Assembly: GCF_900111025.1 (NCBI RefSeq)
Contig: NZ_FOFN01000002.1
Coordinates: 124,001 to 188,000, forward strand
Direction of reading: 5' to 3'
DNA length: 64,000 bases
Source of the DNA: Hyunsoonleella jejuensis
Lineage (GTDB): Bacteria; Bacteroidota; Bacteroidia; Flavobacteriales; Flavobacteriaceae
In this document: positions 1 to 64,000 of the stretch, in pieces
Layout: each line of letters opens with the position of its first letter
Position numbering within the stretch: position 1 is the stretch's first letter
The notes under the pieces: model-generated
What the model was told of the DNA's origin: nothing
Seen by the model: the letters and a program-made list of their open reading frames with translations, nothing else
The model's database searches: none
Made by a program: the position numbers and the translations under genes

Positions 1-1
1 T

Positions 2-1045
2 AATGGTAATGGCACCAACGCAGATCTGGATGCTGCAATAGATTACCTAGATAAAGCTGAAAGCGGATACAAGGTTGAAGTTACCCAATTAAAAAATGAT
101 ATGGTTAACAAAATACTGGAAAAAGGCAACAAGGCTTATGAAGGTAAAAAATATGGTGCAGCTTCAGAATATTTTGAAAAGGTGTATAATATGAGAAAGC
201 AAGATACCGCATATCTTTATTATGCTGCCGCAACTGCTGTAAATGCTCCAGATTACGACAGAGCATTAGTGCTTTACCAAAAGTTGAAAGATTTAAATTA
301 TACAGGTATTGAGACTAAATACTATGCTGTAAACAAGGGGACTAATGAAAAAGACGCTTTTCCTAACAAACAACTTAGAGATGTAGCTGTTAAAACATCT
401 AAAACCCACTCTAACCCTACCGATGAAAAATCGGATTCAAAACGAGGAGAAATTGTTAAGAATGTTGCATTAATTTACATATCTAAAGGTGATAACGATA
501 AAGCAATTCAAGCAATTAAAGATGCTAAAGCAGAAGCTCCCAATGACATAAATTTAATTCTTTCAGAAGCAAATATCTACTATAAAATGGGAGATACTGA
601 AAAGTTTAAAGAACTTATGGAAGTTGCTACGACAATGGATCCAGGTAATGCTGAATTACAATATAATTTAGGTGTAATTTCTGCAGAATCAGATCAACCC
701 GATCAAGCACTCGCTTACTATAAAAAAGCTATCGAACTAAATCCAAATTACACTAATGCTTACATTAACAGCGCCGCAGTGGTATTAGGAAGAGAAGAAG
801 GCATAATTAAGGAGATGAATAGCTTAGGCACCTCTGTAGCTGATGATAAACGCTATGAAGAATTGCGTAAACAGCGTCAAGAATTATATAAAGAGGCCAT
901 CCCTTTTTTAACAAAAGCTTTAGAAATGAACCCAAAAAGCACAAGTGCTGCAACCACTTTAATGAATATTTATAGCGTTATTGGAGAAACCGATAAGTAT
1001 AAGGCTATGAAAGCTAAAGTTGAAGAAATGGGAGGGGGACAGTAA
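2..1045 (+). CDS. Tetratricopeptide repeat protein, 5' end cut by window
   Basis: The reading frame is open from base 2, so the gene begins before the window; the first ATG seen, at 101, is internal. At least 347 residues remain. The visible part has helical TPR-like units, for example AIELNPNYTNAYINSAA and ALEMNPKSTSAATTLMN, with the usual A/L/Y/NP spacing, and a charged linker in the middle. TPR repeats bind other proteins; the partner cannot be told from sequence. The short Gly-rich end MGGGQ is followed within 20 bases by a strong bidirectional hairpin. Any signal peptide would lie outside the window, so location is unknown. The family call is firm, the role is not. Confidence 0.85.
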   Translation, partial: NGNGTNADLDAAIDYLDKAESGYKVEVTQLKNDMVNKILEKGNKAYEGKKYGAASEYFEKVYNMRKQDTAYLYYAAATAVNAPDYDRALVLYQKLKDLNYTGIETKYYAVNKGTNEKDAFPNKQLRDVAVKTSKTHSNPTDEKSDSKRGEIVKNVALIYISKGDNDKAIQAIKDAKAEAPNDINLILSEANIYYKMGDTEKFKELMEVATTMDPGNAELQYNLGVISAESDQPDQALAYYKKAIELNPNYTNAYINSAAVVLGREEGIIKEMNSLGTSVADDKRYEELRKQRQELYKEAIPFLTKALEMNPKSTSAATTLMNIYSVIGETDKYKAMKAKVEEMGGGQ

Positions 1046-1061
1046 ATTATCTCTTCTAATA

Positions 1062-1097
1062 AATAAAAAACCAGAGCATCTGCTCTGGTTTTTTATT
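1062..1097. terminator. Bidirectional intrinsic terminator
   Basis: A perfect 17-bp inverted repeat with a two-base centre (1062-1078 with 1081-1097) has a CCAGAGCA core flanked by A and T runs. It sits between the convergent TPR and ornithine aminotransferase genes and can end transcription from both sides. Confidence 0.9.
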
Positions 1098-1102
1098 GTA
1101 AA

Positions 1103-2383
1103 TTAATTTTCAAAAGCTTGTAATGTTTTAGTAATAATAGATACACAATCTAATAATTGTTCATTAGTCATTACCAATGGAGGAGCAAACCGAATGATGT
1201 TTCCGTGTGTGGGTTTTGCTAATAAGCCATTATCTCTAAGTGCTAAGCATATGTCCCAAGCTTTGTTGCTTTTTTCGTCGTCGTTAATAACAATGGCATT
1301 AAGCAAACCTTTTCCTCTTACCAAATTAACTACATTGCTATTTGTAATGTATTTATTTAGTTCATCCCTAAAAAGTTGTCCCAAATTATAGGCGTTTTCA
1401 GCTAAATTTTCATTTTGTACAACATCCAGAGCCGCCATGGCGACGGCAGCAGCAACAGGATTACCGCCAAAAGTACTGCCATGATTTCCAGGCTTAATCA
1501 CATTCATAATATCATTATTAGCCAAGACGGCACTTACCGGATAAGCACCCCCGCTCAACGCTTTCCCAAGAATTAAAATATCCGGTTTTACATCTGGGCT
1601 ACTACTACAGTTTTTATCTGCGCAATTACAATTACCGCAAGTTGCCAATAATCTTCCAGTTCTCGCGATACCTGTTTGTACTTCGTCGGCAATAAACAAT
1701 ACACTGTATTTTTCACATAAGGCCTTCGCTTTAATTAAGTAATCTTCGCTAGGTACATAAACGCCTGCCTCGCCTTGAATAGGCTCTACTAAAAATGCTG
1801 CAATATTAGAATTGCTTTTCAAAACATTTTCTAGAGCTTGTAAATTATCGTATTCAATTTTAATAAAACCTTTGGTATAAGGTCCAAAATTTTTTCGAGC
1901 TACAGGATCGTTTGAAAACGAAATAATAGTTGTAGTCCGTCCATGAAAGTTGTTTTCACAAACAATTATCTCAGCTTCATTTTCATCTATACCCTTTACT
2001 TCATATGCCCATTTTCTTGCTAATTTTAAAGCGGTTTCAACAGCTTCTGCACCAGTATTCATGGGTAATAGTTTATCAAACCCAAAAAGTTCGGTAGCAT
2101 ACTTCTCGTATTTACCTAACATATCGTTGTAAAATGCCCTTGACGTGAGCGTTAAGGTTTGGGCTTGCGCAATCATTGCATTTACAATCTTTGGGTGGCA
2201 GTGCCCTTGGTTTACAGCGGAATAAGCCGACAAAAAGTCGTAATACCTTTTTCCTTCAGCATCCCAAACATAAACGCCTTCGCCACGACTTAAAACCACG
2301 GGCAAAGGATGGTAATTGTGAGCGCCATACTTGTCTTCTAGCGCCATTGCTTGTTCTGATGTTAATTTTTCTAAAACAGCCAT
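1103..2383 (-). CDS. rocD: Ornithine--oxo-acid transaminase
   Basis: A PLP-dependent class III aminotransferase that converts ornithine plus 2-oxoglutarate to glutamate semialdehyde and glutamate, linking arginine and proline metabolism in the cytosol. The protein shows the AYSAVNQGHCHP motif near the N terminus, FHGRT, the Asp of the DEVQTG cofactor motif, and the PLP lysine in ILGKALSGG at about residue 272 of 426. I chose the ATG at 2383 because family members start MAVLEKLTSEQ; the longer frame to 2452 adds 23 unrelated residues. A Cys-rich insertion (CGNCNCADKNC) lies just before the active lysine. From memory, flavobacterial homologues carry a similar insert, which could bind metal. It is a single gene ending at the shared terminator. 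Confidence 0.93.
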   Translation of the reverse strand: MAVLEKLTSEQAMALEDKYGAHNYHPLPVVLSRGEGVYVWDAEGKRYYDFLSAYSAVNQGHCHPKIVNAMIAQAQTLTLTSRAFYNDMLGKYEKYATELFGFDKLLPMNTGAEAVETALKLARKWAYEVKGIDENEAEIIVCENNFHGRTTTIISFSNDPVARKNFGPYTKGFIKIEYDNLQALENVLKSNSNIAAFLVEPIQGEAGVYVPSEDYLIKAKALCEKYSVLFIADEVQTGIARTGRLLATCGNCNCADKNCSSSPDVKPDILILGKALSGGAYPVSAVLANNDIMNVIKPGNHGSTFGGNPVAAAVAMAALDVVQNENLAENAYNLGQLFRDELNKYITNSNVVNLVRGKGLLNAIVINDDEKSNKAWDICLALRDNGLLAKPTHGNIIRFAPPLVMTNEQLLDCVSIITKTLQAFEN

Positions 2384-2641
2384 TTCTTTATAATTTAAAG
2401 TTGAATGCCCACCAATTAGGCCACTTGTTAGAACCCAATATTGGTGCAACATTTCTAATTAATCTCGCTTAGCGAGTAAAACAACCATTCCTTCTATACC
2501 TTTATTCTTTCGAAGAACTCGAAAAAGCAGCGTGGGAGAGAAATCATCCCTAGATAGGTGTGCAATTTAATAAATAATCATGGTTTTTCAGTACTCATTT
2601 AAACTTCCTAAAAAAATAAGTATTTTATTTCGCGCTATTGT

Positions 2642-2649
2642 TATTTTTG
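2642..2649 (+). promoter_or_regulatory. -7 promoter box for rlmD, near-leaderless
   Basis: TATTTTTG matches the Bacteroidota -7 consensus TAnnTTTG exactly and ends only four bases before the ATG of the methyltransferase gene. Transcription would then start at or within a few bases of the start codon. No clear -33 TTG was found at the usual distance, so this is a moderate call. Confidence 0.4.
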
Positions 2650-2653
2650 CAAC

Positions 2654-4069
2654 ATGTCTAGAAGAAGGAATTCAAAAAGAAAAGTTTTTGAACATTTAGA
2701 GGTCATTGATGCTGGTGCAAAAGGAAAAACCGTTGCTAAAGCACCTGATGGTAAGGTGATTTTTTTACCAAATGCAGTGCCGGGTGATGTAGTAGATGTG
2801 CAAACCTTTAAAAAGCGTAAGGCCTACTATGAAGGTAAAGCCACTAACTTTCATAAGTTATCTGATAAAAGAGTAACTCCACAGTGTGCCTATTTTGGGA
2901 CTTGTGGTGGCTGCAAATGGCAGGATATGGGGTATGAGCACCAATTGTTTTATAAGCAGAAGGAAGTTGTAAATAACTTAACCAGAATTGGCCATGTTGA
3001 ATTACCTGAAATTACTCCAATATTAGGCTCTGAACAGCAATATTTCTACCGGAATAAAATGGAATTCTCTTTTAGTAATAGCCGTTGGTTAACGCAAGAA
3101 GAAATTCAATCTGATGATGATTTAGGTGATAGAAATGCTCTAGGATTTCATATTCCTGGTATGTGGGACAAGATTTTAGATATTGATACTTGTTATTTGC
3201 AAAGAGATCCATCGAATGCTATAAGAAATGCTGTAAAGCAATTTGCTGTTACGCATAATTTAGAGTTTTTCAATACAAGACAGCAAACAGGGTTTTTGCG
3301 TACAATGATGATTCGCACATCAAGTACGGGAGACATCATGGTATTAATTCAGCTTTTTAAAGAAGATGTTGAAAAACGCGAATTACTTTTAGATTTTATA
3401 GCTGAAGAATTTCCTGAGGTAACATCATTGCAATACGTCATCAATGGCAAGGGAAATGACACAATTTACGACCAAAACGTTATTTGTTACAAAGGGCAAG
3501 ATCATATTTTCGAGGAAATGGAAGGTTTACGTTTCAAAATAAATGCAAAATCATTCTATCAAACAAATTCTGAGCAGGCTTATGAGCTATATAAAATTAC
3601 TAGGAACTTTGCTGGTTTAACAGGTAACGAGCTGGTGTATGATTTATATACAGGAACTGGTACGATTGCCCAGTTTGTTTCAAAGAATGCTAAAAAAGTA
3701 GTAGGTGTAGAGTCTGTTCCTGATGCTATTAGTGCTGCAAAAGAAAACGCACAATTAAATAACATTAATAACGTTGAATTCTTTGTTGGCGACATGAAAA
3801 AAGTATTTAATGATGAATTTATTACGGCACACGGGAAGCCAGATGTAATAATTACCGATCCGCCAAGAGATGGTATGCACAAAGATGTGGTAGCACAATT
3901 GCTAAATATCGCTGCAGAAAAGATTGTTTATGTAAGCTGCAATAGTGCTACACAAGCGAGAGATTTGGCATTGATGAACGATATGTACAAAGTAACCCAA
4001 GTACAGCCTGTAGATATGTTTCCACAAACATTTCATGTGGAGAATGTTGTACTTTTAGAAAAAAGATAA
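2654..4069 (+). CDS. rlmD: 23S rRNA (uracil-5-)-methyltransferase RlmD-like
   Basis: A SAM-dependent RNA m5U methyltransferase of the TrmA/RlmD family, 471 aa. Order of parts: N-terminal TRAM-like OB fold (residues about 10-70); a 4Fe-4S cluster motif C-x5-C-x2-C at about 79-88 with a fourth Cys near 179; the Rossmann SAM site (LYTGTGTIAQF); the DPPRDG motif; and the catalytic Cys in YVSCNSATQ near 428. All key residues are present and length is normal. The RNA target (23S U1939, U747 or tRNA U54) cannot be told apart from sequence alone in Bacteroidota, so the symbol is by family resemblance. It stands alone, with a palindromic repeat directly after its stop. Confidence 0.88.
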   Translation: MSRRRNSKRKVFEHLEVIDAGAKGKTVAKAPDGKVIFLPNAVPGDVVDVQTFKKRKAYYEGKATNFHKLSDKRVTPQCAYFGTCGGCKWQDMGYEHQLFYKQKEVVNNLTRIGHVELPEITPILGSEQQYFYRNKMEFSFSNSRWLTQEEIQSDDDLGDRNALGFHIPGMWDKILDIDTCYLQRDPSNAIRNAVKQFAVTHNLEFFNTRQQTGFLRTMMIRTSSTGDIMVLIQLFKEDVEKRELLLDFIAEEFPEVTSLQYVINGKGNDTIYDQNVICYKGQDHIFEEMEGLRFKINAKSFYQTNSEQAYELYKITRNFAGLTGNELVYDLYTGTGTIAQFVSKNAKKVVGVESVPDAISAAKENAQLNNINNVEFFVGDMKKVFNDEFITAHGKPDVIITDPPRDGMHKDVVAQLLNIAAEKIVYVSCNSATQARDLALMNDMYKVTQVQPVDMFPQTFHVENVVLLEKR

Positions 4070-4079
4070 AAAACTTGTC

Positions 4080-4100
4080 ATTCCGAACTTGTTTCGGAAT
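4080..4100. repeat. Short palindromic intergenic repeat (ATTCCGAA stem)
   Basis: An 8-bp perfect inverted repeat ATTCCGAA / TTCGGAAT with loop CTTGT lies in the 36 bases between rlmD and the next ATG. I recall similar CATTCCGAAC...TTCGGAAT sequences scattered through flavobacterial genomes, so this is probably one copy of a dispersed REP-like hairpin. It may act as a weak terminator or stabilise the 3' end of the mRNA. There is no U-run after the stem. Confidence 0.55.
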
Positions 4101-4105
4101 CTATT

Positions 4106-4657
4106 TTGAAAATGAGATATATTAAACTATCAATAATACTCTTAGTATTTATAGTCGCAGTAACTCAGGTAAGTTGCGAACGTGATGATTTATGCCCTGA
4201 AACAACACAAACTACAGCTAGATTGGTCATGGAAGCCTTTGATGTGTCTTTACCTGATGATAGTAAAAATATTTTTGGATTACGAATTGAAGGTATTGAT
4301 GATGAAGGTAATGGTATTGGTGTTTTAGATGACTATAATGTAGTGACTTCAAGTAATTTGGTATTACCTCTTAGAACAGATGAAGATGTAACCAAATACA
4401 AATTACATCGTGATTATACTGAAGATGATGATGGTAATCCAAATGGAGGAAACGAAGATATTATAACCATAACATATATAAGAGAAGAGGTTTTTGTCTC
4501 TAGAGCATGTGGATACAGAACCATATTTAATAACGTACAAATTAGAGTGGATGTAGAAGATCTAGATGATGACGAATGGATAAGATCGATACAAACCGAA
4601 AATGATAATCAAGTTGTAGAAAATGAAGCAGAAGCACATTTTATTTTATTGCATTAG
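4106..4657 (+). CDS. DUF6452-type lipoprotein
   Basis: A 183-residue lipoprotein. Residues 1-25 form a signal peptide ending in a lipobox, VTQVSC, so the mature protein starts at Cys 25 with CERDDLCPE. Acidic, with DD and EDDDGN clusters that could bind calcium, and two further cysteines (in ERDDLCPE and SRACGYR). The CERDDLCPE start followed by a TTPRL/TARLV-type stretch is what I know as DUF6452 in Flavobacteriaceae; no function is established. Its 3' end overlaps the following gene by 35 bases in another frame, so the two are translationally linked. ATG codons at 4106 and 4112 are both possible starts. Confidence 0.8.
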   Translation: MKMRYIKLSIILLVFIVAVTQVSCERDDLCPETTQTTARLVMEAFDVSLPDDSKNIFGLRIEGIDDEGNGIGVLDDYNVVTSSNLVLPLRTDEDVTKYKLHRDYTEDDDGNPNGGNEDIITITYIREEVFVSRACGYRTIFNNVQIRVDVEDLDDDEWIRSIQTENDNQVVENEAEAHFILLH

Positions 4658-5372
4658 TATACTGCTGTTTATTTTGGTTTGCTCGGTAAACGTACAAGCG
4701 CAGAATGATAGTATTCCAAAAAAAACAAACGATTCTACGGTAGTAAAGCTAAAATATGGTTTACGTATAGGTGTGGATACAGGTAAATTAATACGCTCTT
4801 TTCTAGACGATGGTTATACAGGTATAGAATTGGTAGGTGATTATCGCATCACCAAAAAACTTTATATCGCTGGAGAGCTTGGGAATGAGGAACGTATAAT
4901 CATCACAGATTTTTTAAATACCACTACCAAAGGAAGTTATTTTAAGGCTGGGATTGATTATAACCTTTATCAAAACTGGTTAGATATGGACAATATGGTA
5001 TATTTTGGATCGCGTGTGGGATTTAGTTCATTTAATCATACGATTAACGAGTATTTAATTTACAGTACAGATCAATATTGGGGAGAACAAAAAAGGCTGG
5101 AAACACCTATTGAAAAAGACGGCTTAACTGCTATTTGGACTGAAATACTTCTTGGAATTAAAGCTGAGTTATTTACTAATTTATATTTTGGTTTGAATGT
5201 GCAACTTAAAGTTAAACTTACTGAAACCAACCCCGATAATTTTCAAAATATTTACATTCCAGGGTTTAATAAAACCTACGACAGTACTCGTATTGGTGTA
5301 GGCTATGGTTATACCCTATCTTATCGCATTCCTTTGTATAAAAAGAATAAAGTTATTGCGCTAGTAGAGTAA
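4623..5372 (+). CDS. DUF6048-type outer membrane protein
   Basis: A 249-residue protein with a clear Sec signal peptide (about residues 1-26, ending VNVQAQ) and then alternating beta-strand-like segments with aromatic ends, such as LKYGLRIGVDTGKLIRSF, YIAGELGNEE and GVGYGYTLSYRIPL. This suits a small outer membrane beta-barrel. It resembles the DUF6048 family, normally paired with DUF6452 as here; the two genes overlap by 35 bases and probably act together at the cell surface. No enzyme motif is seen. Family call is from memory; function unknown. Confidence 0.8.
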   Translation: MKQKHILFYCISILLFILVCSVNVQAQNDSIPKKTNDSTVVKLKYGLRIGVDTGKLIRSFLDDGYTGIELVGDYRITKKLYIAGELGNEERIIITDFLNTTTKGSYFKAGIDYNLYQNWLDMDNMVYFGSRVGFSSFNHTINEYLIYSTDQYWGEQKRLETPIEKDGLTAIWTEILLGIKAELFTNLYFGLNVQLKVKLTETNPDNFQNIYIPGFNKTYDSTRIGVGYGYTLSYRIPLYKKNKVIALVE

Positions 5373-5401
5373 GTGGCATTCCTATTTAAGTTTTAACCTG
5401 T

Positions 5402-5509
5402 TGATTTTCATTTTTTTACATAGAACAACTCTTTTTTCCTATAAGGATCAAGCTTCTTGTATCTCATATGCTGCCCCTGCAACATAAAACAACTAAAAAA
5501 TGAAAATCA
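5402..5509. repeat. Inverted repeat with internal direct repeats
   Basis: A perfect 15-bp inverted repeat (5402-5416 with 5495-5509, TGATTTTCA plus T6 / A6 plus TGAAAATCA) encloses two near-identical direct copies of ACATARAACAACT (5418-5430 and 5482-5494). It fills the gap between two convergent genes and takes in the stop codon of the minus-strand gene. It could be a terminator with a long loop or a trace of rearrangement; the neighbouring gene is chimeric. Confidence 0.45.
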
Positions 5510-6064
5510 CTTCATCATATAAACCGAATTGATGTACCCCTCACCATCATATTCCCCTACAGGATGATCTGGGTCGGTAATCCATTTTCCATTAACAACA
5601 AAAATTTCATAGTCTTTCAGAATACTATATCCAATAACCCCTAAGATTTTTATCTTTTTACTTTTCTCAATATGTGATAAATTAATGACATCTGAAACCT
5701 TATCGTAAAACTTAAAGCCATTAAGATAAAACTCATCAATCTGTTTTTCAAAGGATTGGTCTAAAACAGCATTCACACCTGATGCATTGTTTTGTTTTCT
5801 ATTAAATTCATAAAGATTATCAAAATGTACACTGTTTAGAATTAACGCCTTAGAACCGGTATCGATAATAAAATTGCCTTTATTGTCTTGTAGTTGGGCT
5901 TCAACAACAATGAGATGATCTACCAATTTAATCGGGATGCGTGTAGTAAACTGGTTTAAAACTTCGGCTTTTGGAAATACAATCGGAGGGTAGGCTTCAG
6001 TACTTGTATTAGCAAAACATATACTTGCTACACAAAAAAATACTATAAGCCAAAGTCTTTTCAT
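5507..6064 (-). CDS. Chimeric retropepsin-like protein with CBM48-like tail (likely remnant)
   Basis: A 185-aa secreted protein. Residues 1-18 are a signal peptide. Residues about 44-153 look like the first lobe of a retropepsin-type aspartyl protease, with the catalytic triad D-T-G at 68-70 (GNFIIDTGSKALILN) and ILGVIGYSILKDYEIF. From about residue 155 the sequence changes character: VVNGKWITDPDHP followed by GYINSV is what one expects at the end of a CBM48/AMPK-type glycogen-binding domain, not of a protease. The protein is also far shorter than the protease families I know (about 350-400 aa). I infer a deletion that fused the front of one gene to the tail of another. Probably non-functional as a protease, though the frame is open. 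Confidence 0.6.
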   Translation of the reverse strand: MKRLWLIVFFCVASICFANTSTEAYPPIVFPKAEVLNQFTTRIPIKLVDHLIVVEAQLQDNKGNFIIDTGSKALILNSVHFDNLYEFNRKQNNASGVNAVLDQSFEKQIDEFYLNGFKFYDKVSDVINLSHIEKSKKIKILGVIGYSILKDYEIFVVNGKWITDPDHPVGEYDGEGYINSVYMMK

Positions 6065-6106
6065 ACTATAAAGACTCTATAAAAGCTAAAATGTTACATG
6101 GTTTCA

Positions 6107-6976
6107 CTACAAATGTATCGACATAAAAGCTTTAAGTTTGCCCCAAGTATCCAAAAGCTCTAAACCCGTCCAACCGTGTCCCGCATTTTCATACAATGTA
6201 AACTGGTGCGTAACATTTAATGCCTGCAATTTATCTCGCATATCTATACCTTGGGTTGTGGGAACTAAAGGGTCTTGCCCGCCGTAAAACATAATGGTTG
6301 GAGGAGCAGATGCCGTAACTTGATGGAACGGACTTACCTCTTCCAAAAAACTTGTAGTTGGTTCTACACCAAAAACATCCAATAATTCTTGAAGCGCAGG
6401 ATTTGTATTATTTACGTACTCTGGATCGGTAAGGTTAGTAGGGCCAACAATGCTGCAAACCATATCAACCTTAGCGTTAGTGTCAAAGGCGTAACTCCAT
6501 AATAAAGATAAATGTGCACCTGCACTTGTACCAATAAAACCAATATCTTCGGAAATAGAGTATTTGCTTTTATGCTCTTTTAAAAATACTACCACACTAG
6601 TAATATCCTCAATTTGCATAGGGTATGGAGCATTATTTGCATCTGCTAATCTATAATTCATATTTACAACAGCAACATCAGTAAGTTCTTGTGTTACCAA
6701 TTGCTTAATGGGTTCCATATTAGCTTTACTGCCAGACGTCCAACCGCCACCATGTATCAAAATTACCGTTTTTGTAGCCGATGTTCTATTAGCAGGAAGA
6801 TATAAATCGAACTTTTGGCGTTCGTTTATTCCATAAAAAATATCGAGCTCTTCATAAGCCTTACTAGTATCTAAAGTGTCATTGGGATTTTCAGAACTAT
6901 CAGTTGTTTCATTAGAGCAAGCCATATTTAGAAACACTAACAAAACACTAACAAAATATAACTTTACTATTTTCAT
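6107..6976 (-). CDS. Alpha/beta hydrolase lipoprotein (esterase/lipase-like)
   Basis: A 289-residue lipoprotein with lipobox NMACS (Cys 20) and an acidic linker. The catalytic domain has the oxyanion motif HGGGW, the nucleophile elbow GTSAGAH, a likely acid in GGQDPLVP and a C-terminal His in NAGHGW. This is the BD-FAE/hormone-sensitive lipase type of serine ester hydrolase. It probably faces the periplasm or cell exterior and cleaves small esters or deacetylates sugars, but the substrate cannot be read from the sequence. Monocistronic; divergent from the Sua5-like gene. Confidence 0.85.
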   Translation of the reverse strand: MKIVKLYFVSVLLVFLNMACSNETTDSSENPNDTLDTSKAYEELDIFYGINERQKFDLYLPANRTSATKTVILIHGGGWTSGSKANMEPIKQLVTQELTDVAVVNMNYRLADANNAPYPMQIEDITSVVVFLKEHKSKYSISEDIGFIGTSAGAHLSLLWSYAFDTNAKVDMVCSIVGPTNLTDPEYVNNTNPALQELLDVFGVEPTTSFLEEVSPFHQVTASAPPTIMFYGGQDPLVPTTQGIDMRDKLQALNVTHQFTLYENAGHGWTGLELLDTWGKLKAFMSIHL

Positions 6977-7023
6977 GACAATTTTTTTAATTACTTTGTA
7001 AACGCTGGCGCAAGATAAATATT

Positions 7024-7644
7024 ATGGCGGAATTTATCAGAATATACGAAGAAAACCCTAATCCGAAGGAAATTGATAGGGTAGTAAAGGTACTTAAAAA
7101 AGGAGGGCTTATTATTTATCCAACCGATACTGTTTATGGCTTAGGTTGCGATATAACCAACCTTAAAGCGTTGGAGAAGGTAGCCAGAATAAAAGGTGTT
7201 AAGCTGGAGAAATCTAACTTTTCCTTTGTTTGCCATGATTTAAGCAACCTTAGCGATTACGTAAAACAGATTGACACTTCTACATTTAAAATATTAAAAC
7301 GAGCCCTTCCAGGAGCATATACTTTTATTCTTCCAGGTTCCAAGTCGTTGCCCAATCCGTTTAAAAAACGTAAGACCGTGGGCATAAGAGTGCCTAAAAA
7401 TAACATTGCTTTAGAGATAGTAAAACAACTAGGCAACCCTATAATCTCAACATCAATACGAGACGAAGACGAAATCTTAGAATATACTACAGACCCCGAA
7501 TTAATACTTGAAAAATGGGAAAATCTTGTGGATTTGGTGATAGATGGTGGATATGGTGGTAATGAGCCCTCTACCATAGTAGATTTATCAGATGGTGAAC
7601 CCATAATAATAAGGGAAGGTAAAGGGAGTTTAGAGATTTTATAA
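7024..7644 (+). CDS. L-threonylcarbamoyladenylate synthase family protein (YciO/Sua5 type)
   Basis: A 206-residue YrdC-domain protein. It shows the classic KKGGLIIYPTDTVYGLGCD segment, the basic nucleotide-binding region KPLS-like SNFSFVCHDLSNLSDY, LPGAYTFILPGS, and GIRVPKN. Enzymes of this domain make threonylcarbamoyl-AMP from threonine, bicarbonate and ATP for tRNA t6A modification. The length and the SFVCHDLSNLSDY wording are closer to the YciO branch, whose role is less certain, so I leave the symbol blank. Ends at a terminator shared with the convergent OmpA gene. Confidence 0.85.
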   Translation: MAEFIRIYEENPNPKEIDRVVKVLKKGGLIIYPTDTVYGLGCDITNLKALEKVARIKGVKLEKSNFSFVCHDLSNLSDYVKQIDTSTFKILKRALPGAYTFILPGSKSLPNPFKKRKTVGIRVPKNNIALEIVKQLGNPIISTSIRDEDEILEYTTDPELILEKWENLVDLVIDGGYGGNEPSTIVDLSDGEPIIIREGKGSLEIL

Positions 7645-7687
7645 AAAGTAATATTGACTCCAACGGCAATTTCATCATTAAACATAA

Positions 7688-7715
7688 AAAAGCCCAATCT
7701 AATGATTGGGCTTTT
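7688..7715. terminator. Bidirectional intrinsic terminator
   Basis: AAAAGCCCAATC and GATTGGGCTTTT pair perfectly over 12 bp with a TAAT loop. It lies between the convergent YrdC-domain and OmpA-family genes. Confidence 0.9.
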
Positions 7716-7737
7716 ACTATTATATAAAAATAATTTC

Positions 7738-8577
7738 TTAGTTACCTCCAGCTTCAAGGTTTTTCATTTCCTTTTCAACCAAATCATAAAACTGGTCTAA
7801 TTTTGGAAGTACAACAATTCTAGTACGTCTGTTTGTTGCTCTATTTTCAGCCGTATCATTATCTACTAATGGTACGTAAGAACTACGTCCTGCTGCTATT
7901 AATCTTCCAGAATTTACACCTAAATCTTCTAAAACACGAACTACAGATGTTGCTCTCTTTACACTTAAGTCCCAATTGTCTAACAACACACCTTTTTGGT
8001 AAGATCTACTATCGGTATGCCCTTCAACCATACATTCAAAATCAGGCTTTGCTTTTACAACTTTCGCTACTTTTGCTAACACTTCTTTGGCTTTGCTAGT
8101 TACATTATAGCTTCCGCTTTGGAATAATAACTTATCTGATATAGAGATAAATACAACGCCTTTTTCAACGTTTACTTCAATGTCTGGATCGTTAATACCA
8201 ACCTCACGTTTAAAGCTAGTTACTAATGCTAAGGTAACACTATCCTTCTTAGTTAATGCATCCTGTAAACGCGTAATTTTTAAATCCTTCTCCTTAATGC
8301 TCTCTAAGGTTTTTTCAACATTACTAGCGCCTTTAGCAGATAAGATTTGCAGATTATCATTGTACTTCTTCAAATCAGAAACCTGTCCTTCCAATAAAGA
8401 TACCTTAGCTGTAGCAGAGGCTCTTTCTTCTAAACAAGAATTCAATTTAACTGTAGCGGAGTTTAACAAATCTTGCGTTTCTTTTTGCTTTTCTTCAAGT
8501 GCTAAGTACTCTTTTTTAGAGACGCAAGAACTCAATACAAATAATGCAGATAAACTAAGCAATAATAATTTTTTCAT
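7738..8577 (-). CDS. OmpA family lipoprotein
   Basis: Start chosen at the ATG at 8577, which gives a clean lipoprotein signal (MKKLLLLSLSALFVLSSC); the longer frame to 8646 adds residues that spoil it. The mature protein has a coiled-coil region (about residues 20-115, rich in E, K, L) and then an OmpA C-terminal peptidoglycan-binding domain with the VEGHTDSR motif, NWDLSVKRATSVVRVL and NRRTRIVVLPK. It should sit in the outer membrane and grip the cell wall. 279 residues, single gene. Confidence 0.9.
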   Translation of the reverse strand: MKKLLLLSLSALFVLSSCVSKKEYLALEEKQKETQDLLNSATVKLNSCLEERASATAKVSLLEGQVSDLKKYNDNLQILSAKGASNVEKTLESIKEKDLKITRLQDALTKKDSVTLALVTSFKREVGINDPDIEVNVEKGVVFISISDKLLFQSGSYNVTSKAKEVLAKVAKVVKAKPDFECMVEGHTDSRSYQKGVLLDNWDLSVKRATSVVRVLEDLGVNSGRLIAAGRSSYVPLVDNDTAENRATNRRTRIVVLPKLDQFYDLVEKEMKNLEAGGN

Positions 8578-8685
8578 AATAATAATATAGGTTTTTCGGA
8601 TTAAATAATTGCTAATTGATTTTGAACAAAAGTATATAAAAAACAAGGGATTTTAGAACTGTTAACAAAACTTTTACTAACCGAG

Positions 8686-9675
8686 TTATAAACTTTTGTA
8701 AAACCTTTTTCTATTTACGAAATATTGCCAAACTATAGATGTTTTACGGTAATATTTTATTTTATTACCTATCGCTTTTCGTTTTACTATTAAGTAGGGT
8801 AGATGCGCATAAAAACTAAAATGTGCTTTGATAATAGCAATAAAGTGTTTTGGTTTTAGTTCCACTAAAAACTTAATTCCGGCAATTGCGTCTAACATTA
8901 ATCTCACAAAAACTAAAAAGAAGGTATTGCCTCGTGCGTTTTTCACAAGAGCAAACAAACTATTCCTAAAATTTAAAAATGTCTTTCTAGGATTACTGTT
9001 GCTTAAGGTAGCGCCACCAACATGATATATTTTTGACAGTCCGTTGTAAATTACATCATACCCTTTATTTTTAGTACGCCAGCATAAATCTATTTCTTCC
9101 ATATGCGCAAAAAAAGATTCGTCAAAACCATTCAACTCATCGTATACGCTGCTTCGAATAAACAAACATGCCCCAGAAGCCCAAAAAATAGGAACAATGT
9201 CATTATACTGCCCAGTATCGTTTTCCAAAGTATTAAAAATTCTTCCTCTACAATAGGGATAACCAAACTTATCAATAAATCCACCTGCGGCACCAGCATA
9301 CTCAAAACAGCTTTTGTTGTTGTAGTTTAATATTTTAGGCTGGACAATGGCTGCAGAAGGATTGTCTTCAAACGTGTCTTTAATAGGTGTCAACCAATTT
9401 TTGGTAACTTCTACATCACTATTCAATAAACAAAATACATCTGCCTCAATATGTTTTAAAGCGTCGTTATAGCCTTTGGCATACCCACCATTTTCTTTGT
9501 TTTGAATGATTTTTATACTAGGAAAGTTCGCTCTTAAAAAAGTAATGGAATCGTCTGTTGAGGCATTATCAGCTACATAAATAGCAGCACCTTCAGAATA
9601 GGCCACAACCGAAGGTAAAAACTGAGCCAAGAGTTTTTTCCCATTCCAATTTAAAACAACAACAGCTATTTTCAT
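8686..9675 (-). CDS. Family 2 glycosyltransferase
   Basis: A 329-residue GT2 enzyme. It has the nucleotide-sugar fold start IAVVVLNWNGKKLL, the ADNASTDDS motif, a DxD-like LNSDVEV, and HMEEIDLCWR in the acceptor region, with a hydrophobic/basic C-terminal tail that may lie on the membrane. It resembles rhamnosyl- or mannosyl-transferases that extend cell-surface polysaccharides. The start overlaps the stop of the upstream HsdR-N-like gene by four bases (ATGA), so they form an operon although their roles seem unrelated. Sugar specificity is unknown. Confidence 0.88.
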   Translation of the reverse strand: MKIAVVVLNWNGKKLLAQFLPSVVAYSEGAAIYVADNASTDDSITFLRANFPSIKIIQNKENGGYAKGYNDALKHIEADVFCLLNSDVEVTKNWLTPIKDTFEDNPSAAIVQPKILNYNNKSCFEYAGAAGGFIDKFGYPYCRGRIFNTLENDTGQYNDIVPIFWASGACLFIRSSVYDELNGFDESFFAHMEEIDLCWRTKNKGYDVIYNGLSKIYHVGGATLSNSNPRKTFLNFRNSLFALVKNARGNTFFLVFVRLMLDAIAGIKFLVELKPKHFIAIIKAHFSFYAHLPYLIVKRKAIGNKIKYYRKTSIVWQYFVNRKRFYKSL

Positions 9676-10118
9676 CTTTTATATGCTGGAATATCCCTTA
9701 AAAATTGATAGAGTTCCTTTTCGAAATTCATTTGGCAATAATAATGATTTAATCCGTTAGTTACCATCAAATAATCAGCCTTTAAGGTCAAATTATAACG
9801 TGCAATTTGGTCGAAGACAGTTTGGTTAATATCTATTTGTGGGGCTTTGCATTCCACAATAAGATAGATATCTCCATCAGGTTTAAAAACTACTATATCG
9901 TAACGTTTCCTTAGATCGTTAATTTTTAATTCTTTCTCTACGTTTATTAGCGATTTGGGAAACCCTTTATCTTCAAGTAAATAGTGAATACAATTTTGAC
10001 GCACCCATTCTTCGGGTTGTAAAACCACAAACTTTTTACGAATGATGTCGAAAATTAAAACTTTATTTTCGCTACTTTTGAATCGAAACCTATATGTGGG
10101 AAAATTTAATTTGTGCAC
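9672..10118 (-). CDS. HsdR N-terminal-like nuclease domain protein
   Basis: A 148-residue stand-alone protein resembling the N-terminal nuclease domain of type I restriction subunit R (HSDR_N_2). It shows the PD-(D/E)XK pattern: KRYDIVVFKPDGDIYLIVECKAP, with D, then E-x-K of VECKAP. No helicase, HsdM or HsdS gene is nearby, so this is not a restriction system. From memory it is a conserved neighbour of holA in Flavobacteriaceae, divergently placed as here (62 bp between starts). A role in DNA processing is an inference. Confidence 0.8.
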   Translation of the reverse strand: MHKLNFPTYRFRFKSSENKVLIFDIIRKKFVVLQPEEWVRQNCIHYLLEDKGFPKSLINVEKELKINDLRKRYDIVVFKPDGDIYLIVECKAPQIDINQTVFDQIARYNLTLKADYLMVTNGLNHYYCQMNFEKELYQFLRDIPAYKR

Positions 10119-10179
10119 ATCGCAAATGTATTATTATAATGGTATTTTAAATACTTTTCGCAGAAAATTTTATTGAGAT

Positions 10180-11184
10180 TTGGACGAGATAAAAGAACTG
10201 GTAACTGATATAAAAAACAGAAAATTAAAGCCCATTTACTTTTTAATGGGAGAAGAGCCGTACTATATTGATAAAATATCAGATTTTATTGAAGATACGG
10301 TTTTAACGGAAGAAGAGCGTGGCTTTAATCAAATGGTGCTATATGGTAGAGATGTCTCTATTGAAGACATAGTTAGTAATGCCAAACGCTACCCAATGAT
10401 GGCGGAATACCAAGTGGTAATTATTAAAGAAGCCCAGGATTTATCGCGTACCATTGAAAAATTGGCAGCTTATGCAGACCAGCCACAACCCACGACGATT
10501 TTGGTAATTAATTATAAGTATAAAAAAATCGATAAGCGGAAGTCGTTATATAAAGCCTTAAAAAAAACAGGGATTATTTACGAAAGTAAAAAGCTGTATG
10601 AAAACCAAGTTTCTGATTGGATAAGGCGTGTGCTTTCGCCCAAGGGTTATAGTATTACCCCAAAAGCTGCACAAATGCTTGTTGAATTTTTGGGTACAGA
10701 TTTAAGTAAAATAAATAACGAGCTAGAAAAATTACAAATAATATTGCCAAAAGACAGGCAAATAACACCAGAGGTTATTGAGGAAAATATTGGCATTAGT
10801 AAGGATTACAATAATTTTGAGTTACGCAAGGCAATAGGAGAGCGCAATACATTAAAAGCCCATAAAATAGTTAATTATTTTGCTGAAAACCCTAAAGACA
10901 ACCCTATGGTTGTTACAGTATCGCTACTCTTCAACTTTTTTTCACAGCTTTTGCATTATCATGGATTAAAAGACAAATCTCCAAGAAGTGTAGCTACTGC
11001 ACTTCGCATTAACCCTTATTTTGTTAATGAATATGTTACATCGGCAAGAAATTATCCAATGCGAAAAGTAAGTGCCGTAATTGCTGTTTTAAGGGAGTTT
11101 GATGTAAAAGGAAAAGGTGTTGGCGCAAATGCAGTACCTCAAGGTGATTTGTTAAAGGAGTTATTGGTAAGAATTTTAAATTGA
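10180..11184 (+). CDS. holA: DNA polymerase III subunit delta
   Basis: The clamp-loader delta subunit, which opens the sliding clamp at the replication fork. 334 residues, with the typical beginning KPIYFLMGEEPYYIDKI, VVIIKEAQDL, the AAA+-like YESKKLYENQVSDWI and a C-terminal helical collar domain. The start is TTG at 10180: family members begin MDE and no in-frame ATG exists nearby. The stop overlaps the first base of the ung ATG (TGATG), giving translational coupling. Confident call. Confidence 0.92.
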   Translation: MDEIKELVTDIKNRKLKPIYFLMGEEPYYIDKISDFIEDTVLTEEERGFNQMVLYGRDVSIEDIVSNAKRYPMMAEYQVVIIKEAQDLSRTIEKLAAYADQPQPTTILVINYKYKKIDKRKSLYKALKKTGIIYESKKLYENQVSDWIRRVLSPKGYSITPKAAQMLVEFLGTDLSKINNELEKLQIILPKDRQITPEVIEENIGISKDYNNFELRKAIGERNTLKAHKIVNYFAENPKDNPMVVTVSLLFNFFSQLLHYHGLKDKSPRSVATALRINPYFVNEYVTSARNYPMRKVSAVIAVLREFDVKGKGVGANAVPQGDLLKELLVRILN

Positions 11185-11849
11185 TGGATGTAGCGATTCA
11201 CGATAGCTGGAAAACACATTTAAAAGAGGAATTTGAAAAGCCTTATTTTAAAGATTTGGTAGCATTTGTAAAGCAAGAATATAAAGCGCATCAATGTTTC
11301 CCACCAGGAAAAGATATATTTAATGCTTTTAATTTTTGTGGTTTTAATGATGTAAAGGTAGTTATTATAGGCCAAGATCCTTACCATGGTCCTAATCAGG
11401 CAAATGGCCTTTGTTTTTCGGTGAAAGATGGCATTCCACATCCGCCTTCGCTCGTTAATATATTTAAGGAAATAGAAACTGATATTGGAAATCCCTATCC
11501 TAAAAGCGGTGATTTATCGCATTGGGCGAAACAAGGTGTGTTGCTATTAAATGCTACATTAACGGTTAGGGCACACCAAGCTGGAAGTCATCAGAAAAAA
11601 GGTTGGGAGACTTTTACTGATGCGGTGATTAAAGCTGTAAGTTCAAAAAAAGAAAATGTTGTTTTTTTACTTTGGGGAGGTTATGCAAAGCAAAAATCCA
11701 AATTAATTGACACGAGCAAACATCACATACTCACATCAGGCCATCCATCACCACTAAGTGCCAATAGAGGCTATTGGTTTGGGAACAAACATTTTAGCAA
11801 GACTAATTCCTTGTTGATAAAAACCAAAAAAGATATTATTAATTGGTAG
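11184..11849 (+). CDS. ung: Uracil-DNA glycosylase
   Basis: Family 1 UDG that removes uracil from DNA. It has the water-activating motif GQDPYHG with Asp near residue 65, the uracil pocket NGLCFSV, LLLNATLTVR, and the leucine-loop motif GHPSPLSANRG containing the catalytic His. 221 residues, normal length. The ATG at 11184 is preferred over a TTG one codon earlier; it overlaps the holA stop by one base. Confidence 0.96.
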   Translation: MDVAIHDSWKTHLKEEFEKPYFKDLVAFVKQEYKAHQCFPPGKDIFNAFNFCGFNDVKVVIIGQDPYHGPNQANGLCFSVKDGIPHPPSLVNIFKEIETDIGNPYPKSGDLSHWAKQGVLLLNATLTVRAHQAGSHQKKGWETFTDAVIKAVSSKKENVVFLLWGGYAKQKSKLIDTSKHHILTSGHPSPLSANRGYWFGNKHFSKTNSLLIKTKKDIINW

Positions 11850-11852
11850 ATA

Positions 11853-12029
11853 CTAGCTTCCTGTAGGCGCTAGGTCTTCATTAAATTCTATAAGCACCCT
11901 GTTTGACTTAAGGACGATTGGTTTATTTTCCTGTTTTTTTGCTTTTACAGTTTTATTACAACTGAATTTAAGCAACAGAAGATTAATTAAAACCAAACAA
12001 GAAATAACAATAGTAGTTGTTAATAACAT
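11853..12029 (-). CDS. Small single-pass membrane protein ending LAPTGS
   Basis: A 58-residue protein, starting at the ATG at 12029 (a TTG two codons earlier is also open). Residues 3-22 form a hydrophobic helix, followed by FSCNK, a Lys-rich stretch (KAKKQENK) and the C-terminal end EDLAPTGS. I recall small flavobacterial proteins with the same CNKT and LAPTGS ends near ung, which supports it as real, but I cannot verify this. Convergent with ung, three bases between stops. Function unknown. Confidence 0.55.
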   Translation of the reverse strand: MLLTTTIVISCLVLINLLLLKFSCNKTVKAKKQENKPIVLKSNRVLIEFNEDLAPTGS

Positions 12030-12271
12030 AGGCAATTTAGATTTAGTTCGGTGAAAGTATTAAAAAAATCGTTAAAGTGCAAATTTAAACAATTTTATAT
12101 AGACCTTAATACAAATTTAGCGAATAAAATACTACACGCCTATAAGTAGAACTACTTAATTTTCACTTTTATTAATTTGTTTTAAATACACTAGCTGATT
12201 TAATATTCTTTCAATATTTTCTTTTCATATTATTATTTTAATAACTCCAAGGTGCTTTACAAAATATAATT

Positions 12272-12279
12272 TATTTTTG
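12272..12279 (+). promoter_or_regulatory. -7 promoter box upstream of menB
   Basis: TATTTTTG matches TAnnTTTG and lies 17 bases before the menB ATG, in an otherwise empty 267-base gap after the small membrane protein gene. No good -33 element is seen at the proper distance. Confidence 0.4.
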
Positions 12280-12296
12280 ACCAAAATATTATAAGT

Positions 12297-13136
12297 ATGA
12301 TCACACCAGAATGGATAACCGTAAAAGAATATGAAGACATCACTTATAAAAAAAGCGATGGTGTAGCAAGAATTGCGTTCAATAGACCAAATGTAAGAAA
12401 CGCATTTAGACCGAAAACTACAAGTGAGCTTTATGATGCGTTTTATGATGCTAATGAAGACACTTCTATTGGGGTAGTGTTACTTTCGGCTGAAGGCCCT
12501 TCAACAAAAGATGGTGTGTATTCGTTCTGCAGCGGTGGCGACCAAAAGGCTAGGGGACATCAAGGTTATGTTGGTGAGGATGGATATCACCGTTTGAATA
12601 TTTTAGAAGTGCAGCGGTTAATCCGCTTTATGCCTAAAGCAGTAATAGCTGTTGTTCCCGGTTGGGCAGTCGGTGGTGGCCACAGTTTACATGTGGTTTG
12701 CGATTTAACCCTCGCAAGTAAAGAACACGCCATTTTTAAACAAACCGATGCAGATGTAACTAGTTTTGATGGCGGTTATGGTTCCGCATACCTAGCGAAA
12801 ATGGTAGGACAAAAAAAAGCACGTGAAATATTCTTTTTAGGAAGAAATTACTCTGCCCAAGAAGCTTTTGAAATGGGCATGGTGAACGCGGTAATACCGC
12901 ATGATAAACTGGAAAGTACAGCTTATGAGTGGGCTCAGGAAATTCTAGCAAAATCACCAACATCTATTAAAATGTTAAAGTTCGCCATGAATCTCACCGA
13001 TGATGGTATGGTGGGCCAGCAGGTCTTTGCAGGTGAGGCTACACGACTAGCTTATATGACCGATGAGGCTAAAGAAGGTAGAGATGCATTTTTAGAAAAG
13101 CGCAAGCCTAACTTCAACAAAAAATGGATTCCATAA
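12297..13136 (+). CDS. menB: 1,4-dihydroxy-2-naphthoyl-CoA synthase
   Basis: Crotonase-fold enzyme that closes the second ring in menaquinone synthesis, turning o-succinylbenzoyl-CoA into 1,4-dihydroxy-2-naphthoyl-CoA. Seen: KSDGVARIAFNRPNVRNAFRP at the N terminus, the oxyanion region FCSGGDQKARG, VPGWAVGGGHSLH, and the MenB signature TDADVTSFDGGYGSAYLAKMVGQ in pieces, with the C-terminal FLEKRKPNF tail. 279 residues, normal. First gene of the cluster; its stop overlaps the menA start (TAATG). Confidence 0.95.
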   Translation: MITPEWITVKEYEDITYKKSDGVARIAFNRPNVRNAFRPKTTSELYDAFYDANEDTSIGVVLLSAEGPSTKDGVYSFCSGGDQKARGHQGYVGEDGYHRLNILEVQRLIRFMPKAVIAVVPGWAVGGGHSLHVVCDLTLASKEHAIFKQTDADVTSFDGGYGSAYLAKMVGQKKAREIFFLGRNYSAQEAFEMGMVNAVIPHDKLESTAYEWAQEILAKSPTSIKMLKFAMNLTDDGMVGQQVFAGEATRLAYMTDEAKEGRDAFLEKRKPNFNKKWIP

Positions 13137-14038
13137 TGAAAGACGTTTCTGTTTGGATTTCAGCAATGCGTCTAAGAACATTGCCTCTGTCAGTTTCCGG
13201 TATTATAATAGCATCAAGTTTTGCTGAATATAATGGGTGTTTTGACTGGCAAATTTTTATGCTTGCCATTTTAACAACCATAAGCTTACAGGTGCTTTCT
13301 AATTTAGCTAACGATTACGGTGATGGCATAAAAGGGACAGACGATGAAAACAGGATAGGGCCAGAACGTGCCCTACAAAGCGGTAAAATAACACCAGCCA
13401 TGATGTTTGAAGCCATTAAATTGAATATCTTAGTCTGTATAGTACTTTCTTTTCTTCTTATTTTTTCAGCATTTGGTTCGCAACATTTTCTATTAACATT
13501 ATTGTTTTTTACTTTGGGGATTGGTTCTGTTATTGCCGCAATTCGTTATACCATAGGCAGTAAGGCTTATGGCTATCGTGGACTTGGCGATGTTTTTGTA
13601 TTTATATTTTTTGGATTGGTTAGCGTTATTGGCTGTTATGTATTATATGCAAAAACCATACATCATGTGGTGTTTTTGCCCGCAATAACTATTGGGCTTT
13701 TGTCAGTAGCGGTTCTTAATTTAAATAACATGAGAGACATCGTATCAGATAAAGCCTCAGGCAAAATCACCTTAGCTGTAAAACTGGGTATAGTAAACGC
13801 AAAAAAATATCATGTTTTCTTAATAGCTTCAGCAATAGTTATTTCACTTTTATTCGGTATCTTATACTATACATCGCCTTTTAATTTAATATATTTCATA
13901 GTGTATATTCCATTGATAAGACATATTAAAACGGTTAAACGGAACCAAGAACCTAAAGCATTAGACCCAGAGCTTAAAAAAGTGGCACTTTCTACATTTT
14001 TATTGTCAGTACTTTTGGCAATTGGGCACCTCATGTAA
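13136..14038 (+). CDS. menA: 1,4-dihydroxy-2-naphthoate polyprenyltransferase
   Basis: UbiA-superfamily membrane enzyme that attaches the isoprenoid chain to DHNA to give demethylmenaquinone. About eight or nine membrane helices; the first Asp-rich motif is NLANDYGDGIKGTDD and the second NNMRDIVSDKASGK, both needed to bind Mg-diphosphate. I place the start at the ATG at 13136, which overlaps the menB stop by one base; a frame opening at 13124 adds four residues. 300 residues. Confidence 0.93.
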   Translation: MKDVSVWISAMRLRTLPLSVSGIIIASSFAEYNGCFDWQIFMLAILTTISLQVLSNLANDYGDGIKGTDDENRIGPERALQSGKITPAMMFEAIKLNILVCIVLSFLLIFSAFGSQHFLLTLLFFTLGIGSVIAAIRYTIGSKAYGYRGLGDVFVFIFFGLVSVIGCYVLYAKTIHHVVFLPAITIGLLSVAVLNLNNMRDIVSDKASGKITLAVKLGIVNAKKYHVFLIASAIVISLLFGILYYTSPFNLIYFIVYIPLIRHIKTVKRNQEPKALDPELKKVALSTFLLSVLLAIGHLM

Positions 14039-14098
14039 TAAGGCCTATTGTTTCAATTTTACATCAAATTGATTATTTTAGTAAAAAAGTAATTTATA

Positions 14099-14776
14099 AT
14101 GAAAATCACATTTTACGGACATGCAAGCCTAGGATTAGAAGTTGGGAATTTTAATATTCTTGTGGATCCTTTTATTTCAGGAAACCCAAAGGCAAGCCAT
14201 ATCAATATTGAATCACTTAAAGCTGATTATATTTTAATAACTCATGCACATCAAGACCATATTCTAGATGTTGAGACCATTGCGAAACGCACAGGGGCAG
14301 TAATAGTTTCTAATTATGAAATTGTAACGCACTATGAGGCTAAAGGGTTAAAAGGGCATCCTATGAATCATGGTGGCTCATGGGAATTTGATTTTGGTAA
14401 GGTAAAATATGTAAACGCTATACACACCTCTTCTTTTCCCGATGGTTCTTATGGCGGACAACCAGGAGGATTCATTATAGAAACCGAAAATAAAACCATT
14501 TATATTGCTGGAGATACCGCCCTCACTTATGATATGAAATTAATTGGTAAGGCCTTCGATTTGGATTTAGCAGTACTACCCATCGGTGATAATTTTACAA
14601 TGGGCGTTGATGATGCCTTAATAGCTTCTGATTTTGTAAAGTGTAATAGTATCTTAGGCTATCACTACGATACATTCGGGTATATAGAAATAGACCAAAT
14701 TAAGGCAAAGGCTAAATTTGATACAGCATCTAAATCACTAACGCTTTTAGATATTGGAGCCTCAATAGAGCTATAA
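14099..14776 (+). CDS. UPF0173 metal-dependent hydrolase
   Basis: Metallo-beta-lactamase-fold protein of 225 residues with the di-metal motif HAHQDHILD, a later His in YVNAIHTSS, Asp in IAGDTAL and a final His in LGYHYDTFG. This matches UPF0173 (YtkL-like). It lies 60 bases after menA in the same direction. I know the same placement in other Flavobacteriaceae, so a link to menaquinone synthesis, perhaps thioester hydrolysis, is tempting but unproven. Confidence 0.85.
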   Translation: MKITFYGHASLGLEVGNFNILVDPFISGNPKASHINIESLKADYILITHAHQDHILDVETIAKRTGAVIVSNYEIVTHYEAKGLKGHPMNHGGSWEFDFGKVKYVNAIHTSSFPDGSYGGQPGGFIIETENKTIYIAGDTALTYDMKLIGKAFDLDLAVLPIGDNFTMGVDDALIASDFVKCNSILGYHYDTFGYIEIDQIKAKAKFDTASKSLTLLDIGASIEL

Positions 14777-14973
14777 CAACACTACCCATTTCTGTACTAT
14801 ACACAAAACTCTGTTTGTTCAAATACAGTTATGTCACTTTTAACTTAGCATGATTAACGGGTTAATACTAAGTATTTTTAATCCTTATTGTAGGATAAGA
14901 AAGAACAATAACTAGTTATTTTATTTTATATTTAATAGTATTACTTTTATGTTAGTAATTAATACTATTTATA

Positions 14974-15663
14974 ATGAGATTAAAGCTTTCGTTTTTAACT
15001 TTCGTACTATCAATAACGATAAGTAATGCGCAAATAGACCAATCACAAATAGGTGCTTGGTATATGTATTTCTTTAATAATCAATTTGAAAAAAGCAGTT
15101 TTGGTATTCAAGGTGACGTACAATATCGAAATTGGAATGTTTTAGGAGACTTAGAACAACTTTTAATTAGAACAGGTTTTACTTACACGCCAAAAGATTC
15201 TGGAGTACTATTCACTTTAGGATATGCCAATATTACTACAGGCACATTTGGTGGAAGTAATGATACCACAAGTGAAAATAGAATCTACCAAGAGGCATTA
15301 TTTTCACAAAAATTAGGCGGACGGTTTTATATAGCGCATCGTTTTAGGTACGAACAACGCTTTGTAGAAAATCAAGATTTTAGAACAAGATACCGCTATA
15401 ATGTATTTTTAAATATTCCTCTAAATAAAGCGGCATTAGTAAAACATGCCATATACTCAGCATTTTACAATGAAATATTTATCAATGGCCAAACAGATAT
15501 TGGTAACAACAATAACGTACAGATTTTTGATAGAAATAGAACCTATTTAGGCTTAGGGTATGTCTTAAAACCAGGGCAGCGCATTCAGCTGGGTTGGATG
15601 AATCAAAAAACCGTAAACTGGGGCAAAGGACAATTACAATTTAGTTTCCATCACAACTTTTAA
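14974..15663 (+). CDS. DUF2490 outer membrane beta-barrel protein
   Basis: A 229-residue secreted protein with a signal peptide ending ISNAQ and a series of amphipathic strands (YMYFFNNQFEKSSFGIQGDVQYRNW in part, RFRYEQRFV, RTYLGLGYVLKPGQRIQLGWMNQ in part) ending in phenylalanine (FHHNF), the usual outer-membrane barrel end. It fits DUF2490. The 197-base gap before it is very A+T rich and may hold its promoter. It precedes the carbonic anhydrase gene by 28 bases, so the two are probably cotranscribed. Function unknown. Confidence 0.8.
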   Translation: MRLKLSFLTFVLSITISNAQIDQSQIGAWYMYFFNNQFEKSSFGIQGDVQYRNWNVLGDLEQLLIRTGFTYTPKDSGVLFTLGYANITTGTFGGSNDTTSENRIYQEALFSQKLGGRFYIAHRFRYEQRFVENQDFRTRYRYNVFLNIPLNKAALVKHAIYSAFYNEIFINGQTDIGNNNNVQIFDRNRTYLGLGYVLKPGQRIQLGWMNQKTVNWGKGQLQFSFHHNF

Positions 15664-15691
15664 TATTTATAATTAAAACAAAAATAGCGCT

Positions 15692-16453
15692 ATGAAAACA
15701 TCATTAAACATTTTAAGTATTGCAGTTTTAGTAAGTATTGTATTATCCTGTGGCAATTCAGATAAGAAAACTGATGCAGTTGAAACAAATGCTACTATGG
15801 TAAATATTGAAAAACCAATAAAGAGTGTGCTTACTGCAGATGAACAAGCAAGTATGACGCCAGATGAAATTATTGGCAGACTAAAAAAAGGGAATGAGAA
15901 CTTTGTAAATAATAATTTGACGCAAAGAGACCATTCAGAACAACGTCGTAAAGCTGCTATTGGTCAATATCCAAAAGCTATTGTACTATCTTGTGTTGAT
16001 AGTAGAGTACCTGTTGAGGATATTTTTGATTTAGGCATTGGGGATATTTTTGTGGCTAGGGTAGCAGGGAATATTGAGAACAGAGATATTGTTGGTTCCA
16101 TGGAATTTGCTTCAGCCGTAGCTGGGTCTAAGCTTATTATTGTTTTAGGGCATACCTCATGCGGTGCAGTAAAGCATGCTATAGATAATACCGATGCAGC
16201 TTCCATGAATATGAATGCTTTAAACAATTTATTAGAAGAGATAAAGCCATCTGTAGCTTTAACAGAAAAAGATGGAGATATATCCTCTAAAAACACAGCA
16301 TTTACTAATAGGGTTATCAAGAATAACGCAATAAAAACTGTAGAAGATATTCGAAAAGCATCGCCAAAAATAGCTGAACTTGAAAAAGAAGGGCAAATAA
16401 AACTAGTTGCAGCAGTTTACAATATGGAAACAGGTAAAGTAGAATTTATATAA
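15692..16453 (+). CDS. Lipoprotein beta-carbonic anhydrase
   Basis: A 253-residue beta-class carbonic anhydrase (CO2 + H2O to bicarbonate). The zinc ligands are all present: Cys 101 and Asp 103 in CVDSRV, His 154 and Cys 157 in GHTSCGAV. Unlike the common cytosolic form it carries a lipoprotein signal (LVSIVLSC, Cys 20) and so should work in the periplasm. A second conserved block is EDIFDLGIGDIFVARVAGN. It shares a transcript with the DUF2490 barrel and ends at a terminator. Confidence 0.9.
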   Translation: MKTSLNILSIAVLVSIVLSCGNSDKKTDAVETNATMVNIEKPIKSVLTADEQASMTPDEIIGRLKKGNENFVNNNLTQRDHSEQRRKAAIGQYPKAIVLSCVDSRVPVEDIFDLGIGDIFVARVAGNIENRDIVGSMEFASAVAGSKLIIVLGHTSCGAVKHAIDNTDAASMNMNALNNLLEEIKPSVALTEKDGDISSKNTAFTNRVIKNNAIKTVEDIRKASPKIAELEKEGQIKLVAAVYNMETGKVEFI

Positions 16454-16481
16454 TTACCACATAAGTTCATTAAAATAATTT

Positions 16482-16516
16482 AAAAGGGCAGCTTTAATAT
16501 TTAAAGTTGTCCTTTT
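16482..16516 (+). terminator. Intrinsic terminator after carbonic anhydrase
   Basis: A 16-bp stem (16482-16497 with 16501-16516, two G-U pairs in RNA) with a TAT loop and a T-run. It separates the DUF2490/carbonic anhydrase unit from menC, so menC begins a new transcript. Confidence 0.75.
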
Positions 16517-16550
16517 TTACATTTTTGATATGTATTTTTACGGCGTTATT

Positions 16551-17585
16551 ATGACTGCTAGTTTCAAAAAACATATTCTTAATTTTAAAACGCCAAGTGG
16601 CACATCTAGAGGAATTTTAAAAACCAAGGAGACTTGGATTTTAATTATTCAAACTAAAGGAAAAGAGGGGATAGGTGAATGTGGCATGTTTAAAGGGTTA
16701 TCTATTGATGATCGTCCAGATTTTGAAGGTAAACTAAAATGGGCATGCACCAATATTAATAAGGGTTTAGAATTTCTAATTTCTGAATTAACAGAATTCC
16801 CAAGTATTCAATTTGGATTAGAAATGGCTTTTAAATCACTACAAAGTCAAGACAAGTTCGATTTATTCCCTTCGGAATTCACAAGAGGCAACGCCTCAGT
16901 ATCTATAAACGGTTTGATATGGATGGGAAGTGAAGCATTTATGAAACAGCAAATCAAAGATAAAATTGCAGCCGGTTTCAACTGTATAAAACTAAAAATA
17001 GGAGCCATAGATTTTCAAAAAGAAATCGATCTCTTGAAATCCATTAGAAAACAATTTACTTCAAAAGATATAGAATTACGTGTTGATGCTAATGGTGCTT
17101 TTAGTCCGAATGAAGCCTTAGAAAAACTTAAACGTCTCTCTGAATTGGACTTACATTCCATAGAACAACCTATAAAACAAGGGCAAATTGATGATATGGC
17201 TTCACTTTGTGAACAAACACCATTGCCCATTGCTTTAGATGAAGAACTAATTGGTGTTTTTGATGTAACAAAAAAAACAGAATTACTACAAACTATTCGT
17301 CCGCAATATATTATATTAAAGCCCACTTTAGTTGGTGGTTTTAAGGGTAGTGACGAATGGATTACGAGTGCTGAAGAGAATGGAATAGGATGGTGGATTA
17401 CCAGTGCTTTAGAAAGTAATATAGGCCTAAATGCAATTGCGCAATACACCTATAAAACAAAGAATAAAATGCCACAAGGTTTAGGAACAGGCAGTTTGTT
17501 TACTAATAATTTTGAATCGCCCCTATATGTTGAAAACGGGCGTTTGCAGTACAACAAAACAAAAAACTGGAAAATTAATTTATAA
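16551..17585 (+). CDS. menC: o-Succinylbenzoate synthase
   Basis: Enolase-superfamily enzyme that dehydrates SHCHC to o-succinylbenzoate in menaquinone synthesis. Motifs: the first catalytic lysine in CIKLKIG, metal ligands Asp in RVDANGAF, Glu in IEQPI and Asp/Glu in IALDEELIG, and the second catalytic lysine in YIILKPTLVGG. About 344 residues from the ATG at 16551; the frame extends seven codons further, but family members begin near MTASFKKH. It ends three bases before the CPBP gene. Confidence 0.92.
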   Translation: MTASFKKHILNFKTPSGTSRGILKTKETWILIIQTKGKEGIGECGMFKGLSIDDRPDFEGKLKWACTNINKGLEFLISELTEFPSIQFGLEMAFKSLQSQDKFDLFPSEFTRGNASVSINGLIWMGSEAFMKQQIKDKIAAGFNCIKLKIGAIDFQKEIDLLKSIRKQFTSKDIELRVDANGAFSPNEALEKLKRLSELDLHSIEQPIKQGQIDDMASLCEQTPLPIALDEELIGVFDVTKKTELLQTIRPQYIILKPTLVGGFKGSDEWITSAEENGIGWWITSALESNIGLNAIAQYTYKTKNKMPQGLGTGSLFTNNFESPLYVENGRLQYNKTKNWKINL

Positions 17586-17588
17586 ATT

Positions 17589-18548
17589 ATGTACATAGAA
17601 CAGGCTTACAAAGGATTAACAGACGCATGGCGATACATAGTAGGTGGTGCAATTATTTTTATAGCGTGGCAAGTTTTAGGCTCTGTGCCATTACTTATAG
17701 GGTTGGGTTTAAAAGTGGAGAGTTTAGCAGATTTTCCAACAGATATCCCAGGAATGGCAGCCTTATTAGGCCAGAATTTATTTCTGTTTTTAATGTTATT
17801 ATCTTTTGCAATAGGAATAATAGGGGTTTTTATAAGTTTTAAGTATTTGCACAACTTATCGTTTACTCAATTTACAACAACAAGAGCTAAAGTAGATTGG
17901 AAAAGGTTCTGGTTTATTTTTATCCTTTGGGGTGTAATTAGCAGTAGCTTGGTGCTTATAGATTTCTTTTTTATTACGCCAGAAGATTATGTTCTAAATT
18001 TTGAGTTAAAACCTTTTTTAATATTATTAGTAATGGGCATTCTAATGTTTCCGTTACAAACGAGTTTTGAGGAATATGCCTTTAGGGGATATGGAATGCA
18101 TTTTTTAGGTACAATAGCTAAAAACCGTTGGTTACCACTTATTATTACGTCGGTACTTTTTGGTGTAATGCATATCTTTAACCCAGAAGTAAAGCAACTA
18201 GGGTACATTATTATGGTGTATTATATAGGTACAGGATTTTTCCTGGGTATTATTACATTAATGGATGAAGGCCTAGAACTAGCTTTAGGATTTCACGCAG
18301 CAAATAATTTGTTTACAGCGCTCTTGGTTACTACGAGTTGGGGCGTGCTTCAAACACCCTCAATATTATTAAATACAACAGAACCAGAAAAAATAGCACT
18401 TACCGAAATTTTTGTTCCTGTTTTTATAGTATTTCCTACACTTTTATTTATTCTTGCCAAGAAGTACAAGTGGACCAATTGGAAGGACAAGTTATTCGGG
18501 CCAGTTAGTGAACCACCTAAAGAAGACTATAAAATTTTAGAAAAGTAA
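17589..18548 (+). CDS. CPBP family intramembrane metalloprotease
   Basis: A multi-pass membrane protein of 319 residues with the Abi/CAAX-protease motifs: EEYAFRG (the EExxxR box), MHIFN and FHAANN (His metal ligands). Around eight hydrophobic helices. CPBP proteins cleave peptides within membranes. It lies between menC and menE with 3- and 9-base gaps, clearly one operon. From memory this placement recurs in Flavobacteriaceae, suggesting a role tied to quinone enzymes or their membrane, but the substrate is unknown. Confidence 0.87.
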   Translation: MYIEQAYKGLTDAWRYIVGGAIIFIAWQVLGSVPLLIGLGLKVESLADFPTDIPGMAALLGQNLFLFLMLLSFAIGIIGVFISFKYLHNLSFTQFTTTRAKVDWKRFWFIFILWGVISSSLVLIDFFFITPEDYVLNFELKPFLILLVMGILMFPLQTSFEEYAFRGYGMHFLGTIAKNRWLPLIITSVLFGVMHIFNPEVKQLGYIIMVYYIGTGFFLGIITLMDEGLELALGFHAANNLFTALLVTTSWGVLQTPSILLNTTEPEKIALTEIFVPVFIVFPTLLFILAKKYKWTNWKDKLFGPVSEPPKEDYKILEK

Positions 18549-18557
18549 TATATATTT

Positions 18558-19634
18558 ATGACGCCAGATTACACCAAAGTACATAACAGATTTAAATTAG
18601 AAGGGTTTCATTACAATCATGAGGATTTAATGGAAGTTGCCTACAGTTTTGTAAAAGAAGGATATCCCTATCAACAAGAGCTAGGAATGTTTCTTTTAGA
18701 TTGGTTAGACAATAAAGACACCATTAAAGTAAGAACATCAGGTTCTACAGGTAAACCTAAAACTCTGAAAATCAAAAAACAAGCAATGGTTAATTCAGCC
18801 ATTACTACAGGTGATTTTTTTGATTTAACACCTGGTAAAAAAGTATTAAACTGTTTGCCTTCTAATTTCATAGCCGGTAAAATGATGATGGTGAGAGCTA
18901 TAATTCTAGGGCTTGAAGTAGACATGGTAGTGCCATCGTCTTTACCTAGAATTGATTACGAAAAGGATTATGATTTTTGTGCATTTACCCCAATGCAACT
19001 CAAGAATTTTGCAAAGTATTTAAAATCTATTAAAACCGTAATAGTAGGAGGTGGGCGTGTTTCAAATCATATCAAAACATTAATAAAAGATAAAAAGCCC
19101 AAAATATATGAGACCTATGGCATGACGGAAACGGTGTCTCATATTGCGGTGAAAAAGTTAAATAACTTCACTGGAGATGCATCGGATAAATATTTTACCA
19201 CATTACCTGGTATAAATATATCTATTGATGATAGGGGCTGTTTAGTAATTGATGCACCAAAGCTTTCTGATGACACTATTGTAACAAATGATTTAGTTGA
19301 AATTCATTCTGACAACCAATTTGAATGGATTGGTAGAATTGATAATATGATTAATACTGGAGGCATAAAAGTATTTCCAGAGCAGATAGAGGAGAAGCTT
19401 CAGGATAAAATGAATGGTCGACAATTTTTTATCTATGGTATAGAAGATGACACTTTAGGTGAAAAAGTAACAATGGTAGTGGAAGGTTCAGAACAGGACT
19501 TGGATAAAACGCTATTTGATGCTTTAGATAAATTTGAAAAACCAAAAGATATCTTATTCACAAGAAAGTTTAAAGAAACTGCATCAGGTAAAATTCACAG
19601 AGCCCATACGATCAAATCTATTTTAGAGGCATAA
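18558..19634 (+). CDS. menE: o-Succinylbenzoate--CoA ligase (AMP-binding)
   Basis: An adenylating enzyme that activates o-succinylbenzoate with ATP and CoA. It has the P-loop-like TSGSTGKPKTLKIKK, the YETYGMTETVSHIAV motif, the hinge region WIGRIDNMINTGGIKV and the C-terminal catalytic lysine in ASGKIHRA. At 358 residues it is shorter than E. coli MenE, as is usual in Bacteroidota. The menC/menE context settles the substrate. Last gene of the unit, ending on a terminator. Confidence 0.9.
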   Translation: MTPDYTKVHNRFKLEGFHYNHEDLMEVAYSFVKEGYPYQQELGMFLLDWLDNKDTIKVRTSGSTGKPKTLKIKKQAMVNSAITTGDFFDLTPGKKVLNCLPSNFIAGKMMMVRAIILGLEVDMVVPSSLPRIDYEKDYDFCAFTPMQLKNFAKYLKSIKTVIVGGGRVSNHIKTLIKDKKPKIYETYGMTETVSHIAVKKLNNFTGDASDKYFTTLPGINISIDDRGCLVIDAPKLSDDTIVTNDLVEIHSDNQFEWIGRIDNMINTGGIKVFPEQIEEKLQDKMNGRQFFIYGIEDDTLGEKVTMVVEGSEQDLDKTLFDALDKFEKPKDILFTRKFKETASGKIHRAHTIKSILEA

Positions 19635-19667
19635 AAAAAATCCGAATCTTTATGATTCGGATTTTTT
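19635..19667. terminator. Bidirectional intrinsic terminator
   Basis: AAAAAATCCGAATC pairs with GATTCGGATTTTTT around a five-base loop. It overlaps the last bases after the menE stop and serves both menE and the convergent YebC gene. Confidence 0.9.
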
Positions 19668-19687
19668 ATTCTATATCTGTTAAAAAA

Positions 19688-20434
19688 CTAATCTGTGGTT
19701 TCTTCCATAGTGTGGTACACGTTCTGCACATCATCGTCTTCTTCTAATTTTTCAAGTAGTTTATCTACATCGGCAGCTTGTTCAGCCGATAGTGGCTTTG
19801 TAACCTGTGGAATACGCTCAAAACCTGATGATAAAATCTCAATATTGTTTTCCTCTAAATACGATTGAATTTTACCGAAGCTCTCAAACGGCGCATAAAT
19901 TATAACACTGTTTATTTCGTTACCATCTGCATCTTCGTCGGTATCTTCAAAAATTTCTTCAACACCAAAATCTATAAGTTCCAATTCTAATTCCTCTAAG
20001 TCGAGTGCTTCACCTTTAATCTTAAAATTACAGGTATGGTCAAACATAAACACCACAGAACCCGACGTACCCAAACTACCATCGCATTTATTAAAATAAC
20101 TGCGCACATTGGCTACTGTTCTTGTGTTGTTATCAGTAGCTGTTTCCACTAAAACTGCAATACCGTGAGGTGCATAGCCTTCAAAAACCACTTCTTTATA
20201 GTCACCTTGATTTTTATCGCTCGCACGTTTTATGGCACGTTCAATATTATCCTTAGGCATATTTACAGATTTGGCGTTCTGTATTACAGCACGCAACCGG
20301 GAATTACTGTCAGGATCGGGACCACCTTCTTTAACAGCCATTACAATATCTTTGCCAATACGTGTAAAGGCTTTACTCATGGCAGACCAACGTTTCATTT
20401 TTCTTGCTTTCCTAAATTCAAAAGCTCTTCCCAT
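19688..20434 (-). CDS. YebC/PmpR-family protein
   Basis: Highly conserved cytosolic protein, 248 residues. Starts MGRAFEFRKARKMKRW, contains GGPDPDSNSRLR, the strongly conserved NMPKDNIERAIK and EGYAPHGIAVLVE, and an acidic C-terminal part (FEDTDED). YebC proteins were described as DNA-binding regulators; recent work links the family to translation of proline-rich stretches. It stands alone. A TAnnTTTG-type box (20493-20500, minus strand) lies upstream. Confidence 0.92.
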   Translation of the reverse strand: MGRAFEFRKARKMKRWSAMSKAFTRIGKDIVMAVKEGGPDPDSNSRLRAVIQNAKSVNMPKDNIERAIKRASDKNQGDYKEVVFEGYAPHGIAVLVETATDNNTRTVANVRSYFNKCDGSLGTSGSVVFMFDHTCNFKIKGEALDLEELELELIDFGVEEIFEDTDEDADGNEINSVIIYAPFESFGKIQSYLEENNIEILSSGFERIPQVTKPLSAEQAADVDKLLEKLEEDDDVQNVYHTMEETTD

Positions 20435-20539
20435 AATATTAAGTTATAAGTTATACGTATTTAAGGTGCCTAAAGTTCTATTTTAAGCAACGCAAATTTA
20501 AAAATAATGTTTGAATGTTGCCGAGGCTGTAAATCGAAA

Positions 20540-20833
20540 TTAATCTTCTACTGGTTCCACAATAAGTTCTATGGCTTCCGCTAATTTAAAATCTTTTATA
20601 GTGACGCCATCTGCATCGTGCGTAGATAATGATATGGTAAGAACGTTATAAACATTGCTCCAGTTCGGGTGATGGTTCTGGGCTTCACATTCAAACGCAA
20701 TACGGCTCATAGCGCTAAAGCAGTCTTTAAAATTCTCAAATTCAAACTCGGCATGAATGGCATTATCGTAAAACTCCCAATCTGGAAATCGCAATAATTT
20801 GGCTTCTATTTCTTGTTCTGAAAGTGCTTTCAT
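20540..20833 (-). CDS. 4a-hydroxytetrahydrobiopterin dehydratase (PCD/DCoH)
   Basis: A 97-residue pterin-4a-carbinolamine dehydratase, which recycles the pterin cofactor of aromatic amino acid hydroxylases. It has the active-site motif QNHHPNW and STHDADGVTIKDF with the three conserved His. No phenylalanine hydroxylase gene is in the window. Normal length, single gene. Confidence 0.92.
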   Translation of the reverse strand: MKALSEQEIEAKLLRFPDWEFYDNAIHAEFEFENFKDCFSAMSRIAFECEAQNHHPNWSNVYNVLTISLSTHDADGVTIKDFKLAEAIELIVEPVED

Positions 20834-20878
20834 AATTCGGTGTTTTTATAGTAATGTTTCTAAAATAACAATTTTAGA

Positions 20879-21709
20879 TTATAATTTTAGTTCTTTTAAT
20901 AAATCCTGGCTTTGCGATTGTAGATGTTTAGGCAATGTGTTAAACTTGGGTAATACCGCTAAATACCTATCGTTATTTGTAGTATACACCCGTTTGTAAA
21001 CTGCTTGTTTGTCTAATTCGAATGATGCGATAATTTCTTTTATAAATTCATCGTGATGCACCAAATCAGTACTTCCTAGGTGAAATACACCATATTTATT
21101 TCTATTGATGATATAATGAATTTGTTGCGTTAATTTTAAATCGGTAGCAACGTTCATTATCAAACTAGGAAAAATTTCTACAGGCTCCTTTTCCTTAATA
21201 TTTTGAAGGATCTCGTTAATTCTTGGGGATTGATTACCGAAAACCATAGGCAACCTTAAAATAGCTGCCTGCTTTTTAGGCAAGCGCAATAGCATGTTCT
21301 CTATTTTTATTTTGAAGTGACCATATATGCTATTGCTTAAGGTTTTATCTTCCTCGTAGCTTGGATATTTGCTATAGGCATCAAACACATTGGCGGAGGA
21401 CAAGTACAATATTTTTATATTCTTGCTATACACATATTCGGCGAGGTGCTGATGCAACAGGACTTGTTTTGAAAAATCACCTCGAAGTGCAGAAATTATA
21501 ATGGTAGGTTTTACAATGTCTAGAATTTCATAAACATCATCCTCTTCAAAATTATATTGAAAAAAATGATGGTTCTTTTCCAGGTGCTTATTTGACGTGT
21601 TGTAAGTAGCGAACGTCCTAAAATAGGAGCAGAGTTCCTTATAAATAGCGCCACCTAAAAAGCCGCTGCCACCAAGAATTAAAATTGTATGTTTATATGC
21701 CTCCTTCAT
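20879..21709 (-). CDS. NAD(P)-dependent SDR-type epimerase/reductase
   Basis: A 276-residue extended short-chain dehydrogenase with the nucleotide motif ILGGSGFLGGAIYKEL, a serine-rich strand (LYLSSANVFDAY) and IYGHFKIKIE, where Y and K form the catalytic YxxxK pair. It resembles RmlD/dTDP-4-dehydrorhamnose reductase proteins, but no other nucleotide-sugar gene is near. It starts 25 bases after the gcvT stop on the same strand. Substrate unknown. Confidence 0.78.
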   Translation of the reverse strand: MKEAYKHTILILGGSGFLGGAIYKELCSYFRTFATYNTSNKHLEKNHHFFQYNFEEDDVYEILDIVKPTIIISALRGDFSKQVLLHQHLAEYVYSKNIKILYLSSANVFDAYSKYPSYEEDKTLSNSIYGHFKIKIENMLLRLPKKQAAILRLPMVFGNQSPRINEILQNIKEKEPVEIFPSLIMNVATDLKLTQQIHYIINRNKYGVFHLGSTDLVHHDEFIKEIIASFELDKQAVYKRVYTTNNDRYLAVLPKFNTLPKHLQSQSQDLLKELKL

Positions 21710-21733
21710 TCGCTAACTACACCAATAAACAGA

Positions 21734-22816
21734 TTATCCTTTATAAAATGGAAGCTTTACAACTGTTGCAGGAACTGCATTTTTTCTAATTTGAATATTG
21801 ATTTTACTGCCAGGGCTAGCAAAAACAGGAGGGACGTAGCCCAAACCAATACCTTTGCCAACTGATGGCGCCATGGTACCTGAAGTAACGTTTCCGATGG
21901 TGTTTCCATTTCCATCTACAATATCATAACCATGACGAGGAATACCGCGGTCATCTAATTCAAAACCAACTAATTTACGCTCCGGTCCGCGTTCTTTTTC
22001 AGCTTTTAACGCTTCAGAATTCGTAAAACCTTTTGTGAATTTTGTAATCCAGCCCAAGCCAGCTTCAATAGGAGAAGTGGTATCATCAATATCGTTACCG
22101 TAAAGGCAATAGCCCATTTCTAAACGCAATGTGTCGCGAGCCGCTAACCCAATAGGTTTAATACCAAAATTAGCTCCAGCCTGCAAAACTTTAGTCCAAA
22201 TTTGTTCTACTTCGCTATTCTTGCAATAGATCTCGAAACCACCGCTGCCTGTATATCCTGTAGCTGAAATAATTACATGGTCGATTCCTGCAAAATCACC
22301 AACCTCAAAATTATAAAACTTGATTGCCGATAAATCGTGGCTGGTAAGCGATTGCATAGCTTCGATAGCTTTAGGGCCTTGAATGGCAAGTAGGGAATAG
22401 TCTTCACTTAAATCGCGCATGGTAGCGCCCACGTCGTTTTTAGACTGAATCCAGTTCCAATCCTTTTCAATATTGCTGGCATTTACCACTAGAAGATACG
22501 TTTCCTCCTTAACGCGATAGATAATTAAATCATCAACAATACCGCCGTTATCGTTGGGTAAACAACTGTATTGTGCTTTTCCTACAGTAAGTTTAGAAGC
22601 GTCGTTACTCGACACTTTTTGAATGAGCTCAAGCGCATGTGGTCCTTCAATTAAAAACTCACCCATATGCGATACATCAAACACACCAACGGCGTTTCGT
22701 ACGGTTTCGTGTTCTATAGTAACGCCTTCATATTGTACAGGCATATTATAACCCGCAAAAGGTACCATTTTAGCACCAAGAGCTTCGTGAATTTTTGTTA
22801 AGGCTGTATTTTTCAT
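21734..22816 (-). CDS. gcvT: Glycine cleavage system T protein (aminomethyltransferase)
   Basis: The T protein moves the methylene group of glycine, carried on H protein, to tetrahydrofolate. 360 residues with [22 protein letters not shown], the folate-binding region [16 protein letters not shown] with its catalytic Asp relative, TKGFTN and the C-terminal barrel KLPFYKG. GcvH and GcvP are not in the window, which is normal for Bacteroidota. A 50-residue membrane protein gene ends five bases upstream. Confidence 0.95.
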
Positions 22817-22821
22817 ATTAT

Positions 22822-22974
22822 TTAATTATTCTTTGTAAGTATGTAAACCATAAGAAAGCAAATTAGTAAAATGCAAAAACCAACAACAATTCTATGTTTT
22901 GGTTTAAAGAAGGAAATAATGTTTTCAAAAAAATTCCCTAAATACTTTATGATGCCAACTAATAGGTCTTCCAT
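22822..22974 (-). CDS. Small membrane protein upstream of gcvT
   Basis: A 50-residue ORF starting with ATG at 22974: [20 protein letters not shown], then SFFKPKHR, then a hydrophobic helix ([17 protein letters not shown]) and the end TKNN. An amphipathic N-terminal helix, a basic turn and one membrane helix make it look like a real small protein. It ends five bases before the gcvT start on the same strand, so it is probably in the gcvT transcript. The plus-strand frame over the same DNA lacks any such pattern. Function unknown. Confidence 0.6.
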
Positions 22975-23316
22975 AAATTTGGAACACAAATGTATTGAAA
23001 TAAAACAGATTTATAAATTAGCAGCAGGGAAGTATTTTTGGTATATCGTAAAATTCTATTTTACATAATATAAATTATAGTACATTTATAGCAAATAGGC
23101 GTCGTATACGCAGTATTTTACATAATTGTCGATGTAGTTCCATGTTATAACATCGAAATAACGCGAGTAATTATCCATCGCTTGCCATAGTTTATCCTGA
23201 GCGAAGTCTAAGGACCAAAATAAAAGTTATGACCATATTAATTTCGATGACTTCTGTGAAATATTTATCACCAAAATTCTATTATGTAAAGAATAATATT
23301 ACCCAGAATACTGCAA
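22975..23316. other. A+T-rich intergenic region with decayed repeat traces
   Basis: No convincing gene. It contains TTTTACATAAT twice (near 23059 and 23114) and inverted once (near 23281), a CGATGT...ACATCG inverted pair (about 23129-23153), and TCCTGAGCGAAGTCTAAGGA at 23194-23213. The last resembles a CCTGAGCGAAGTCGAAGGA-type repeat I recall from many Bacteroidota genomes. It looks like an old insertion or recombination spot next to the broken ATP-grasp gene. Confidence 0.5.
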
Positions 23317-24030
23317 TCAGTTAGAGAAGTCATGTACTGATTCTCTTTTCCCGAATCTTAGGGCAAAAAACCTATAAATCGTTGGAATAGGGTCTTTAAT
23401 GAAAAATTTTAAACTGGAATGTGTTTTTAAAAATTGCCACCTAAATAAAACGTTCTTTTCTTGTTTTACTTTTAATTTTAAACCTTTTAGACTATAATAA
23501 GTACATGCATTAAATTTTTGCCTTGTCAAAGTTTGCCCTATACTCAACTTATGAGATAATTCTGGAAAATTGATACCCGCGTGTAACGAAGCCTCAAGCG
23601 ACAACCAAAACCTAGGATTAATCTCAATAACTTTGAATTGTTGTACATTCACGTCAAATCTCAAATCAATATGTGCAATACCTGACCAATTAAGCGTTTT
23701 CATGAGCTTTTCTACCACGGAGAACAACTTGGGTTCTTCAATAAAAACATGAGCATAAGAAGGTGAAAAATCAGAAGCTTCATTAACAATACCTTTTTGA
23801 ATGGTGTATGCTAAAATTTCACCTGCTTTACACAATACGCTGCAATCAATATCGTACCCTTCTATATATTCTTGAATAACGTGTGTTCCTAAAAAAATGT
23901 TATTTTTAAAATGGGTTTTAAGAGTATCCTTATTTTTAAAAATATGGATATGCTCACCCCCAGCAAACCCTATTGTAGGCTTACTTATTACAGGAAAATT
24001 TAATGTTTCCATTTTGTTTAATTCCTCCAT
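23317..24030 (-). pseudogene. ATP-grasp enzyme, C-terminal part (after frameshift)
   Basis: 237 codons from the first ATG, holding the ATP-grasp core: FPVISKPTIGFAGG (ATP-binding Lys and Gly loop), THVIQEYIEGYDIDCSVL, and IEINPRFWLS with the metal-binding E-x-N. These belong after the N-terminal part encoded at 24036-24458 in the neighbouring frame. Bases just before the ATG translate in this frame as VTN, which joins smoothly to PKG of the upstream piece. One missing base near 24043 explains the split. ATP-grasp enzymes join a carboxylate to an amine or thiol; substrate unknown. It could in principle be translated alone from the ATG at 24030 (GGAGG overlaps the start), but lacks the N-terminal domain. 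Confidence 0.7.
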
Positions 24031-24035
24031 ATTGG

Positions 24036-24458
24036 TTACAAGTACCCTTTAGGATGTGGAATGTCATACGTATGTAAATGCTGAGACAGTAGTCCTTTAT
24101 CATTAGCTGTATCAAAATTGTGAAGCTCAGGTAATAGCATTAACTTTTTTGCTGCTTTTAATTTGCTCTTGTATAGTATTAGTTTTCGAATGCTACCCGC
24201 AGAAACTGGCAAAATGAAATCAATACCGTGATTTTTCACTGTGTCGTCAATCGTATTAATATAATCTTCATCACTTTCAGTTTTTGGAGCATAAGAAAAG
24301 TGATTCACTAACCTCGAAAAACGCATTGGCGTGTATTTTAGATTCGAAAGCAGATATATTTTATACTGATTTGAAGTTGCCAAACAATTGATAACAGGTA
24401 TTGCTAAATGGGAATGACCATCAGGAATCAATACCGATATACAGTCCTTTTTTTTCAA
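24036..24458 (-). pseudogene. ATP-grasp enzyme, N-terminal part (before frameshift)
   Basis: 140 codons from a TTG start followed by an A8 run, beginning MKKKDCISVLIPDGHSHLAI. It is the pre-ATP-grasp domain: a Rossmann-like fold with SAGSIRKLILY and KGLLSQHLHTYDIPHPKGYL, the usual lead into the ATP-grasp core, where a stop codon is met in the wrong frame. The rest of the enzyme follows at once in the -1 frame. The start lies two bases after the stop of the small membrane protein gene, so all three pieces form one operon. Either a real inactivating mutation or a sequencing error. Confidence 0.7.
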
Positions 24459-24460
24459 TT

Positions 24461-24721
24461 TTAGTCCTTAATTTTTTCGTTTTTCCAAAGCATTGGAAGA
24501 AAAAACATATAACCGACTAGATTATGATAACCTGTGTCATATCTATTTGTTATGTCTTCTTTTGAAAGTAACTCACCATTTATTTTTAAAGAAATAGCAT
24601 AGTTGGTATGTTCATCATATTGAGCCCAGCAAAAATACCATTGCGGAACCAATCGGGCATATACAACAGAACCTACCTGAAATAGAAGAAAAAGCATTCC
24701 AAGGGCATACTCAAATTTCAT
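24461..24721 (-). CDS. Small membrane protein, unknown
   Basis: 86 residues: a hydrophobic helix (residues about 5-24, ALGMLFLLFQVGSVVYARL), then VPQWYFCWAQYDEHTNY, a polar middle (LKINGELLSKEDITNRYD) and a second, weaker hydrophobic segment (VGYMFFLPMLW). I do not recognise the family with certainty, although proteins with FFCWAPYDEHT-like text occur in Flavobacteriaceae. It shares a transcript with the broken ATP-grasp gene. The last 28 residues may not match family members, so it too could be damaged. Confidence 0.6.
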   Translation of the reverse strand: MKFEYALGMLFLLFQVGSVVYARLVPQWYFCWAQYDEHTNYAISLKINGELLSKEDITNRYDTGYHNLVGYMFFLPMLWKNEKIKD

Positions 24722-24896
24722 TCAAGTTTTATTTTAGACGGTTTATTATATAAATGTAATGAAAGAAAAGGATGGTCAACCTAAATAAATTTAAAAATTT
24801 GTTGTAACTCAAATTAGATCGATAAAAAATAGCTATCAACCAAACCAAAGCCTAATTGATAGCTATAACCACATTGTATAATACAATAATCCTATT

Positions 24897-26063
24897 TTAA
24901 TTAATAGCCTTTAAATGCGCATATACCGGGTTTCCTTTTACTCGTAGTTCTATTTCTCTTTGAAAAATCTTAATTCCTTTTACATTGTTAAGTTTTCCGT
25001 CTGGAGCAAAGGCTTTTACAGCTAAGAACTCGCCATTTTCATTTATAGCTTTTACATTAATAATATTACCAGATCTACTTACACCTTTTACATCTAGCCT
25101 TAAATTATCTTTAGTTAAGGCTTTAATATCGTAAATGGTACCATCTGTTCCAATAGCTTTTACGGGTGCGTATGCATCGGTACTCTGTAAAATTTTTACA
25201 GGTAATTCTACTCCGTCCACAAATGCTTTAATATTCATAAAACTATGGTCTTTAGAATCTTGTGTTGCTTTTACATCAAATTTGTTACCATCAGCATCAA
25301 AGGCTTTTATATCTAGATTTTCTCCATTAGTTGTTACCGCTTTAATATTCCAAATAATTCTTTTAAAATCGCTTTTGTATATTTTTTTCTTTTTTGCCTT
25401 TGCAGGTATTTTAAGATCATCTTCATTAACTGCGGGATGCATTGCTTTTACATGTGCATGGATACCCACACCTTTTAAAGACATTTCTCTGTCTTGGTAA
25501 TTAATTTTTACGCCTTTGATATCATTTAATTTGCCGTCTGGTGAGATCGCCTTTACGCCATAGTATTTCCCATCTTTGGTAATGGCTTTCATTAAAACCA
25601 CGTAGCCAAATCTTGCAACGCCTTTAACATCTAGTTTTTTACCTTCTGGAGTTATAGCTTTAATGTAATACTTATCGCCATCTTGATTAATAGCGGCCAC
25701 AGGTACAAATTGATTTTTACTCTCTAACATTTTAACTGGTAGATTTTTGCCATCTATAATAACTTTTACATCTAAGAAGTTATCCTGATCGGAGTTTTGA
25801 ATGGCCTTTAGTTCGTAAGCCTTTCCTTGATCGTCAAAGGCTTTAACATCTAAGCTTTTTCCATCAGGCTGAATGGCTTTTACATTCCAATAGATGGTGC
25901 TAAACGTTTCAGCGTCCTCAGCATCCTCGGTATCTTCTAATTCAGTTTTAATCTTATTGGCTTTTGAAGTGCCATTATTACAAGATGTGAACACAAATAA
26001 GAATGCAAGAATAAAGAAACTATAACAGGTAGTTTTAATAAATGAATGGGTTGAAATTTTCAT
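24897..26063 (-). CDS. Lipoprotein with two large VKA-repeat modules
   Basis: 388 residues. Lipobox FVFTSC (Cys 28), an acidic linker (residues 41-53), then two copies of one module: Trp 59-Pro 210 and Trp 238-Asn 388, offset 179 residues. Each module is built from about a dozen short units with the pattern x-(V/I)-K-(A/G)-(I/V/F)-x-x-D-G-(K/N), for example LDVKAFD, LPVKML, LDVKGV and NVKGIKI. The two copies match unit by unit. A K-rich hinge (AKAKKKK) joins them. This suggests two beta-propeller- or solenoid-like domains on the outer membrane or in the periplasm. No enzyme motif. I do not know a function. Confidence 0.8.
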   Translation of the reverse strand: MKISTHSFIKTTCYSFFILAFLFVFTSCNNGTSKANKIKTELEDTEDAEDAETFSTIYWNVKAIQPDGKSLDVKAFDDQGKAYELKAIQNSDQDNFLDVKVIIDGKNLPVKMLESKNQFVPVAAINQDGDKYYIKAITPEGKKLDVKGVARFGYVVLMKAITKDGKYYGVKAISPDGKLNDIKGVKINYQDREMSLKGVGIHAHVKAMHPAVNEDDLKIPAKAKKKKIYKSDFKRIIWNIKAVTTNGENLDIKAFDADGNKFDVKATQDSKDHSFMNIKAFVDGVELPVKILQSTDAYAPVKAIGTDGTIYDIKALTKDNLRLDVKGVSRSGNIINVKAINENGEFLAVKAFAPDGKLNNVKGIKIFQREIELRVKGNPVYAHLKAIN

Positions 26064-26201
26064 AATTAATATAACTTTTGAATTAGCTAAAATTATGAAA
26101 ACCTGATACCATTTTTTATGATATTAGTCATGTAACACCGACGAATATTGATGCTACTGAACGCTTTGGGTGATACAGTATACTTAAAGCGAAGATAACA
26201 T

Positions 26202-27659
26202 TTACTTTACCTGAATAAAATCCGTATAAAGCGCATAACGCTCAAAGATCTGATTTACATAATTAGCAGGTTCAGACCCCCGCACATAACCATACTTAAT
26301 AAACGGTTTTTTGTAGTTTCTAGGTGAGCTAAGAGCTTTAATCATCTTTTCAACATGGTTTGTCCATATTTTGGGATTCAAACCATTTTCTTTAGCTAAA
26401 CGCTGTGCGTCTAAAACATGACTATAGCCACAATTGTAGGCTGCCAATGTAAATTTAATGCGGTTAAGCTCATCAGGAATATCGGTAAATCTATTGTAAA
26501 TCGTTTTTAAATATTTGGTACCACCTCGCATACTCTCATTAGGGTTTGTAACGTCCTTTATACCTAATTCTCTTGCTGTTGCTGGCATTACTTGCATAAG
26601 ACCTCGGGCACCGGCCCATGATGAGGCCCCTGGGTGAAACCTTGATTCTTGATATACCTGGGAAGCTAATAATCGCCAATCCCAACCTAATGATTTGGCA
26701 TACTGTTTAATTAAATGGTCATACTGACTAATTTGGTTGTTTTTTAAGCTATAATAATCGCTGTGTGTGCGTCTTTTAAATGAGCGTTTATTTTTAAAAT
26801 ACTTATTATAAATAACATTGTACTCGGTTTTCTTTCTCTGGGAAACAATCCATTTATTAATGGCTGCTTTGAGTTTTGGTGATTTTTTTCGTACTACCCA
26901 TGCAATGCGTTGAGAAAATGAAATGGGTACGTCTATGTTTAAAATAGGATTGTCGGAAGCATTTATCTTTGCTAAATTTTCATCTGCAATGGTATACTTA
27001 ATTTTACCTTCTGCAACCATATCAATTATTTCCCCTGTTGATAATTGACTGTCTAGCGTATCAATGATGATGTTTCCTCCTATTTCATTAGACAAACTGA
27101 GTAAGCGCTCATAATACGCAGAGTTTTTACGTATAGAAACCGTATCATTAATCAATTCCATAGGGCTATGTATCAATTGTTTGTTTAGGCGTTGCCATGA
27201 TAATGTTCTATAATTATCCGGTTTTTTCTGCACAAGAACTTGCTTAGTGATATATAAATATTCTGTAAAGTCTACTTCCCATTTGCGTTGGTTTGTTACC
27301 GTCATACCATGTGCCACTAAATCTACATCACCCCTATTTAAGACTTCAAATTCAGCATCTAAATTATGCGAAACCACTATCTCTAATTTTAAGTCTAAAT
27401 GATCTGCAAGACGTTGAAGTAGTTCATATTCAAAACCCATAGCTTCGCCCTTGTACAAGAAATAACTGGTGCTACTATAAACCACTAAAGCTTTTAAAAC
27501 ACCATCTTTTTTAATGTCATCTAAATCTTTGTCTACGGAATTTGCGACGAAAGGGTTGTAAACTTCTGTGTTATCATCAGTTTTAGGGTTGCTTTGATTT
27601 TTGCATGACACAACATGCAATAGCAATAATACTAAGAAAAATTGTATGGAACGTTTCAT
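26202..27659 (-). CDS. mltF: MltF-like membrane-bound lytic transglycosylase
   Basis: A 485-residue lipoprotein (Cys 20 in HVVSC). First comes a periplasmic-binding-protein-like domain (residues about 45-290, with VYSSTSYFLYKGEAMGFEYELLQ pattern in parts), then an SLT domain with the catalytic Glu near residue 338 in YQESRF, GARGLMQVMPATA and LAAYNCGYSHV. It cleaves peptidoglycan to anhydro-muropeptides at the outer membrane. Domain order and length match MltF. Monocistronic; the next gene upstream, an M23 endopeptidase, is divergent. Confidence 0.92.
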   Translation of the reverse strand: MKRSIQFFLVLLLLHVVSCKNQSNPKTDDNTEVYNPFVANSVDKDLDDIKKDGVLKALVVYSSTSYFLYKGEAMGFEYELLQRLADHLDLKLEIVVSHNLDAEFEVLNRGDVDLVAHGMTVTNQRKWEVDFTEYLYITKQVLVQKKPDNYRTLSWQRLNKQLIHSPMELINDTVSIRKNSAYYERLLSLSNEIGGNIIIDTLDSQLSTGEIIDMVAEGKIKYTIADENLAKINASDNPILNIDVPISFSQRIAWVVRKKSPKLKAAINKWIVSQRKKTEYNVIYNKYFKNKRSFKRRTHSDYYSLKNNQISQYDHLIKQYAKSLGWDWRLLASQVYQESRFHPGASSWAGARGLMQVMPATARELGIKDVTNPNESMRGGTKYLKTIYNRFTDIPDELNRIKFTLAAYNCGYSHVLDAQRLAKENGLNPKIWTNHVEKMIKALSSPRNYKKPFIKYGYVRGSEPANYVNQIFERYALYTDFIQVK

Positions 27660-27823
27660 CTCTTCAACTCAAATATAACGATATTTACAGAATTTAGAAA
27701 TGAACTTCTCATAGCTATTACTTATTGTTTTATTAAAAAAGCCTAATGCACAATAGAGTTTTAATACTCACGTTATTTTTCTTTAAATTGCGCATCGAAA
27801 AAAAATGACCCGTCTGTTATAAC

Positions 27824-28720
27824 ATGAAATTCTTTAATGTAGCCGTTTTTTTACTGTTATCTTTTAGTACATATGCCCAAAAATATGACTTCTTACAGCC
27901 TATTACTATTGATATTGTTGAAGACTCGATTACTACTAAATTAGATTCTAGCACTATAAAAGCTGTAGATGTTAAGGGCGAATATTGGATAAGTACAGTT
28001 TACAACCCCTACAAATACGCTGAGGACTTAAAATTTCCTTTAAAAATAACCTTTGAAGACTCTACCTACCACTCTCCTATAGGTATAAAAAAAGTAGTAA
28101 CCTCTCGTTATGGATGGCGCCGTGGCAGACCGCATAAAGGTATAGATATCGATTTGGTAACTGGTGATAGTATTTTTTCAATGTTTGAAGGTGTTGTGAG
28201 AATGTCTCGTTATACCCGCGGTCATGGCAGGACTGTTGTGGTGCGACATTACAATGGTTTAGAGACGGTGTATGCTCACCTATCGGAATATGGTGTTAAA
28301 GAGAACGACACCGTTGCCAGGGGCTCATATTTAGGTAAAGGTGGTGTTTCTGGAAATGCTCGGGGTAGTCATTTACATTTGGTTGTAAATTACAAGGGTG
28401 TATCTATAAACCCGGAATACCTTTTTAAATTTGATGAAGAAAACACCATTAGAGCCAAAGAACTTTGGATAACTAAAAAATGGACACAACCTATTGCTCA
28501 TAACTCTAAAAAGCAAAGTAAAATAACACCACTATTAACAGAGCAAGCGGCTATTGCCAGTTTAATAAAACAACGTTCTATATATATTGTAAAACCTGGA
28601 GATACGCTTTCTGGGATTTCTAAACGTAATGATGTGACGATAGCGTCTTTATGTAAAGTGAATACCATAAAACGAAACTCTGTGTTAAGAATTGGGCAGC
28701 AATTGGTTATAGAAAAATAA
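27824..28720 (+). CDS. M23 metallopeptidase with LysM domain
   Basis: A 298-residue secreted cell wall endopeptidase. Signal peptide to about residue 18 (FSTYAQ). The M23 (LytM) domain has the zinc motif HKGIDID (His and Asp) and the HLHLV second motif, plus TRGHGRTVVVRH. A C-terminal LysM (about 252-296, IYIVKPGDTLSGIS ... LRIGQQLVIEK) binds peptidoglycan. Catalytic residues are all present, so it should be active rather than an EnvC-type activator. Four bases separate it from the convergent regulator gene. Confidence 0.9.
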   Translation: MKFFNVAVFLLLSFSTYAQKYDFLQPITIDIVEDSITTKLDSSTIKAVDVKGEYWISTVYNPYKYAEDLKFPLKITFEDSTYHSPIGIKKVVTSRYGWRRGRPHKGIDIDLVTGDSIFSMFEGVVRMSRYTRGHGRTVVVRHYNGLETVYAHLSEYGVKENDTVARGSYLGKGGVSGNARGSHLHLVVNYKGVSINPEYLFKFDEENTIRAKELWITKKWTQPIAHNSKKQSKITPLLTEQAAIASLIKQRSIYIVKPGDTLSGISKRNDVTIASLCKVNTIKRNSVLRIGQQLVIEK

Positions 28721-28724
28721 GCAC

Positions 28725-29579
28725 CTACGCTACTTCTAACTTATACCCTACACCATGTACATTGGTAAGTTTAATATTAGCATCAGCCTGCAGTTTTTTT
28801 CGTAGTTTAGAAATGTAAGTATCTAAACTTCTGCCAACAATTACACCGTTGTCTTCCCAAACGCGTTTAGTAAGTTCTTCACGTTTTATAACCGTATTAG
28901 GTTGTGCTACAAAAATATCCAGCAGTTCACACTCTTTTTTAGAAAGTTTTATTTCTACAGCCTCTTTTATTAATTTATTTTGTTCTGGATAAAACATAAA
29001 GTCGCCTAAAGCTGTATAAGGCTCTGACATTTTATTTTTAGTGTTTTTAGGTTGTATTTTATAAATAACCAAAATCAATATTAAAAGTACAATTGGCACT
29101 AGAACATAGACTGCTTTATGTATTTTAAAAGTTGGTGCTAAAAAATGCACTTGTATGGTATAACACCCACTTACCAGTTCTCTTCCACTGCAAGGTACTA
29201 AGCTCTCTTCTGCATCTAATCTAATGGCATAACTATATGCTACTTCATTTTTATTACATTCCAAAACTTCGGTAATATAATGTTCAGATATATGAGCTTT
29301 TTTAAAACTTGTTTTAAAAATACTGACCAAAGTATCTGGTTGAATTACTAGTGGTTTTTCAAAAGTTAGTTGATAGGTGTTGTTATCTAAAGCAATTATT
29401 GGTTTCACAACAGATGTACTGTCGCCACTACTCAACAACAGTTTGTCACCGGCATCACGAAGAGCTATCTTAATAACCTTATCGTTCTTATTAGTGTTTA
29501 CATTACATGAGAGACAGGTATATAATACCGTAATGCAAAGCATGGTTTTTATAAATTTTGAAGTTTTTATTTTCATCAT
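28725..29579 (-). CDS. Membrane-anchored winged-helix regulator (ToxR-like layout)
   Basis: About 284 residues. The N terminus carries a signal-like segment ending LYTCLSC, next a periplasmic-type domain (about 25-160) with two Cys (in LVPCSGREL and SGCYTIQV), then one clear membrane helix (YVLVPIVLLILILVIY) and a C-terminal OmpR-type winged helix (ALGDFMFYPEQNKLI, LSKKECELL, RSLDTYISKLRKKL, VHGVGYKL). Sensor outside and DNA binding inside in one chain, as in ToxR/CadC but with the order reversed. It faces a lipoprotein gene 127 bases away, a likely target. ATGs at 29588, 29579 and 29576 are all possible starts. Confidence 0.83.
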   Translation of the reverse strand: MMKIKTSKFIKTMLCITVLYTCLSCNVNTNKNDKVIKIALRDAGDKLLLSSGDSTSVVKPIIALDNNTYQLTFEKPLVIQPDTLVSIFKTSFKKAHISEHYITEVLECNKNEVAYSYAIRLDAEESLVPCSGRELVSGCYTIQVHFLAPTFKIHKAVYVLVPIVLLILILVIYKIQPKNTKNKMSEPYTALGDFMFYPEQNKLIKEAVEIKLSKKECELLDIFVAQPNTVIKREELTKRVWEDNGVIVGRSLDTYISKLRKKLQADANIKLTNVHGVGYKLEVA

Positions 29580-29705
29580 ACCATACAAAGAACATACAAT
29601 TTTATCATATTTTACAATGGTTTACACTTCTTTTACATTTTTTTGACACTTTTATGATACCACTATTTTAGTTTTGAGATGTATTAATTTTTAAATCATC
29701 AAAAA

Positions 29706-30290
29706 ATGAAAACAGTTATCACGTTAGTATTTGCAGCAATGTGTTTGAGTTGCATGCCTAAAAACGAAAATAGTAAAGAAAAATTAGTGGCAAGTTTATA
29801 TTCAAAGGCCGGTGCCAGTTATGATCCTCAAACTAATTTCTATACCTCGTTCAACTATTTTAACAACAACACCAATCCGTATAATACTAAATTAAGACTT
29901 CAACCTAGTAAAGAAAACAATTACAATTTAGTTATTGATATAGAACTGAACAACGGCGCCTACTTTGTCTCACCAAATTCTAAAAGAGATTTTAAGGGTA
30001 AATTCACCGTTACATTTCAAGACGCACCACACATTACCCTTATTGATAAGCTTATTGAATACCCTCTAAGCGTTGAGGAATATGATGAGCATCCTTTTGT
30101 AAATGGAAAAGTAAATTGGGTACGGGAAAATACTACCTACACACAAAAAATAAAAGTTATCACCGATAAGGATTTCACTGTTATGGGCACCATACAATTT
30201 ACCATTGAGCCCCGATGTACTTTGGAAAAAATTCCAATTGTAATATTTCAAAAAGATGGGAAATTAAAATTTGAAATAGATAATTGTTAA
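29706..30290 (+). CDS. Lipoprotein next to winged-helix regulator
   Basis: A 194-residue lipoprotein (MCLSC, Cys 16). The mature part is rich in beta strands and resembles, weakly, the immunoglobulin-like N-terminal domain of DsbD (NNGAYFVSPNS at one end, TIQFTIEPRCTLEK near the other), but the paired cysteines of DsbD are missing (only ...PRC... and the last residue Cys 194). Divergent from the membrane-anchored regulator, which may control it. Function unknown. Confidence 0.65.
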   Translation: MKTVITLVFAAMCLSCMPKNENSKEKLVASLYSKAGASYDPQTNFYTSFNYFNNNTNPYNTKLRLQPSKENNYNLVIDIELNNGAYFVSPNSKRDFKGKFTVTFQDAPHITLIDKLIEYPLSVEEYDEHPFVNGKVNWVRENTTYTQKIKVITDKDFTVMGTIQFTIEPRCTLEKIPIVIFQKDGKLKFEIDNC

Positions 30291-30338
30291 AAACAAACGT
30301 TTACTTTTCAAGTAGCATTATCTGTAGTAATTAAATAA

Positions 30339-30376
30339 AAATCCCCAAGATGATATGTTATAACGCTTGGGGATTT
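30339..30376. terminator. Bidirectional terminator
   Basis: AAATCCCCAAG pairs with CTTGGGGATTT across a 16-base loop, between the convergent lipoprotein and dioxygenase genes. Confidence 0.75.
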
Positions 30377-30394
30377 CTGGTAAAATAATAAACA

Positions 30395-31000
30395 CTAAAA
30401 AGTTTGTGGACTATTTTGTAATACAATATTACGTTTACCAATTAACAGACCGTCTTTTTTCTCTAATTTCAAAATATTATTGATACCACGTTTGGCTATT
30501 TTTTTACGACATGATTTTCTCAAGAATGGGTCGTTATCAAAAACAAAATGGTTAATGGCGTATGCTTCTGTGGTATTGGGCTCTTTTACATATCCGTGAA
30601 TCTGCATTAAATCCTTTGTACCCCAATGGGTTCCCGGAACAAAAGTATAAAATGTATACTGGCCATCAGCGTTTGTTTTAATCCATCCTTGGTGTCTTAA
30701 TGTACGTTTACCATTAATTTTTTCAGAATGATAATCGCCTTCTTCATCTGCTTGACAAATGTATAGTACCACATTTTTTGCAGGTGTAATACCATCACTT
30801 TGATAAATGGTTCCGGTAATCTTCAACTTTTGAGATTGATTTTCAAAACCAGGAATGGTATCTGTATTATTTAATTGTTTATCGGTATAGTCAAAAATAG
30901 CATGACGCTTTTTATAATTATCCGCTAATTCTTGAGCATTTAATGTGTTACCAAAGGTAAACAGACCTGTTAAAAATAGAAGTGTAATTAATCGTTTCAT
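30395..31000 (-). CDS. Intradiol dioxygenase-like protein with altered iron site
   Basis: 201 residues with a signal peptide (to about Ala 22). The fold resembles protocatechuate 3,4-dioxygenase: GTIYQSDGITPAKNVVLYICQ in pieces, GQYTFYTFVPG, VKEPN and a C-terminal strand. The iron ligands are not all kept. The first Tyr fits Tyr 90 (GDYH), but the second Tyr position (normally PxxYP) reads PGTHW with His 125, and the H-x-H pair reads Q133-I-H135. Only one Tyr and one His remain certain. It is either a catalytically dead relative or one with another metal site. Secreted, single gene. Confidence 0.8.
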   Translation of the reverse strand: MKRLITLLFLTGLFTFGNTLNAQELADNYKKRHAIFDYTDKQLNNTDTIPGFENQSQKLKITGTIYQSDGITPAKNVVLYICQADEEGDYHSEKINGKRTLRHQGWIKTNADGQYTFYTFVPGTHWGTKDLMQIHGYVKEPNTTEAYAINHFVFDNDPFLRKSCRKKIAKRGINNILKLEKKDGLLIGKRNIVLQNSPQTF

Positions 31001-31158
31001 GGGGCATTACTTTTTTAATCTCCTCAAAACTAATTAAGTACCTAAGCGCCTAAATAAAAAATCGGGGAAAAGTACAAATCACAGGTTCATTGAACGAGTA
31101 CATATATGAACTGCAAAAAACACCGATGAAATAAAAAATTTTACATCTTAGCTAAAAA

Positions 31159-32613
31159 CTAAAACATACCTGGAATCCCGGGAAGCTGACCTACTAAAGC
31201 CAAAGCAGTAACACAAATAAGAAACATAACACCTGGAATAATTAGTCTTTCCTTTAATGATAATTCTTTAGCTCTTTCCTTATCTCCTATCAATCCCAAA
31301 TTATCAAGTAACATAGTTAAAGCCCATCCGAAAACTGGGTTTACAAATGCGCAAGCAAAAATACAAGTTCCAGCACTTAAAGAATCGTTTTGTTTTTTTA
31401 CCATTTGCATACCCGCTTCAAGTAATGGTAAAAACACACCAACTATTAATGCTACACGAAGCACGGGCTCCCACATGGCTAAATCCATTGGGTATCCAAA
31501 AACTGAAGCTAGAACACACAATATTGCCGTAAGTATGGCACCGCCTGGTATTGGCCGTTTTGCTATAGCCGCTGGAATCATGTATGTACCCCATGATGAA
31601 GCAATGTTACCACCTCCTAAAAATGTACCTACCATTTGCCTGATTGAAGATACCGTCATGGTATCATCCACATCCATTAGTACATCTTTTGCTTTTTTGG
31701 GGTAATTTAATTCTTGAAAAACACGGTGCCCTAAGTAATCTGGAGACCACATGGCTACTGCAAGAATTGCAAAAGGAATTACAGCTATAAAATGCCCCAA
31801 ATCTGGCCAACCCAATTGCCAACCTGTATCTTCTCCCCACCACCAAAATGGATTCATATGTGGAAGTCCTGGTGATGTGGTAAATTCAAAATTAACTCCC
31901 ATAGCATAAGCTATTATACCAGCTATTGCAGAACATAACGGAATAGCCAACCAGCGTTTTTTAATTCGAGCCAAATAAGCGTAAATAATAATTGTAACTC
32001 CTATTACTACAAAAGAAACAGCACTTGCATTAGAATTACTAGCCCATGATTCTAATTTGGTTATTTGCCCAATAAGACCAACGGCACCAAGATAAATAAG
32101 TAAACCACCTCGTACGCCAACACCTGTTAATGTCATTAATTTTGAGCCACCTTTAGTGATACTTAATATGAGCCCAAAAACACCTATTAGTATCCCTAAC
32201 GCCAAGGGATGTCCTCCAGCTGCCGCAATTATTGGGATTAATGGTATCATTGGGCCATGAGTACCAGCCAAGTTTGCTCTTGGGTTAAGTATTGCTGAAA
32301 AAATAATTACAAAAATACCACCAGCAATCAATAATTCGTATCTCACGTTTTCTGCAACAAATTCTGGTGAAAGACCAAATTGTGCAGCAAATGCTGCTAC
32401 CATAGCAGTTACCATTACCACTTTGCCTATGGTGGCAGCTAAAGCAGGTACTAAATCTTCAAATTCAATATGAAAATCTCTAAACGGTAAATGGACTTTC
32501 CATCTACGGAATTTCATGATTAATAATTCATGCTCTAAATAATCTTGCCTTTTTTCAAATTCACTAGATTTTCTCCGCTTCTCTTTATAAGAATTCTTAT
32601 CACTTTTCTCCAT
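31159..32613 (-). CDS. DUF3360-type multi-pass permease
   Basis: A 484-residue inner membrane protein with a charged N-terminal 70 residues and about 12 hydrophobic helices. Segments such as NPRANLAGTHGPMIPLIP and WSPDYLGHRVFQEL, and the general SLC26/xanthine-permease-like layout, match what I know as DUF3360. It probably carries an anion or small organic acid; substrate unknown. Monocistronic, with 158 and 116 bases free on either side. Confidence 0.75.
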   Translation of the reverse strand: MEKSDKNSYKEKRRKSSEFEKRQDYLEHELLIMKFRRWKVHLPFRDFHIEFEDLVPALAATIGKVVMVTAMVAAFAAQFGLSPEFVAENVRYELLIAGGIFVIIFSAILNPRANLAGTHGPMIPLIPIIAAAGGHPLALGILIGVFGLILSITKGGSKLMTLTGVGVRGGLLIYLGAVGLIGQITKLESWASNSNASAVSFVVIGVTIIIYAYLARIKKRWLAIPLCSAIAGIIAYAMGVNFEFTTSPGLPHMNPFWWWGEDTGWQLGWPDLGHFIAVIPFAILAVAMWSPDYLGHRVFQELNYPKKAKDVLMDVDDTMTVSSIRQMVGTFLGGGNIASSWGTYMIPAAIAKRPIPGGAILTAILCVLASVFGYPMDLAMWEPVLRVALIVGVFLPLLEAGMQMVKKQNDSLSAGTCIFACAFVNPVFGWALTMLLDNLGLIGDKERAKELSLKERLIIPGVMFLICVTALALVGQLPGIPGMF

Positions 32614-32729
32614 ATACTGTTTAAGGAATGGTGTACATTTTTCAAGTGTTTAAAAATACTTTTGAATTAAATACTTGAATATGAGAATTGTCAGGTTTAT
32701 ATAACTCTTTTTAGTTTAAACGATACTAC

Positions 32730-33389
32730 TTAAAAAACATTAGCCATAAATATTGAGTCTTCAGTAAATGCAATACACTTGCTGTTTTTTGTTGTAGTTT
32801 TGGTATTTAAACCAGTGAATACGCTAAAAGCTGGGAGAATAAGTTGATGCTCAGTAATTTGAAAGCAAGGTAATTTTATCCGTTGACGCCCTTTACCTTT
32901 TAAAAGTACTCCAGGGTGCTTATGACCTGAAACGTAGAATTCGTTTTGACTAACGACTTTTACGTCATGCGTGAATGTAAATGGTGCTATCTCTAAATAA
33001 TTAGGTTTGATATCGATATTCAAAGTTTCATATAATTCAAACGAATTTTTATCATGATTACCTTTTATCAGAGTAATCGATACACCATTAAATTGCTGCA
33101 TCCACTTTTGAAAGGTTTTTACATCTTCATTAAATTCTGCATGAAACAAATCGCCAACAATAAGTAGTGTTTTGGGCTGAAAATGAGAAATTAACACCTT
33201 TAAACGTTTTAAGTCCTTGTGAAGAACTTCTGAAGAGATAGGAATCCCACTTTTTCTAAAATGGGCAGTTTTACCAATGTGCAAATCAGATAAAATTAAA
33301 GTTTTTGTTTTGCTCCAAAATACAACACGTTGATTTGTAAGTATAAGCTCTTCTCCTTGTAAAATAATATGTTCTGTGGCTATGGTCAT
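32730..33389 (-). CDS. pdeM: Ligase-associated DNA damage response endonuclease PdeM
   Basis: A metallophosphoesterase of about 219 residues: SDLHIGKTAHFRK, VGDLFHAEF, KGNHDKNSFE and SGHKHPGV give the di-metal site. Last gene of the four-gene ligase-associated repair operon. I prefer the ATG at 33389; a TTG at 33398 would overlap the helicase stop by four bases. Confidence 0.9.
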   Translation of the reverse strand: MTIATEHIILQGEELILTNQRVVFWSKTKTLILSDLHIGKTAHFRKSGIPISSEVLHKDLKRLKVLISHFQPKTLLIVGDLFHAEFNEDVKTFQKWMQQFNGVSITLIKGNHDKNSFELYETLNIDIKPNYLEIAPFTFTHDVKVVSQNEFYVSGHKHPGVLLKGKGRQRIKLPCFQITEHQLILPAFSVFTGLNTKTTTKNSKCIAFTEDSIFMANVF

Positions 33390-33394
33390 TAATA

Positions 33395-35848
33395 TCAATT
33401 AACTTTCATTGCTTGTTGTTGCATTCTCTGAATGCGTTTTTCTAAACTTTCGTAACTCATAGAATTTCGCAAACTATCTGCCTTTATCGGAAAACTTAAC
33501 GGCGTAAATGTTTTAGCGCGCTTTAAAATAATTTTACTTTTTGAAATTCGTTCAAATGCGGCTTGTAATCTTACTTCTTCTAACTGCTGATTAAAAACTT
33601 CTGTGTAGGCTTGTCTTAATAATAGATTTTGTGGCTCATTGTCTTCTAAAACCCTGAAAATTAATCCAGAAGAGGATTGTAAACTTTTGTTATTTTGCCT
33701 ACTTCCGGGTCTGGATTGTACTACCAATCCAGCGATAACAGCAATATCCCTAAATTTTCGAGATGCCATTTCTGAAGCATTGATACTCGCGGCAACATCT
33801 TCCATGAGGTGTTCTTTAGAAAGCAACACCTGTATATTACTTTCATCTAACGGAAATGGTTGATCGCTCAATAATTCAAACCCATAATCATTCATTGCGA
33901 TAGTATAGGTTAATGGTTTTATTTTACTTAACCTATGGGCAATTAATGCTGAAATAACCTCATGTACCAAACGCCCTTCAAACGGATACATAAATAAATG
34001 GTGGCCCTCTTTGGTTTCAATAAGTTCGACCAAAAACTCGTCCGATTCAGGAATATGTGAATGCGATGACTGCCTTGAAATTAAAGGATGTAGAAACTTT
34101 AGTTCCCGTTCTCTAGTTCCGGGGGATAACGCATCGCCTAGTTTTATCCTTAAAAAATGACTTAAATATGATGTTAATGGCAACCTACCACCTAACCAAC
34201 TAGGGGTTATGGCATTTTTAGCATTACTGCGTTTTACAAATACCGTCATATCTTTTATATGCACCATTTCTAAAACCCTACCCGCCAAAATAAAACTAGA
34301 TTTTGGTTTCAGTTTTGAAATAAAATATTCCTCAATCATCCCAATATAACCACCAGATAAAAACTTTACACGAAGCATGACATCGCTTACAATGGCGCCT
34401 ATATTCATGCGGTGCAGCATACTAATACGTCTGCTTTTTACCTTGTAAACCCCATCTTTATCCTTAACAACCTTATGAAATTCTTCATAAGCTTTTAATG
34501 TTGAGCCGCCTTGAGTTATAAATTGTAAGCCCCAAAGAAACTCATCTTCAGTAAGATATGAAAAGGCATGTGTTTGCTTTAAAATTTGAAATGCTTCTAC
34601 AGTCTTAAATCCCTCTCCTACAGCTAAAGTGACCAAAAACTGCACCATCACATCGTAGCACAACACCATAGGTTGACGGGCTTCAACCTGGTCGTTTTTT
34701 ATAGCTTCTTTTAAAGCTGCAACTTCAATTAATTCTAAGGAATGTGTTGGTACGCAATATATTTTTGAGATTTCATAAGGTGAGTGACCACTCCTGCCTG
34801 CACGTTGCATAAATCGGGCTATCCCTTTTGCTGATCCTATCTGGATGATACAATCTACAGGTTTAAAATCAACCCCTAAATCCAGAGAAGACGTACAAAT
34901 CACCGCTTTTAAATTGCCTTCTGCAATGTTGTCTTCAATCCAATGCCTTAGTTTTAAATCTATAGAACCATGATGTATGGCCAACTGACCTGCTAATTCT
35001 GGAGCTGCTTCCAGTATAATTTGATACCATAATTCACTTTGTCCACGGGTGTTTGTAAAAATAAGTGTGGTTTTGTTTTCTTGAATAATTGGCACAATCT
35101 TAGAACTCATGGATTTGCCTAAATGTCCCGCCCATGGTAATATTTCAACTTCATCAGGTAAAACAGAAATCACTTTTATTTTCTTCTTTTCCTTGGCTTT
35201 TACCATTACCGTTTTATGATTAGGGTATGGTATTAAAACATCCATAGCTTCTTGAAGATTACCAATGGTAGCTGTTATACCCCAAATGCTTGCTTTGGGG
35301 GCAATTGTGGCTAATCTAGAGACCGCCAATTCGGTTAGCACACCTCTTTTATTTCCTAGAAGTTCATGCCATTCATCAACCGCTATGCATTTTAATGAAG
35401 TAAACCATCTGGAGTTCTTCTTTTGGGAAAACAGCAAGTGCATGGTTTCAGGTGTAGTTAATAAAACATCGGGCATTAAACGTTCCTGCTGTCTTCTTAT
35501 GTTTTGAGGCGTATCGCCGTTTCGCACCTGGACGTCCCAATCTAGACCAATTTCATCTATTGCTATTTTCATAGCTTTAGCTAAATCCTTAGCTAAAGAA
35601 CGCAGCGGACTAATCCATAATAATTTAAGCCCTTTGTCATATTGCTCTGGGTGATTTAAATAATCTATCACCACAGCCAAAAACACCGAAAATGTTTTCC
35701 CAAAACCTGTTGGCGCAACTACAACGCCACTAAACCCATTGGCATATTTTTTCCAAGTCTTCGTTTGAAATTGAAACGGGTGTTGCTCCTTTTCATCAAA
35801 ATAATTTTGAATAATCCTGTAACCGTCGCTGTCTTCAAACTTTCCCAT
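33395..35848 (-). CDS. Ligase-associated DNA damage response DEXH-box helicase (Lhr-like)
   Basis: An 817-residue Lhr-type helicase. Walker A VVAPTGFGKT with Lys 51, motif II DEWHE near 157, GITATIG, and motif VI QRAGRSGH; then a winged-helix and a long C-terminal Lhr-associated domain. It unwinds DNA in repair together with the ligase and nucleases encoded beside it. The start codon overlaps the ligase stop by one base. Confidence 0.93.
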   Translation of the reverse strand: MGKFEDSDGYRIIQNYFDEKEQHPFQFQTKTWKKYANGFSGVVVAPTGFGKTFSVFLAVVIDYLNHPEQYDKGLKLLWISPLRSLAKDLAKAMKIAIDEIGLDWDVQVRNGDTPQNIRRQQERLMPDVLLTTPETMHLLFSQKKNSRWFTSLKCIAVDEWHELLGNKRGVLTELAVSRLATIAPKASIWGITATIGNLQEAMDVLIPYPNHKTVMVKAKEKKKIKVISVLPDEVEILPWAGHLGKSMSSKIVPIIQENKTTLIFTNTRGQSELWYQIILEAAPELAGQLAIHHGSIDLKLRHWIEDNIAEGNLKAVICTSSLDLGVDFKPVDCIIQIGSAKGIARFMQRAGRSGHSPYEISKIYCVPTHSLELIEVAALKEAIKNDQVEARQPMVLCYDVMVQFLVTLAVGEGFKTVEAFQILKQTHAFSYLTEDEFLWGLQFITQGGSTLKAYEEFHKVVKDKDGVYKVKSRRISMLHRMNIGAIVSDVMLRVKFLSGGYIGMIEEYFISKLKPKSSFILAGRVLEMVHIKDMTVFVKRSNAKNAITPSWLGGRLPLTSYLSHFLRIKLGDALSPGTRERELKFLHPLISRQSSHSHIPESDEFLVELIETKEGHHLFMYPFEGRLVHEVISALIAHRLSKIKPLTYTIAMNDYGFELLSDQPFPLDESNIQVLLSKEHLMEDVAASINASEMASRKFRDIAVIAGLVVQSRPGSRQNNKSLQSSSGLIFRVLEDNEPQNLLLRQAYTEVFNQQLEEVRLQAAFERISKSKIILKRAKTFTPLSFPIKADSLRNSMSYESLEKRIQRMQQQAMKVN

Positions 35849-37437
35849 TACTGCGCGTGTATTAAGTTTTTAACAGAAGTGATGGTGTCAATTTCGTCTG
35901 CAGTTTTATCCTTCCGCCAACGTTTTATTCTGGGGAAACGTAACGCAACTCCAGATTTATGACGATTACTCAATGCAATACCTTCAAAAGCGATTTCAAA
36001 CACCAGCTCAGGTTTTACGGTACGTACTGGTCCGAATTTTTCAATAGCGTTTTTGTTCACCCACCTTGAAATTTCGGTAATTTCTTTATCCGTTAATCCA
36101 GAATAGGCTTTAGCTACTGTTACCAAACCGTCCTCTTTTTTAACCGCAAAGGTATAATCGGTGTATTTAGAACTACGCCTACCACTACCCTTTTGTGCGT
36201 AAATCATAACTGCGTCAATTGTTAGCGGGTCTACCTTCCATTTCCACCAATCGCCTTTTTTTCTTCCAACATGATACGAAGACCTCTTCTGTTTTAACAT
36301 CAGACCTTCAGAATTTATCGAACGCGCATTTTCTCTAATTCTGTGAAGTGCGTCCCACTTTTCAAATGTTATCATTTGAGAGAGTTGAATATTTTTTGGC
36401 AGTGCGATACTTGAAAATAACTGCTCTAAAATAGCTCTTCTTTTTTCTAGTGGATGCGCTCTAATGTCTTTAGCATTAAACTCCAAAATATCATATGCAT
36501 AAAATCCGATAGGCACTTCCTTTAATAGTTTTTTGGAAATATTTTTTCGATTTAATCGTTTCTGTAAATCATTGAATAACAAAACGTTGCTATCCTTTAA
36601 TGCAAGTATTTCTCCATCTACTACGAAATCATCTTTGAAGGTTTTCATTACCGCTTCAATCTCAGGGAATTGACGTGTTACAAGTTCCTCACCTCTTGAC
36701 CAAATATAAATTTCTCCATTACGTTTTACTACCTGTCCGCGAATGCCATCCCATTTGTATTCTACTTGCCAATCTTCAGGTTGACCTAAATCTATCAACT
36801 CCTTTTCCAAAGCATAAGCTAAACAAAACGGATAAGGTTTAGAATTATCATAATTGATATGGTCGCCATTTAAAAGCGCTTCAAAAGAAATCGTATTAAT
36901 ATCCCAATTCCCAATAATACTGTGCATGAGTTGATTTGCGTCGATACCCGAAAGTTTTGAAAGCGCGTTGACGAGCGTTTTCTTTGACACCCCAATTCTA
37001 AAGCTACCACCAATGAGTTTATTAAAAATAAAGCGCTCATGCATATTAAGACCAGACCATGCGTTTAACACGTATGCTTTTTTTACTTCATCCGATTTTG
37101 ATTTTAGCGCGATTATATCTTGCATCCAATCGTCAAGTGTTTTCTCTATTCTATGCGTTGGTTCAGGCAAAAGTAACGCGAGTGTTTCCCCTAAATCTCC
37201 AACGGTGCTGTAGCTTTCTAGAAACAACCATTCTGGAAGTTCAATAATTTCCATGCACCACTGTTTCATTAATGTTGTTTTTACAGGCCGTGGTGGACGT
37301 TTACCTGTAAATATAGCAATGAGCCATAGCTTATCTTTAACAGAGGCTTTTGTAAAATAATCTACCAATGCTTGTATTTTCGCATTGGTTTTATTGGTGA
37401 TTTCTATGGCGTTAATTAAATCAACAAAGTCTCTCAT
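35848..37437 (-). CDS. ATP-dependent DNA ligase (repair operon type)
   Basis: 529 residues. An N-terminal DNA-binding domain (about 1-205), the adenylation domain with the active lysine in YKWDGIRG (near residue 229), DGEILAL, EGLMLK and WWKWK, and a C-terminal OB fold (SGLTDKEI). This is the LigB/LigC-like ligase of the bacterial repair operon rather than the NAD-dependent replication ligase. Overlaps the exonuclease gene by four bases (ATGA). Confidence 0.93.
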   Translation of the reverse strand: MRDFVDLINAIEITNKTNAKIQALVDYFTKASVKDKLWLIAIFTGKRPPRPVKTTLMKQWCMEIIELPEWLFLESYSTVGDLGETLALLLPEPTHRIEKTLDDWMQDIIALKSKSDEVKKAYVLNAWSGLNMHERFIFNKLIGGSFRIGVSKKTLVNALSKLSGIDANQLMHSIIGNWDINTISFEALLNGDHINYDNSKPYPFCLAYALEKELIDLGQPEDWQVEYKWDGIRGQVVKRNGEIYIWSRGEELVTRQFPEIEAVMKTFKDDFVVDGEILALKDSNVLLFNDLQKRLNRKNISKKLLKEVPIGFYAYDILEFNAKDIRAHPLEKRRAILEQLFSSIALPKNIQLSQMITFEKWDALHRIRENARSINSEGLMLKQKRSSYHVGRKKGDWWKWKVDPLTIDAVMIYAQKGSGRRSSKYTDYTFAVKKEDGLVTVAKAYSGLTDKEITEISRWVNKNAIEKFGPVRTVKPELVFEIAFEGIALSNRHKSGVALRFPRIKRWRKDKTADEIDTITSVKNLIHAQ

Positions 37438-38447
37438 GCTGTAGCTTTTGTTTCCGCATCATTTAGTTGCTCCTCACCATATTCGGTTTTAACTTCTGCT
37501 GCAGGAATGCCTATTTCATTTAAATATTTAGCGAATGTAGCTTGAGAACCATGGGTAACATATACTTTTTTTGCCTCAGTGGCTTTCACAGCATCAATTA
37601 AACCGTTCCAATCCGCGTGGTCACTCACCGGAAAACCTGCGTCTACGGCACGCCATCGTCTATTACCGCGTATTTGCATCCAGCCCGAACACACAGCGGT
37701 CGCTGCATTAGGAATACGTTTTAATAAGCGAGATCCTAATAAAGCTGGTGGTAAAATCACGATTTTATTTTGAATATCGGTTTTGTTGAAATCAGCTGTT
37801 ATTAAGCTTGTTTTTGGCAAAGTTATATCTGTGCTTTCTATAGCTTCATTCAAATTATGAATGGCACTGTGTACGTATATATCATCAACTCCATCTAGCA
37901 TTTTCATGATACGCTGTGCTTTCCCAAGGGAATATCCAAAAAACACACTCGTTCTATTATTTGCTTGGTTTGTAGCTATCCAATTGCGCATCTGTTGTTT
38001 TAAAACGGCATCTGGTAGCCATTCATAAATAGGCAGTCCAAAAGTGCTTTCGGTAATAAATTCATGACATTTTACAGGTTCAAATGGAATGGTGACATCA
38101 TCTGAAGTTGTTTTATAATCCCCTGTAAAAACAAGGACAAAGCCCTTGTATTCTAGACGAATTTGTGCAGAACCAATAATATGTCCAGCGGGATGAAAAC
38201 TTACTTTAACACCATTAATATTTATGGGCTCATTATACCCTAAACTTTCAATATTGATTTCTGCATTGATGCGATGTTGTAAAATAGGTTTTGAATGATG
38301 GTGGCATAAGTACCGTTTCATACCCCAACGTGCATGATCTGCATGCCCATGAGAAATCACAGCATAATCCACAGGATACCACGGATCGAGATAGAACCTT
38401 CCTGGGATACAATACAGTCCTTTTTTTGTAAAACGGATTAATTTCAA
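37434..38447 (-). CDS. Ligase-associated DNA damage response exonuclease
   Basis: A beta-CASP metallo-beta-lactamase nuclease of 337 residues with SHGHADHARWG, FHPAGHIIGSAQ, FTGDY, and the C-terminal VSDHADW. First gene of the operon. All four partners overlap or nearly touch, so they are made as a set for DNA damage repair. A 38,448-38,633 gap upstream must hold the promoter; no clear box was found. Confidence 0.9.
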   Translation of the reverse strand: MKLIRFTKKGLYCIPGRFYLDPWYPVDYAVISHGHADHARWGMKRYLCHHHSKPILQHRINAEINIESLGYNEPININGVKVSFHPAGHIIGSAQIRLEYKGFVLVFTGDYKTTSDDVTIPFEPVKCHEFITESTFGLPIYEWLPDAVLKQQMRNWIATNQANNRTSVFFGYSLGKAQRIMKMLDGVDDIYVHSAIHNLNEAIESTDITLPKTSLITADFNKTDIQNKIVILPPALLGSRLLKRIPNAATAVCSGWMQIRGNRRWRAVDAGFPVSDHADWNGLIDAVKATEAKKVYVTHGSQATFAKYLNEIGIPAAEVKTEYGEEQLNDAETKATA

Positions 38448-38633
38448 AAAATGTGCAATTTTTAATAAAAATACAAATTAGATGTTAGTTGTTCACTTTA
38501 CTATTACCTTTTTAGAAAAAAATGAGAGACTTATTTTAAGATTACGTTATCTAAAGCGTTATGGTTTTAATGATTTCAGTTAAGGCTATTGATGAAAAAG
38601 CTTTAAATTCACAAAAAATAAAAATGTATTTAT

Positions 38634-38792
38634 ATGTCTATACTCACAATTCTCTTAAACATACTTTTGCCTCCGCTAGCTGTTGTTTTAAAACATGGTT
38701 TAAGCGGCAAATTTTTAATTAATGTATTGCTTACTTTAGTTGGGTGGTTACCCGGTGTGGTGCATGCATTTTATGTAAATCAAAACAAATAA
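38634..38792 (+). CDS. YqaE/Pmp3 family membrane protein
   Basis: A 52-residue ORF from ATG to TAA: MSILTILLNILLPPLAVVLK, then HGLSGKFLIN and VLLTLVGWLPGVVHAFYV. Two membrane helices, the PPLAV and the G-W-LPG-V-HA-Y motifs are exactly the Pmp3/UPF0057 family, linked to salt and membrane-potential stress in many organisms. It ends on a terminator that overlaps the stop codon. Being short it is easily missed. Confidence 0.93.
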   Translation: MSILTILLNILLPPLAVVLKHGLSGKFLINVLLTLVGWLPGVVHAFYVNQNK

Positions 38793-38820
38793 AAAAAGAG
38801 GCACTACGGCCCCTTTTTTT
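38791..38820 (+). terminator. Terminator after the YqaE/Pmp3 gene
   Basis: AAAAAAAG (38791-38798) pairs with CTTTTTTT (38813-38820) and GGC with GCC, with one mismatch between. The long A and T runs let it serve both this gene and the convergent hsp20 gene. Confidence 0.7.
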
Positions 38821-38838
38821 ATCTTCAGATAATTTCCA

Positions 38839-39318
38839 TTATGAAATTTTAATCGTGCGTGCTGGTTTTGGCTTAGCTTCTTCACGCTTTGGCAACTGAA
38901 TGCTTAAGATACCATCTTCATATTTTGCCTTGATCTTATCATCATCGATGGAATCTGGTAAGGTAAAAGTTCTTTTAAAACTTCTATAGCCAAATTCTCT
39001 TCTGGTAAAATTATCCTCGTTGTTCTCAGTTTCTTCCTTTACTTCAGCGGATACAGATAATACATCTTTATCTACGTCTATATTAAAATCGTCTTTTTTC
39101 ATTCCTGGAACAGCCATATCTACAAAATAATCATCCTTTGTTTCTCTTACATTAACTTTAGGAACAGCAACTCCGGATGTAATAGTATTTGCTAATACAG
39201 GTTGAAATGGATTAACATTAAATAAATCGTCTATCCAGTTAGACCAATTACCATGTGAAACGCTTAATTTTTTGTTAGTGTCATGTCCGTTTTTTGGAAT
39301 ATTCATTAATGTGCTCAT
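38839..39318 (-). CDS. Small heat shock protein, Hsp20/alpha-crystallin family
   Basis: A 159-residue chaperone that holds unfolding proteins in solution. The alpha-crystallin domain (about residues 50-150) shows YFVDMAVPGMKKDDFNIDVD in parts, FTRREFGYRSFKRTFTLP and the ending GILSIQLPKRE, with the I-x-I-like tail RTIKIS. Single gene with its own upstream region of 188 bases. Heat or stress control is likely but no element is recognised. Confidence 0.93.
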   Translation of the reverse strand: MSTLMNIPKNGHDTNKKLSVSHGNWSNWIDDLFNVNPFQPVLANTITSGVAVPKVNVRETKDDYFVDMAVPGMKKDDFNIDVDKDVLSVSAEVKEETENNEDNFTRREFGYRSFKRTFTLPDSIDDDKIKAKYEDGILSIQLPKREEAKPKPARTIKIS

Positions 39319-39506
39319 AATTCTATAATTTTTTTGTTATACTTTTAGTTTTAATAACGAGTGAAGCGTTTTAAACTTCAGTCTAGTATAAGCAAATGAA
39401 ATGCCAAAGGCCAAAGCCTTTTTATATGCGTCAAAATGACACTTGTAGTAATTATTTTTGTGTCAAAACGTCACTATTGCCCTTAAAAAATAGATTAAAC
39501 TCTAAA

Positions 39507-40067
39507 CTAGGATTGTTCGTCTTCTGAAGAAATGGGCTCTACTTCTCCAGTATATCGTATAAAAAATCGTGAAGTACTTCTTAAAACTATTTCACTATTG
39601 TAGTTAGGGAATAATGTAATTGTAACATTAAAATTTTCTAAATTGCTCTTAGCTTTAAACGAAATAATTTTACTGTTGCTTTTTCCCTCTTCAATCCTAT
39701 ACTCATCCATTACCCCATTAAACTGTATTGCTCCATCTCTACCGTCATAGGCTATCTGCATTTGACGTTCGCCATAATATGGTAAATATGAAGTGACACT
39801 ATCACCCTTAATCGTTAAAAAGTTTGGGTTTCCAATTAAATTTATGGCACTAGCGCTGTTTCCAGCTGCTAACAATTGAGATGATAATACCTGAGACATT
39901 GCATTTGTTAATTGAGGGTAAGCCCACTGGCTTTCAATTGTAAACTCTCGAGAATTTACCAAATCATTAAAAGCCTTTGTTTGAGATGGTGCTATTATTT
40001 CTTTTGAAGATTTACAGCCTATTACTGTGACCATAAGTACGATTAAAAACAAACCTATACGCTTCAT
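39507..40067 (-). CDS. DUF4251 lipoprotein
   Basis: 186 residues, lipobox VIGC (Cys 18), a short polar linker, then a single beta-rich domain (VNSREFTIESQWAYPQ, YLPYYGERQMQIAYDG, KAKSNLENFNVTITLFPNYNSEIVLRSTSRFFIRYTGE in part). This is the DUF4251 pattern common in Bacteroidota, function unknown. Monocistronic. Confidence 0.85.
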   Translation of the reverse strand: MKRIGLFLIVLMVTVIGCKSSKEIIAPSQTKAFNDLVNSREFTIESQWAYPQLTNAMSQVLSSQLLAAGNSASAINLIGNPNFLTIKGDSVTSYLPYYGERQMQIAYDGRDGAIQFNGVMDEYRIEEGKSNSKIISFKAKSNLENFNVTITLFPNYNSEIVLRSTSRFFIRYTGEVEPISSEDEQS

Positions 40068-40165
40068 AACTTTAGTTTTATTTCAATTTACGAAATAGAG
40101 AAATACAATTGTTATAAATAATAGTTAAAATCAACCAAACCCAAAGAAGTCCATTTTAAATAGAC

Positions 40166-41470
40166 TTATTGCGGACTCCTAACTTTTAAAGATGCTAAGA
40201 TTAAAAACAGTAAAAAACCTAAAGTAAGATAACTTATGTTGGAATAAGAGCCTAAAATAGTATAGCAATAGCTAAACAAACTTGGAGCAATAGCACTTGC
40301 TATTACTAGAAAACTCATCGCTTTCCCAGTAATTGCGCCTAAGTGTTTTCTGCCGAAATATCTAGGCCATGTTACGGCATTTACTACAGCAAATAAACCA
40401 CCAAATACACCTAAACCAAAAATTAAAAGATATACACCAAATTGCTGTCCTAAAAATAATAAACCTAATGAAGCCAATACGCCCGCAAATAACATACTGT
40501 ATAAATACACAATGTGACTTATATAATCGCTCAAAATATTACATGTTGTTGATACAATAATAGCTATAACAGATATAGGCAAAAACACAGCAATGGCCTG
40601 AAGTTTTGTATAGTCTTGACTGGAAAAAATTGAAATCACATGAAATGTAAATCCTGTTACAAAAAAACTATTAAAAGCCAAGGCTAAACCAATCATCCAA
40701 AACGCACGCGTTTGTTTAGCTTCCTTTAAAGTGAAATGTTTTTCTTTTTTGCTTACTTTTTTAGACTTCGTTTTTTTTATTTTCCCATCTGGTTTTAACC
40801 CTAATTCTTCAGGGTTATTTCGATAAAACTGAATTACTACTATACTAAATATAAAAAGACAAAGTGCAAGTATTTGCCACGAACCTTCCCAACCATAATT
40901 ATCCACCAAATAATTAATGAAAATAGGCGCACTTGAAAAACCTAAGGATACCGTAATACTACTTATTGCATTTATTTTACCCCTGTGTTGATCAAACCAT
41001 ATCATTATCATATTTCTGGAAGACATAGTTAATACGCCCTGACCAAAAAAACGAATAGCGAAAAACAGTAGCGTGATTATTACGAAAGGGATACCCCATG
41101 ATTTTTTAACATTGAGAATAGATTGTATGGCTTCACTAATATGAACAGATTTTGAACATAATAACAGTGAGAAACAGAGAAATAGGGCAGAAAAAAAAGC
41201 AACGTATCTTGCACCAAATCTATCAAATAAAACACCTGCCCTGGCTACAAAAAAAGCACTTAACAAAGTACCAAACATATAGGCATTACTAAACTGATTC
41301 CTAGTTAATCCTAGCGCATCTTTAACGGGGTCGGTAAAAACCGAAACACCAACGGTCTGTCCTGGAATACTCGCCAAAATACCTGCGCTTCCAACTACAA
41401 GAATTATATATCCATAGAAAAACGGAAATGCTTTTGGGTTTACAAAGGAAAACTTATTTAAATGTTTCAT
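40166..41470 (-). CDS. MFS transporter
   Basis: A 434-residue major facilitator with about 12 helices and a basic central loop (KIKKTKSKKVSKKEK). It resembles the oxalate/formate-antiporter and monocarboxylate-like branch (PGQTVGVSVFTDP, RNQFSNAYMFGTL, RAGVLFDRFGARY). Substrate not deducible. Lies 19 bases downstream of the GT9 gene stop on the same strand, so possibly at the end of the transhydrogenase operon. Confidence 0.82.
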   Translation of the reverse strand: MKHLNKFSFVNPKAFPFFYGYIILVVGSAGILASIPGQTVGVSVFTDPVKDALGLTRNQFSNAYMFGTLLSAFFVARAGVLFDRFGARYVAFFSALFLCFSLLLCSKSVHISEAIQSILNVKKSWGIPFVIITLLFFAIRFFGQGVLTMSSRNMIMIWFDQHRGKINAISSITVSLGFSSAPIFINYLVDNYGWEGSWQILALCLFIFSIVVIQFYRNNPEELGLKPDGKIKKTKSKKVSKKEKHFTLKEAKQTRAFWMIGLALAFNSFFVTGFTFHVISIFSSQDYTKLQAIAVFLPISVIAIIVSTTCNILSDYISHIVYLYSMLFAGVLASLGLLFLGQQFGVYLLIFGLGVFGGLFAVVNAVTWPRYFGRKHLGAITGKAMSFLVIASAIAPSLFSYCYTILGSYSNISYLTLGFLLFLILASLKVRSPQ

Positions 41471-41489
41471 AGCGATAGATGCATCTCAA

Positions 41490-42548
41490 CTAAATGGGTG
41501 CGTTCAATATGCTACTTATAGATGCTATACAATCCTCTTGCGATTTCACTTTGGTATGAAGCGCTAAACTACCATTGCCATAAGGCCCATAAATAGCTTG
41601 ATTATCTCTTGAAAATAAACCAACGGTTGGTGTTAACGCTGCGCTTGCTAGGTGCATTACGCCATTATCAGCAGCTATAAAAATTGAAGTGTTTGCAATA
41701 ATGCCACCCATTTCGCGAATATCTTTACTATAAAAGTTAGGTGCCTTGAAGTTTATTTTTGAAATGTTTTCTATGGGTAACATTTCAATAATATTATATG
41801 CTTTGGCAAAATTATCAGTTAGTTTCGCATAGAATGATTCCCACCACTCTTCCGAGTAGCATTTATTACCTGTAGCGTTCGTATAAATACAAATGGTTGG
41901 TTTTTCATTTTTCACTAAATTATTTAATACTTGTTTGCCATTTGAAATTTCATCAACAGAGAGCTTTAAATTTAAAACCGGGAGGGGATTATAATTTTCT
42001 GGATATCCCAACTTAGAAAGATACCATCTTAAATTGTACACCGGATATTTAGAAATATGCAGGTAATCGTCATACCTTGCCTGTATATCCTTGTGAACAT
42101 CACCAAAAACCTTAAGTGGAGCTTTGGCTAGATTTGTTAACAATCTACCAGACGATGAATCCTTATCGCCATTAATTACCATATCATAACGTTTTCGTTT
42201 TATGGAAACCCAACACATGACGTACTTGAATAAATTGCTAAAAGGTTTTCTAGGTAGTTGATAGATTTTATTGATAGATGGGTAATTTTCAAAAACTGGA
42301 TACGCTACACCGCCTTTTACAAACAAATCAATTTCACATTCTGGAAACGTATTTTCTACCTCTTGAACTAGTGGTGTGGTTAAAAGCTGATTTCCTAGAC
42401 GATGATTTGGTCTTATAATTAAAACCTTTTTTATAATAATATTTTTACCAACCTCAAGCGTTGGCTCTAAATACGAACTCCCTACCCTCTTGGTAAGTGC
42501 ATTCATTACCAGTCGTCGCTTTTGATTAACCCAACTTTTAAAGCTCAT
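41490..42548 (-). CDS. Family 9 glycosyltransferase (heptosyltransferase-like)
   Basis: A 352-residue GT9 enzyme, related to ADP-heptose:LPS heptosyltransferases. Seen: VLIIRPNHRLGNQLLTTPLVQE, CIYTNATGNKCYSEEWW, and the donor-binding TSIFIAADNGVMHLASAA. It probably builds the LPS core or another surface glycan. Its start overlaps the pntB stop by one base, although the roles are unrelated. Confidence 0.87.
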   Translation of the reverse strand: MSFKSWVNQKRRLVMNALTKRVGSSYLEPTLEVGKNIIIKKVLIIRPNHRLGNQLLTTPLVQEVENTFPECEIDLFVKGGVAYPVFENYPSINKIYQLPRKPFSNLFKYVMCWVSIKRKRYDMVINGDKDSSSGRLLTNLAKAPLKVFGDVHKDIQARYDDYLHISKYPVYNLRWYLSKLGYPENYNPLPVLNLKLSVDEISNGKQVLNNLVKNEKPTICIYTNATGNKCYSEEWWESFYAKLTDNFAKAYNIIEMLPIENISKINFKAPNFYSKDIREMGGIIANTSIFIAADNGVMHLASAALTPTVGLFSRDNQAIYGPYGNGSLALHTKVKSQEDCIASISSILNAPI

Positions 42549-43927
42549 TACATGTTTTTAAGTTCACTTACCAAATCGGTTAATGCAGCTTTAGCATCAC
42601 CGAATAACATCGATGTTTTAGAATTGAAAAACAATTCATTTTGAATTCCTGCATAACCAGCATTCATACTTCGTTTGTTGACAACGATGTGTTTTGCATT
42701 TTCAACATCTAATATAGGCATTCCATATATAGGGCTAGAAGGATCGTTATGTGCAGCTGGGTTAACTACATCATTGGCCCCAACGACTAAAACCACATCG
42801 GTATTCGTGAATTGAGGGTTAATATCATCCATTTCTACCAATAAATCATAATCTACATTAGATTCAGCTAATAAAACATTCATATGCCCAGGCATTCTTC
42901 CTGCCACAGGATGTACCGCATATTTTACGTTTACCCCCTTTTTCGATAAAATTTCTTCTAATTCATGAATAACATGTTGCGCTTGGGCAACTGCCAATCC
43001 ATAGCCCGGAACAATAATCACATTAGTAGCATAATTCATCATTATCGCAGCATCACTGGCTGTAGTTTTCTTAATAGTTCCTTGAGTTTTACCAGACCCA
43101 ACAACAGCCTCATCGCCGCCAAAAGCACCAAATATCACCGAAGCAAGTGTTCTATTCATGGCTTTACACATTGCTACAGTAAGTATAATTCCAGCAGATC
43201 CTACTAAAATACCACCAACGAGCATAACCATATTATCATAAAGAATTCCTGTAATAGCTGCGGCGATACCCGTAAGTGAATTTAATAACGAAATCACTAC
43301 AGGCATATCGGCACCTCCAATAGGCAGCACAAACAATACGCCGTAAATAAGTCCGCCAACTAAAATACCATATGTAAACAGAGGGCTGTGGTTTCCTGTA
43401 ACTATCATAAATACCGCAATGGCCATAATAGCTAAAAAGAAAATATTATTAATACTATTATACTGAGGTAATTTCACTACACTTTTTAGCGAGCCATTCA
43501 ATTTTCCCCAAGCAACTAAACTACCTGAGAACGTGATGGCACCGATGATAATACCGGATACAATAGTGGTAGCTTGAAGCGTGTCGTCAACCGATTTACT
43601 AAATTCTACCAACCCGATTAATGCAGCACTAGCCCCTCCAAAGCCATTAAATAAGGATACAAGTTCTGGCATTTTTGTCATTTCAACCTTAATAGCTATT
43701 AAGTAGCCAATAATACCTCCCAAAGCAATGGCAACCCCAATAAGAATGTAGATAAACGGTGCGACTTTTATATCATGAATAAAAATAGTACCAAGTATTG
43801 CCAGCCCCATACCAATAGCTGCAACCATATTACCGCTTTTAGCGGTATCTGGATGACCCAATCGTTTTAAACCTACAATAAATGTTACTGTAGCAATCAA
43901 ATAAATTACGCTTAATAAAACACTCAT
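42548..43927 (-). CDS. pntB: NAD(P) transhydrogenase subunit beta
   Basis: 459 residues: eight or nine membrane helices making the proton channel, then the NADP-binding domain III with VPGYGLAVAQAQHVI, HPVAGRMPGHMNVLLAE and VVGANDVVNPAAHND. Together with the two alpha parts it uses proton flow to make NADPH from NADH. Its start overlaps the stop of the alpha-2 gene by one base. Confidence 0.96.
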   Translation of the reverse strand: MSVLLSVIYLIATVTFIVGLKRLGHPDTAKSGNMVAAIGMGLAILGTIFIHDIKVAPFIYILIGVAIALGGIIGYLIAIKVEMTKMPELVSLFNGFGGASAALIGLVEFSKSVDDTLQATTIVSGIIIGAITFSGSLVAWGKLNGSLKSVVKLPQYNSINNIFFLAIMAIAVFMIVTGNHSPLFTYGILVGGLIYGVLFVLPIGGADMPVVISLLNSLTGIAAAITGILYDNMVMLVGGILVGSAGIILTVAMCKAMNRTLASVIFGAFGGDEAVVGSGKTQGTIKKTTASDAAIMMNYATNVIIVPGYGLAVAQAQHVIHELEEILSKKGVNVKYAVHPVAGRMPGHMNVLLAESNVDYDLLVEMDDINPQFTNTDVVLVVGANDVVNPAAHNDPSSPIYGMPILDVENAKHIVVNKRSMNAGYAGIQNELFFNSKTSMLFGDAKAALTDLVSELKNM

Positions 43928-44235
43928 TACTTTCTCTTTTTAAACATTTGTAACATTCTGTTGGTAACCGCAAAACCTCCAACAACATTTATAATTCCAA
44001 ATACAACAGCTATAAACCCAAGTGATAATGCTAAATAATCATCAGGACTAGAATGAAGCATAACTAATATTGCTCCTACAATTACAACACCACTTAAGGC
44101 ATTAGCGCCAGACATTAATGGGGTATGCAAAACAGCAGGAATACTTTTTATAACCTCTATGCCAACAAAAATGGCTAAAATAAGTATGTAAACAATCTGT
44201 AGATTATCACTAATAAATTGAATGAATTCGTTCAT
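43927..44235 (-). CDS. pntAB: NAD(P) transhydrogenase subunit alpha, part 2 (membrane)
   Basis: 102 residues with three membrane helices (IVYILILAIFVGIEVI, VVIVGAILVML, LALSLGFIAVVFGIINVVGG) and the conserved TPLMSGANALSGVV and TNRMLQMFKKR. This is the membrane part that is fused to the alpha subunit in E. coli but separate here, as in many bacteria. Five bases from the part-1 gene. Confidence 0.94.
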   Translation of the reverse strand: MNEFIQFISDNLQIVYILILAIFVGIEVIKSIPAVLHTPLMSGANALSGVVIVGAILVMLHSSPDDYLALSLGFIAVVFGIINVVGGFAVTNRMLQMFKKRK

Positions 44236-44239
44236 GATT

Positions 44240-45340
44240 TTAGTTTTTTCGGATAGTTCCTTCTTTAATAATTAGAGTTTCATCAGTTATTTCTTCTTCT
44301 AAATCCCAATTAAATTTGGCGTCTTCAGTTAAATGCACTAAAAAATTATAGATGTTCTTTGCATATAATTCACTCGCGTTGGTAGAAACACTTTCAGGTG
44401 CTATAGTAGTTCCAATTACCTTTACTCCGTTTACAAATACCGTTTCATTAAGTTTGCTCAACTCGCAGTTACCACCTTGTGCCGCAGCCAAATCGATAAT
44501 AACAGCACCATTTTTCATCTGTTCTACCTGTTCCTTCGTGATTAAAGTTGGCGCTTTTCTCCCTGGAATATTTGCAGTTGTAATTACCAAATCTGCTTGA
44601 AATAATGATTTGTTTACAGCTTCCTTTTGCTTTCTTACATAATCTTCTGAAGCCTCTGTAGCATAACCTCCTTCAGATTGCTCGCCTTGATTGTCGACTG
44701 AAATAAATTTAGCACCTAAAGATTCTGCTTGCTCTTTTGTTTCGCTTCTAATATCGGTGGCCTCTACAACAGCTCCCAATCGTTTTGCTGTAGCTATTGC
44801 TTGTAATCCAGCCACACCAACCCCGTAAATCAATACTTTAGATGGCGTGATAGTACCTGCGGCAGTCATCATTAACGGAAAAATCTTAGTCATTTCATAA
44901 GCTCCAAGAATTACAGCTTTATAACCTGCAAGGTTATTTTGAGAGCTCAATACATCCATATCCTGTGCTCTAGAAATTCTTGGCATCGCGTCCATGGAAA
45001 AGGCTGAAGCACCTTTAGCAGCTATAGCTTTAATGAGTTTTGGGTTCGACTTATGATAGAGCTGACTTATTAGAACGTGACTTTTATCCACTAATTTTAA
45101 ATCCTCTTCATCAAACGGATTAATCTTAATCAGAACATCAGCTTCCTTAAATACAACACCTCGTTTTTCGATATTAGCACCAACTTCAGTAAAATTCTCG
45201 TCTTTGTATGAAGATGCTTCTCCAGCTGATTCTTCAACTATTACCGTAAAGCCTTTTGCAATTAATTGTTTAGCAATATTTGGAGATAATGAAACCCGCT
45301 TTTCGCCTTTTTGGGTTTCTTTTAGAATACCAATTTTCAT
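44240..45340 (-). CDS. pntAA: NAD(P) transhydrogenase subunit alpha, part 1 (NAD-binding)
   Basis: 366 residues: KETQKGEKRVSLSP at the start, the NAD site GVGVAGLQAIATAKRLGA, VVEATDIRSE, ITTANIPGRKAP and DLAAAQGGNCE. Cytosolic domain I of the three-subunit transhydrogenase. First gene of a pntAA-pntAB-pntB operon that runs on into GT9 and perhaps MFS genes. On the minus strand a TATCTTTG box (complement at 45444-45451) about 100 bases upstream fits a -7 element. Confidence 0.95.
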   Translation of the reverse strand: MKIGILKETQKGEKRVSLSPNIAKQLIAKGFTVIVEESAGEASSYKDENFTEVGANIEKRGVVFKEADVLIKINPFDEEDLKLVDKSHVLISQLYHKSNPKLIKAIAAKGASAFSMDAMPRISRAQDMDVLSSQNNLAGYKAVILGAYEMTKIFPLMMTAAGTITPSKVLIYGVGVAGLQAIATAKRLGAVVEATDIRSETKEQAESLGAKFISVDNQGEQSEGGYATEASEDYVRKQKEAVNKSLFQADLVITTANIPGRKAPTLITKEQVEQMKNGAVIIDLAAAQGGNCELSKLNETVFVNGVKVIGTTIAPESVSTNASELYAKNIYNFLVHLTEDAKFNWDLEEEITDETLIIKEGTIRKN

Positions 45341-45594
45341 TTTGGTTTGGTTTGTTTAGTTTGTTTTTTGAAAAAGAAATAAAGCGTTTTAATAGAATTA
45401 GTACCCTATAACAACTTGTTAACTTTAACATAAAATTAAGAAACAAAGATAACCAAATAGCGCTATTCTACACTCACAGAAAAATACTTTTACGAATAGT
45501 TTAGTATAACCCAATTTTTGTTGAAAAGCTTTTAAAAATAAAGGATATACATCTAAATTTAGTTATTACAAAAATTGGTGGTTGTTTAAAAAAT

Positions 45595-46440
45595 CTATTC
45601 CTTTAGCTTAGACTTATAGGTAACGTTTAAAACGAGTCCTGTTATTATTAAAGCGATTCCCAAAAGACTCCAAAATGAATATATTTCACTGAATAAAGCT
45701 ACACCCAGCAATAACGTGAAAACCACTTCTAAATATTTAAAAGGAGCAATTTTAGTCGTTTTTACTATTTGAAATGCCTTTGTCATATAAACCTGCCCGA
45801 AATACCCAAAAAAGCCTAATCCAAAAACCATTAGCCATTCCCAACCTTTTGGAGTCACCCAATAATTGAGTGCCAACAAACCTCCCACTATTGTCGAAAT
45901 CACCATAAAGTAATTTACAACTACAACGGGGTGGTCGCTCTTGCCTATTTTATTAATAATTACATAAACCAAACCAACAAAAACAGCAGAAACAAAAACT
46001 AATGATAGGCCATAAATACTTAATGATGCATCAAATCCTTTTAAAACTATAACGCCAGAAAAAGCGATAATAAAGAAAAGCCATTGTATAGGACGAATAG
46101 CTTCTTTTAATAAAATTACTGCAAAAATTGCTGCAAAAATTGGACCCATATAGCGCAATGAAACTGCAGTGCCTATTGGTAAGTATTTAGTTGACATAAA
46201 AAATAGCGTCATAGAAGTAACACCTACCAGCCCTCTGACGATGAGTAGACCTTTTTTATTTCCCAATATAGGGATATTGTTTTTAAGCAAATAGCCGAAA
46301 GTAAAAAAGAGGCAACTAAACGACCTGAAAAACACTATTTGGAAGGCATTCATGTGCACCAAATGTTTCACTATACCATTCATACAAGCAAATGATAAAG
46401 TACTTACTACCATGAATGCAATAGCCTTTTTAAGCTCCAA
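45595..46440 (-). CDS. DMT-superfamily exporter (EamA)
   Basis: 281 residues, ten membrane helices in two EamA repeats (first near residues 5-135, second 145-275), including SLRYMGPIFAAIFAVILLKE and KYLEVVFTLLLGVALFSE. Exports or moves a small metabolite, unknown which. Twenty bases downstream of the helicase gene stop on the same strand. Confidence 0.85.
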   Translation of the reverse strand: MELKKAIAFMVVSTLSFACMNGIVKHLVHMNAFQIVFFRSFSCLFFTFGYLLKNNIPILGNKKGLLIVRGLVGVTSMTLFFMSTKYLPIGTAVSLRYMGPIFAAIFAVILLKEAIRPIQWLFFIIAFSGVIVLKGFDASLSIYGLSLVFVSAVFVGLVYVIINKIGKSDHPVVVVNYFMVISTIVGGLLALNYWVTPKGWEWLMVFGLGFFGYFGQVYMTKAFQIVKTTKIAPFKYLEVVFTLLLGVALFSEIYSFWSLLGIALIITGLVLNVTYKSKLKE

Positions 46441-46460
46441 TGAATTTAGTGGTTAAGAGG

Positions 46461-48014
46461 TTACTCTTTTGGCGCATATCCGTGAATTTCTTCAAACACC
46501 TCATCAAAATTTACTCGTAAATAGGAATTTAACTTTTTACGATAATCGCCACGTAACCATTCTACAAAGTTAAAGGTACTTTTGCTAATGCATTTGGTAT
46601 AACGTTTAATTCTAAAATCTATATCATCTCCCAATTTTTTGGCCAGCGCCAAAGCATCATAAACATCCTCACTGTTTTCAATACAAATTTTTGCATGTTG
46701 TGCGATAGAACGCTCTAAAACAACCTTTGTGGATTCTCCTGCTCTTATAGCATCTACATAGGTTTTTTGAATGTCAAAGTACACCTCTTCTGAATTACCA
46801 AATTCTGCACGCAAAGCATCTGGCATTTCATATCTAAAATTACTTTCTAGCTCTTCGTCGCTCAACAAGGAATCTAAATAATAATTAGGCGATTTAAAAA
46901 TACGCTGCCAATCTAGGTTATCGCCCCATGGGCCAAACCTGTGGAAATTATTCCCCAAATCGATTACCTGAAATGTATCTTTATTCTCTAAAACACGAGA
47001 GCCGCGACCTATCATTTGATAATACAAGGTTAGAGATTTTGTAGCACGATTTAAAATGATACTTTCCACTGTAGGCTCATCAAAACCAGTGGTTAAAATA
47101 CTTACGGAAGTTAGTATAGCATCAGGGGTTTTCTTGAACCATTTTAATATCATGGCCCTTTCCTTCTTAGTATTAGTATTATCTAGGTGTGCGATGGGAT
47201 ATCCGGCTCTTCTAAACGTATCATATACATGCAATGATGTATTAATTCCGTTATTAAATATCAATGTTTTTTTGCCTTTAGAGCGTTCTTCGTAAGCACG
47301 CAAAAGCTTGGTGAGCATATTATCATCGGTATATAAATCTTCAGATGACTTTACCGTATAATCGCCATTGGCGCCTACTACAAGACTCGTTAAACCAACA
47401 TTGTAACTAAACATTTCAGCACGTGCCAAAAATCCTCTCTTTATAAGAGATTCTATAGACTCTCCAACTATCAACTCATCATAATTATCTGTCATTGGCA
47501 ATTCCATACTAGAACTCAATGGAGTTGCAGTGACACCTAGTATAAACGACTGACTAAAGAATTTAAATAACTTAGTGAAAGAGTTATAATGTGCCTCATC
47601 AATAATTACTAAACCAATATCAGAGATATCGAGTTTATCATCGTTCAAACGATTATTTAAGGTTTCAACCATGGCTACAAAACAACTATATTCACCTTGG
47701 TCGCTTAAGTCTGCCTTACTATCTATAACTTTATTTATTACACCAAATTCTGTTAGCATATTCGAGGTTTGCTTACACAATTCTATACGGTGTGTCATTA
47801 CCAAAACCTTTTTCTTTTTGGTGTTTAAATATTGCCTAACAATTTCAGAAAATATTACAGTTTTTCCTCCACCCGTTGGCAATTGGTATAGTAAATGGTA
47901 ATCTGCTGGAGACTCTTCAAAAGCGGTAAAAATTTTATCTATAGCTCCTTTTTGATAGCTATAGAGCTCTTTTCCGGTTTTTCTTTCTAAGAGTTCAGTT
48001 TTAGAAATCGACAT
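46461..48014 (-). CDS. SF2 DEAD/DEAH-box helicase, type III restriction-like
   Basis: 517 residues. Motif I QLPTGGGKTVIFSEI, motif II DEAHYNSFT, motif III GVTATPLSS, motif VI QMIGRGSRV, followed by a helical C-terminal domain. It resembles the ResIII/UvrB-type family of stand-alone nucleic acid helicases common in Flavobacteriaceae; no methylase or nuclease is next to it, so I do not call it a restriction enzyme. A TACTTTTG -7 box (complement at 48035-48042) lies 21 bases upstream of the start. Confidence 0.87.
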   Translation of the reverse strand: MSISKTELLERKTGKELYSYQKGAIDKIFTAFEESPADYHLLYQLPTGGGKTVIFSEIVRQYLNTKKKKVLVMTHRIELCKQTSNMLTEFGVINKVIDSKADLSDQGEYSCFVAMVETLNNRLNDDKLDISDIGLVIIDEAHYNSFTKLFKFFSQSFILGVTATPLSSSMELPMTDNYDELIVGESIESLIKRGFLARAEMFSYNVGLTSLVVGANGDYTVKSSEDLYTDDNMLTKLLRAYEERSKGKKTLIFNNGINTSLHVYDTFRRAGYPIAHLDNTNTKKERAMILKWFKKTPDAILTSVSILTTGFDEPTVESIILNRATKSLTLYYQMIGRGSRVLENKDTFQVIDLGNNFHRFGPWGDNLDWQRIFKSPNYYLDSLLSDEELESNFRYEMPDALRAEFGNSEEVYFDIQKTYVDAIRAGESTKVVLERSIAQHAKICIENSEDVYDALALAKKLGDDIDFRIKRYTKCISKSTFNFVEWLRGDYRKKLNSYLRVNFDEVFEEIHGYAPKE

Positions 48015-48034
48015 ATGTACTGTTTAGTAAATTG

Positions 48035-48042
48035 CAAAAGTA
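48035..48042 (-). promoter_or_regulatory. -7 promoter box of the helicase gene
   Basis: On the minus strand TACTTTTG matches TAnnTTTG perfectly, 21 bases before the ATG. The -33 element is not clear. Confidence 0.4.
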
Positions 48043-48229
48043 ACACCTTTCTTGGGTTTATTAAAGTTGTTTTCTCTAAAGTTATCCAATGGATTGTTGA
48101 TAATAATTTTAATCTTAGAATGTTAAAAATTCATAAAAGCCATTTAAAACTGTAACAAAACGTTCCCTTTTTATTCTTATGAACTAACCATTACAAATTT
48201 TTAGTTTAATCTTAAACATATCTATTAAA

Positions 48230-50536
48230 ATGAAATCTTATCTTTTAAAATTGAGCAGTGCTTTATTCTTATTTTTGGGCATGATTACACATTCAAGTGC
48301 ACAAGATGTGACAGGGTCTTGGAAAGGAACATTATCTGTTCAAGGCATGGAAATGCCATTAATTTTCGATATTAAGGCAGAAGCCGACAACCTGTCTTCG
48401 ACTATGGATAGCCCTTCACAAGGGGCCACTGGAATACCCATGGACGAAACCACTTTTACAGCTGATACCCTTACAATTAAATTCAATCAAGCTGGTATAA
48501 AGTATGTAGCAACATTGAAGGATAACATGTTAACAGGAACATTTCACCAAGGCGGTATGGAATTCCCCTTAAACTTAGAAAAAACAGTGAAAACCCTTCC
48601 AGGCAACACAGATTTACCAACCTCTGACGAAGACCTCGCTAAACTTGCCAATTGGAATCCCACAAATTATAAGTATTCGGTGGCAGACTATTTTGCAAAA
48701 CCAAAGGCGAGCTCATTTCAATTTTCACCAAACGGCACCTATCTATCGTACAGAGAAAAAGATGAAAATACAAAAAGTCATGTGTACGTGAAAAACACAG
48801 AAACTGAAGCGGTTACTCGGGTTATTGAAGAAAAAGAAGAATTAATAAGAGGTTATGGATGGGCTAACGATAATCGTCTCATATATGTTATGGATAAAGG
48901 CGGTAATGAAGATTATCATCTGTTTGCTGTAGATATAGACGGATCTAACCAAAAAGAACTCACTCCTTTTGATGGTGTAAAGGTGAATATTTTAAATGGT
49001 TTGAAAGAGGATAAAGAGCACATGATTATATCTATGAATAAGAACAATCCTCAAATTTTTGAACCCTATAAAATTAATATCATTACTGGTCAATTAAAAC
49101 AGCTTTATAAAAATGATGACGCAGCAAACCCAATTAATGGCTACGAGTTTGATAAAGACGGAAATCTTAGGGGATTTTCTAAACTTCGTGAAGGTGTAAA
49201 CGTAGACCTATATTATACTTTTGATGGAGAACATTATGAGGTTATAAAAAAGTTGAATTGGAAAGATAGTTTTAGCATTTCGTCTTTTAATTACGCAACC
49301 GATTATCCACATGATGTTTATGTTGTTTCAAATTTAGATAGTGATAAAACACAAATTTATTTGTATGATATCAAGGAAGACAAAGTCATAAAAAAGTTGT
49401 TTTCAAATGAAAACTACGATGTTTCTGGCTTGGGACTATCCAGAAAAAGAGGATACGAACTAGACTATTTTTCTTTTGAAGGTGAAAAAAGACAAATTGT
49501 TCCAGTGAGTGACTTTTATAAAAAGATTCATAATAACATAACTTCGAAATTTCCTGGATACAACTACTCAATTCCCGATGCAACGGATGATGAACGTAAA
49601 TATTTAGTTTTTATCCAAAGTGATAAATTATATGGCACCTATTACTCCTATGATACGAAAACTGAAGAATTCAAATTACTTTACAATTTGATGCCAAATT
49701 TAATTGAAAAAGACATGGCCGAAATGCGCCCAATTACATTTAAAAGTAGAGATGGAAAAACCATTCATGGTTATATTACTCTGCCAGAGGCCGCATTAAA
49801 CGGAGAAAGCGTACCTGTTATTGTGAATCCGCATGGTGGCCCTCAAGGTATAAGAGACTCTTGGGGTTTTAATCCTGAAGCGCAATTATTTGCTAGCCGT
49901 GGATATGCTACATTACAAGTAAACTTTAGAATATCTGGAGGCTATGGTAGAGAATTCTTAGAATCTGGATTCAAGCAAATTGGTAGAAAGGCTATGGATG
50001 ATGTAGAAGACGGTTTACAATATGTAATAGACCAAGGATGGGTTGATAAAGATAATGCCGCCATTTATGGTGGTAGCCATGGTGGTTATGCGGTATTAAG
50101 AGGCATGACCAAAACCCCAGATTTATATGCTTGTGGTGTGGATTATGTTGGGGTATCAAATATCTTCACATTTTTCGATTCGTTTCCAGAATATTGGAAA
50201 CCATATACAAAGCTTGTAAAAGAAATATGGTATGATTCAGATATTCCAGAAGAAAAAGCAATTATGGAAGAGGTATCTCCGGTATTCCATATTGATAAAA
50301 TTAAAAAACCTCTGTTTGTAGTTCAAGGTGCAAATGATCCTAGAGTGAACATTAATGAATCTGATCAAATTGTATCTGCATTAAGAGCTAAAGGTGTAGA
50401 TGTACCATATATGGTAAAGTATGATGAAGGGCATGGTTTTGGAAAAGAAGAAAACCGAATTGCATTATATGAAACAATGATGGGGTTTTATGCAAAACAC
50501 TTGAAACCTGAAATAAAACAGCCTATAAAAGATTAA
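48230..50536 (+). CDS. S9 family prolyl oligopeptidase-like peptidase
   Basis: A 768-residue secreted peptidase. Signal peptide to about residue 24, then an N-terminal beta domain (TGSWKGTLSVQGMEMPL to about residue 120) often found on flavobacterial hydrolases, a beta-propeller region (about 150-490), and the alpha/beta hydrolase domain with Ser near 615 in GGSHGGY, Asp near 703 in GANDPRV and His near 734 in DEGHGFG. It should cut short peptides in the periplasm. Own terminator after it. Confidence 0.92.
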   Translation: MKSYLLKLSSALFLFLGMITHSSAQDVTGSWKGTLSVQGMEMPLIFDIKAEADNLSSTMDSPSQGATGIPMDETTFTADTLTIKFNQAGIKYVATLKDNMLTGTFHQGGMEFPLNLEKTVKTLPGNTDLPTSDEDLAKLANWNPTNYKYSVADYFAKPKASSFQFSPNGTYLSYREKDENTKSHVYVKNTETEAVTRVIEEKEELIRGYGWANDNRLIYVMDKGGNEDYHLFAVDIDGSNQKELTPFDGVKVNILNGLKEDKEHMIISMNKNNPQIFEPYKINIITGQLKQLYKNDDAANPINGYEFDKDGNLRGFSKLREGVNVDLYYTFDGEHYEVIKKLNWKDSFSISSFNYATDYPHDVYVVSNLDSDKTQIYLYDIKEDKVIKKLFSNENYDVSGLGLSRKRGYELDYFSFEGEKRQIVPVSDFYKKIHNNITSKFPGYNYSIPDATDDERKYLVFIQSDKLYGTYYSYDTKTEEFKLLYNLMPNLIEKDMAEMRPITFKSRDGKTIHGYITLPEAALNGESVPVIVNPHGGPQGIRDSWGFNPEAQLFASRGYATLQVNFRISGGYGREFLESGFKQIGRKAMDDVEDGLQYVIDQGWVDKDNAAIYGGSHGGYAVLRGMTKTPDLYACGVDYVGVSNIFTFFDSFPEYWKPYTKLVKEIWYDSDIPEEKAIMEEVSPVFHIDKIKKPLFVVQGANDPRVNINESDQIVSALRAKGVDVPYMVKYDEGHGFGKEENRIALYETMMGFYAKHLKPEIKQPIKD

Positions 50537-50557
50537 AAGTTAATAAGCTCTATAGAT

Positions 50558-50587
50558 AAAAGCCGTTTGTTTATTCAAACGGCTTTT
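50558..50587 (+). terminator. Intrinsic terminator after S9 peptidase
   Basis: AAAAGCCGTTTG pairs with CAAACGGCTTTT over 12 bp with a six-base loop and a T-run. Confidence 0.9.
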
Positions 50588-50606
50588 TTTGTGTGTTTTT
50601 AAAAAC

Positions 50607-50614
50607 TATTTTTG
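50607..50614 (+). promoter_or_regulatory. -7 promoter box of the aldo/keto reductase gene
   Basis: TATTTTTG fits TAnnTTTG and sits between the terminator and the ATG at 50635. This supports 50635, not the GTG at 50593, as the start. A TTTG lies about 15 bases upstream, slightly close for a -33 element. Confidence 0.45.
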
Positions 50615-50634
50615 TATTTCTTAAATATTCAATT

Positions 50635-51648
50635 ATGCAAACCAACGATAAATCGGGAGTTACGGAATATCTTGCTTCATCAGAGCGCTATGATAAAATG
50701 ACTTATAAAAGAACTGGTGAAAGTGGTGTACTTTTACCAGCAATTTCATTAGGCTTATGGCATAATTTTGGGTTTGTAGATAGCATTCAAAATGCAAGAG
50801 ACGTATTGCGTTGTGCTTTTGATTTAGGTATTACACATTTTGATTTGGCGAATAACTATGGGCCGCCATACGGTTCTGCGGAAGAAAATTTTGGAACGAT
50901 TTTAAAGAAAGACTTCAAATCGTATCGTGATGAATTGTTTATTGCGAGTAAAGCAGGATTTGATATGTGGCCAGGGCCTTATGGCAATTGGGGTTCACGA
51001 AAGTATTTAATGGCAAGTTTAGACCAAAGTTTAAAACGTATGGGGTTAGATTATGTTGATGTATTTTATCACCACAGACCAGACCCTGAAACGCCTTTAG
51101 AAGAAACCATGGGCGCGTTAACTGATATTGTTCGTCAAGGAAAAGCCTTATACGTTGCCATTTCAAACTACCAACCTAAAGAAACACAAAGGGTTGCAGC
51201 ACTTTTAAAGGCTTCTAATACGCCTTTTATACTACATCAGGCACGCTATTCTATGTTCGACCGTTGGATTGAAGATGGACTTTTAGATACTTTGGAAGAT
51301 AATGGTGTTGGTTGTATTACGTTTTCACCTTTAGCACAAGGTATGTTGACGGATAGATATTTAAATGGTATCCCAAAAGACTCTAGAGCAGCTAAAAGTT
51401 TGACATATTTAGATAAAGAAACAGTAAATAGTAATATTTCTAAAATTAAAAGTTTGAATATCATTGCTCAAAATAGAGATCAGAAGTTATCCCAAATGGC
51501 CATTGCTTGGATATTGAGACACAAACAGGTGGCTTCAGTTTTAATTGGGGCAAGTTCAGCTGATCAATTAAAAGAAAATGTAAAAGCCTTGGATAATTTG
51601 AGTTTTACAGATGATGAGTTAAAGTTAATTGATAACATTACAGGATAA
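50635..51648 (+). CDS. Aldo/keto reductase (YghZ/MgrA type)
   Basis: 337 residues from ATG 50635. A TIM-barrel NADPH reductase: FDLANNYGPPYGSAEE carries the catalytic Asp and Tyr, DELFIASKAG the Lys, VFYHHRPDPETP the His, and GASSADQLKENV binds the cofactor. The text around GPPYGSAE and the KAGFDMWPGPYG loop fit the L-glyceraldehyde-3-phosphate reductase group. It probably detoxifies small aldehydes. Its stop is one base from the convergent hypothetical gene. Confidence 0.9.
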   Translation: MQTNDKSGVTEYLASSERYDKMTYKRTGESGVLLPAISLGLWHNFGFVDSIQNARDVLRCAFDLGITHFDLANNYGPPYGSAEENFGTILKKDFKSYRDELFIASKAGFDMWPGPYGNWGSRKYLMASLDQSLKRMGLDYVDVFYHHRPDPETPLEETMGALTDIVRQGKALYVAISNYQPKETQRVAALLKASNTPFILHQARYSMFDRWIEDGLLDTLEDNGVGCITFSPLAQGMLTDRYLNGIPKDSRAAKSLTYLDKETVNSNISKIKSLNIIAQNRDQKLSQMAIAWILRHKQVASVLIGASSADQLKENVKALDNLSFTDDELKLIDNITG

Positions 51649-51649
51649 T

Positions 51650-52324
51650 TCACTCCTTAATTATTACAACAGTAACCTTAACGCCTGTAGCTAGTGCCCA
51701 TACCTTATTAGAAATTCTGTTGTCATTCTCGTCCACAATACGATATTCTGCGGTATTTGGTCCAGAAGCCCCAGTATTAAGAGCTTGAAATACAATTTCG
51801 TTAAAGCCCTCTTTTAAATCAAGTTTAAATCCGCTAAACCCTTGCGTTAAATAAGCTCTTGGTTGTATTATATCGCCATTTACATAAACACGTAATAAAT
51901 CACCATCGATGGCAGAGTAATCTCTATACATTATCCGTATAGATTTTGCAGTAGTTCTATAATCACCCCAATAGGCATCTTCTTTTAAACCAGAATTTTC
52001 GCCATGACCTTCGGGAAGTAATGTTTTTTCAATTTTATCAAGTTTCTTGGTATATAATTCTCCAGGATTACCAAATTCCTCTTGAGGAAACATGGAGAAT
52101 TCCCTTTTAGGTAATTCTAATTTCCCAACTACTTTTGGAGACTTAACACCACTAAATTGATCATTCTGTTTAGGTTTTTCAGGAGAAATCTTTTTACTAT
52201 CCGTGGAATCTTTTGGCGCTTCAATAGCAGGTATAATCGCACCAGATTTCTTTTTAGAATCTATTTGTGCGTTACCGATAGCCGTAAAAGCAAAGACTAA
52301 AAAACAAGTAATTATAATTCTCAT
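51650..52324 (-). CDS. Secreted protein of unknown function
   Basis: 224 residues. Signal peptide (to about Ala 19, AIGNAQ), a low-complexity Lys/Ser/Pro linker (about 20-65), then a compact beta domain with DYRTTAKSIRIMYRDYSAIDGD, LRVYVNGDIIQPR, LDLKEGFNEIVFQALNTG and NTAEYRIVDEN. The domain looks like a carbohydrate-binding or cell-surface sandwich fold but I do not recognise the family. A TATCTTTG -7 box lies about 43 bases upstream. Confidence 0.75.
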   Translation of the reverse strand: MRIIITCFLVFAFTAIGNAQIDSKKKSGAIIPAIEAPKDSTDSKKISPEKPKQNDQFSGVKSPKVVGKLELPKREFSMFPQEEFGNPGELYTKKLDKIEKTLLPEGHGENSGLKEDAYWGDYRTTAKSIRIMYRDYSAIDGDLLRVYVNGDIIQPRAYLTQGFSGFKLDLKEGFNEIVFQALNTGASGPNTAEYRIVDENDNRISNKVWALATGVKVTVVIIKE

Positions 52325-52366
52325 ATATCCTTTAACTTAAAGGTTTAAGTATTCAGAAACATGCTC

Positions 52367-52374
52367 CAAAGATA
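52367..52374 (-). promoter_or_regulatory. -7 promoter box of the secreted protein gene
   Basis: On the minus strand TATCTTTG matches TAnnTTTG, 43 bases from the ATG at 52324. The rest of the 262-base gap up to the tandem small ORFs shows no gene. Confidence 0.35.
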
Positions 52375-52586
52375 TTTTTTTATCTTAAAACCTGGTATAC
52401 ATGCCTCTTATTTTATAACTATTTAACAATAACTATACCTAAATAGTCTCAACACCCCTTCTCTCCTTTCTAAAAACACTAAAATCTGTTAAAAACTGTT
52501 AATTTATTACTTTGTTATACATAGTACTGTAACAAAAATGATTTATGCTCGTCTATTCTATATACATCAATTAAAAAACAACAATT

Positions 52587-52673
52587 ATGAGAACTTTAAA
52601 CAGTAACCAAATCACGGAAACATTAAACAGTAGTAAGTCTAACGTATGGAATAGCAAAAGACGTTATAGATAA
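52587..52673 (+). CDS. Tandem miniprotein A (28 aa), novel
   Basis: 28 codons from ATG to TAA. The peptide starts MRTLN, has ITETLN and one Trp, and ends in the basic run SKRRYR; net charge about +5, no Cys and no signal peptide. It aligns without gaps to the next ORF at 22 of 28 residues. Seven of those 22 use different codons, including AGT versus TCG for one Ser, and five of the six changed residues are conservative. That pattern shows selection on the protein, not just repeated DNA. It is preceded by a CATCAATTAAAAAACA leader shared with its neighbours. Function unknown; too short for ordinary gene finders. Confidence 0.65.
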   Translation: MRTLNSNQITETLNSSKSNVWNSKRRYR

Positions 52674-52722
52674 TCGTAACTTTTATTCCATTATTTAATT
52701 CATCAATCAAAAAAACATCATT

Positions 52723-52809
52723 ATGAGAACTTTAAACACAAATCAAGTAACAGAATCATTAAACGGATCGAAAACCAATACTTGGAACAGCAAGAGACGT
52801 TATAGATAA
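52723..52809 (+). CDS. Tandem miniprotein B (28 aa), novel
   Basis: The second copy, 49 bases after the first. Same length, same MRTLN start and identical WNSKRRYR end. The upstream leader is the same length up to the ATG and differs at only six positions (CATCAATCAAAAAAACA). The copies have diverged enough that silent sites differ, so the duplication is old and both have been kept. Possible roles include a cationic peptide acting on membrane or nucleic acid, a secreted signal or toxin, or a regulatory leader. None is shown by the sequence. Confidence 0.65.
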   Translation: MRTLNTNQVTESLNGSKTNTWNSKRRYR

Positions 52810-52891
52810 TATAACGTCTTAAACTTCCTTAACAAAAAACTTCGGTAGTAATATGGAGGAATCCTTATAAAACTAAACATCATCAATCAAA

Positions 52892-53023
52892 ATGCGAACA
52901 GTTATCAAAATATCAAAACACCTTAAGGGTATTACGGAAGAAAATTTATTTTCCAATAAGCGCATCTTAAGTTTCCCAAGTAATCAAACATCTTGGGCTC
53001 GACTACATCATCAGATGCGCTAG
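52892..53023 (+). CDS. Tandem small protein C (43 aa), possible relative
   Basis: 43 codons, starting MRT like its neighbours and preceded by CATCATCAATCAAA, the same leader motif moved closer to the ATG. It keeps an ITE, one Trp and a basic end (HHQMR) but is otherwise different and longer (KISKHLKG, FSNKRILSF). Net positive charge. It probably belongs to the same set by leader and position; homology of the peptide itself is weak. It ends 67 bases before the exbD-like gene. Confidence 0.5.
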   Translation: MRTVIKISKHLKGITEENLFSNKRILSFPSNQTSWARLHHQMR

Positions 53024-53090
53024 TAAAACACTCTTGATTTATGGTATCGTTTTTGTTTCTTAACTGAACATTAACAATAACACTTAAATC

Positions 53091-53648
53091 ATGAGACGAA
53101 CAAAAGAACGCCCAGAAGTAAATGCGGGGCCTATGGCAGACATCGCATTTTTATTATTAATCTTTTTCCTAGTAACAGCAGTAATTCCCAAAGACCAGGG
53201 GATTTATCGTAAACTTCCAAAAGAGTGTCTTCCAGAAGAAGATTGCAATATCCTTATCCCAGATAGAAACATATTAAAAATCGTCATCAACGCAAAAAAT
53301 GAAGTTATGGTAGACGATGCTATTGTTTCAGTTTCTGAAGTAAAAGACCTTGCAAAAGCCTTTATTGATACTAATGGAGACGGTAGTTGCACCTATTGTA
53401 ATGGCGGTAAAATTGAAACAGCTTCAGATAATCCTTCAAAAGCTGTAATTTCATTAAGATCAGACCGAAATACCAATTAGAATCAATTTATTGAAGTTCA
53501 AGACGAACTTACAAAAGCGTATTTTGAATTGCGAAAAACCTACTGCGAGTCTGTTTTAAAAAAACCAATCGACAAGTTAACCGAAGATGAGTTACAGCAA
53601 CTAAAAAACGCTTATCCGTTTATTCTTTCTGAAGCAGAAACCAGGTAA
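53091..53648 (+). pseudogene. exbD: ExbD/TolR-type biopolymer transport gene interrupted by a TAG codon
   Basis: A full ExbD-like frame of 185 sense codons apart from one in-frame TAG at 53478-53480. Before it: RRTKERPEVNAGPMADIAFLLLIFFLV with the membrane helix and the proton-path Asp 17, then a periplasmic domain with GDGSCTYCNGG and AVISLRSDRNTN. After it the same frame continues NQFIEVQDELTKAY and ends NAYPFILSEAETR, just as intact flavobacterial ExbD proteins do. The TAG falls where homologues have Tyr, a one-base change. The 129-residue product would lose its last 56 residues. No ExbB/TonB gene is nearby. Either a recent pseudogene or a truncated variant. Confidence 0.75.
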
Positions 53649-53814
53649 TCATTAGAGTATATTTAAGTTTTTGTGATTAGAATTTTTGTAGGCTATTTTT
53701 GATGCAGTATGAGGCAAAATTTTTAAGCATAGCGATGTTACGTTTCAAAGTTTCAACGAAATAATGCGCAAAAAGAGGCGCAAAAAAATAATTGACGAAA
53801 TCTTAAATAGACTC

Positions 53815-54228
53815 TTAGTCTATTGGAATACCGTAATCGATACAAACACGCTGCCTGCCCCAAATTTTAGCAGCTTTTACATCAATGCCCATATAAACAT
53901 CAATACGGTTTCGCCAACGTGAATGCATTTTATCTTTCACTAAATAAATACCCTCTAATCCCTCAATGATTACGGGTGTATTATGTTTTAAACCCAGTGC
54001 CAACAAATCTCTAGACACCGCAATATATTTAAGTCCTGGTTGTAAAGTATCCCCAAAAGCAGTGATATTAGGGTCGCCATCCGTTTGATACGCTAACGAA
54101 TTATATGCCGTAGCAGTAACCATTCGCGAGTGCCAATTATAAGAATCGGGTATATCCTCTGCAGAATTTTTACAACTAAATACAGCTGCAAGACATAAAA
54201 TGCATAAGTATTTTAGAATTGTTCTCAT
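53815..54228 (-). CDS. 3D-domain lipoprotein
   Basis: 137 residues, lipobox AVFSC (Cys 19). The 3D domain, named after three Asp, is seen as VTATAYNSL, TAFGDTL, AVSRDLLALGL and VKDKMHSRWRNRIDVYMG; it is a double-psi beta barrel found in MltA-type lytic enzymes and in Rpf-like proteins. It probably acts on peptidoglycan. Start ATG at 54228. The 170-base gap on the other side carries the GC-rich repeat. Confidence 0.85.
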   Translation of the reverse strand: MRTILKYLCILCLAAVFSCKNSAEDIPDSYNWHSRMVTATAYNSLAYQTDGDPNITAFGDTLQPGLKYIAVSRDLLALGLKHNTPVIIEGLEGIYLVKDKMHSRWRNRIDVYMGIDVKAAKIWGRQRVCIDYGIPID

Positions 54229-54240
54229 ATATTATTTTTT

Positions 54241-54341
54241 GGCGTTACCCCAATTGGTCGCTGAGGCTCCCGAAGTGGGGTCGGGCTTTACGTTCCAAGT
54301 CCTCGCTGCGCTGTGGGCTTTCCACTGCAATCCCTAACGCC
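54241..54341. repeat. GC-rich palindromic intergenic element (REP/MITE-like)
   Basis: A 101-bp block, clearly richer in G+C than its surroundings, bounded by the perfect terminal inverted repeats GGCGTTA and TAACGCC. It contains internal hairpins CCCGA/TCGGG (about 54269-54285) and GTGG-GCTTT-CCAC (about 54312-54324). No ORF. I recall related GCGTTACCCC...CCCTAACGC blocks scattered in flavobacterial genomes, so it is probably a mobilised non-coding repeat. No flanking target duplication is visible. Confidence 0.65.
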
Positions 54342-54402
54342 ACTATCTGCTAATGCAAATTCTCATCACAAACTTTCAGTATTCTTGTAAAAATCAAAAT
54401 AC

Positions 54403-56406
54403 CTAATACGCCAACAACGCCAACAACTCAGTTTCAAATCGTTCTTTAGGCAAATATTGGTCTTCCAAATCTTTAGCAAACGGTATCGGCGTTTCTATAC
54501 TCGCCACACGTTTTACAGGCGCATCTAAATACTCAAAACATTGCTCCATAATCAATGCTGAAATATCACTGGCTATACCGCCAAATAAAGAATCTTCCTG
54601 AAGAATAATCGCTTTTCCTGTTTTCTTTACAGAGGCATAAATTGTTTCCGCATCTAAAGGCTCTAGGGTTCTTAAATCAATAACATCAGCTGAAATATCA
54701 GGATGTTTCTCTAAAGTTTCCAATGCCCAATGCACACCGGCACCGTAACTAATAATTGATATGGTATTACCCGGTTTGATTAAACTCGCTTTTCCAAATG
54801 GTAATGTATAATAATCGGTCGGCACATCTTGCCGCACACTTCTATATAAGCCTTTATGTTCGAAGAACAAGACAGGATTAGGGTCATTTATTGCTGTATT
54901 CAACAAGCCTTTTGCATCATAAGGAAATGCTGGGTATACCACTTTTAAACCGGGTGTTTTCGTAAACCAAGCTTCGTTAGTTTGCGAGTGAAACGGACCT
55001 GCACCAACACCACCGCCACAAGGCATACGTATCACTACATCTGCCGCTTGCCCCCAACGATAATGTGACTTCGCCAAATAATTGACTATGGGATTAAATC
55101 CAGACGATACAAAATCGGCAAACTGCATTTCCATAACGCTTTTCATGCCTGCTATAGATAAACCCATGGCAGTCTCAACGATTGCAGATTCACATATCGG
55201 TGTATTTCTTACACGAGCTTTACCAAACTGTTCTATAAAACCTTCTGTTATTTTAAAAACACCACCATATTCTGCTACATCTTGCCCCATAATTACAAGA
55301 TCATCGTGCTGCTCCATACTTTGTTTTAACCCTTCAGAAATCGCATCAACAAATCTAACCTCTTGAGATTCGGAATTAGACTTAACCTCCTTATAATCAA
55401 ATGTTTTGTAAACGTCATTTAACTCATTTGTTTCTGACGATGATATGCTATCTTCATTAAAAGCAACATCTAAATGTTCATTTAACTCATTAACAATTTT
55501 GGTTTTTATGTCCACTTCAAAAGCTTCATCAATAATACCTTCATCCTTTAAATAACTTTGAAAGTTTTCTATGGGGTCTTTCTTAGCCCAACTATCCAGA
55601 AGTTCTTGCGGAACATACTTTGTACCACTCGCCTCTTCATGTCCGCGCATTCTAAAAGTTTTGAATTCAATCAACACAGGGCGCGGATTATTGCGAATGC
55701 TTTCAGCTATATCATTAACTTTAATATAAACTTCAATAATGTTATTACCATTAATAATATGCGATTCTATGCCATACCCTAAACCTCTATCGGCTAAATT
55801 TTCACAATTATACTGCTCAGATGTTGGTGTAGATAAACCATAACCATTGTTCTCAACACAAAACAAAACAGGCAATTGCCATACGGACGCTACGTTTAGC
55901 GCTTCATGAAAATCACCTTCACTTGTGCCGCCCTCACCTGTAAACACTGCCGTAACTTGATTTTTATCTTTCAGTTTTGAAGCTAAGGCAATGCCATCTG
56001 CCACACCCAGTTGTGGCCCTAAATGCGAAATCATTCCAACGATCTTATAGTGCTGTGTTCCAAAATGAAACGAACGATCTCTTCCCTTTGTAAAACCAGA
56101 GGCTTTACCTTGCCATTGTGCAAATAATCTGTATAACGGGATATTCCTAGTAGTAAACACACCAAGATTGCGGTGCATAGGCAATATATATTCATCTTGT
56201 TTTAAGGCCATTGTAACACCTACAGCAATGGCTTCTTGTCCAATTCCCGAAAACCACTTGCTTATTTTTCCTTGGCGTAATAGCACTAACATTTTCTCCT
56301 CGATGAGTCGAGGCCTCAGCATATTGGTGTAAAGTTGCTTTAAAACATCAATATCTAACCCATGAGAGTCATAGTGAAGATTTGGTTGCATTTTTGAAGT
56401 TTTCAT
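54403..56406 (-). CDS. 2-oxo acid dehydrogenase E1, fused alpha and beta subunits
   Basis: 667 residues. Part 1 (about 20-310) is E1 alpha: GQEAIAVGVTMAL, TPP motif GEGGTSEGDFHEALNVA ... ENNGYGLSTP, and RMRGHEEASG. Part 2 (about 345-665) is E1 beta: VDAISEGLKQSMEQHDDLVIMGQDVAEYGG in part, NTPICESAIVETAMG, RMPCGGGVGAGPFHSQ with the active His, and VIDLRTLEPLD. The fusion is typical of Flavobacteriaceae branched-chain or pyruvate-type E1. No E2 or E3 gene is in the window. A TATATTTG -7 box lies just upstream. Confidence 0.93.
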   Translation of the reverse strand: MKTSKMQPNLHYDSHGLDIDVLKQLYTNMLRPRLIEEKMLVLLRQGKISKWFSGIGQEAIAVGVTMALKQDEYILPMHRNLGVFTTRNIPLYRLFAQWQGKASGFTKGRDRSFHFGTQHYKIVGMISHLGPQLGVADGIALASKLKDKNQVTAVFTGEGGTSEGDFHEALNVASVWQLPVLFCVENNGYGLSTPTSEQYNCENLADRGLGYGIESHIINGNNIIEVYIKVNDIAESIRNNPRPVLIEFKTFRMRGHEEASGTKYVPQELLDSWAKKDPIENFQSYLKDEGIIDEAFEVDIKTKIVNELNEHLDVAFNEDSISSSETNELNDVYKTFDYKEVKSNSESQEVRFVDAISEGLKQSMEQHDDLVIMGQDVAEYGGVFKITEGFIEQFGKARVRNTPICESAIVETAMGLSIAGMKSVMEMQFADFVSSGFNPIVNYLAKSHYRWGQAADVVIRMPCGGGVGAGPFHSQTNEAWFTKTPGLKVVYPAFPYDAKGLLNTAINDPNPVLFFEHKGLYRSVRQDVPTDYYTLPFGKASLIKPGNTISIISYGAGVHWALETLEKHPDISADVIDLRTLEPLDAETIYASVKKTGKAIILQEDSLFGGIASDISALIMEQCFEYLDAPVKRVASIETPIPFAKDLEDQYLPKERFETELLALLAY

Positions 56407-56428
56407 AAAAAAGCACTTATTTCACTAT

Positions 56429-56436
56429 CAAATATA
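56429..56436 (-). promoter_or_regulatory. -7 promoter box of the E1 gene
   Basis: On the minus strand TATATTTG matches TAnnTTTG, 23 bases before the ATG at 56406. The intergenic region is shared with the divergent oxygenase gene. Confidence 0.4.
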
Positions 56437-56503
56437 CTTGAATTTGATATTATTTATTAAAAAAATGAATATATTTCAATAATAAACCCATTGAATGTTT
56501 TTG

Positions 56504-56511
56504 TACATTTG
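56504..56511 (+). promoter_or_regulatory. -7 promoter box of the 2OG-Fe oxygenase gene
   Basis: TACATTTG matches TAnnTTTG, 27 bases before the ATG at 56539. A TTG at 56491 is too near to be a proper -33 element. Confidence 0.35.
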
Positions 56512-56538
56512 TGGCTATTACATTAGATTATTTATCCT

Positions 56539-57489
56539 ATGAACAGCATACCAAGCGTAGATTTACGCGATTTTATTTCAGGAGACCCCAATAGAAAACA
56601 GGCTTTTGTAAATGCCATTGGAAAGGCATATGAAGATATTGGTTTTGTGGCACTAAAGGGTCATTTTTTGGATGATGCTTTAGTAAACAATCTTTACAGT
56701 GAAGTAAAAAACTTTTTTGATTTACCACTTGAAGTAAAGCAGAAATACGAGATTCCCGAAATTGCCGGTCAGCGTGGTTATGTATCCTTCGGAAAAGAAA
56801 GTGCTAAGGGTAAAAAAGAAGGTGATTTAAAGGAATTTTGGCATTTTGGACAGTATGTTGATGCCAATGAAAAAGAAAAATACGGCTATCCGGATAACGT
56901 TTTAGTTAAGGAACTTCCAAAATTCAACGAAATTGGAAAACAAACCTACAAAATGCTTGAAAAAACAGCTAAATATGTGTTACGCGCATTGGCTTTACAT
57001 CTGGGTTTAAAAGAAACCTATTTTGATAATTATATAGAAAATGGAAATTCCATTTTACGACCTATCCACTACCCGCCCATTAAAGAAGAACCTAAAGAAG
57101 CTGTTCGCGCTGCGGCTCATGGTGATATTAATTTAATTACGCTTTTAATGGGAGCACAAGGTCGTGGATTACAAGTTCAAAACCACAAAGGAGCATGGAT
57201 TGATGCCATTGCACAACCTGATGAACTTATGATAAATGTTGGTGATATGCTATCAAGGCATACCAATAACAAACTAAAATCTACAATACATCGTGTGGTA
57301 AACCCTCCAAAAGAACTTTGGGGAACTTCGAGGTATTCCATTCCTTTCTTTATGCATCCCGTTAGCGATATGAAACTTGATGTTTTAGAAAATTGTATTG
57401 ATGAGGATAACCCAAAGCTGTTTGAAGATATTACTGCAGGTGAATTTCTAACCGAACGCTTAATTGAATTAGGACTGATTAAAAAATAG
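56539..57489 (+). CDS. 2-oxoglutarate/Fe(II)-dependent oxygenase, isopenicillin N synthase-like
   Basis: 316 residues. N-terminal DIOX_N region (IPSVDLRDF ... AYEDIGFVALKGH), then the jelly-roll core with iron ligands His 194 and Asp 196 in AHGDIN and His near 251 in STIHRVV, and Arg near 266 in RYSIPFF for the cosubstrate. All ligands are present. Such enzymes hydroxylate or oxidise small molecules; substrate unknown. Starts a run of five genes in the same direction (through 60566). Confidence 0.9.
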   Translation: MNSIPSVDLRDFISGDPNRKQAFVNAIGKAYEDIGFVALKGHFLDDALVNNLYSEVKNFFDLPLEVKQKYEIPEIAGQRGYVSFGKESAKGKKEGDLKEFWHFGQYVDANEKEKYGYPDNVLVKELPKFNEIGKQTYKMLEKTAKYVLRALALHLGLKETYFDNYIENGNSILRPIHYPPIKEEPKEAVRAAAHGDINLITLLMGAQGRGLQVQNHKGAWIDAIAQPDELMINVGDMLSRHTNNKLKSTIHRVVNPPKELWGTSRYSIPFFMHPVSDMKLDVLENCIDEDNPKLFEDITAGEFLTERLIELGLIKK

Positions 57490-57566
57490 TTTCGAGTTTC
57501 AGTCTCAGTTTACAGTTGAATTTACTGGAATACTGCGACCGAACACTACGACTGAATACTGAAGTA

Positions 57567-57896
57567 ATGGATTTACAAGACCAATTAAAGAATCTCTTTC
57601 CAGATCACGAGCCAGAAGAAAATACAGAAGATACTAATGAAACCTCAGATATCTGGATGCAAGACGACCCCATTATTTGTAAGTACGAAAAACGAAAAGG
57701 AAAACCAACAACCATATTGGAGGGTTATACAGGAGCTACAGAAGATTTTAAAACTTTGGCAAAAGAAATTAAGAGAAAGCTTAGTGTTGGCGGAAGTTTT
57801 AAAGATGATAAAATTATAATACAAGGCGATTACAGGGATAAAATCATGCAAATATTAAAAGATAAAGGTTTTACTGTTAAGCGCGTTGGCGGATAA
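57567..57896 (+). CDS. SUI1-domain translation initiation factor-like protein
   Basis: 109 residues from the ATG at 57567 (a TTG frame opens 17 codons earlier but the added residues do not fit). The C-terminal SUI1/eIF1 fold is clear: KYEKRKGKPTTILEGYTG, LAKEIKRKLSVGGSFKDDKIIIQGDYRDKI and KGFTVKRVGG. Bacterial relatives are called YciH. The eukaryotic factor checks start codons; the bacterial role is poorly defined. It ends three bases before the DUF1835 gene. Confidence 0.88.
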   Translation: MDLQDQLKNLFPDHEPEENTEDTNETSDIWMQDDPIICKYEKRKGKPTTILEGYTGATEDFKTLAKEIKRKLSVGGSFKDDKIIIQGDYRDKIMQILKDKGFTVKRVGG

Positions 57897-57899
57897 ATT

Positions 57900-58844
57900 A
57901 TGGGTGAAAAAATTCTACATATTACAAATGGGGGTATCTTAACGTCGTACTTAAGTGAGTTACAGATTGAAGGTGAAATTGTTACATGGCAGGAAATGCT
58001 TTGTGAAGGGCCTATTCAAGAAATGATTCATACCGATGAACTCATTGCGAAAAGAGGTGAATTTTTAAAGAAATTCTACAACATAGATCTCGATTTAAGC
58101 AAAATTGATTTCGCATTAACCCAACTGGATAATGCTAGTGAAAGATATACAAAAGTTGTTCTTTGGTTTGAATACGACCTTTTTTGCCACATTAATATGC
58201 TAGCAGTAATAAATTTGCTGAGACAGAAAGACATAAAATTACCAACATATTTGGTATGTAGCGGTAGAGTTTCTGGTAGTAAAGAATTGAAAGGATTGGC
58301 GGAATTAAGTTCCAGTCAATTAATGGCACATTATAAAAACAAAGTAAGACTTAGTGATGAAGATTTAGACTTAGCAACAACACTATGGCGTATTTACTGT
58401 GGAATTGACCACAACCTTTTTAAGCCTTACATAGTAAAAACCTCATCATTTAAATATATGAGCAACTGCTTAAAGGCACATTTAGAGCGTTTCCCAGATT
58501 CTATAACTGGGTTAAATGTATTAGAAGCCAATATTTTAACTATTATAAAAGAACAAGATATAAAATCTAAGCATCATTTACTGGGTTATGCCTTAAATTA
58601 TCAAGGTTTTTACGGTTATAACGATTTACAGTTAGAGCGAATTATAAACAATTTGAGTCCGTTTTATATAGTTAACGAAAATAACGTACAACTAAGCCGA
58701 AAAGGCCATGAAGCCTTACTTGGCCAGCGAAATGTAGCAAAAGACTTTAAAAATAATATGACTTTTGGAGGTGTTAAAAAACTAGACTTCCAATTCAGTA
58801 AAGCAGAAAACAAACTTATAAAGTCTCCATTATATGCCGATTAA
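57900..58844 (+). CDS. DUF1835 domain protein
   Basis: 314 residues, soluble. N-terminal DUF1835 part with HITNGGILTSYLSEL, ITWQEMLCEGP and VVLWFEYDLFCHIN; the remainder is helical with a winged-helix-like end (LGYALNYQGFYGYNDLQLERI, LSRKGHEALLG). DUF1835 is common in Bacteroidota and Firmicutes without known function. The end overlaps the phosphorylase gene start by 11 bases. Confidence 0.83.
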   Translation: MGEKILHITNGGILTSYLSELQIEGEIVTWQEMLCEGPIQEMIHTDELIAKRGEFLKKFYNIDLDLSKIDFALTQLDNASERYTKVVLWFEYDLFCHINMLAVINLLRQKDIKLPTYLVCSGRVSGSKELKGLAELSSSQLMAHYKNKVRLSDEDLDLATTLWRIYCGIDHNLFKPYIVKTSSFKYMSNCLKAHLERFPDSITGLNVLEANILTIIKEQDIKSKHHLLGYALNYQGFYGYNDLQLERIINNLSPFYIVNENNVQLSRKGHEALLGQRNVAKDFKNNMTFGGVKKLDFQFSKAENKLIKSPLYAD

Positions 58845-59700
58845 GGAATCTGAACTTATTTTAAATCCTGATGGGAGTATTTACCATCTTAATCTAAAAC
58901 CAGGAGACGTTGCAGATAACATTATTTTTGTTGGTGATCAAGATCGCGTAGACTTAGTCTCTAAGCATTTTGAAAAGATTGAATTAAAAACTCAAAAACG
59001 AGAATTTAAAACACATACTGGTACCATTCATGGAAAAAAAATATCAGTTATATCAACCGGTATTGGAACAGACAATATAGATATAGTTATAAATGAACTT
59101 GATGCGTTGGTTAATATCGATTTCGAAACTAGAAAAATCAAAAAGGAATTAAGAAGTCTAAACTTTATTAGAATAGGTACTTCTGGGGCATTACAACCAG
59201 AAATCCCAATAGATTCCTTTGTAATTGGGGCTTACGGTCTAGAATTAAGCGGAATGCTACATGCATACCAAACTGAATCAATTTCAAACCCAAATATAGA
59301 AGATGCCTTTATTGCCCATACGAATTGGGAAGCCAACAAAGGCAAACCTATTGTTATTAAAGGCTCTGAAGCATTAATTTCTAAATTTAAAAGTGCTCAA
59401 ACTTTTGAAGGACTTACCGCTACGGCAAATGGGTTTTATGGCCCTCAGGGTCGTGTTTTAAGGTTGGCGATAAGCGACCCTATGTTAAACAAAAAAATGG
59501 ATAGCTTTAATTTTAACGGCTTAAGAGTTACCAATTTTGAAATGGAAACCTCTGCAATATATGGTTTATCACAACTTTTAGGGCATAATGCTATTTCGTT
59601 AAATGCTATAATTGCAAACAGACCAAACTGTAGCTTTAGTAAAAACCCTAGGCAAGCTGTAGAACGTTTAATTGCCTACACTTTAGGTAGGATTTATTAG
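58834..59700 (+). CDS. Nucleoside phosphorylase (uridine phosphorylase family)
   Basis: 288 residues of the PNP/UDP phosphorylase fold: NIIFVGDQDRVDLVSKHF, the phosphate loop ISTGIGTDNIDI, IRIGTSGALQPEI, and the sugar-binding NFEMETSAIYGLS. It splits a nucleoside with phosphate to base and ribose-1-phosphate; whether uridine or a purine nucleoside is the substrate is not certain. Overlaps DUF1835 by 11 bases. Confidence 0.88.
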   Translation: MPIKESELILNPDGSIYHLNLKPGDVADNIIFVGDQDRVDLVSKHFEKIELKTQKREFKTHTGTIHGKKISVISTGIGTDNIDIVINELDALVNIDFETRKIKKELRSLNFIRIGTSGALQPEIPIDSFVIGAYGLELSGMLHAYQTESISNPNIEDAFIAHTNWEANKGKPIVIKGSEALISKFKSAQTFEGLTATANGFYGPQGRVLRLAISDPMLNKKMDSFNFNGLRVTNFEMETSAIYGLSQLLGHNAISLNAIIANRPNCSFSKNPRQAVERLIAYTLGRIY

Positions 59701-59711
59701 ATAGAATTTAA

Positions 59712-60566
59712 ATGAAAAAAGTAAATATAGGCGGTGTGCCAGAACATTTTAACTTAGCCTGGTACTTAACGCTTAAAAATGGCGAATACAAGAACCAAGG
59801 CATCAATTTACGTTGGCAGGATTATTATGGCGGTACGGGCGCTATGTGTAAAGGACTGCGCAATGGTGATATTGATATTGCCGTAATTTTAACAGAAGGT
59901 ATTGTAAAAGATATTATTGCAGGAAACCCAAGCAAGATTGTGCAAACCTTTGTACAAACACCGCTAATTTGGGGTATTCATGTCGCCCATAACTCAAATT
60001 ATAAAACCGTTGCAGACCTAAAAGGCACAAAGGCGGCAATTAGCAGATATGGTTCGGGCTCTCATCTAATGGCATACATTAATGCACAGAATAATAATTG
60101 GAATTTAGAGAACGATTTAAATTTTGAAGTTATACAAAATCTGAAAGGTGCCGTTGAAGGACTAACCAATGGTGATGCCGATTATTTTCTATGGGAAAAG
60201 TATACCACTAAACCTATTGTAGATGATGGTATTTTTAGGCGTATCGGCAATTGTCCCTCACCATGGCCTTGTTTTGTTATTGCGGTTAGAGAGGAATTTA
60301 TTGAAGAGCATGAGGATGATTTAAAAACAATTTTAAGTATTATAAATGCTACAACTTCAGAGTTTAAGGATATCCCGAGTATAGACAGAATGATTGCTAA
60401 CCGGTATGAACAACAACTAGAAGATGTACAAGATTGGCTGGCAATTACAGAATGGTCTCAAGAATTATTAGATGAACCCACTATAATTAATGTTCAAAAT
60501 CAACTTAAAGCTCTAGATATTATACCAAAAGTAGTTGATTACCAGTATTTAATCCATAAGCTGTAA
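59712..60566 (+). CDS. Substrate-binding domain protein, NMT1/SsuA-like, cytosolic
   Basis: 284 residues with the periplasmic-binding-protein type 2 fold: KVNIGGVPEHFNLAWYLTLKNGEY, GLRNGDIDIAVILTEGIVKDI, SRYGSGSHLMAY and CPSPWPCFVIAVREEF. It has no signal peptide and no lipobox, and no ABC transporter genes are beside it. It should therefore act inside the cell, perhaps as an enzyme of the THI5/MqnA kind or as a ligand sensor. Last gene of the same-direction run. Confidence 0.8.
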   Translation: MKKVNIGGVPEHFNLAWYLTLKNGEYKNQGINLRWQDYYGGTGAMCKGLRNGDIDIAVILTEGIVKDIIAGNPSKIVQTFVQTPLIWGIHVAHNSNYKTVADLKGTKAAISRYGSGSHLMAYINAQNNNWNLENDLNFEVIQNLKGAVEGLTNGDADYFLWEKYTTKPIVDDGIFRRIGNCPSPWPCFVIAVREEFIEEHEDDLKTILSIINATTSEFKDIPSIDRMIANRYEQQLEDVQDWLAITEWSQELLDEPTIINVQNQLKALDIIPKVVDYQYLIHKL

Positions 60567-60654
60567 CGTATTATACGTTTTGTTTTAAACTAATGTTAAT
60601 TAATTCCTAGAATTATTTCAAATATATATTTTCGTAAAAATTAAAAACCTAAAC

Positions 60655-62031
60655 ATGAAAAAAATTCTAATTGCTCTAAGTATTACGCTTTGTTTTGCTT
60701 GCAATAAAAAAGAAGAGCCTACCATAGATTACGCAGTGATCTCTGGAAAAATAACAAATAAAAACGGTGTTGTAACCATTAATAGTTTTGACCGTACCTT
60801 CAGTGAACCTTTAGATGTTGCTGCTGATGGCAGTTTTACAGATACGCTTAGCACTGACAAAAATTCGTATGTGATTTTTGATGGTACAAATCCTGTGTTT
60901 ATTTATGTAGAACCTGGTTATAATGTTAATGTTAATTATGATGCTAAGGATTTTGAAAACACAATTACATTTTCTGGTGAAGGTGCTGTAGTTAATTCAT
61001 ATTTATTGGCAAAAAATAAAAATGAAAAGGCGTTATTGGGAAATCGTTATGATGCCTACTTACTCGATGAAGCAGATTTTAAAGCTAAGTTCCAAACTAT
61101 AAAAAAATCTAGTGATAGCTTATTGAATACTTTTGAAAATATACCTGATGATTTTAAAGCTTTAGAAAAAAGAGATTTAAATTATAATTATTTGGCAAGA
61201 TTAAGTGAGTATGAAAGATATCATCAATATGTAACTAAAAACCAAAGCTTTAAAGCTTCCGATGATTTTTTAAAAGAGTTGGAAGGTCTAGATTACCTCA
61301 ATGAAGATGATTATTTTTTCTCAGAAAACTATAAGGTCTTGGTTACTAGTCATTTTAGAGAAGAAGCAGATAAACTAGCTAAACAAGATTCTATCGAAAT
61401 AGATATTGCGTTTCTAAAAACATTAAGTGATATTCCAAACGAAAAATTAAAGAATAATTTATTATTTGTTTTTGCAAATAATAGCATGAGCTATACAAAG
61501 GATATTGATGCGTTTTACACACTGTATTCTGAAAATTCAACTAACGAAAAGAATAATGCCATAATCAAAAAACGTTATGATAAGCTTGCAGGGTTGTCAA
61601 AAGGGAAACCATCTCCAGAATTTGTAGATTATAGAAATCATGCAGGAGGCACAACGTCTTTAGAAGAATTAAAAGGTAAATATGTTTACATAGATGTGTG
61701 GGCTACTTGGTGCGGGCCATGTATTAAGGAAATACCTTCGTTAAAAAAGGTTGAAGAAGATTATCACGATAAAAACATACAATTTGTTAGTGTTTCCATC
61801 GATAAGGAAAAAGATTTTGAAAAATGGAAAAACATGGTAAACGAAAAGGAATTAGGTGGCATTCAATTATTTGCCGATAACGACTGGAGCTCCAAATTCG
61901 TTAAAGACTATGAGATTCAAGGTATTCCAAGATTTATCCTTATTGATCCTGAAGGAAATATTGTAGATGCTAATGCACCAAGACCTTCAAATCCAGCTTT
62001 GACAGATTTATTTAAAGCATTGAATATTTAA
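60655..62031 (+). CDS. TlpA-family thioredoxin-like lipoprotein
   Basis: 458 residues, lipobox LCFAC (Cys 16). An N-terminal DUF4369-like beta domain (about 25-125), a helical middle, then a C-terminal thioredoxin fold with the WCGPC active site (Cys 353 and Cys 356) and the cis-Pro in GIPRFILID. It should reduce disulfides of periplasmic proteins, attached to the membrane. Own terminator after it. Confidence 0.92.
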   Translation: MKKILIALSITLCFACNKKEEPTIDYAVISGKITNKNGVVTINSFDRTFSEPLDVAADGSFTDTLSTDKNSYVIFDGTNPVFIYVEPGYNVNVNYDAKDFENTITFSGEGAVVNSYLLAKNKNEKALLGNRYDAYLLDEADFKAKFQTIKKSSDSLLNTFENIPDDFKALEKRDLNYNYLARLSEYERYHQYVTKNQSFKASDDFLKELEGLDYLNEDDYFFSENYKVLVTSHFREEADKLAKQDSIEIDIAFLKTLSDIPNEKLKNNLLFVFANNSMSYTKDIDAFYTLYSENSTNEKNNAIIKKRYDKLAGLSKGKPSPEFVDYRNHAGGTTSLEELKGKYVYIDVWATWCGPCIKEIPSLKKVEEDYHDKNIQFVSVSIDKEKDFEKWKNMVNEKELGGIQLFADNDWSSKFVKDYEIQGIPRFILIDPEGNIVDANAPRPSNPALTDLFKALNI

Positions 62032-62051
62032 TATAAGAAAGTTCAAACCAT

Positions 62052-62079
62052 AAAAACCCCTTAGTTTAGAGGGGTTTTT
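62052..62079 (+). terminator. Intrinsic terminator after the TlpA gene
   Basis: AAAAACCCCT pairs with AGGGGTTTTT with an eight-base loop. It separates the TlpA gene from the convergent Nnr gene. Confidence 0.85.
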
Positions 62080-62150
62080 TTATACCTTTTTTTAGGAAGT
62101 AAATATGGTTCCATATTGTAATAGAGCGATGAGATGGAAATGTAAGTTCA

Positions 62151-63722
62151 TTAATTTTGCTGCTCTTTTTGCTGTTGCTCCGTCTCCTTTGCATGTTCTG
62201 TTAGTTGCTCGGGTTGCTTAAATAAATCGATAAATGCCTCACCTAAATATTCTATTACATGACTTGCAATTAAACTTTGATACCCAAAATCTTCAACCGC
62301 GATATCAGCAGATTTACCATGTAAATACACACCAAAAATGGCAGCTACAGAAGGATGGTAACCTTGAGCTATCAGTCCTGTAATGATTCCAGTAAGTACA
62401 TCACCACTACCAGCTGTTGCCAGCCCCGGGTTTCCTGTAGTGTTTATATAAAGTTTTTCATTAAAAACAGTAATGGTGTTTGCACCTTTTATCACAACAA
62501 TTAGCCCATACTTCTTTGAAAATGCTTTAACCTTATCTAGCTTATCAAAATCATCTTTCCACGCCCCTATCAAACGTTCTAATTCTTTAGGATGTGGCGT
62601 TAAAATAGTGTTTTCGGGCAACAGTTTCAACAATGCTTTCTTTTTAGCTAGTATATTCAAACCATCAGCATCAATTACCAGAGGTACCTTGTTATCTTTT
62701 AAGAAATTTTCAAAAGCTGTAATAGTTTGTTTATCAGTTCCCGCTCCAATTCCAAAGCCAATAACTGTTGGTTCTATTTCGAAATTTATAGCAGTAATTT
62801 TTTCTTCATCATTATCTGTAATCACCATAGCTTCAGGAAACGATGCTTGTAAAGGCATATAACCGCATTTTGGCACATAAGCAGAGACCAAGCCAGCACC
62901 TGCGGATAACGCCGCTCTACTGGTTAGGGTAACTGCTCCAATTTTTCCGTAGCTCCCACCAATAATCAATGCATGACCAAATTGACCTTTATGTGAAAAT
63001 TTATCTCGAGCCTTGTAATTTGGTAACACTTCGTGCTTAGCAATGAGTTGTACTTCAGTTTCTGTGGTGTACAAGTATTCTGGATCTAAGCCAATATCTA
63101 AAATTTCCCATTGCACGGTGTATTTAGCTGTTTCAGGTAGGAAAAACACCAACTTAGGCGAGGCAAAACTTAACGTAAAACCAGCATAAACAACAGCTTC
63201 TGGGTCTTCAACAGCTTTGTCTGTGTATAGTCCCGAGGGAATATCTACAGACATTGTAAAGGCCTTTGTGGTTTTAAAATGCTGGAATAATTGTTTTACC
63301 CAATCGTCCACTGGTCTATTTAAGCCAATACCAAATACAGCATCAACGATAATGTCGTTAGGATGAATCTCTGGAAAATCCTCTGCACATTTTAAAAGCC
63401 TTGGCCATTTTTTAGTGGTATTTTTAATTCTATCGTAATTAATCAAAAAATCTTTAGAACGTTTATCGCTATAGTTCACCACGTATGTGTGTACATTATA
63501 ACCGTGCGTAACTAAATGGCGAGCCAAAACCAAACCATCTCCTCCGTTATTGCCAATACCACAAAACACATGCACTGGTACTTGGGCCCCTTGCATACGC
63601 ATGTGCATCCAATTAAAAATTTGGGTGCCTGCACGCTCCATTAATTCTGTTGAAGTAATATTTTGTCGTTCTGCCGTTAACTTATCACCTAAATAAATCT
63701 GCTCTCTAGAAAATATTTTCAT
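62151..63722 (-). CDS. nnr: Bifunctional NAD(P)H-hydrate epimerase/dehydratase
   Basis: 523 residues that repair hydrated NADH and NADPH. N-terminal YjeF_N epimerase (about 1-215): RAGTQIFNWM, CGIGNNGGDGLVLAR, VDAVFGIGLNRPV. C-terminal ADP-dependent dehydratase (about 230-505): GQFGHALIIGGSYGKIGAV, ILTPHPKELERL, KGANTITVF and the anion-hole motif NPGLATAGSGDVLTG. A Gln-rich tail (EQQQKEQQ) follows. Both domains look intact. Confidence 0.95.
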   Translation of the reverse strand: MKIFSREQIYLGDKLTAERQNITSTELMERAGTQIFNWMHMRMQGAQVPVHVFCGIGNNGGDGLVLARHLVTHGYNVHTYVVNYSDKRSKDFLINYDRIKNTTKKWPRLLKCAEDFPEIHPNDIIVDAVFGIGLNRPVDDWVKQLFQHFKTTKAFTMSVDIPSGLYTDKAVEDPEAVVYAGFTLSFASPKLVFFLPETAKYTVQWEILDIGLDPEYLYTTETEVQLIAKHEVLPNYKARDKFSHKGQFGHALIIGGSYGKIGAVTLTSRAALSAGAGLVSAYVPKCGYMPLQASFPEAMVITDNDEEKITAINFEIEPTVIGFGIGAGTDKQTITAFENFLKDNKVPLVIDADGLNILAKKKALLKLLPENTILTPHPKELERLIGAWKDDFDKLDKVKAFSKKYGLIVVIKGANTITVFNEKLYINTTGNPGLATAGSGDVLTGIITGLIAQGYHPSVAAIFGVYLHGKSADIAVEDFGYQSLIASHVIEYLGEAFIDLFKQPEQLTEHAKETEQQQKEQQN

Positions 63723-63818
63723 AAAAACTGTATTATTGATTTTTCAATTCCTGCCACTTATAGTCGATTATTTTAAACGAAAAATTGGTGATTATAAGAA
63801 TATTGCAAAAAAATAGTT

Positions 63819-63853
63819 TTTGTTTTTTTATTAGGTTAAAAATAATACTTTTG
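63819..63853 (+). promoter_or_regulatory. Promoter of the threonine leader transcript
   Basis: TTTG at 63819-63822 and TACTTTTG at 63846-63853 match the -33 and -7 boxes of Bacteroidota promoters with 23 bases between, the far end of the accepted spacing. The leader peptide starts 19 bases after the -7 box. Confidence 0.6.
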
Positions 63854-63872
63854 ATGTGTTTATATCACGAAA

Positions 63873-63974
63873 ATGATTCATTTAGGCCAAAATATAAATT
63901 TCAATGCACTTTCTACAAGTGCTGCTTCTATTTTTGCTACAACTACAAATACCACAACCCTTTGGGGTTACTAG
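63873..63974 (+). CDS. Threonine-rich leader peptide (thr attenuator)
   Basis: 33 codons from ATG to TAG. The end reads FATTTNTTTLWGY: six Thr codons in a run of seven. This is the pattern of a leader peptide that senses Thr-tRNA supply, as in thrABC attenuation; related Thr-rich leaders ending LWGY occur in flavobacteria, from memory. AACCC and GGGTT (63956-63960, 63965-63969) make a small stem over the last codons. The window ends 26 bases after the stop, so neither the terminator nor the regulated gene (probably an aspartokinase/homoserine dehydrogenase) is seen. Confidence 0.8.
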   Translation: MIHLGQNINFNALSTSAASIFATTTNTTTLWGY

Positions 63975-64000
63975 TTATATATTTTTCAGGCTTTTCGTGT

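What the first reader, a model, noticed from the sequence alone, without database searches (positions are those of the whole stretch)
53478..53480. Single in-frame TAG splits an otherwise intact ExbD-like gene
The frame before and after the TAG together gives a complete ExbD-type protein with a normal C-terminal ending; the stop stands where I expect Tyr. All other features, including the membrane Asp, are intact. This means either a very recent nonsense mutation, a sequencing error, or a deliberate short form of 129 residues. With the miniproteins before it, the locus may be in the process of change.
Basis: partly seen in the sequence, partly recalled or inferred. Interest (0 to 1): 0.55.

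Follow-up and report, generated by a model that had tools for sequence, protein, structure and literature searches.

The report
Recently broken spare ExbD-like gene
A stop codon cuts short a spare energy-transduction gene in a marine flavobacterium; relatives keep it whole or have lost it in other ways, so it is most likely an ordinary fresh pseudogene, though the tiny conserved proteins in front of it appear undescribed.

Summary
Confirmed: TAG at 53478-53480 interrupts an ExbD-like frame (53091-53648, 185 residues read through) at codon 130. All 15 intact orthologues aligned have Tyr there, including those of 10 of 11 other same-genus genomes, so the short form is not ancestral. No tRNA reading UAG was among the 35 found, and TAG is an ordinary stop in this window. 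The sequence after the TAG is undamaged: no clear own-lineage amino-acid change in 55 residues. So the stop is very recent, or an assembly error, which I cannot exclude without reads.

The gene is an orphan ExbD. The genome's two ExbB genes each sit with other, intact ExbDs. At the same locus in four other genera it is broken by different lesions (one frame change, two frame changes, a three-integrase insertion, near-complete deletion), while flanking genes are rarely broken. A recent nonsense mutation in a repeatedly discarded accessory gene is favoured.

The "miniproteins" are not debris. They are two tandem 28-aa genes and a 43-aa gene under purifying selection, behind a conserved promoter block. 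The 28-aa family occurs in 55 of 149 Flavobacteriaceae genomes searched and has no Pfam or NCBIfam match. That family is the more interesting object; its function is unknown.

The parts
53478..53480 (+). premature TAG at codon 130 of the ExbD-like frame
   Evidence: Tyr codon in all 15 intact orthologues aligned
53091..53480 (+). ExbD-like 5' part (129 aa): transmembrane helix with the membrane Asp (D17) and most of the periplasmic part
53481..53648 (+). ExbD-like 3' part in the same frame, no longer reached by ribosomes unless the TAG is read through (55 codons + TAA)
   Evidence: no clear own-derived amino-acid change
52587..52673 (+). miniprotein gene 1, 28 aa (MRTLN...WNSKRRYR family)
   Evidence: pN/pS 0.24 in 8 genus genomes
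52723..52809 (+). miniprotein gene 2, 28 aa, tandem copy
   Evidence: pN/pS 0.19
52892..53023 (+). miniprotein gene 3, 43 aa, sister type
   Evidence: pN/pS 0.30
52488..52555 (+). conserved promoter block: GTTAAA...TGTTAA repeat (52488-52502), palindrome TACTTTGTTATACATAGTA (52508-52526), TGTAACA-N15-CGTCTA (52528-52555, resembles an ECF-sigma -35/-10; label recalled)
51650..52324 (-). divergent 224-aa protein with a signal-like N terminus (cluster 0), syntenic neighbour; no Pfam match
53815..54228 (-). 137-aa 3D-domain-like protein (cluster 6), syntenic neighbour downstream
   Evidence: PF06725 at 19.9 bits, under its cut-off of 23.8

Best explanation
Recent loss of function by a nonsense mutation in an accessory, orphan ExbD-like gene. 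Shown: the stop is derived, its codon is Tyr in every intact orthologue aligned, the genome holds three other intact ExbD/TolR-type genes and two ExbB genes elsewhere, and the same gene is broken or without trace at the same locus in several other genera. Inferred: the ribosome stops after codon 129, the product keeps the membrane helix but lacks the end of the ExbD domain and the 55 residues after the stop, and so it no longer works. The cell tolerates this because the gene is dispensable, as it is in many lineages. The miniprotein genes upstream remain intact and probably keep their function without it.
For: Orthologue over residues 1-185 (or nearly) without a stop in 10 of 11 other same-genus genomes. 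In 149 family genomes, own included, 41 have a full-length orthologue by my score cut (212 bits): 39 without a stop, own with TAG, G020 with a TGA near the natural C terminus. The TAG codon is TAC or TAT in the 15 orthologues aligned with it. Of 44 loci searched for the gene, 25 hold an orthologue trace and 5 of these are broken: own TAG; L098 one frame change; L089 two frame changes; L082 split by a 3.5-kb insert with three integrases; L088 only the last 28 residues left. Control: of 167 pairs of locus and neighbouring gene away from locus ends, 1 is broken and 1 more is matched only in part; Fisher p 0.0009 for 4 of 24 against 1 of 167, own locus left out. Seven more loci keep cluster 0 and the miniproteins but show no ExbD trace. 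Both ExbB genes sit next to other, intact ExbD genes. No anticodon CTA among the 35 tRNAs found.
Against: No second lesion and no raised dN/dS: pairs with the own copy have pN/pS 0.14-0.24, like other pairs. After the TAG the own copy has 0 clear derived amino-acid changes, against 4 in its nearest relative. That fits a very recent mutation, an assembly error, or continued read-through equally well. A second gene of this window also looks broken, which could mean a weaker assembly. L089 is from a genome listed as 75% complete, so its frame changes may be assembly errors. The loci compared are related and were chosen by me (33 of the 55 miniprotein genomes), so the p value is only a guide.
Confidence: 0.77

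Rival explanations
1. Sequencing or assembly error: the strain really has a sense codon and an intact gene.
For: The rest of the frame is pristine on both sides, and the part after the TAG shows no clear own-lineage amino-acid change. Another gene in the window (ATP-grasp, 23317-24458) also looks split.
Against: The assembly is in 11 contigs and 99.99% complete. The hit falls in a gene that is often broken at this locus in other genomes, which is expected of real mutations, not of random errors.
Confidence: 0.15
2. Deliberate short form: a functional 129-residue ExbD-like protein.
For: The 129-aa frame keeps the membrane helix with its Asp and most of the periplasmic region.
Against: 15 of 15 intact orthologues aligned continue, and residues beyond the stop are invariant in them (Y130, I134, V136, Q137, E139, A143, Y144, R148, Y175, P176). 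In E. coli the TonB D-box binds strand beta5 of ExbD (PMC12215075, passages); that beta5 lies in the part cut off is recalled.
Confidence: 0.05
3. UAG is read through (suppressor tRNA or recoding), so the full protein is made.
For: The codons after the TAG look constrained.
Against: None of the 35 tRNAs found has anticodon CTA (the list is incomplete, no tRNA-Ile and no Ala-TGC was found). TAG ends 13 of 52 window frames of 180 aa or more (mechanical count), so it is an ordinary stop.
Confidence: 0.03

Closest known systems
ExbD/TolR family (PF02472), Bacteroidota Ton-system ExbD
   Same: Single N-terminal membrane helix with the motif NAG-x-MADIAFLLLIFF and its Asp, ExbD domain over cut-off, Tyr at the TAG column also in solved ExbD 7ajq (weak match).
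   Different: Orphan: no ExbB beside it. 48% identical over residues 5-150 to the genome's own Ton-type ExbD. Cut at codon 130.
Nonsense-mutation pseudogene of a dispensable paralogue
   Same: Derived stop, intact orthologues, other intact paralogues, recurrent loss at the same place.
   Different: No further decay visible yet.
exbD2 of Flavobacterium psychrophilum (PMC9331221, passages; the original paper, Alvarez et al. 2008, not seen)
   Same: A second exbD copy in a flavobacterium; a mutant with it inactivated is viable.
   Different: [quoted passage not shown] the gene here is not beside an ExbB gene.

Membership tests
ExbD/TolR (PF02472) | profile match over the curated cut-off | tested here: met
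   68.6 bits against 25.4, read-through protein
ExbD/TolR (PF02472) | N-terminal membrane helix with conserved Asp | tested here: met
   D17 invariant in 15 orthologues and present in the own copy; the helix is read from the sequence, not from a usable model
ExbD/TolR (PF02472) | complete periplasmic domain in the product | tested here: not met
   Pfam match spans 5-144, the product ends at 129
ExbD/TolR (PF02472) | gene next to an ExbB/TolQ partner | tested here: not met
   only two PF01618 genes found in the genome, both elsewhere
Nonsense pseudogene | stop absent from orthologues | tested here: met
   10 of 11 other same-genus genomes hold the orthologue, none with a stop
Nonsense pseudogene | relaxed selection or further lesions | tested here: not met
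   pN/pS not raised, 0 clear derived changes after the stop; 3 changes at columns invariant in the other 15, range in those 0-4
Nonsense pseudogene | stop confirmed by reads | not testable with these tools
   no reads and no second assembly of the strain at hand
UAG recoding or suppression | tRNA with anticodon CUA | tested here: not met
   0 of 35 tRNAs found; list incomplete

The most novel reading that the evidence does not exclude
The tandem 28-aa miniproteins, their 43-aa sister and the ExbD-like gene form an undescribed, family-specific envelope module of Flavobacteriaceae under one conserved promoter block. Its small proteins are the core, and its ExbD-like energy-transduction part is optional and repeatedly thrown away.
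Probability: 0.25. Interest if true: 0.55.

Novelty: new member of a known kind. Interest (0 to 1): 0.3.

Why it matters
The stop itself is a routine gene loss, but it is one of several separate losses of the same accessory ExbD at one conserved locus, which gives a natural series for asking what an orphan ExbD is for. The miniprotein family found beside it is conserved, selected, widespread in Flavobacteriaceae and without a match in Pfam or NCBIfam, so it is an open target for functional work.

Tried and rejected
Deliberate short form: rejected, none of 15 intact orthologues aligned ends there. Amber suppression: no CTA anticodon among the 35 tRNAs found. Miniproteins as fragments of the ExbD gene: rejected; they are separate conserved reading frames with pN/pS 0.19-0.30. 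RNA element instead of coding: Rfam gave two matches, both below gathering score and of eukaryotic families. RiPP precursors: considered because of tandem copies and a conserved C terminus; by eye I recognised no maturase among the 25 commonest neighbour clusters printed, but I made no profile scan for one. S14P in the own copy as a second lesion: weak, because the aligned residue in solved ExbD is also Pro. AlphaFold model of five intact relatives: mean pLDDT 44.5, too poor to use; no fold search was made. My first control count used a laxer test for the neighbours than for the ExbD gene; one search repeated it with the same test (coverage, stops, pieces) and added one partly matched neighbour (cluster 0 in L103), which may be divergence; the p value was not recomputed. 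Literature: searches for ExbD + Flavobacter + premature stop codon, small proteins + Flavobacteriaceae + ECF + tandem, ExbD periplasmic domain, exbD2 + Flavobacterium, Bacteroidetes + small proteins + ECF + PadR, Flavobacteriaceae + small open reading frames + 28 amino acids and KRRYR listed nothing that I recognised as this locus or these miniproteins; I saw listings only, and searched passages of four papers: PMC7014051 (no hits), PMC12215075, PMC9331221, PMC8400371.

Full report
Observation. The frame from ATG 53091 reaches TAG at 53478-53480 after 129 codons and continues in frame to TAA at 53646-53648, 185 residues in all with the stop as X. The read-through protein is an ExbD/TolR-type protein (PF02472, 68.6 bits, cut-off 25.4, residues 5-144), so the stop lies inside the ExbD domain.

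Is the stop ancestral? No. One search covered 60 genomes (own and 59 relatives). Of the 11 others of the same genus, 10 hold a full-length orthologue (62-84% identity to the read-through protein), none with a stop; the eleventh, G010, shows only weaker ExbD matches and is 87% complete. An alignment of 15 intact orthologues (the 10 of the genus and 5 of other genera) has Tyr in every row at this column. At codon level the own copy has TAG where these 15 have TAC or TAT. Named relatives are Jejuia pallidilutea and two Hyunsoonleella species at 83-84%, so the window is probably from that group of Flavobacteriaceae. In 149 family genomes, own included, 41 have a full-length orthologue by my cut of 212 bits: 39 without a stop, the own copy with TAG, and G020 with a TGA close to the natural C terminus. 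That last frame ends a few residues early, which I do not count as broken. Split copies score lower and are not in this count.

What is the gene? It is an orphan ExbD. The genome has four PF02472 genes over cut-off: C7:9010, C2:696159, C2:696820 and this one. It has two ExbB genes, C2:695284 and C7:8577, each beside the other ExbDs and not beside this one. Its best match in the own genome apart from itself is the C2 ExbD at 48% over residues 5-150. A profile of the orthologues matches solved ExbD 7ajq weakly (whole-sequence E 0.04, neither stretch significant alone), and in that alignment the Tyr at the TAG column falls on a Tyr. A passage of PMC12215075 says that the TonB D-box binds strand beta5 of ExbD; that beta5 lies beyond this point is recalled. 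A structure model of intact relatives was too poor to use (mean pLDDT 44.5).

How old is it, and is it decaying? Pairs with the own copy have pN/pS 0.14-0.24, within the range of the other pairs of the genus (0.10-0.27). Among residues differing from the nearest relative (L008), 8 before the stop are derived in the own copy, 9 in the relative, 6 unclear. After the stop 0 are clearly derived in the own copy, 4 in the relative, 1 unclear, of 55. Synonymous differences after the stop are large (pS 0.63). By a rough estimate of mine, an unconstrained tail would have gained tens of changes over the whole branch, so the stop is probably no older than about a tenth of it. The own copy has 3 changes at columns invariant in the other 15 (S14P, N95T and the stop); the others have 0 to 4. 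There is therefore no sign of older decay. This is what a very recent mutation, an assembly error, or continued read-through would each give.

Read-through is unlikely. All 35 tRNA genes found have ordinary anticodons, none CTA. The list is incomplete: the search scored 150 of 327 candidates, and no tRNA-Ile and no Ala-TGC appeared. TAG ends 13 of 52 window frames of at least 180 aa (TAA 33, TGA 6; mechanical count).

Recurrent loss at the same place. I fetched 40 stretches centred on the 28-aa miniprotein family, from 33 of the 55 genomes, mostly those with the best scores; G035 was among them, and I already knew that its copy is split. Four stretches (L039-L042) were added. In these 44 loci much of the neighbourhood recurs: a divergent 224-aa protein (cluster 0, 30 loci), the miniproteins, the ExbD-like gene, a 3D-domain-like gene (19 loci) and a dehydrogenase E1 (25 loci). 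A translated search for the ExbD-like gene gave 25 loci with an orthologue trace (49% identity or more), 1 with only a weak 26% match (L100), and 18 with none, 7 of which still have cluster 0. In four of the 25 (L092, L103, L108, L117) the gene lies further from the miniproteins. Five of the 25 are broken: the own copy by TAG; L098 by one frame change (pieces 6-72 and 74-185); L089 by two frame changes; L082 split at about residues 73-77 by a 3.5-kb insert with three tyrosine-recombinase-type integrases in a row (such trios are known as RIT elements, recalled); L088 with only residues 158-185 left. As a control, the same search with eight neighbouring genes gave 167 locus-gene pairs away from locus ends. 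Five were flagged by stops: on inspection three are ordinary C-terminal ends, one lies before the start, and one (cluster 0 in L089) is a real break. A stricter repeat added one partial match (cluster 0 in L103), which may be divergence. So 1, at most 2, of 167. With the own locus left out, 4 of 24 against 1 of 167 gives Fisher p 0.0009. The loci are related, so the p value is only a guide; and L089 comes from a genome listed as 75% complete. This pattern makes a real nonsense mutation more likely than a random assembly error, because a random error would not prefer the one gene of the neighbourhood that other lineages also lose.

The miniproteins. They are 28 aa (52587-52673), 28 aa (52723-52809) and 43 aa (52892-53023). 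Seven of the ten same-genus genomes with the orthologue have the same set just upstream (L007-L013); in the other three (L014, L015, L017) my filtered listing of the upstream stretch shows none. The 28-aa family has invariant M1 R2 T3 L4 N7 W21 N22 R25 R26 R28 over 22 sequences, and pN/pS is 0.24, 0.19 and 0.30 for the three genes over 8 genomes, so they look translated and selected. The family occurs in 55 of 149 Flavobacteriaceae genomes, often in tandem, and in 3 of 198 genomes drawn over the phylum, all three of the same family. Pfam and NCBIfam give no match, and the string KRRYR was in no paper of the library. Co-occurrence with the ExbD-like orthologue is strong but not strict: both in 31, miniprotein only 24, ExbD only 10, neither 84 of 149 (Fisher p 3e-9, not corrected for relatedness). 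Of 43 arrays, 32 have AGTACTGTAAC within 140 bases upstream and 36 have TGTAACA-N13-18-CGTC (sequences compared by eye, with a GTTAAA/TGTTAA repeat and a palindrome TACTTTG-x-x-AT-x-CA-x-AGTA in front in many). The palindrome occurs once in the own genome, here, and 0 times in the reversed control; TGTAACA-N14-17-CGTCTA occurs four times against one in the control. The likeness of the latter to ECF-sigma promoters and of the palindrome to PadR-type operators is recalled, not tested.

Conclusion. The best reading is a very recent nonsense mutation in a dispensable orphan ExbD (0.77), with assembly error as the main rival (0.15). It is ordinary as a stop codon. The miniprotein family beside it is the part worth following.

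Noticed in passing
52587-53023: Family of 28-aa miniproteins (tandem) in 55 of 149 Flavobacteriaceae genomes and a 43-aa sister, under purifying selection, no Pfam or NCBIfam match.
   Followed up: partly
52488-52555: Conserved promoter block in front of the miniprotein arrays (TGTAACA-N13-18-CGTC in 36 of 43 arrays); its palindrome occurs once in the genome.
   Followed up: partly
23317-24458 (minus strand): ATP-grasp-type gene also looks broken: two frames of 140 and 237 aa in different phases, while homologues (38-49% identity) in five same-genus genomes lie in open frames of 369-388 aa.
   Followed up: partly
L082:6381-10466 (G159): ExbD-like orthologue split by a 3.5-kb insert with three consecutive integrase-type recombinases.
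   Followed up: partly
G000:C2:1202721-1202748 (L176): Same TGTAACA-N-CGTCTA pattern in front of an 83-aa frame ending in a hydrophobic stretch.
   Followed up: no
L113-L116 (G016): One genome has nine matches to the miniprotein family; those of L113, L114 and L115 have neither the ExbD-like gene nor cluster 0 in the stretch read.
   Followed up: no
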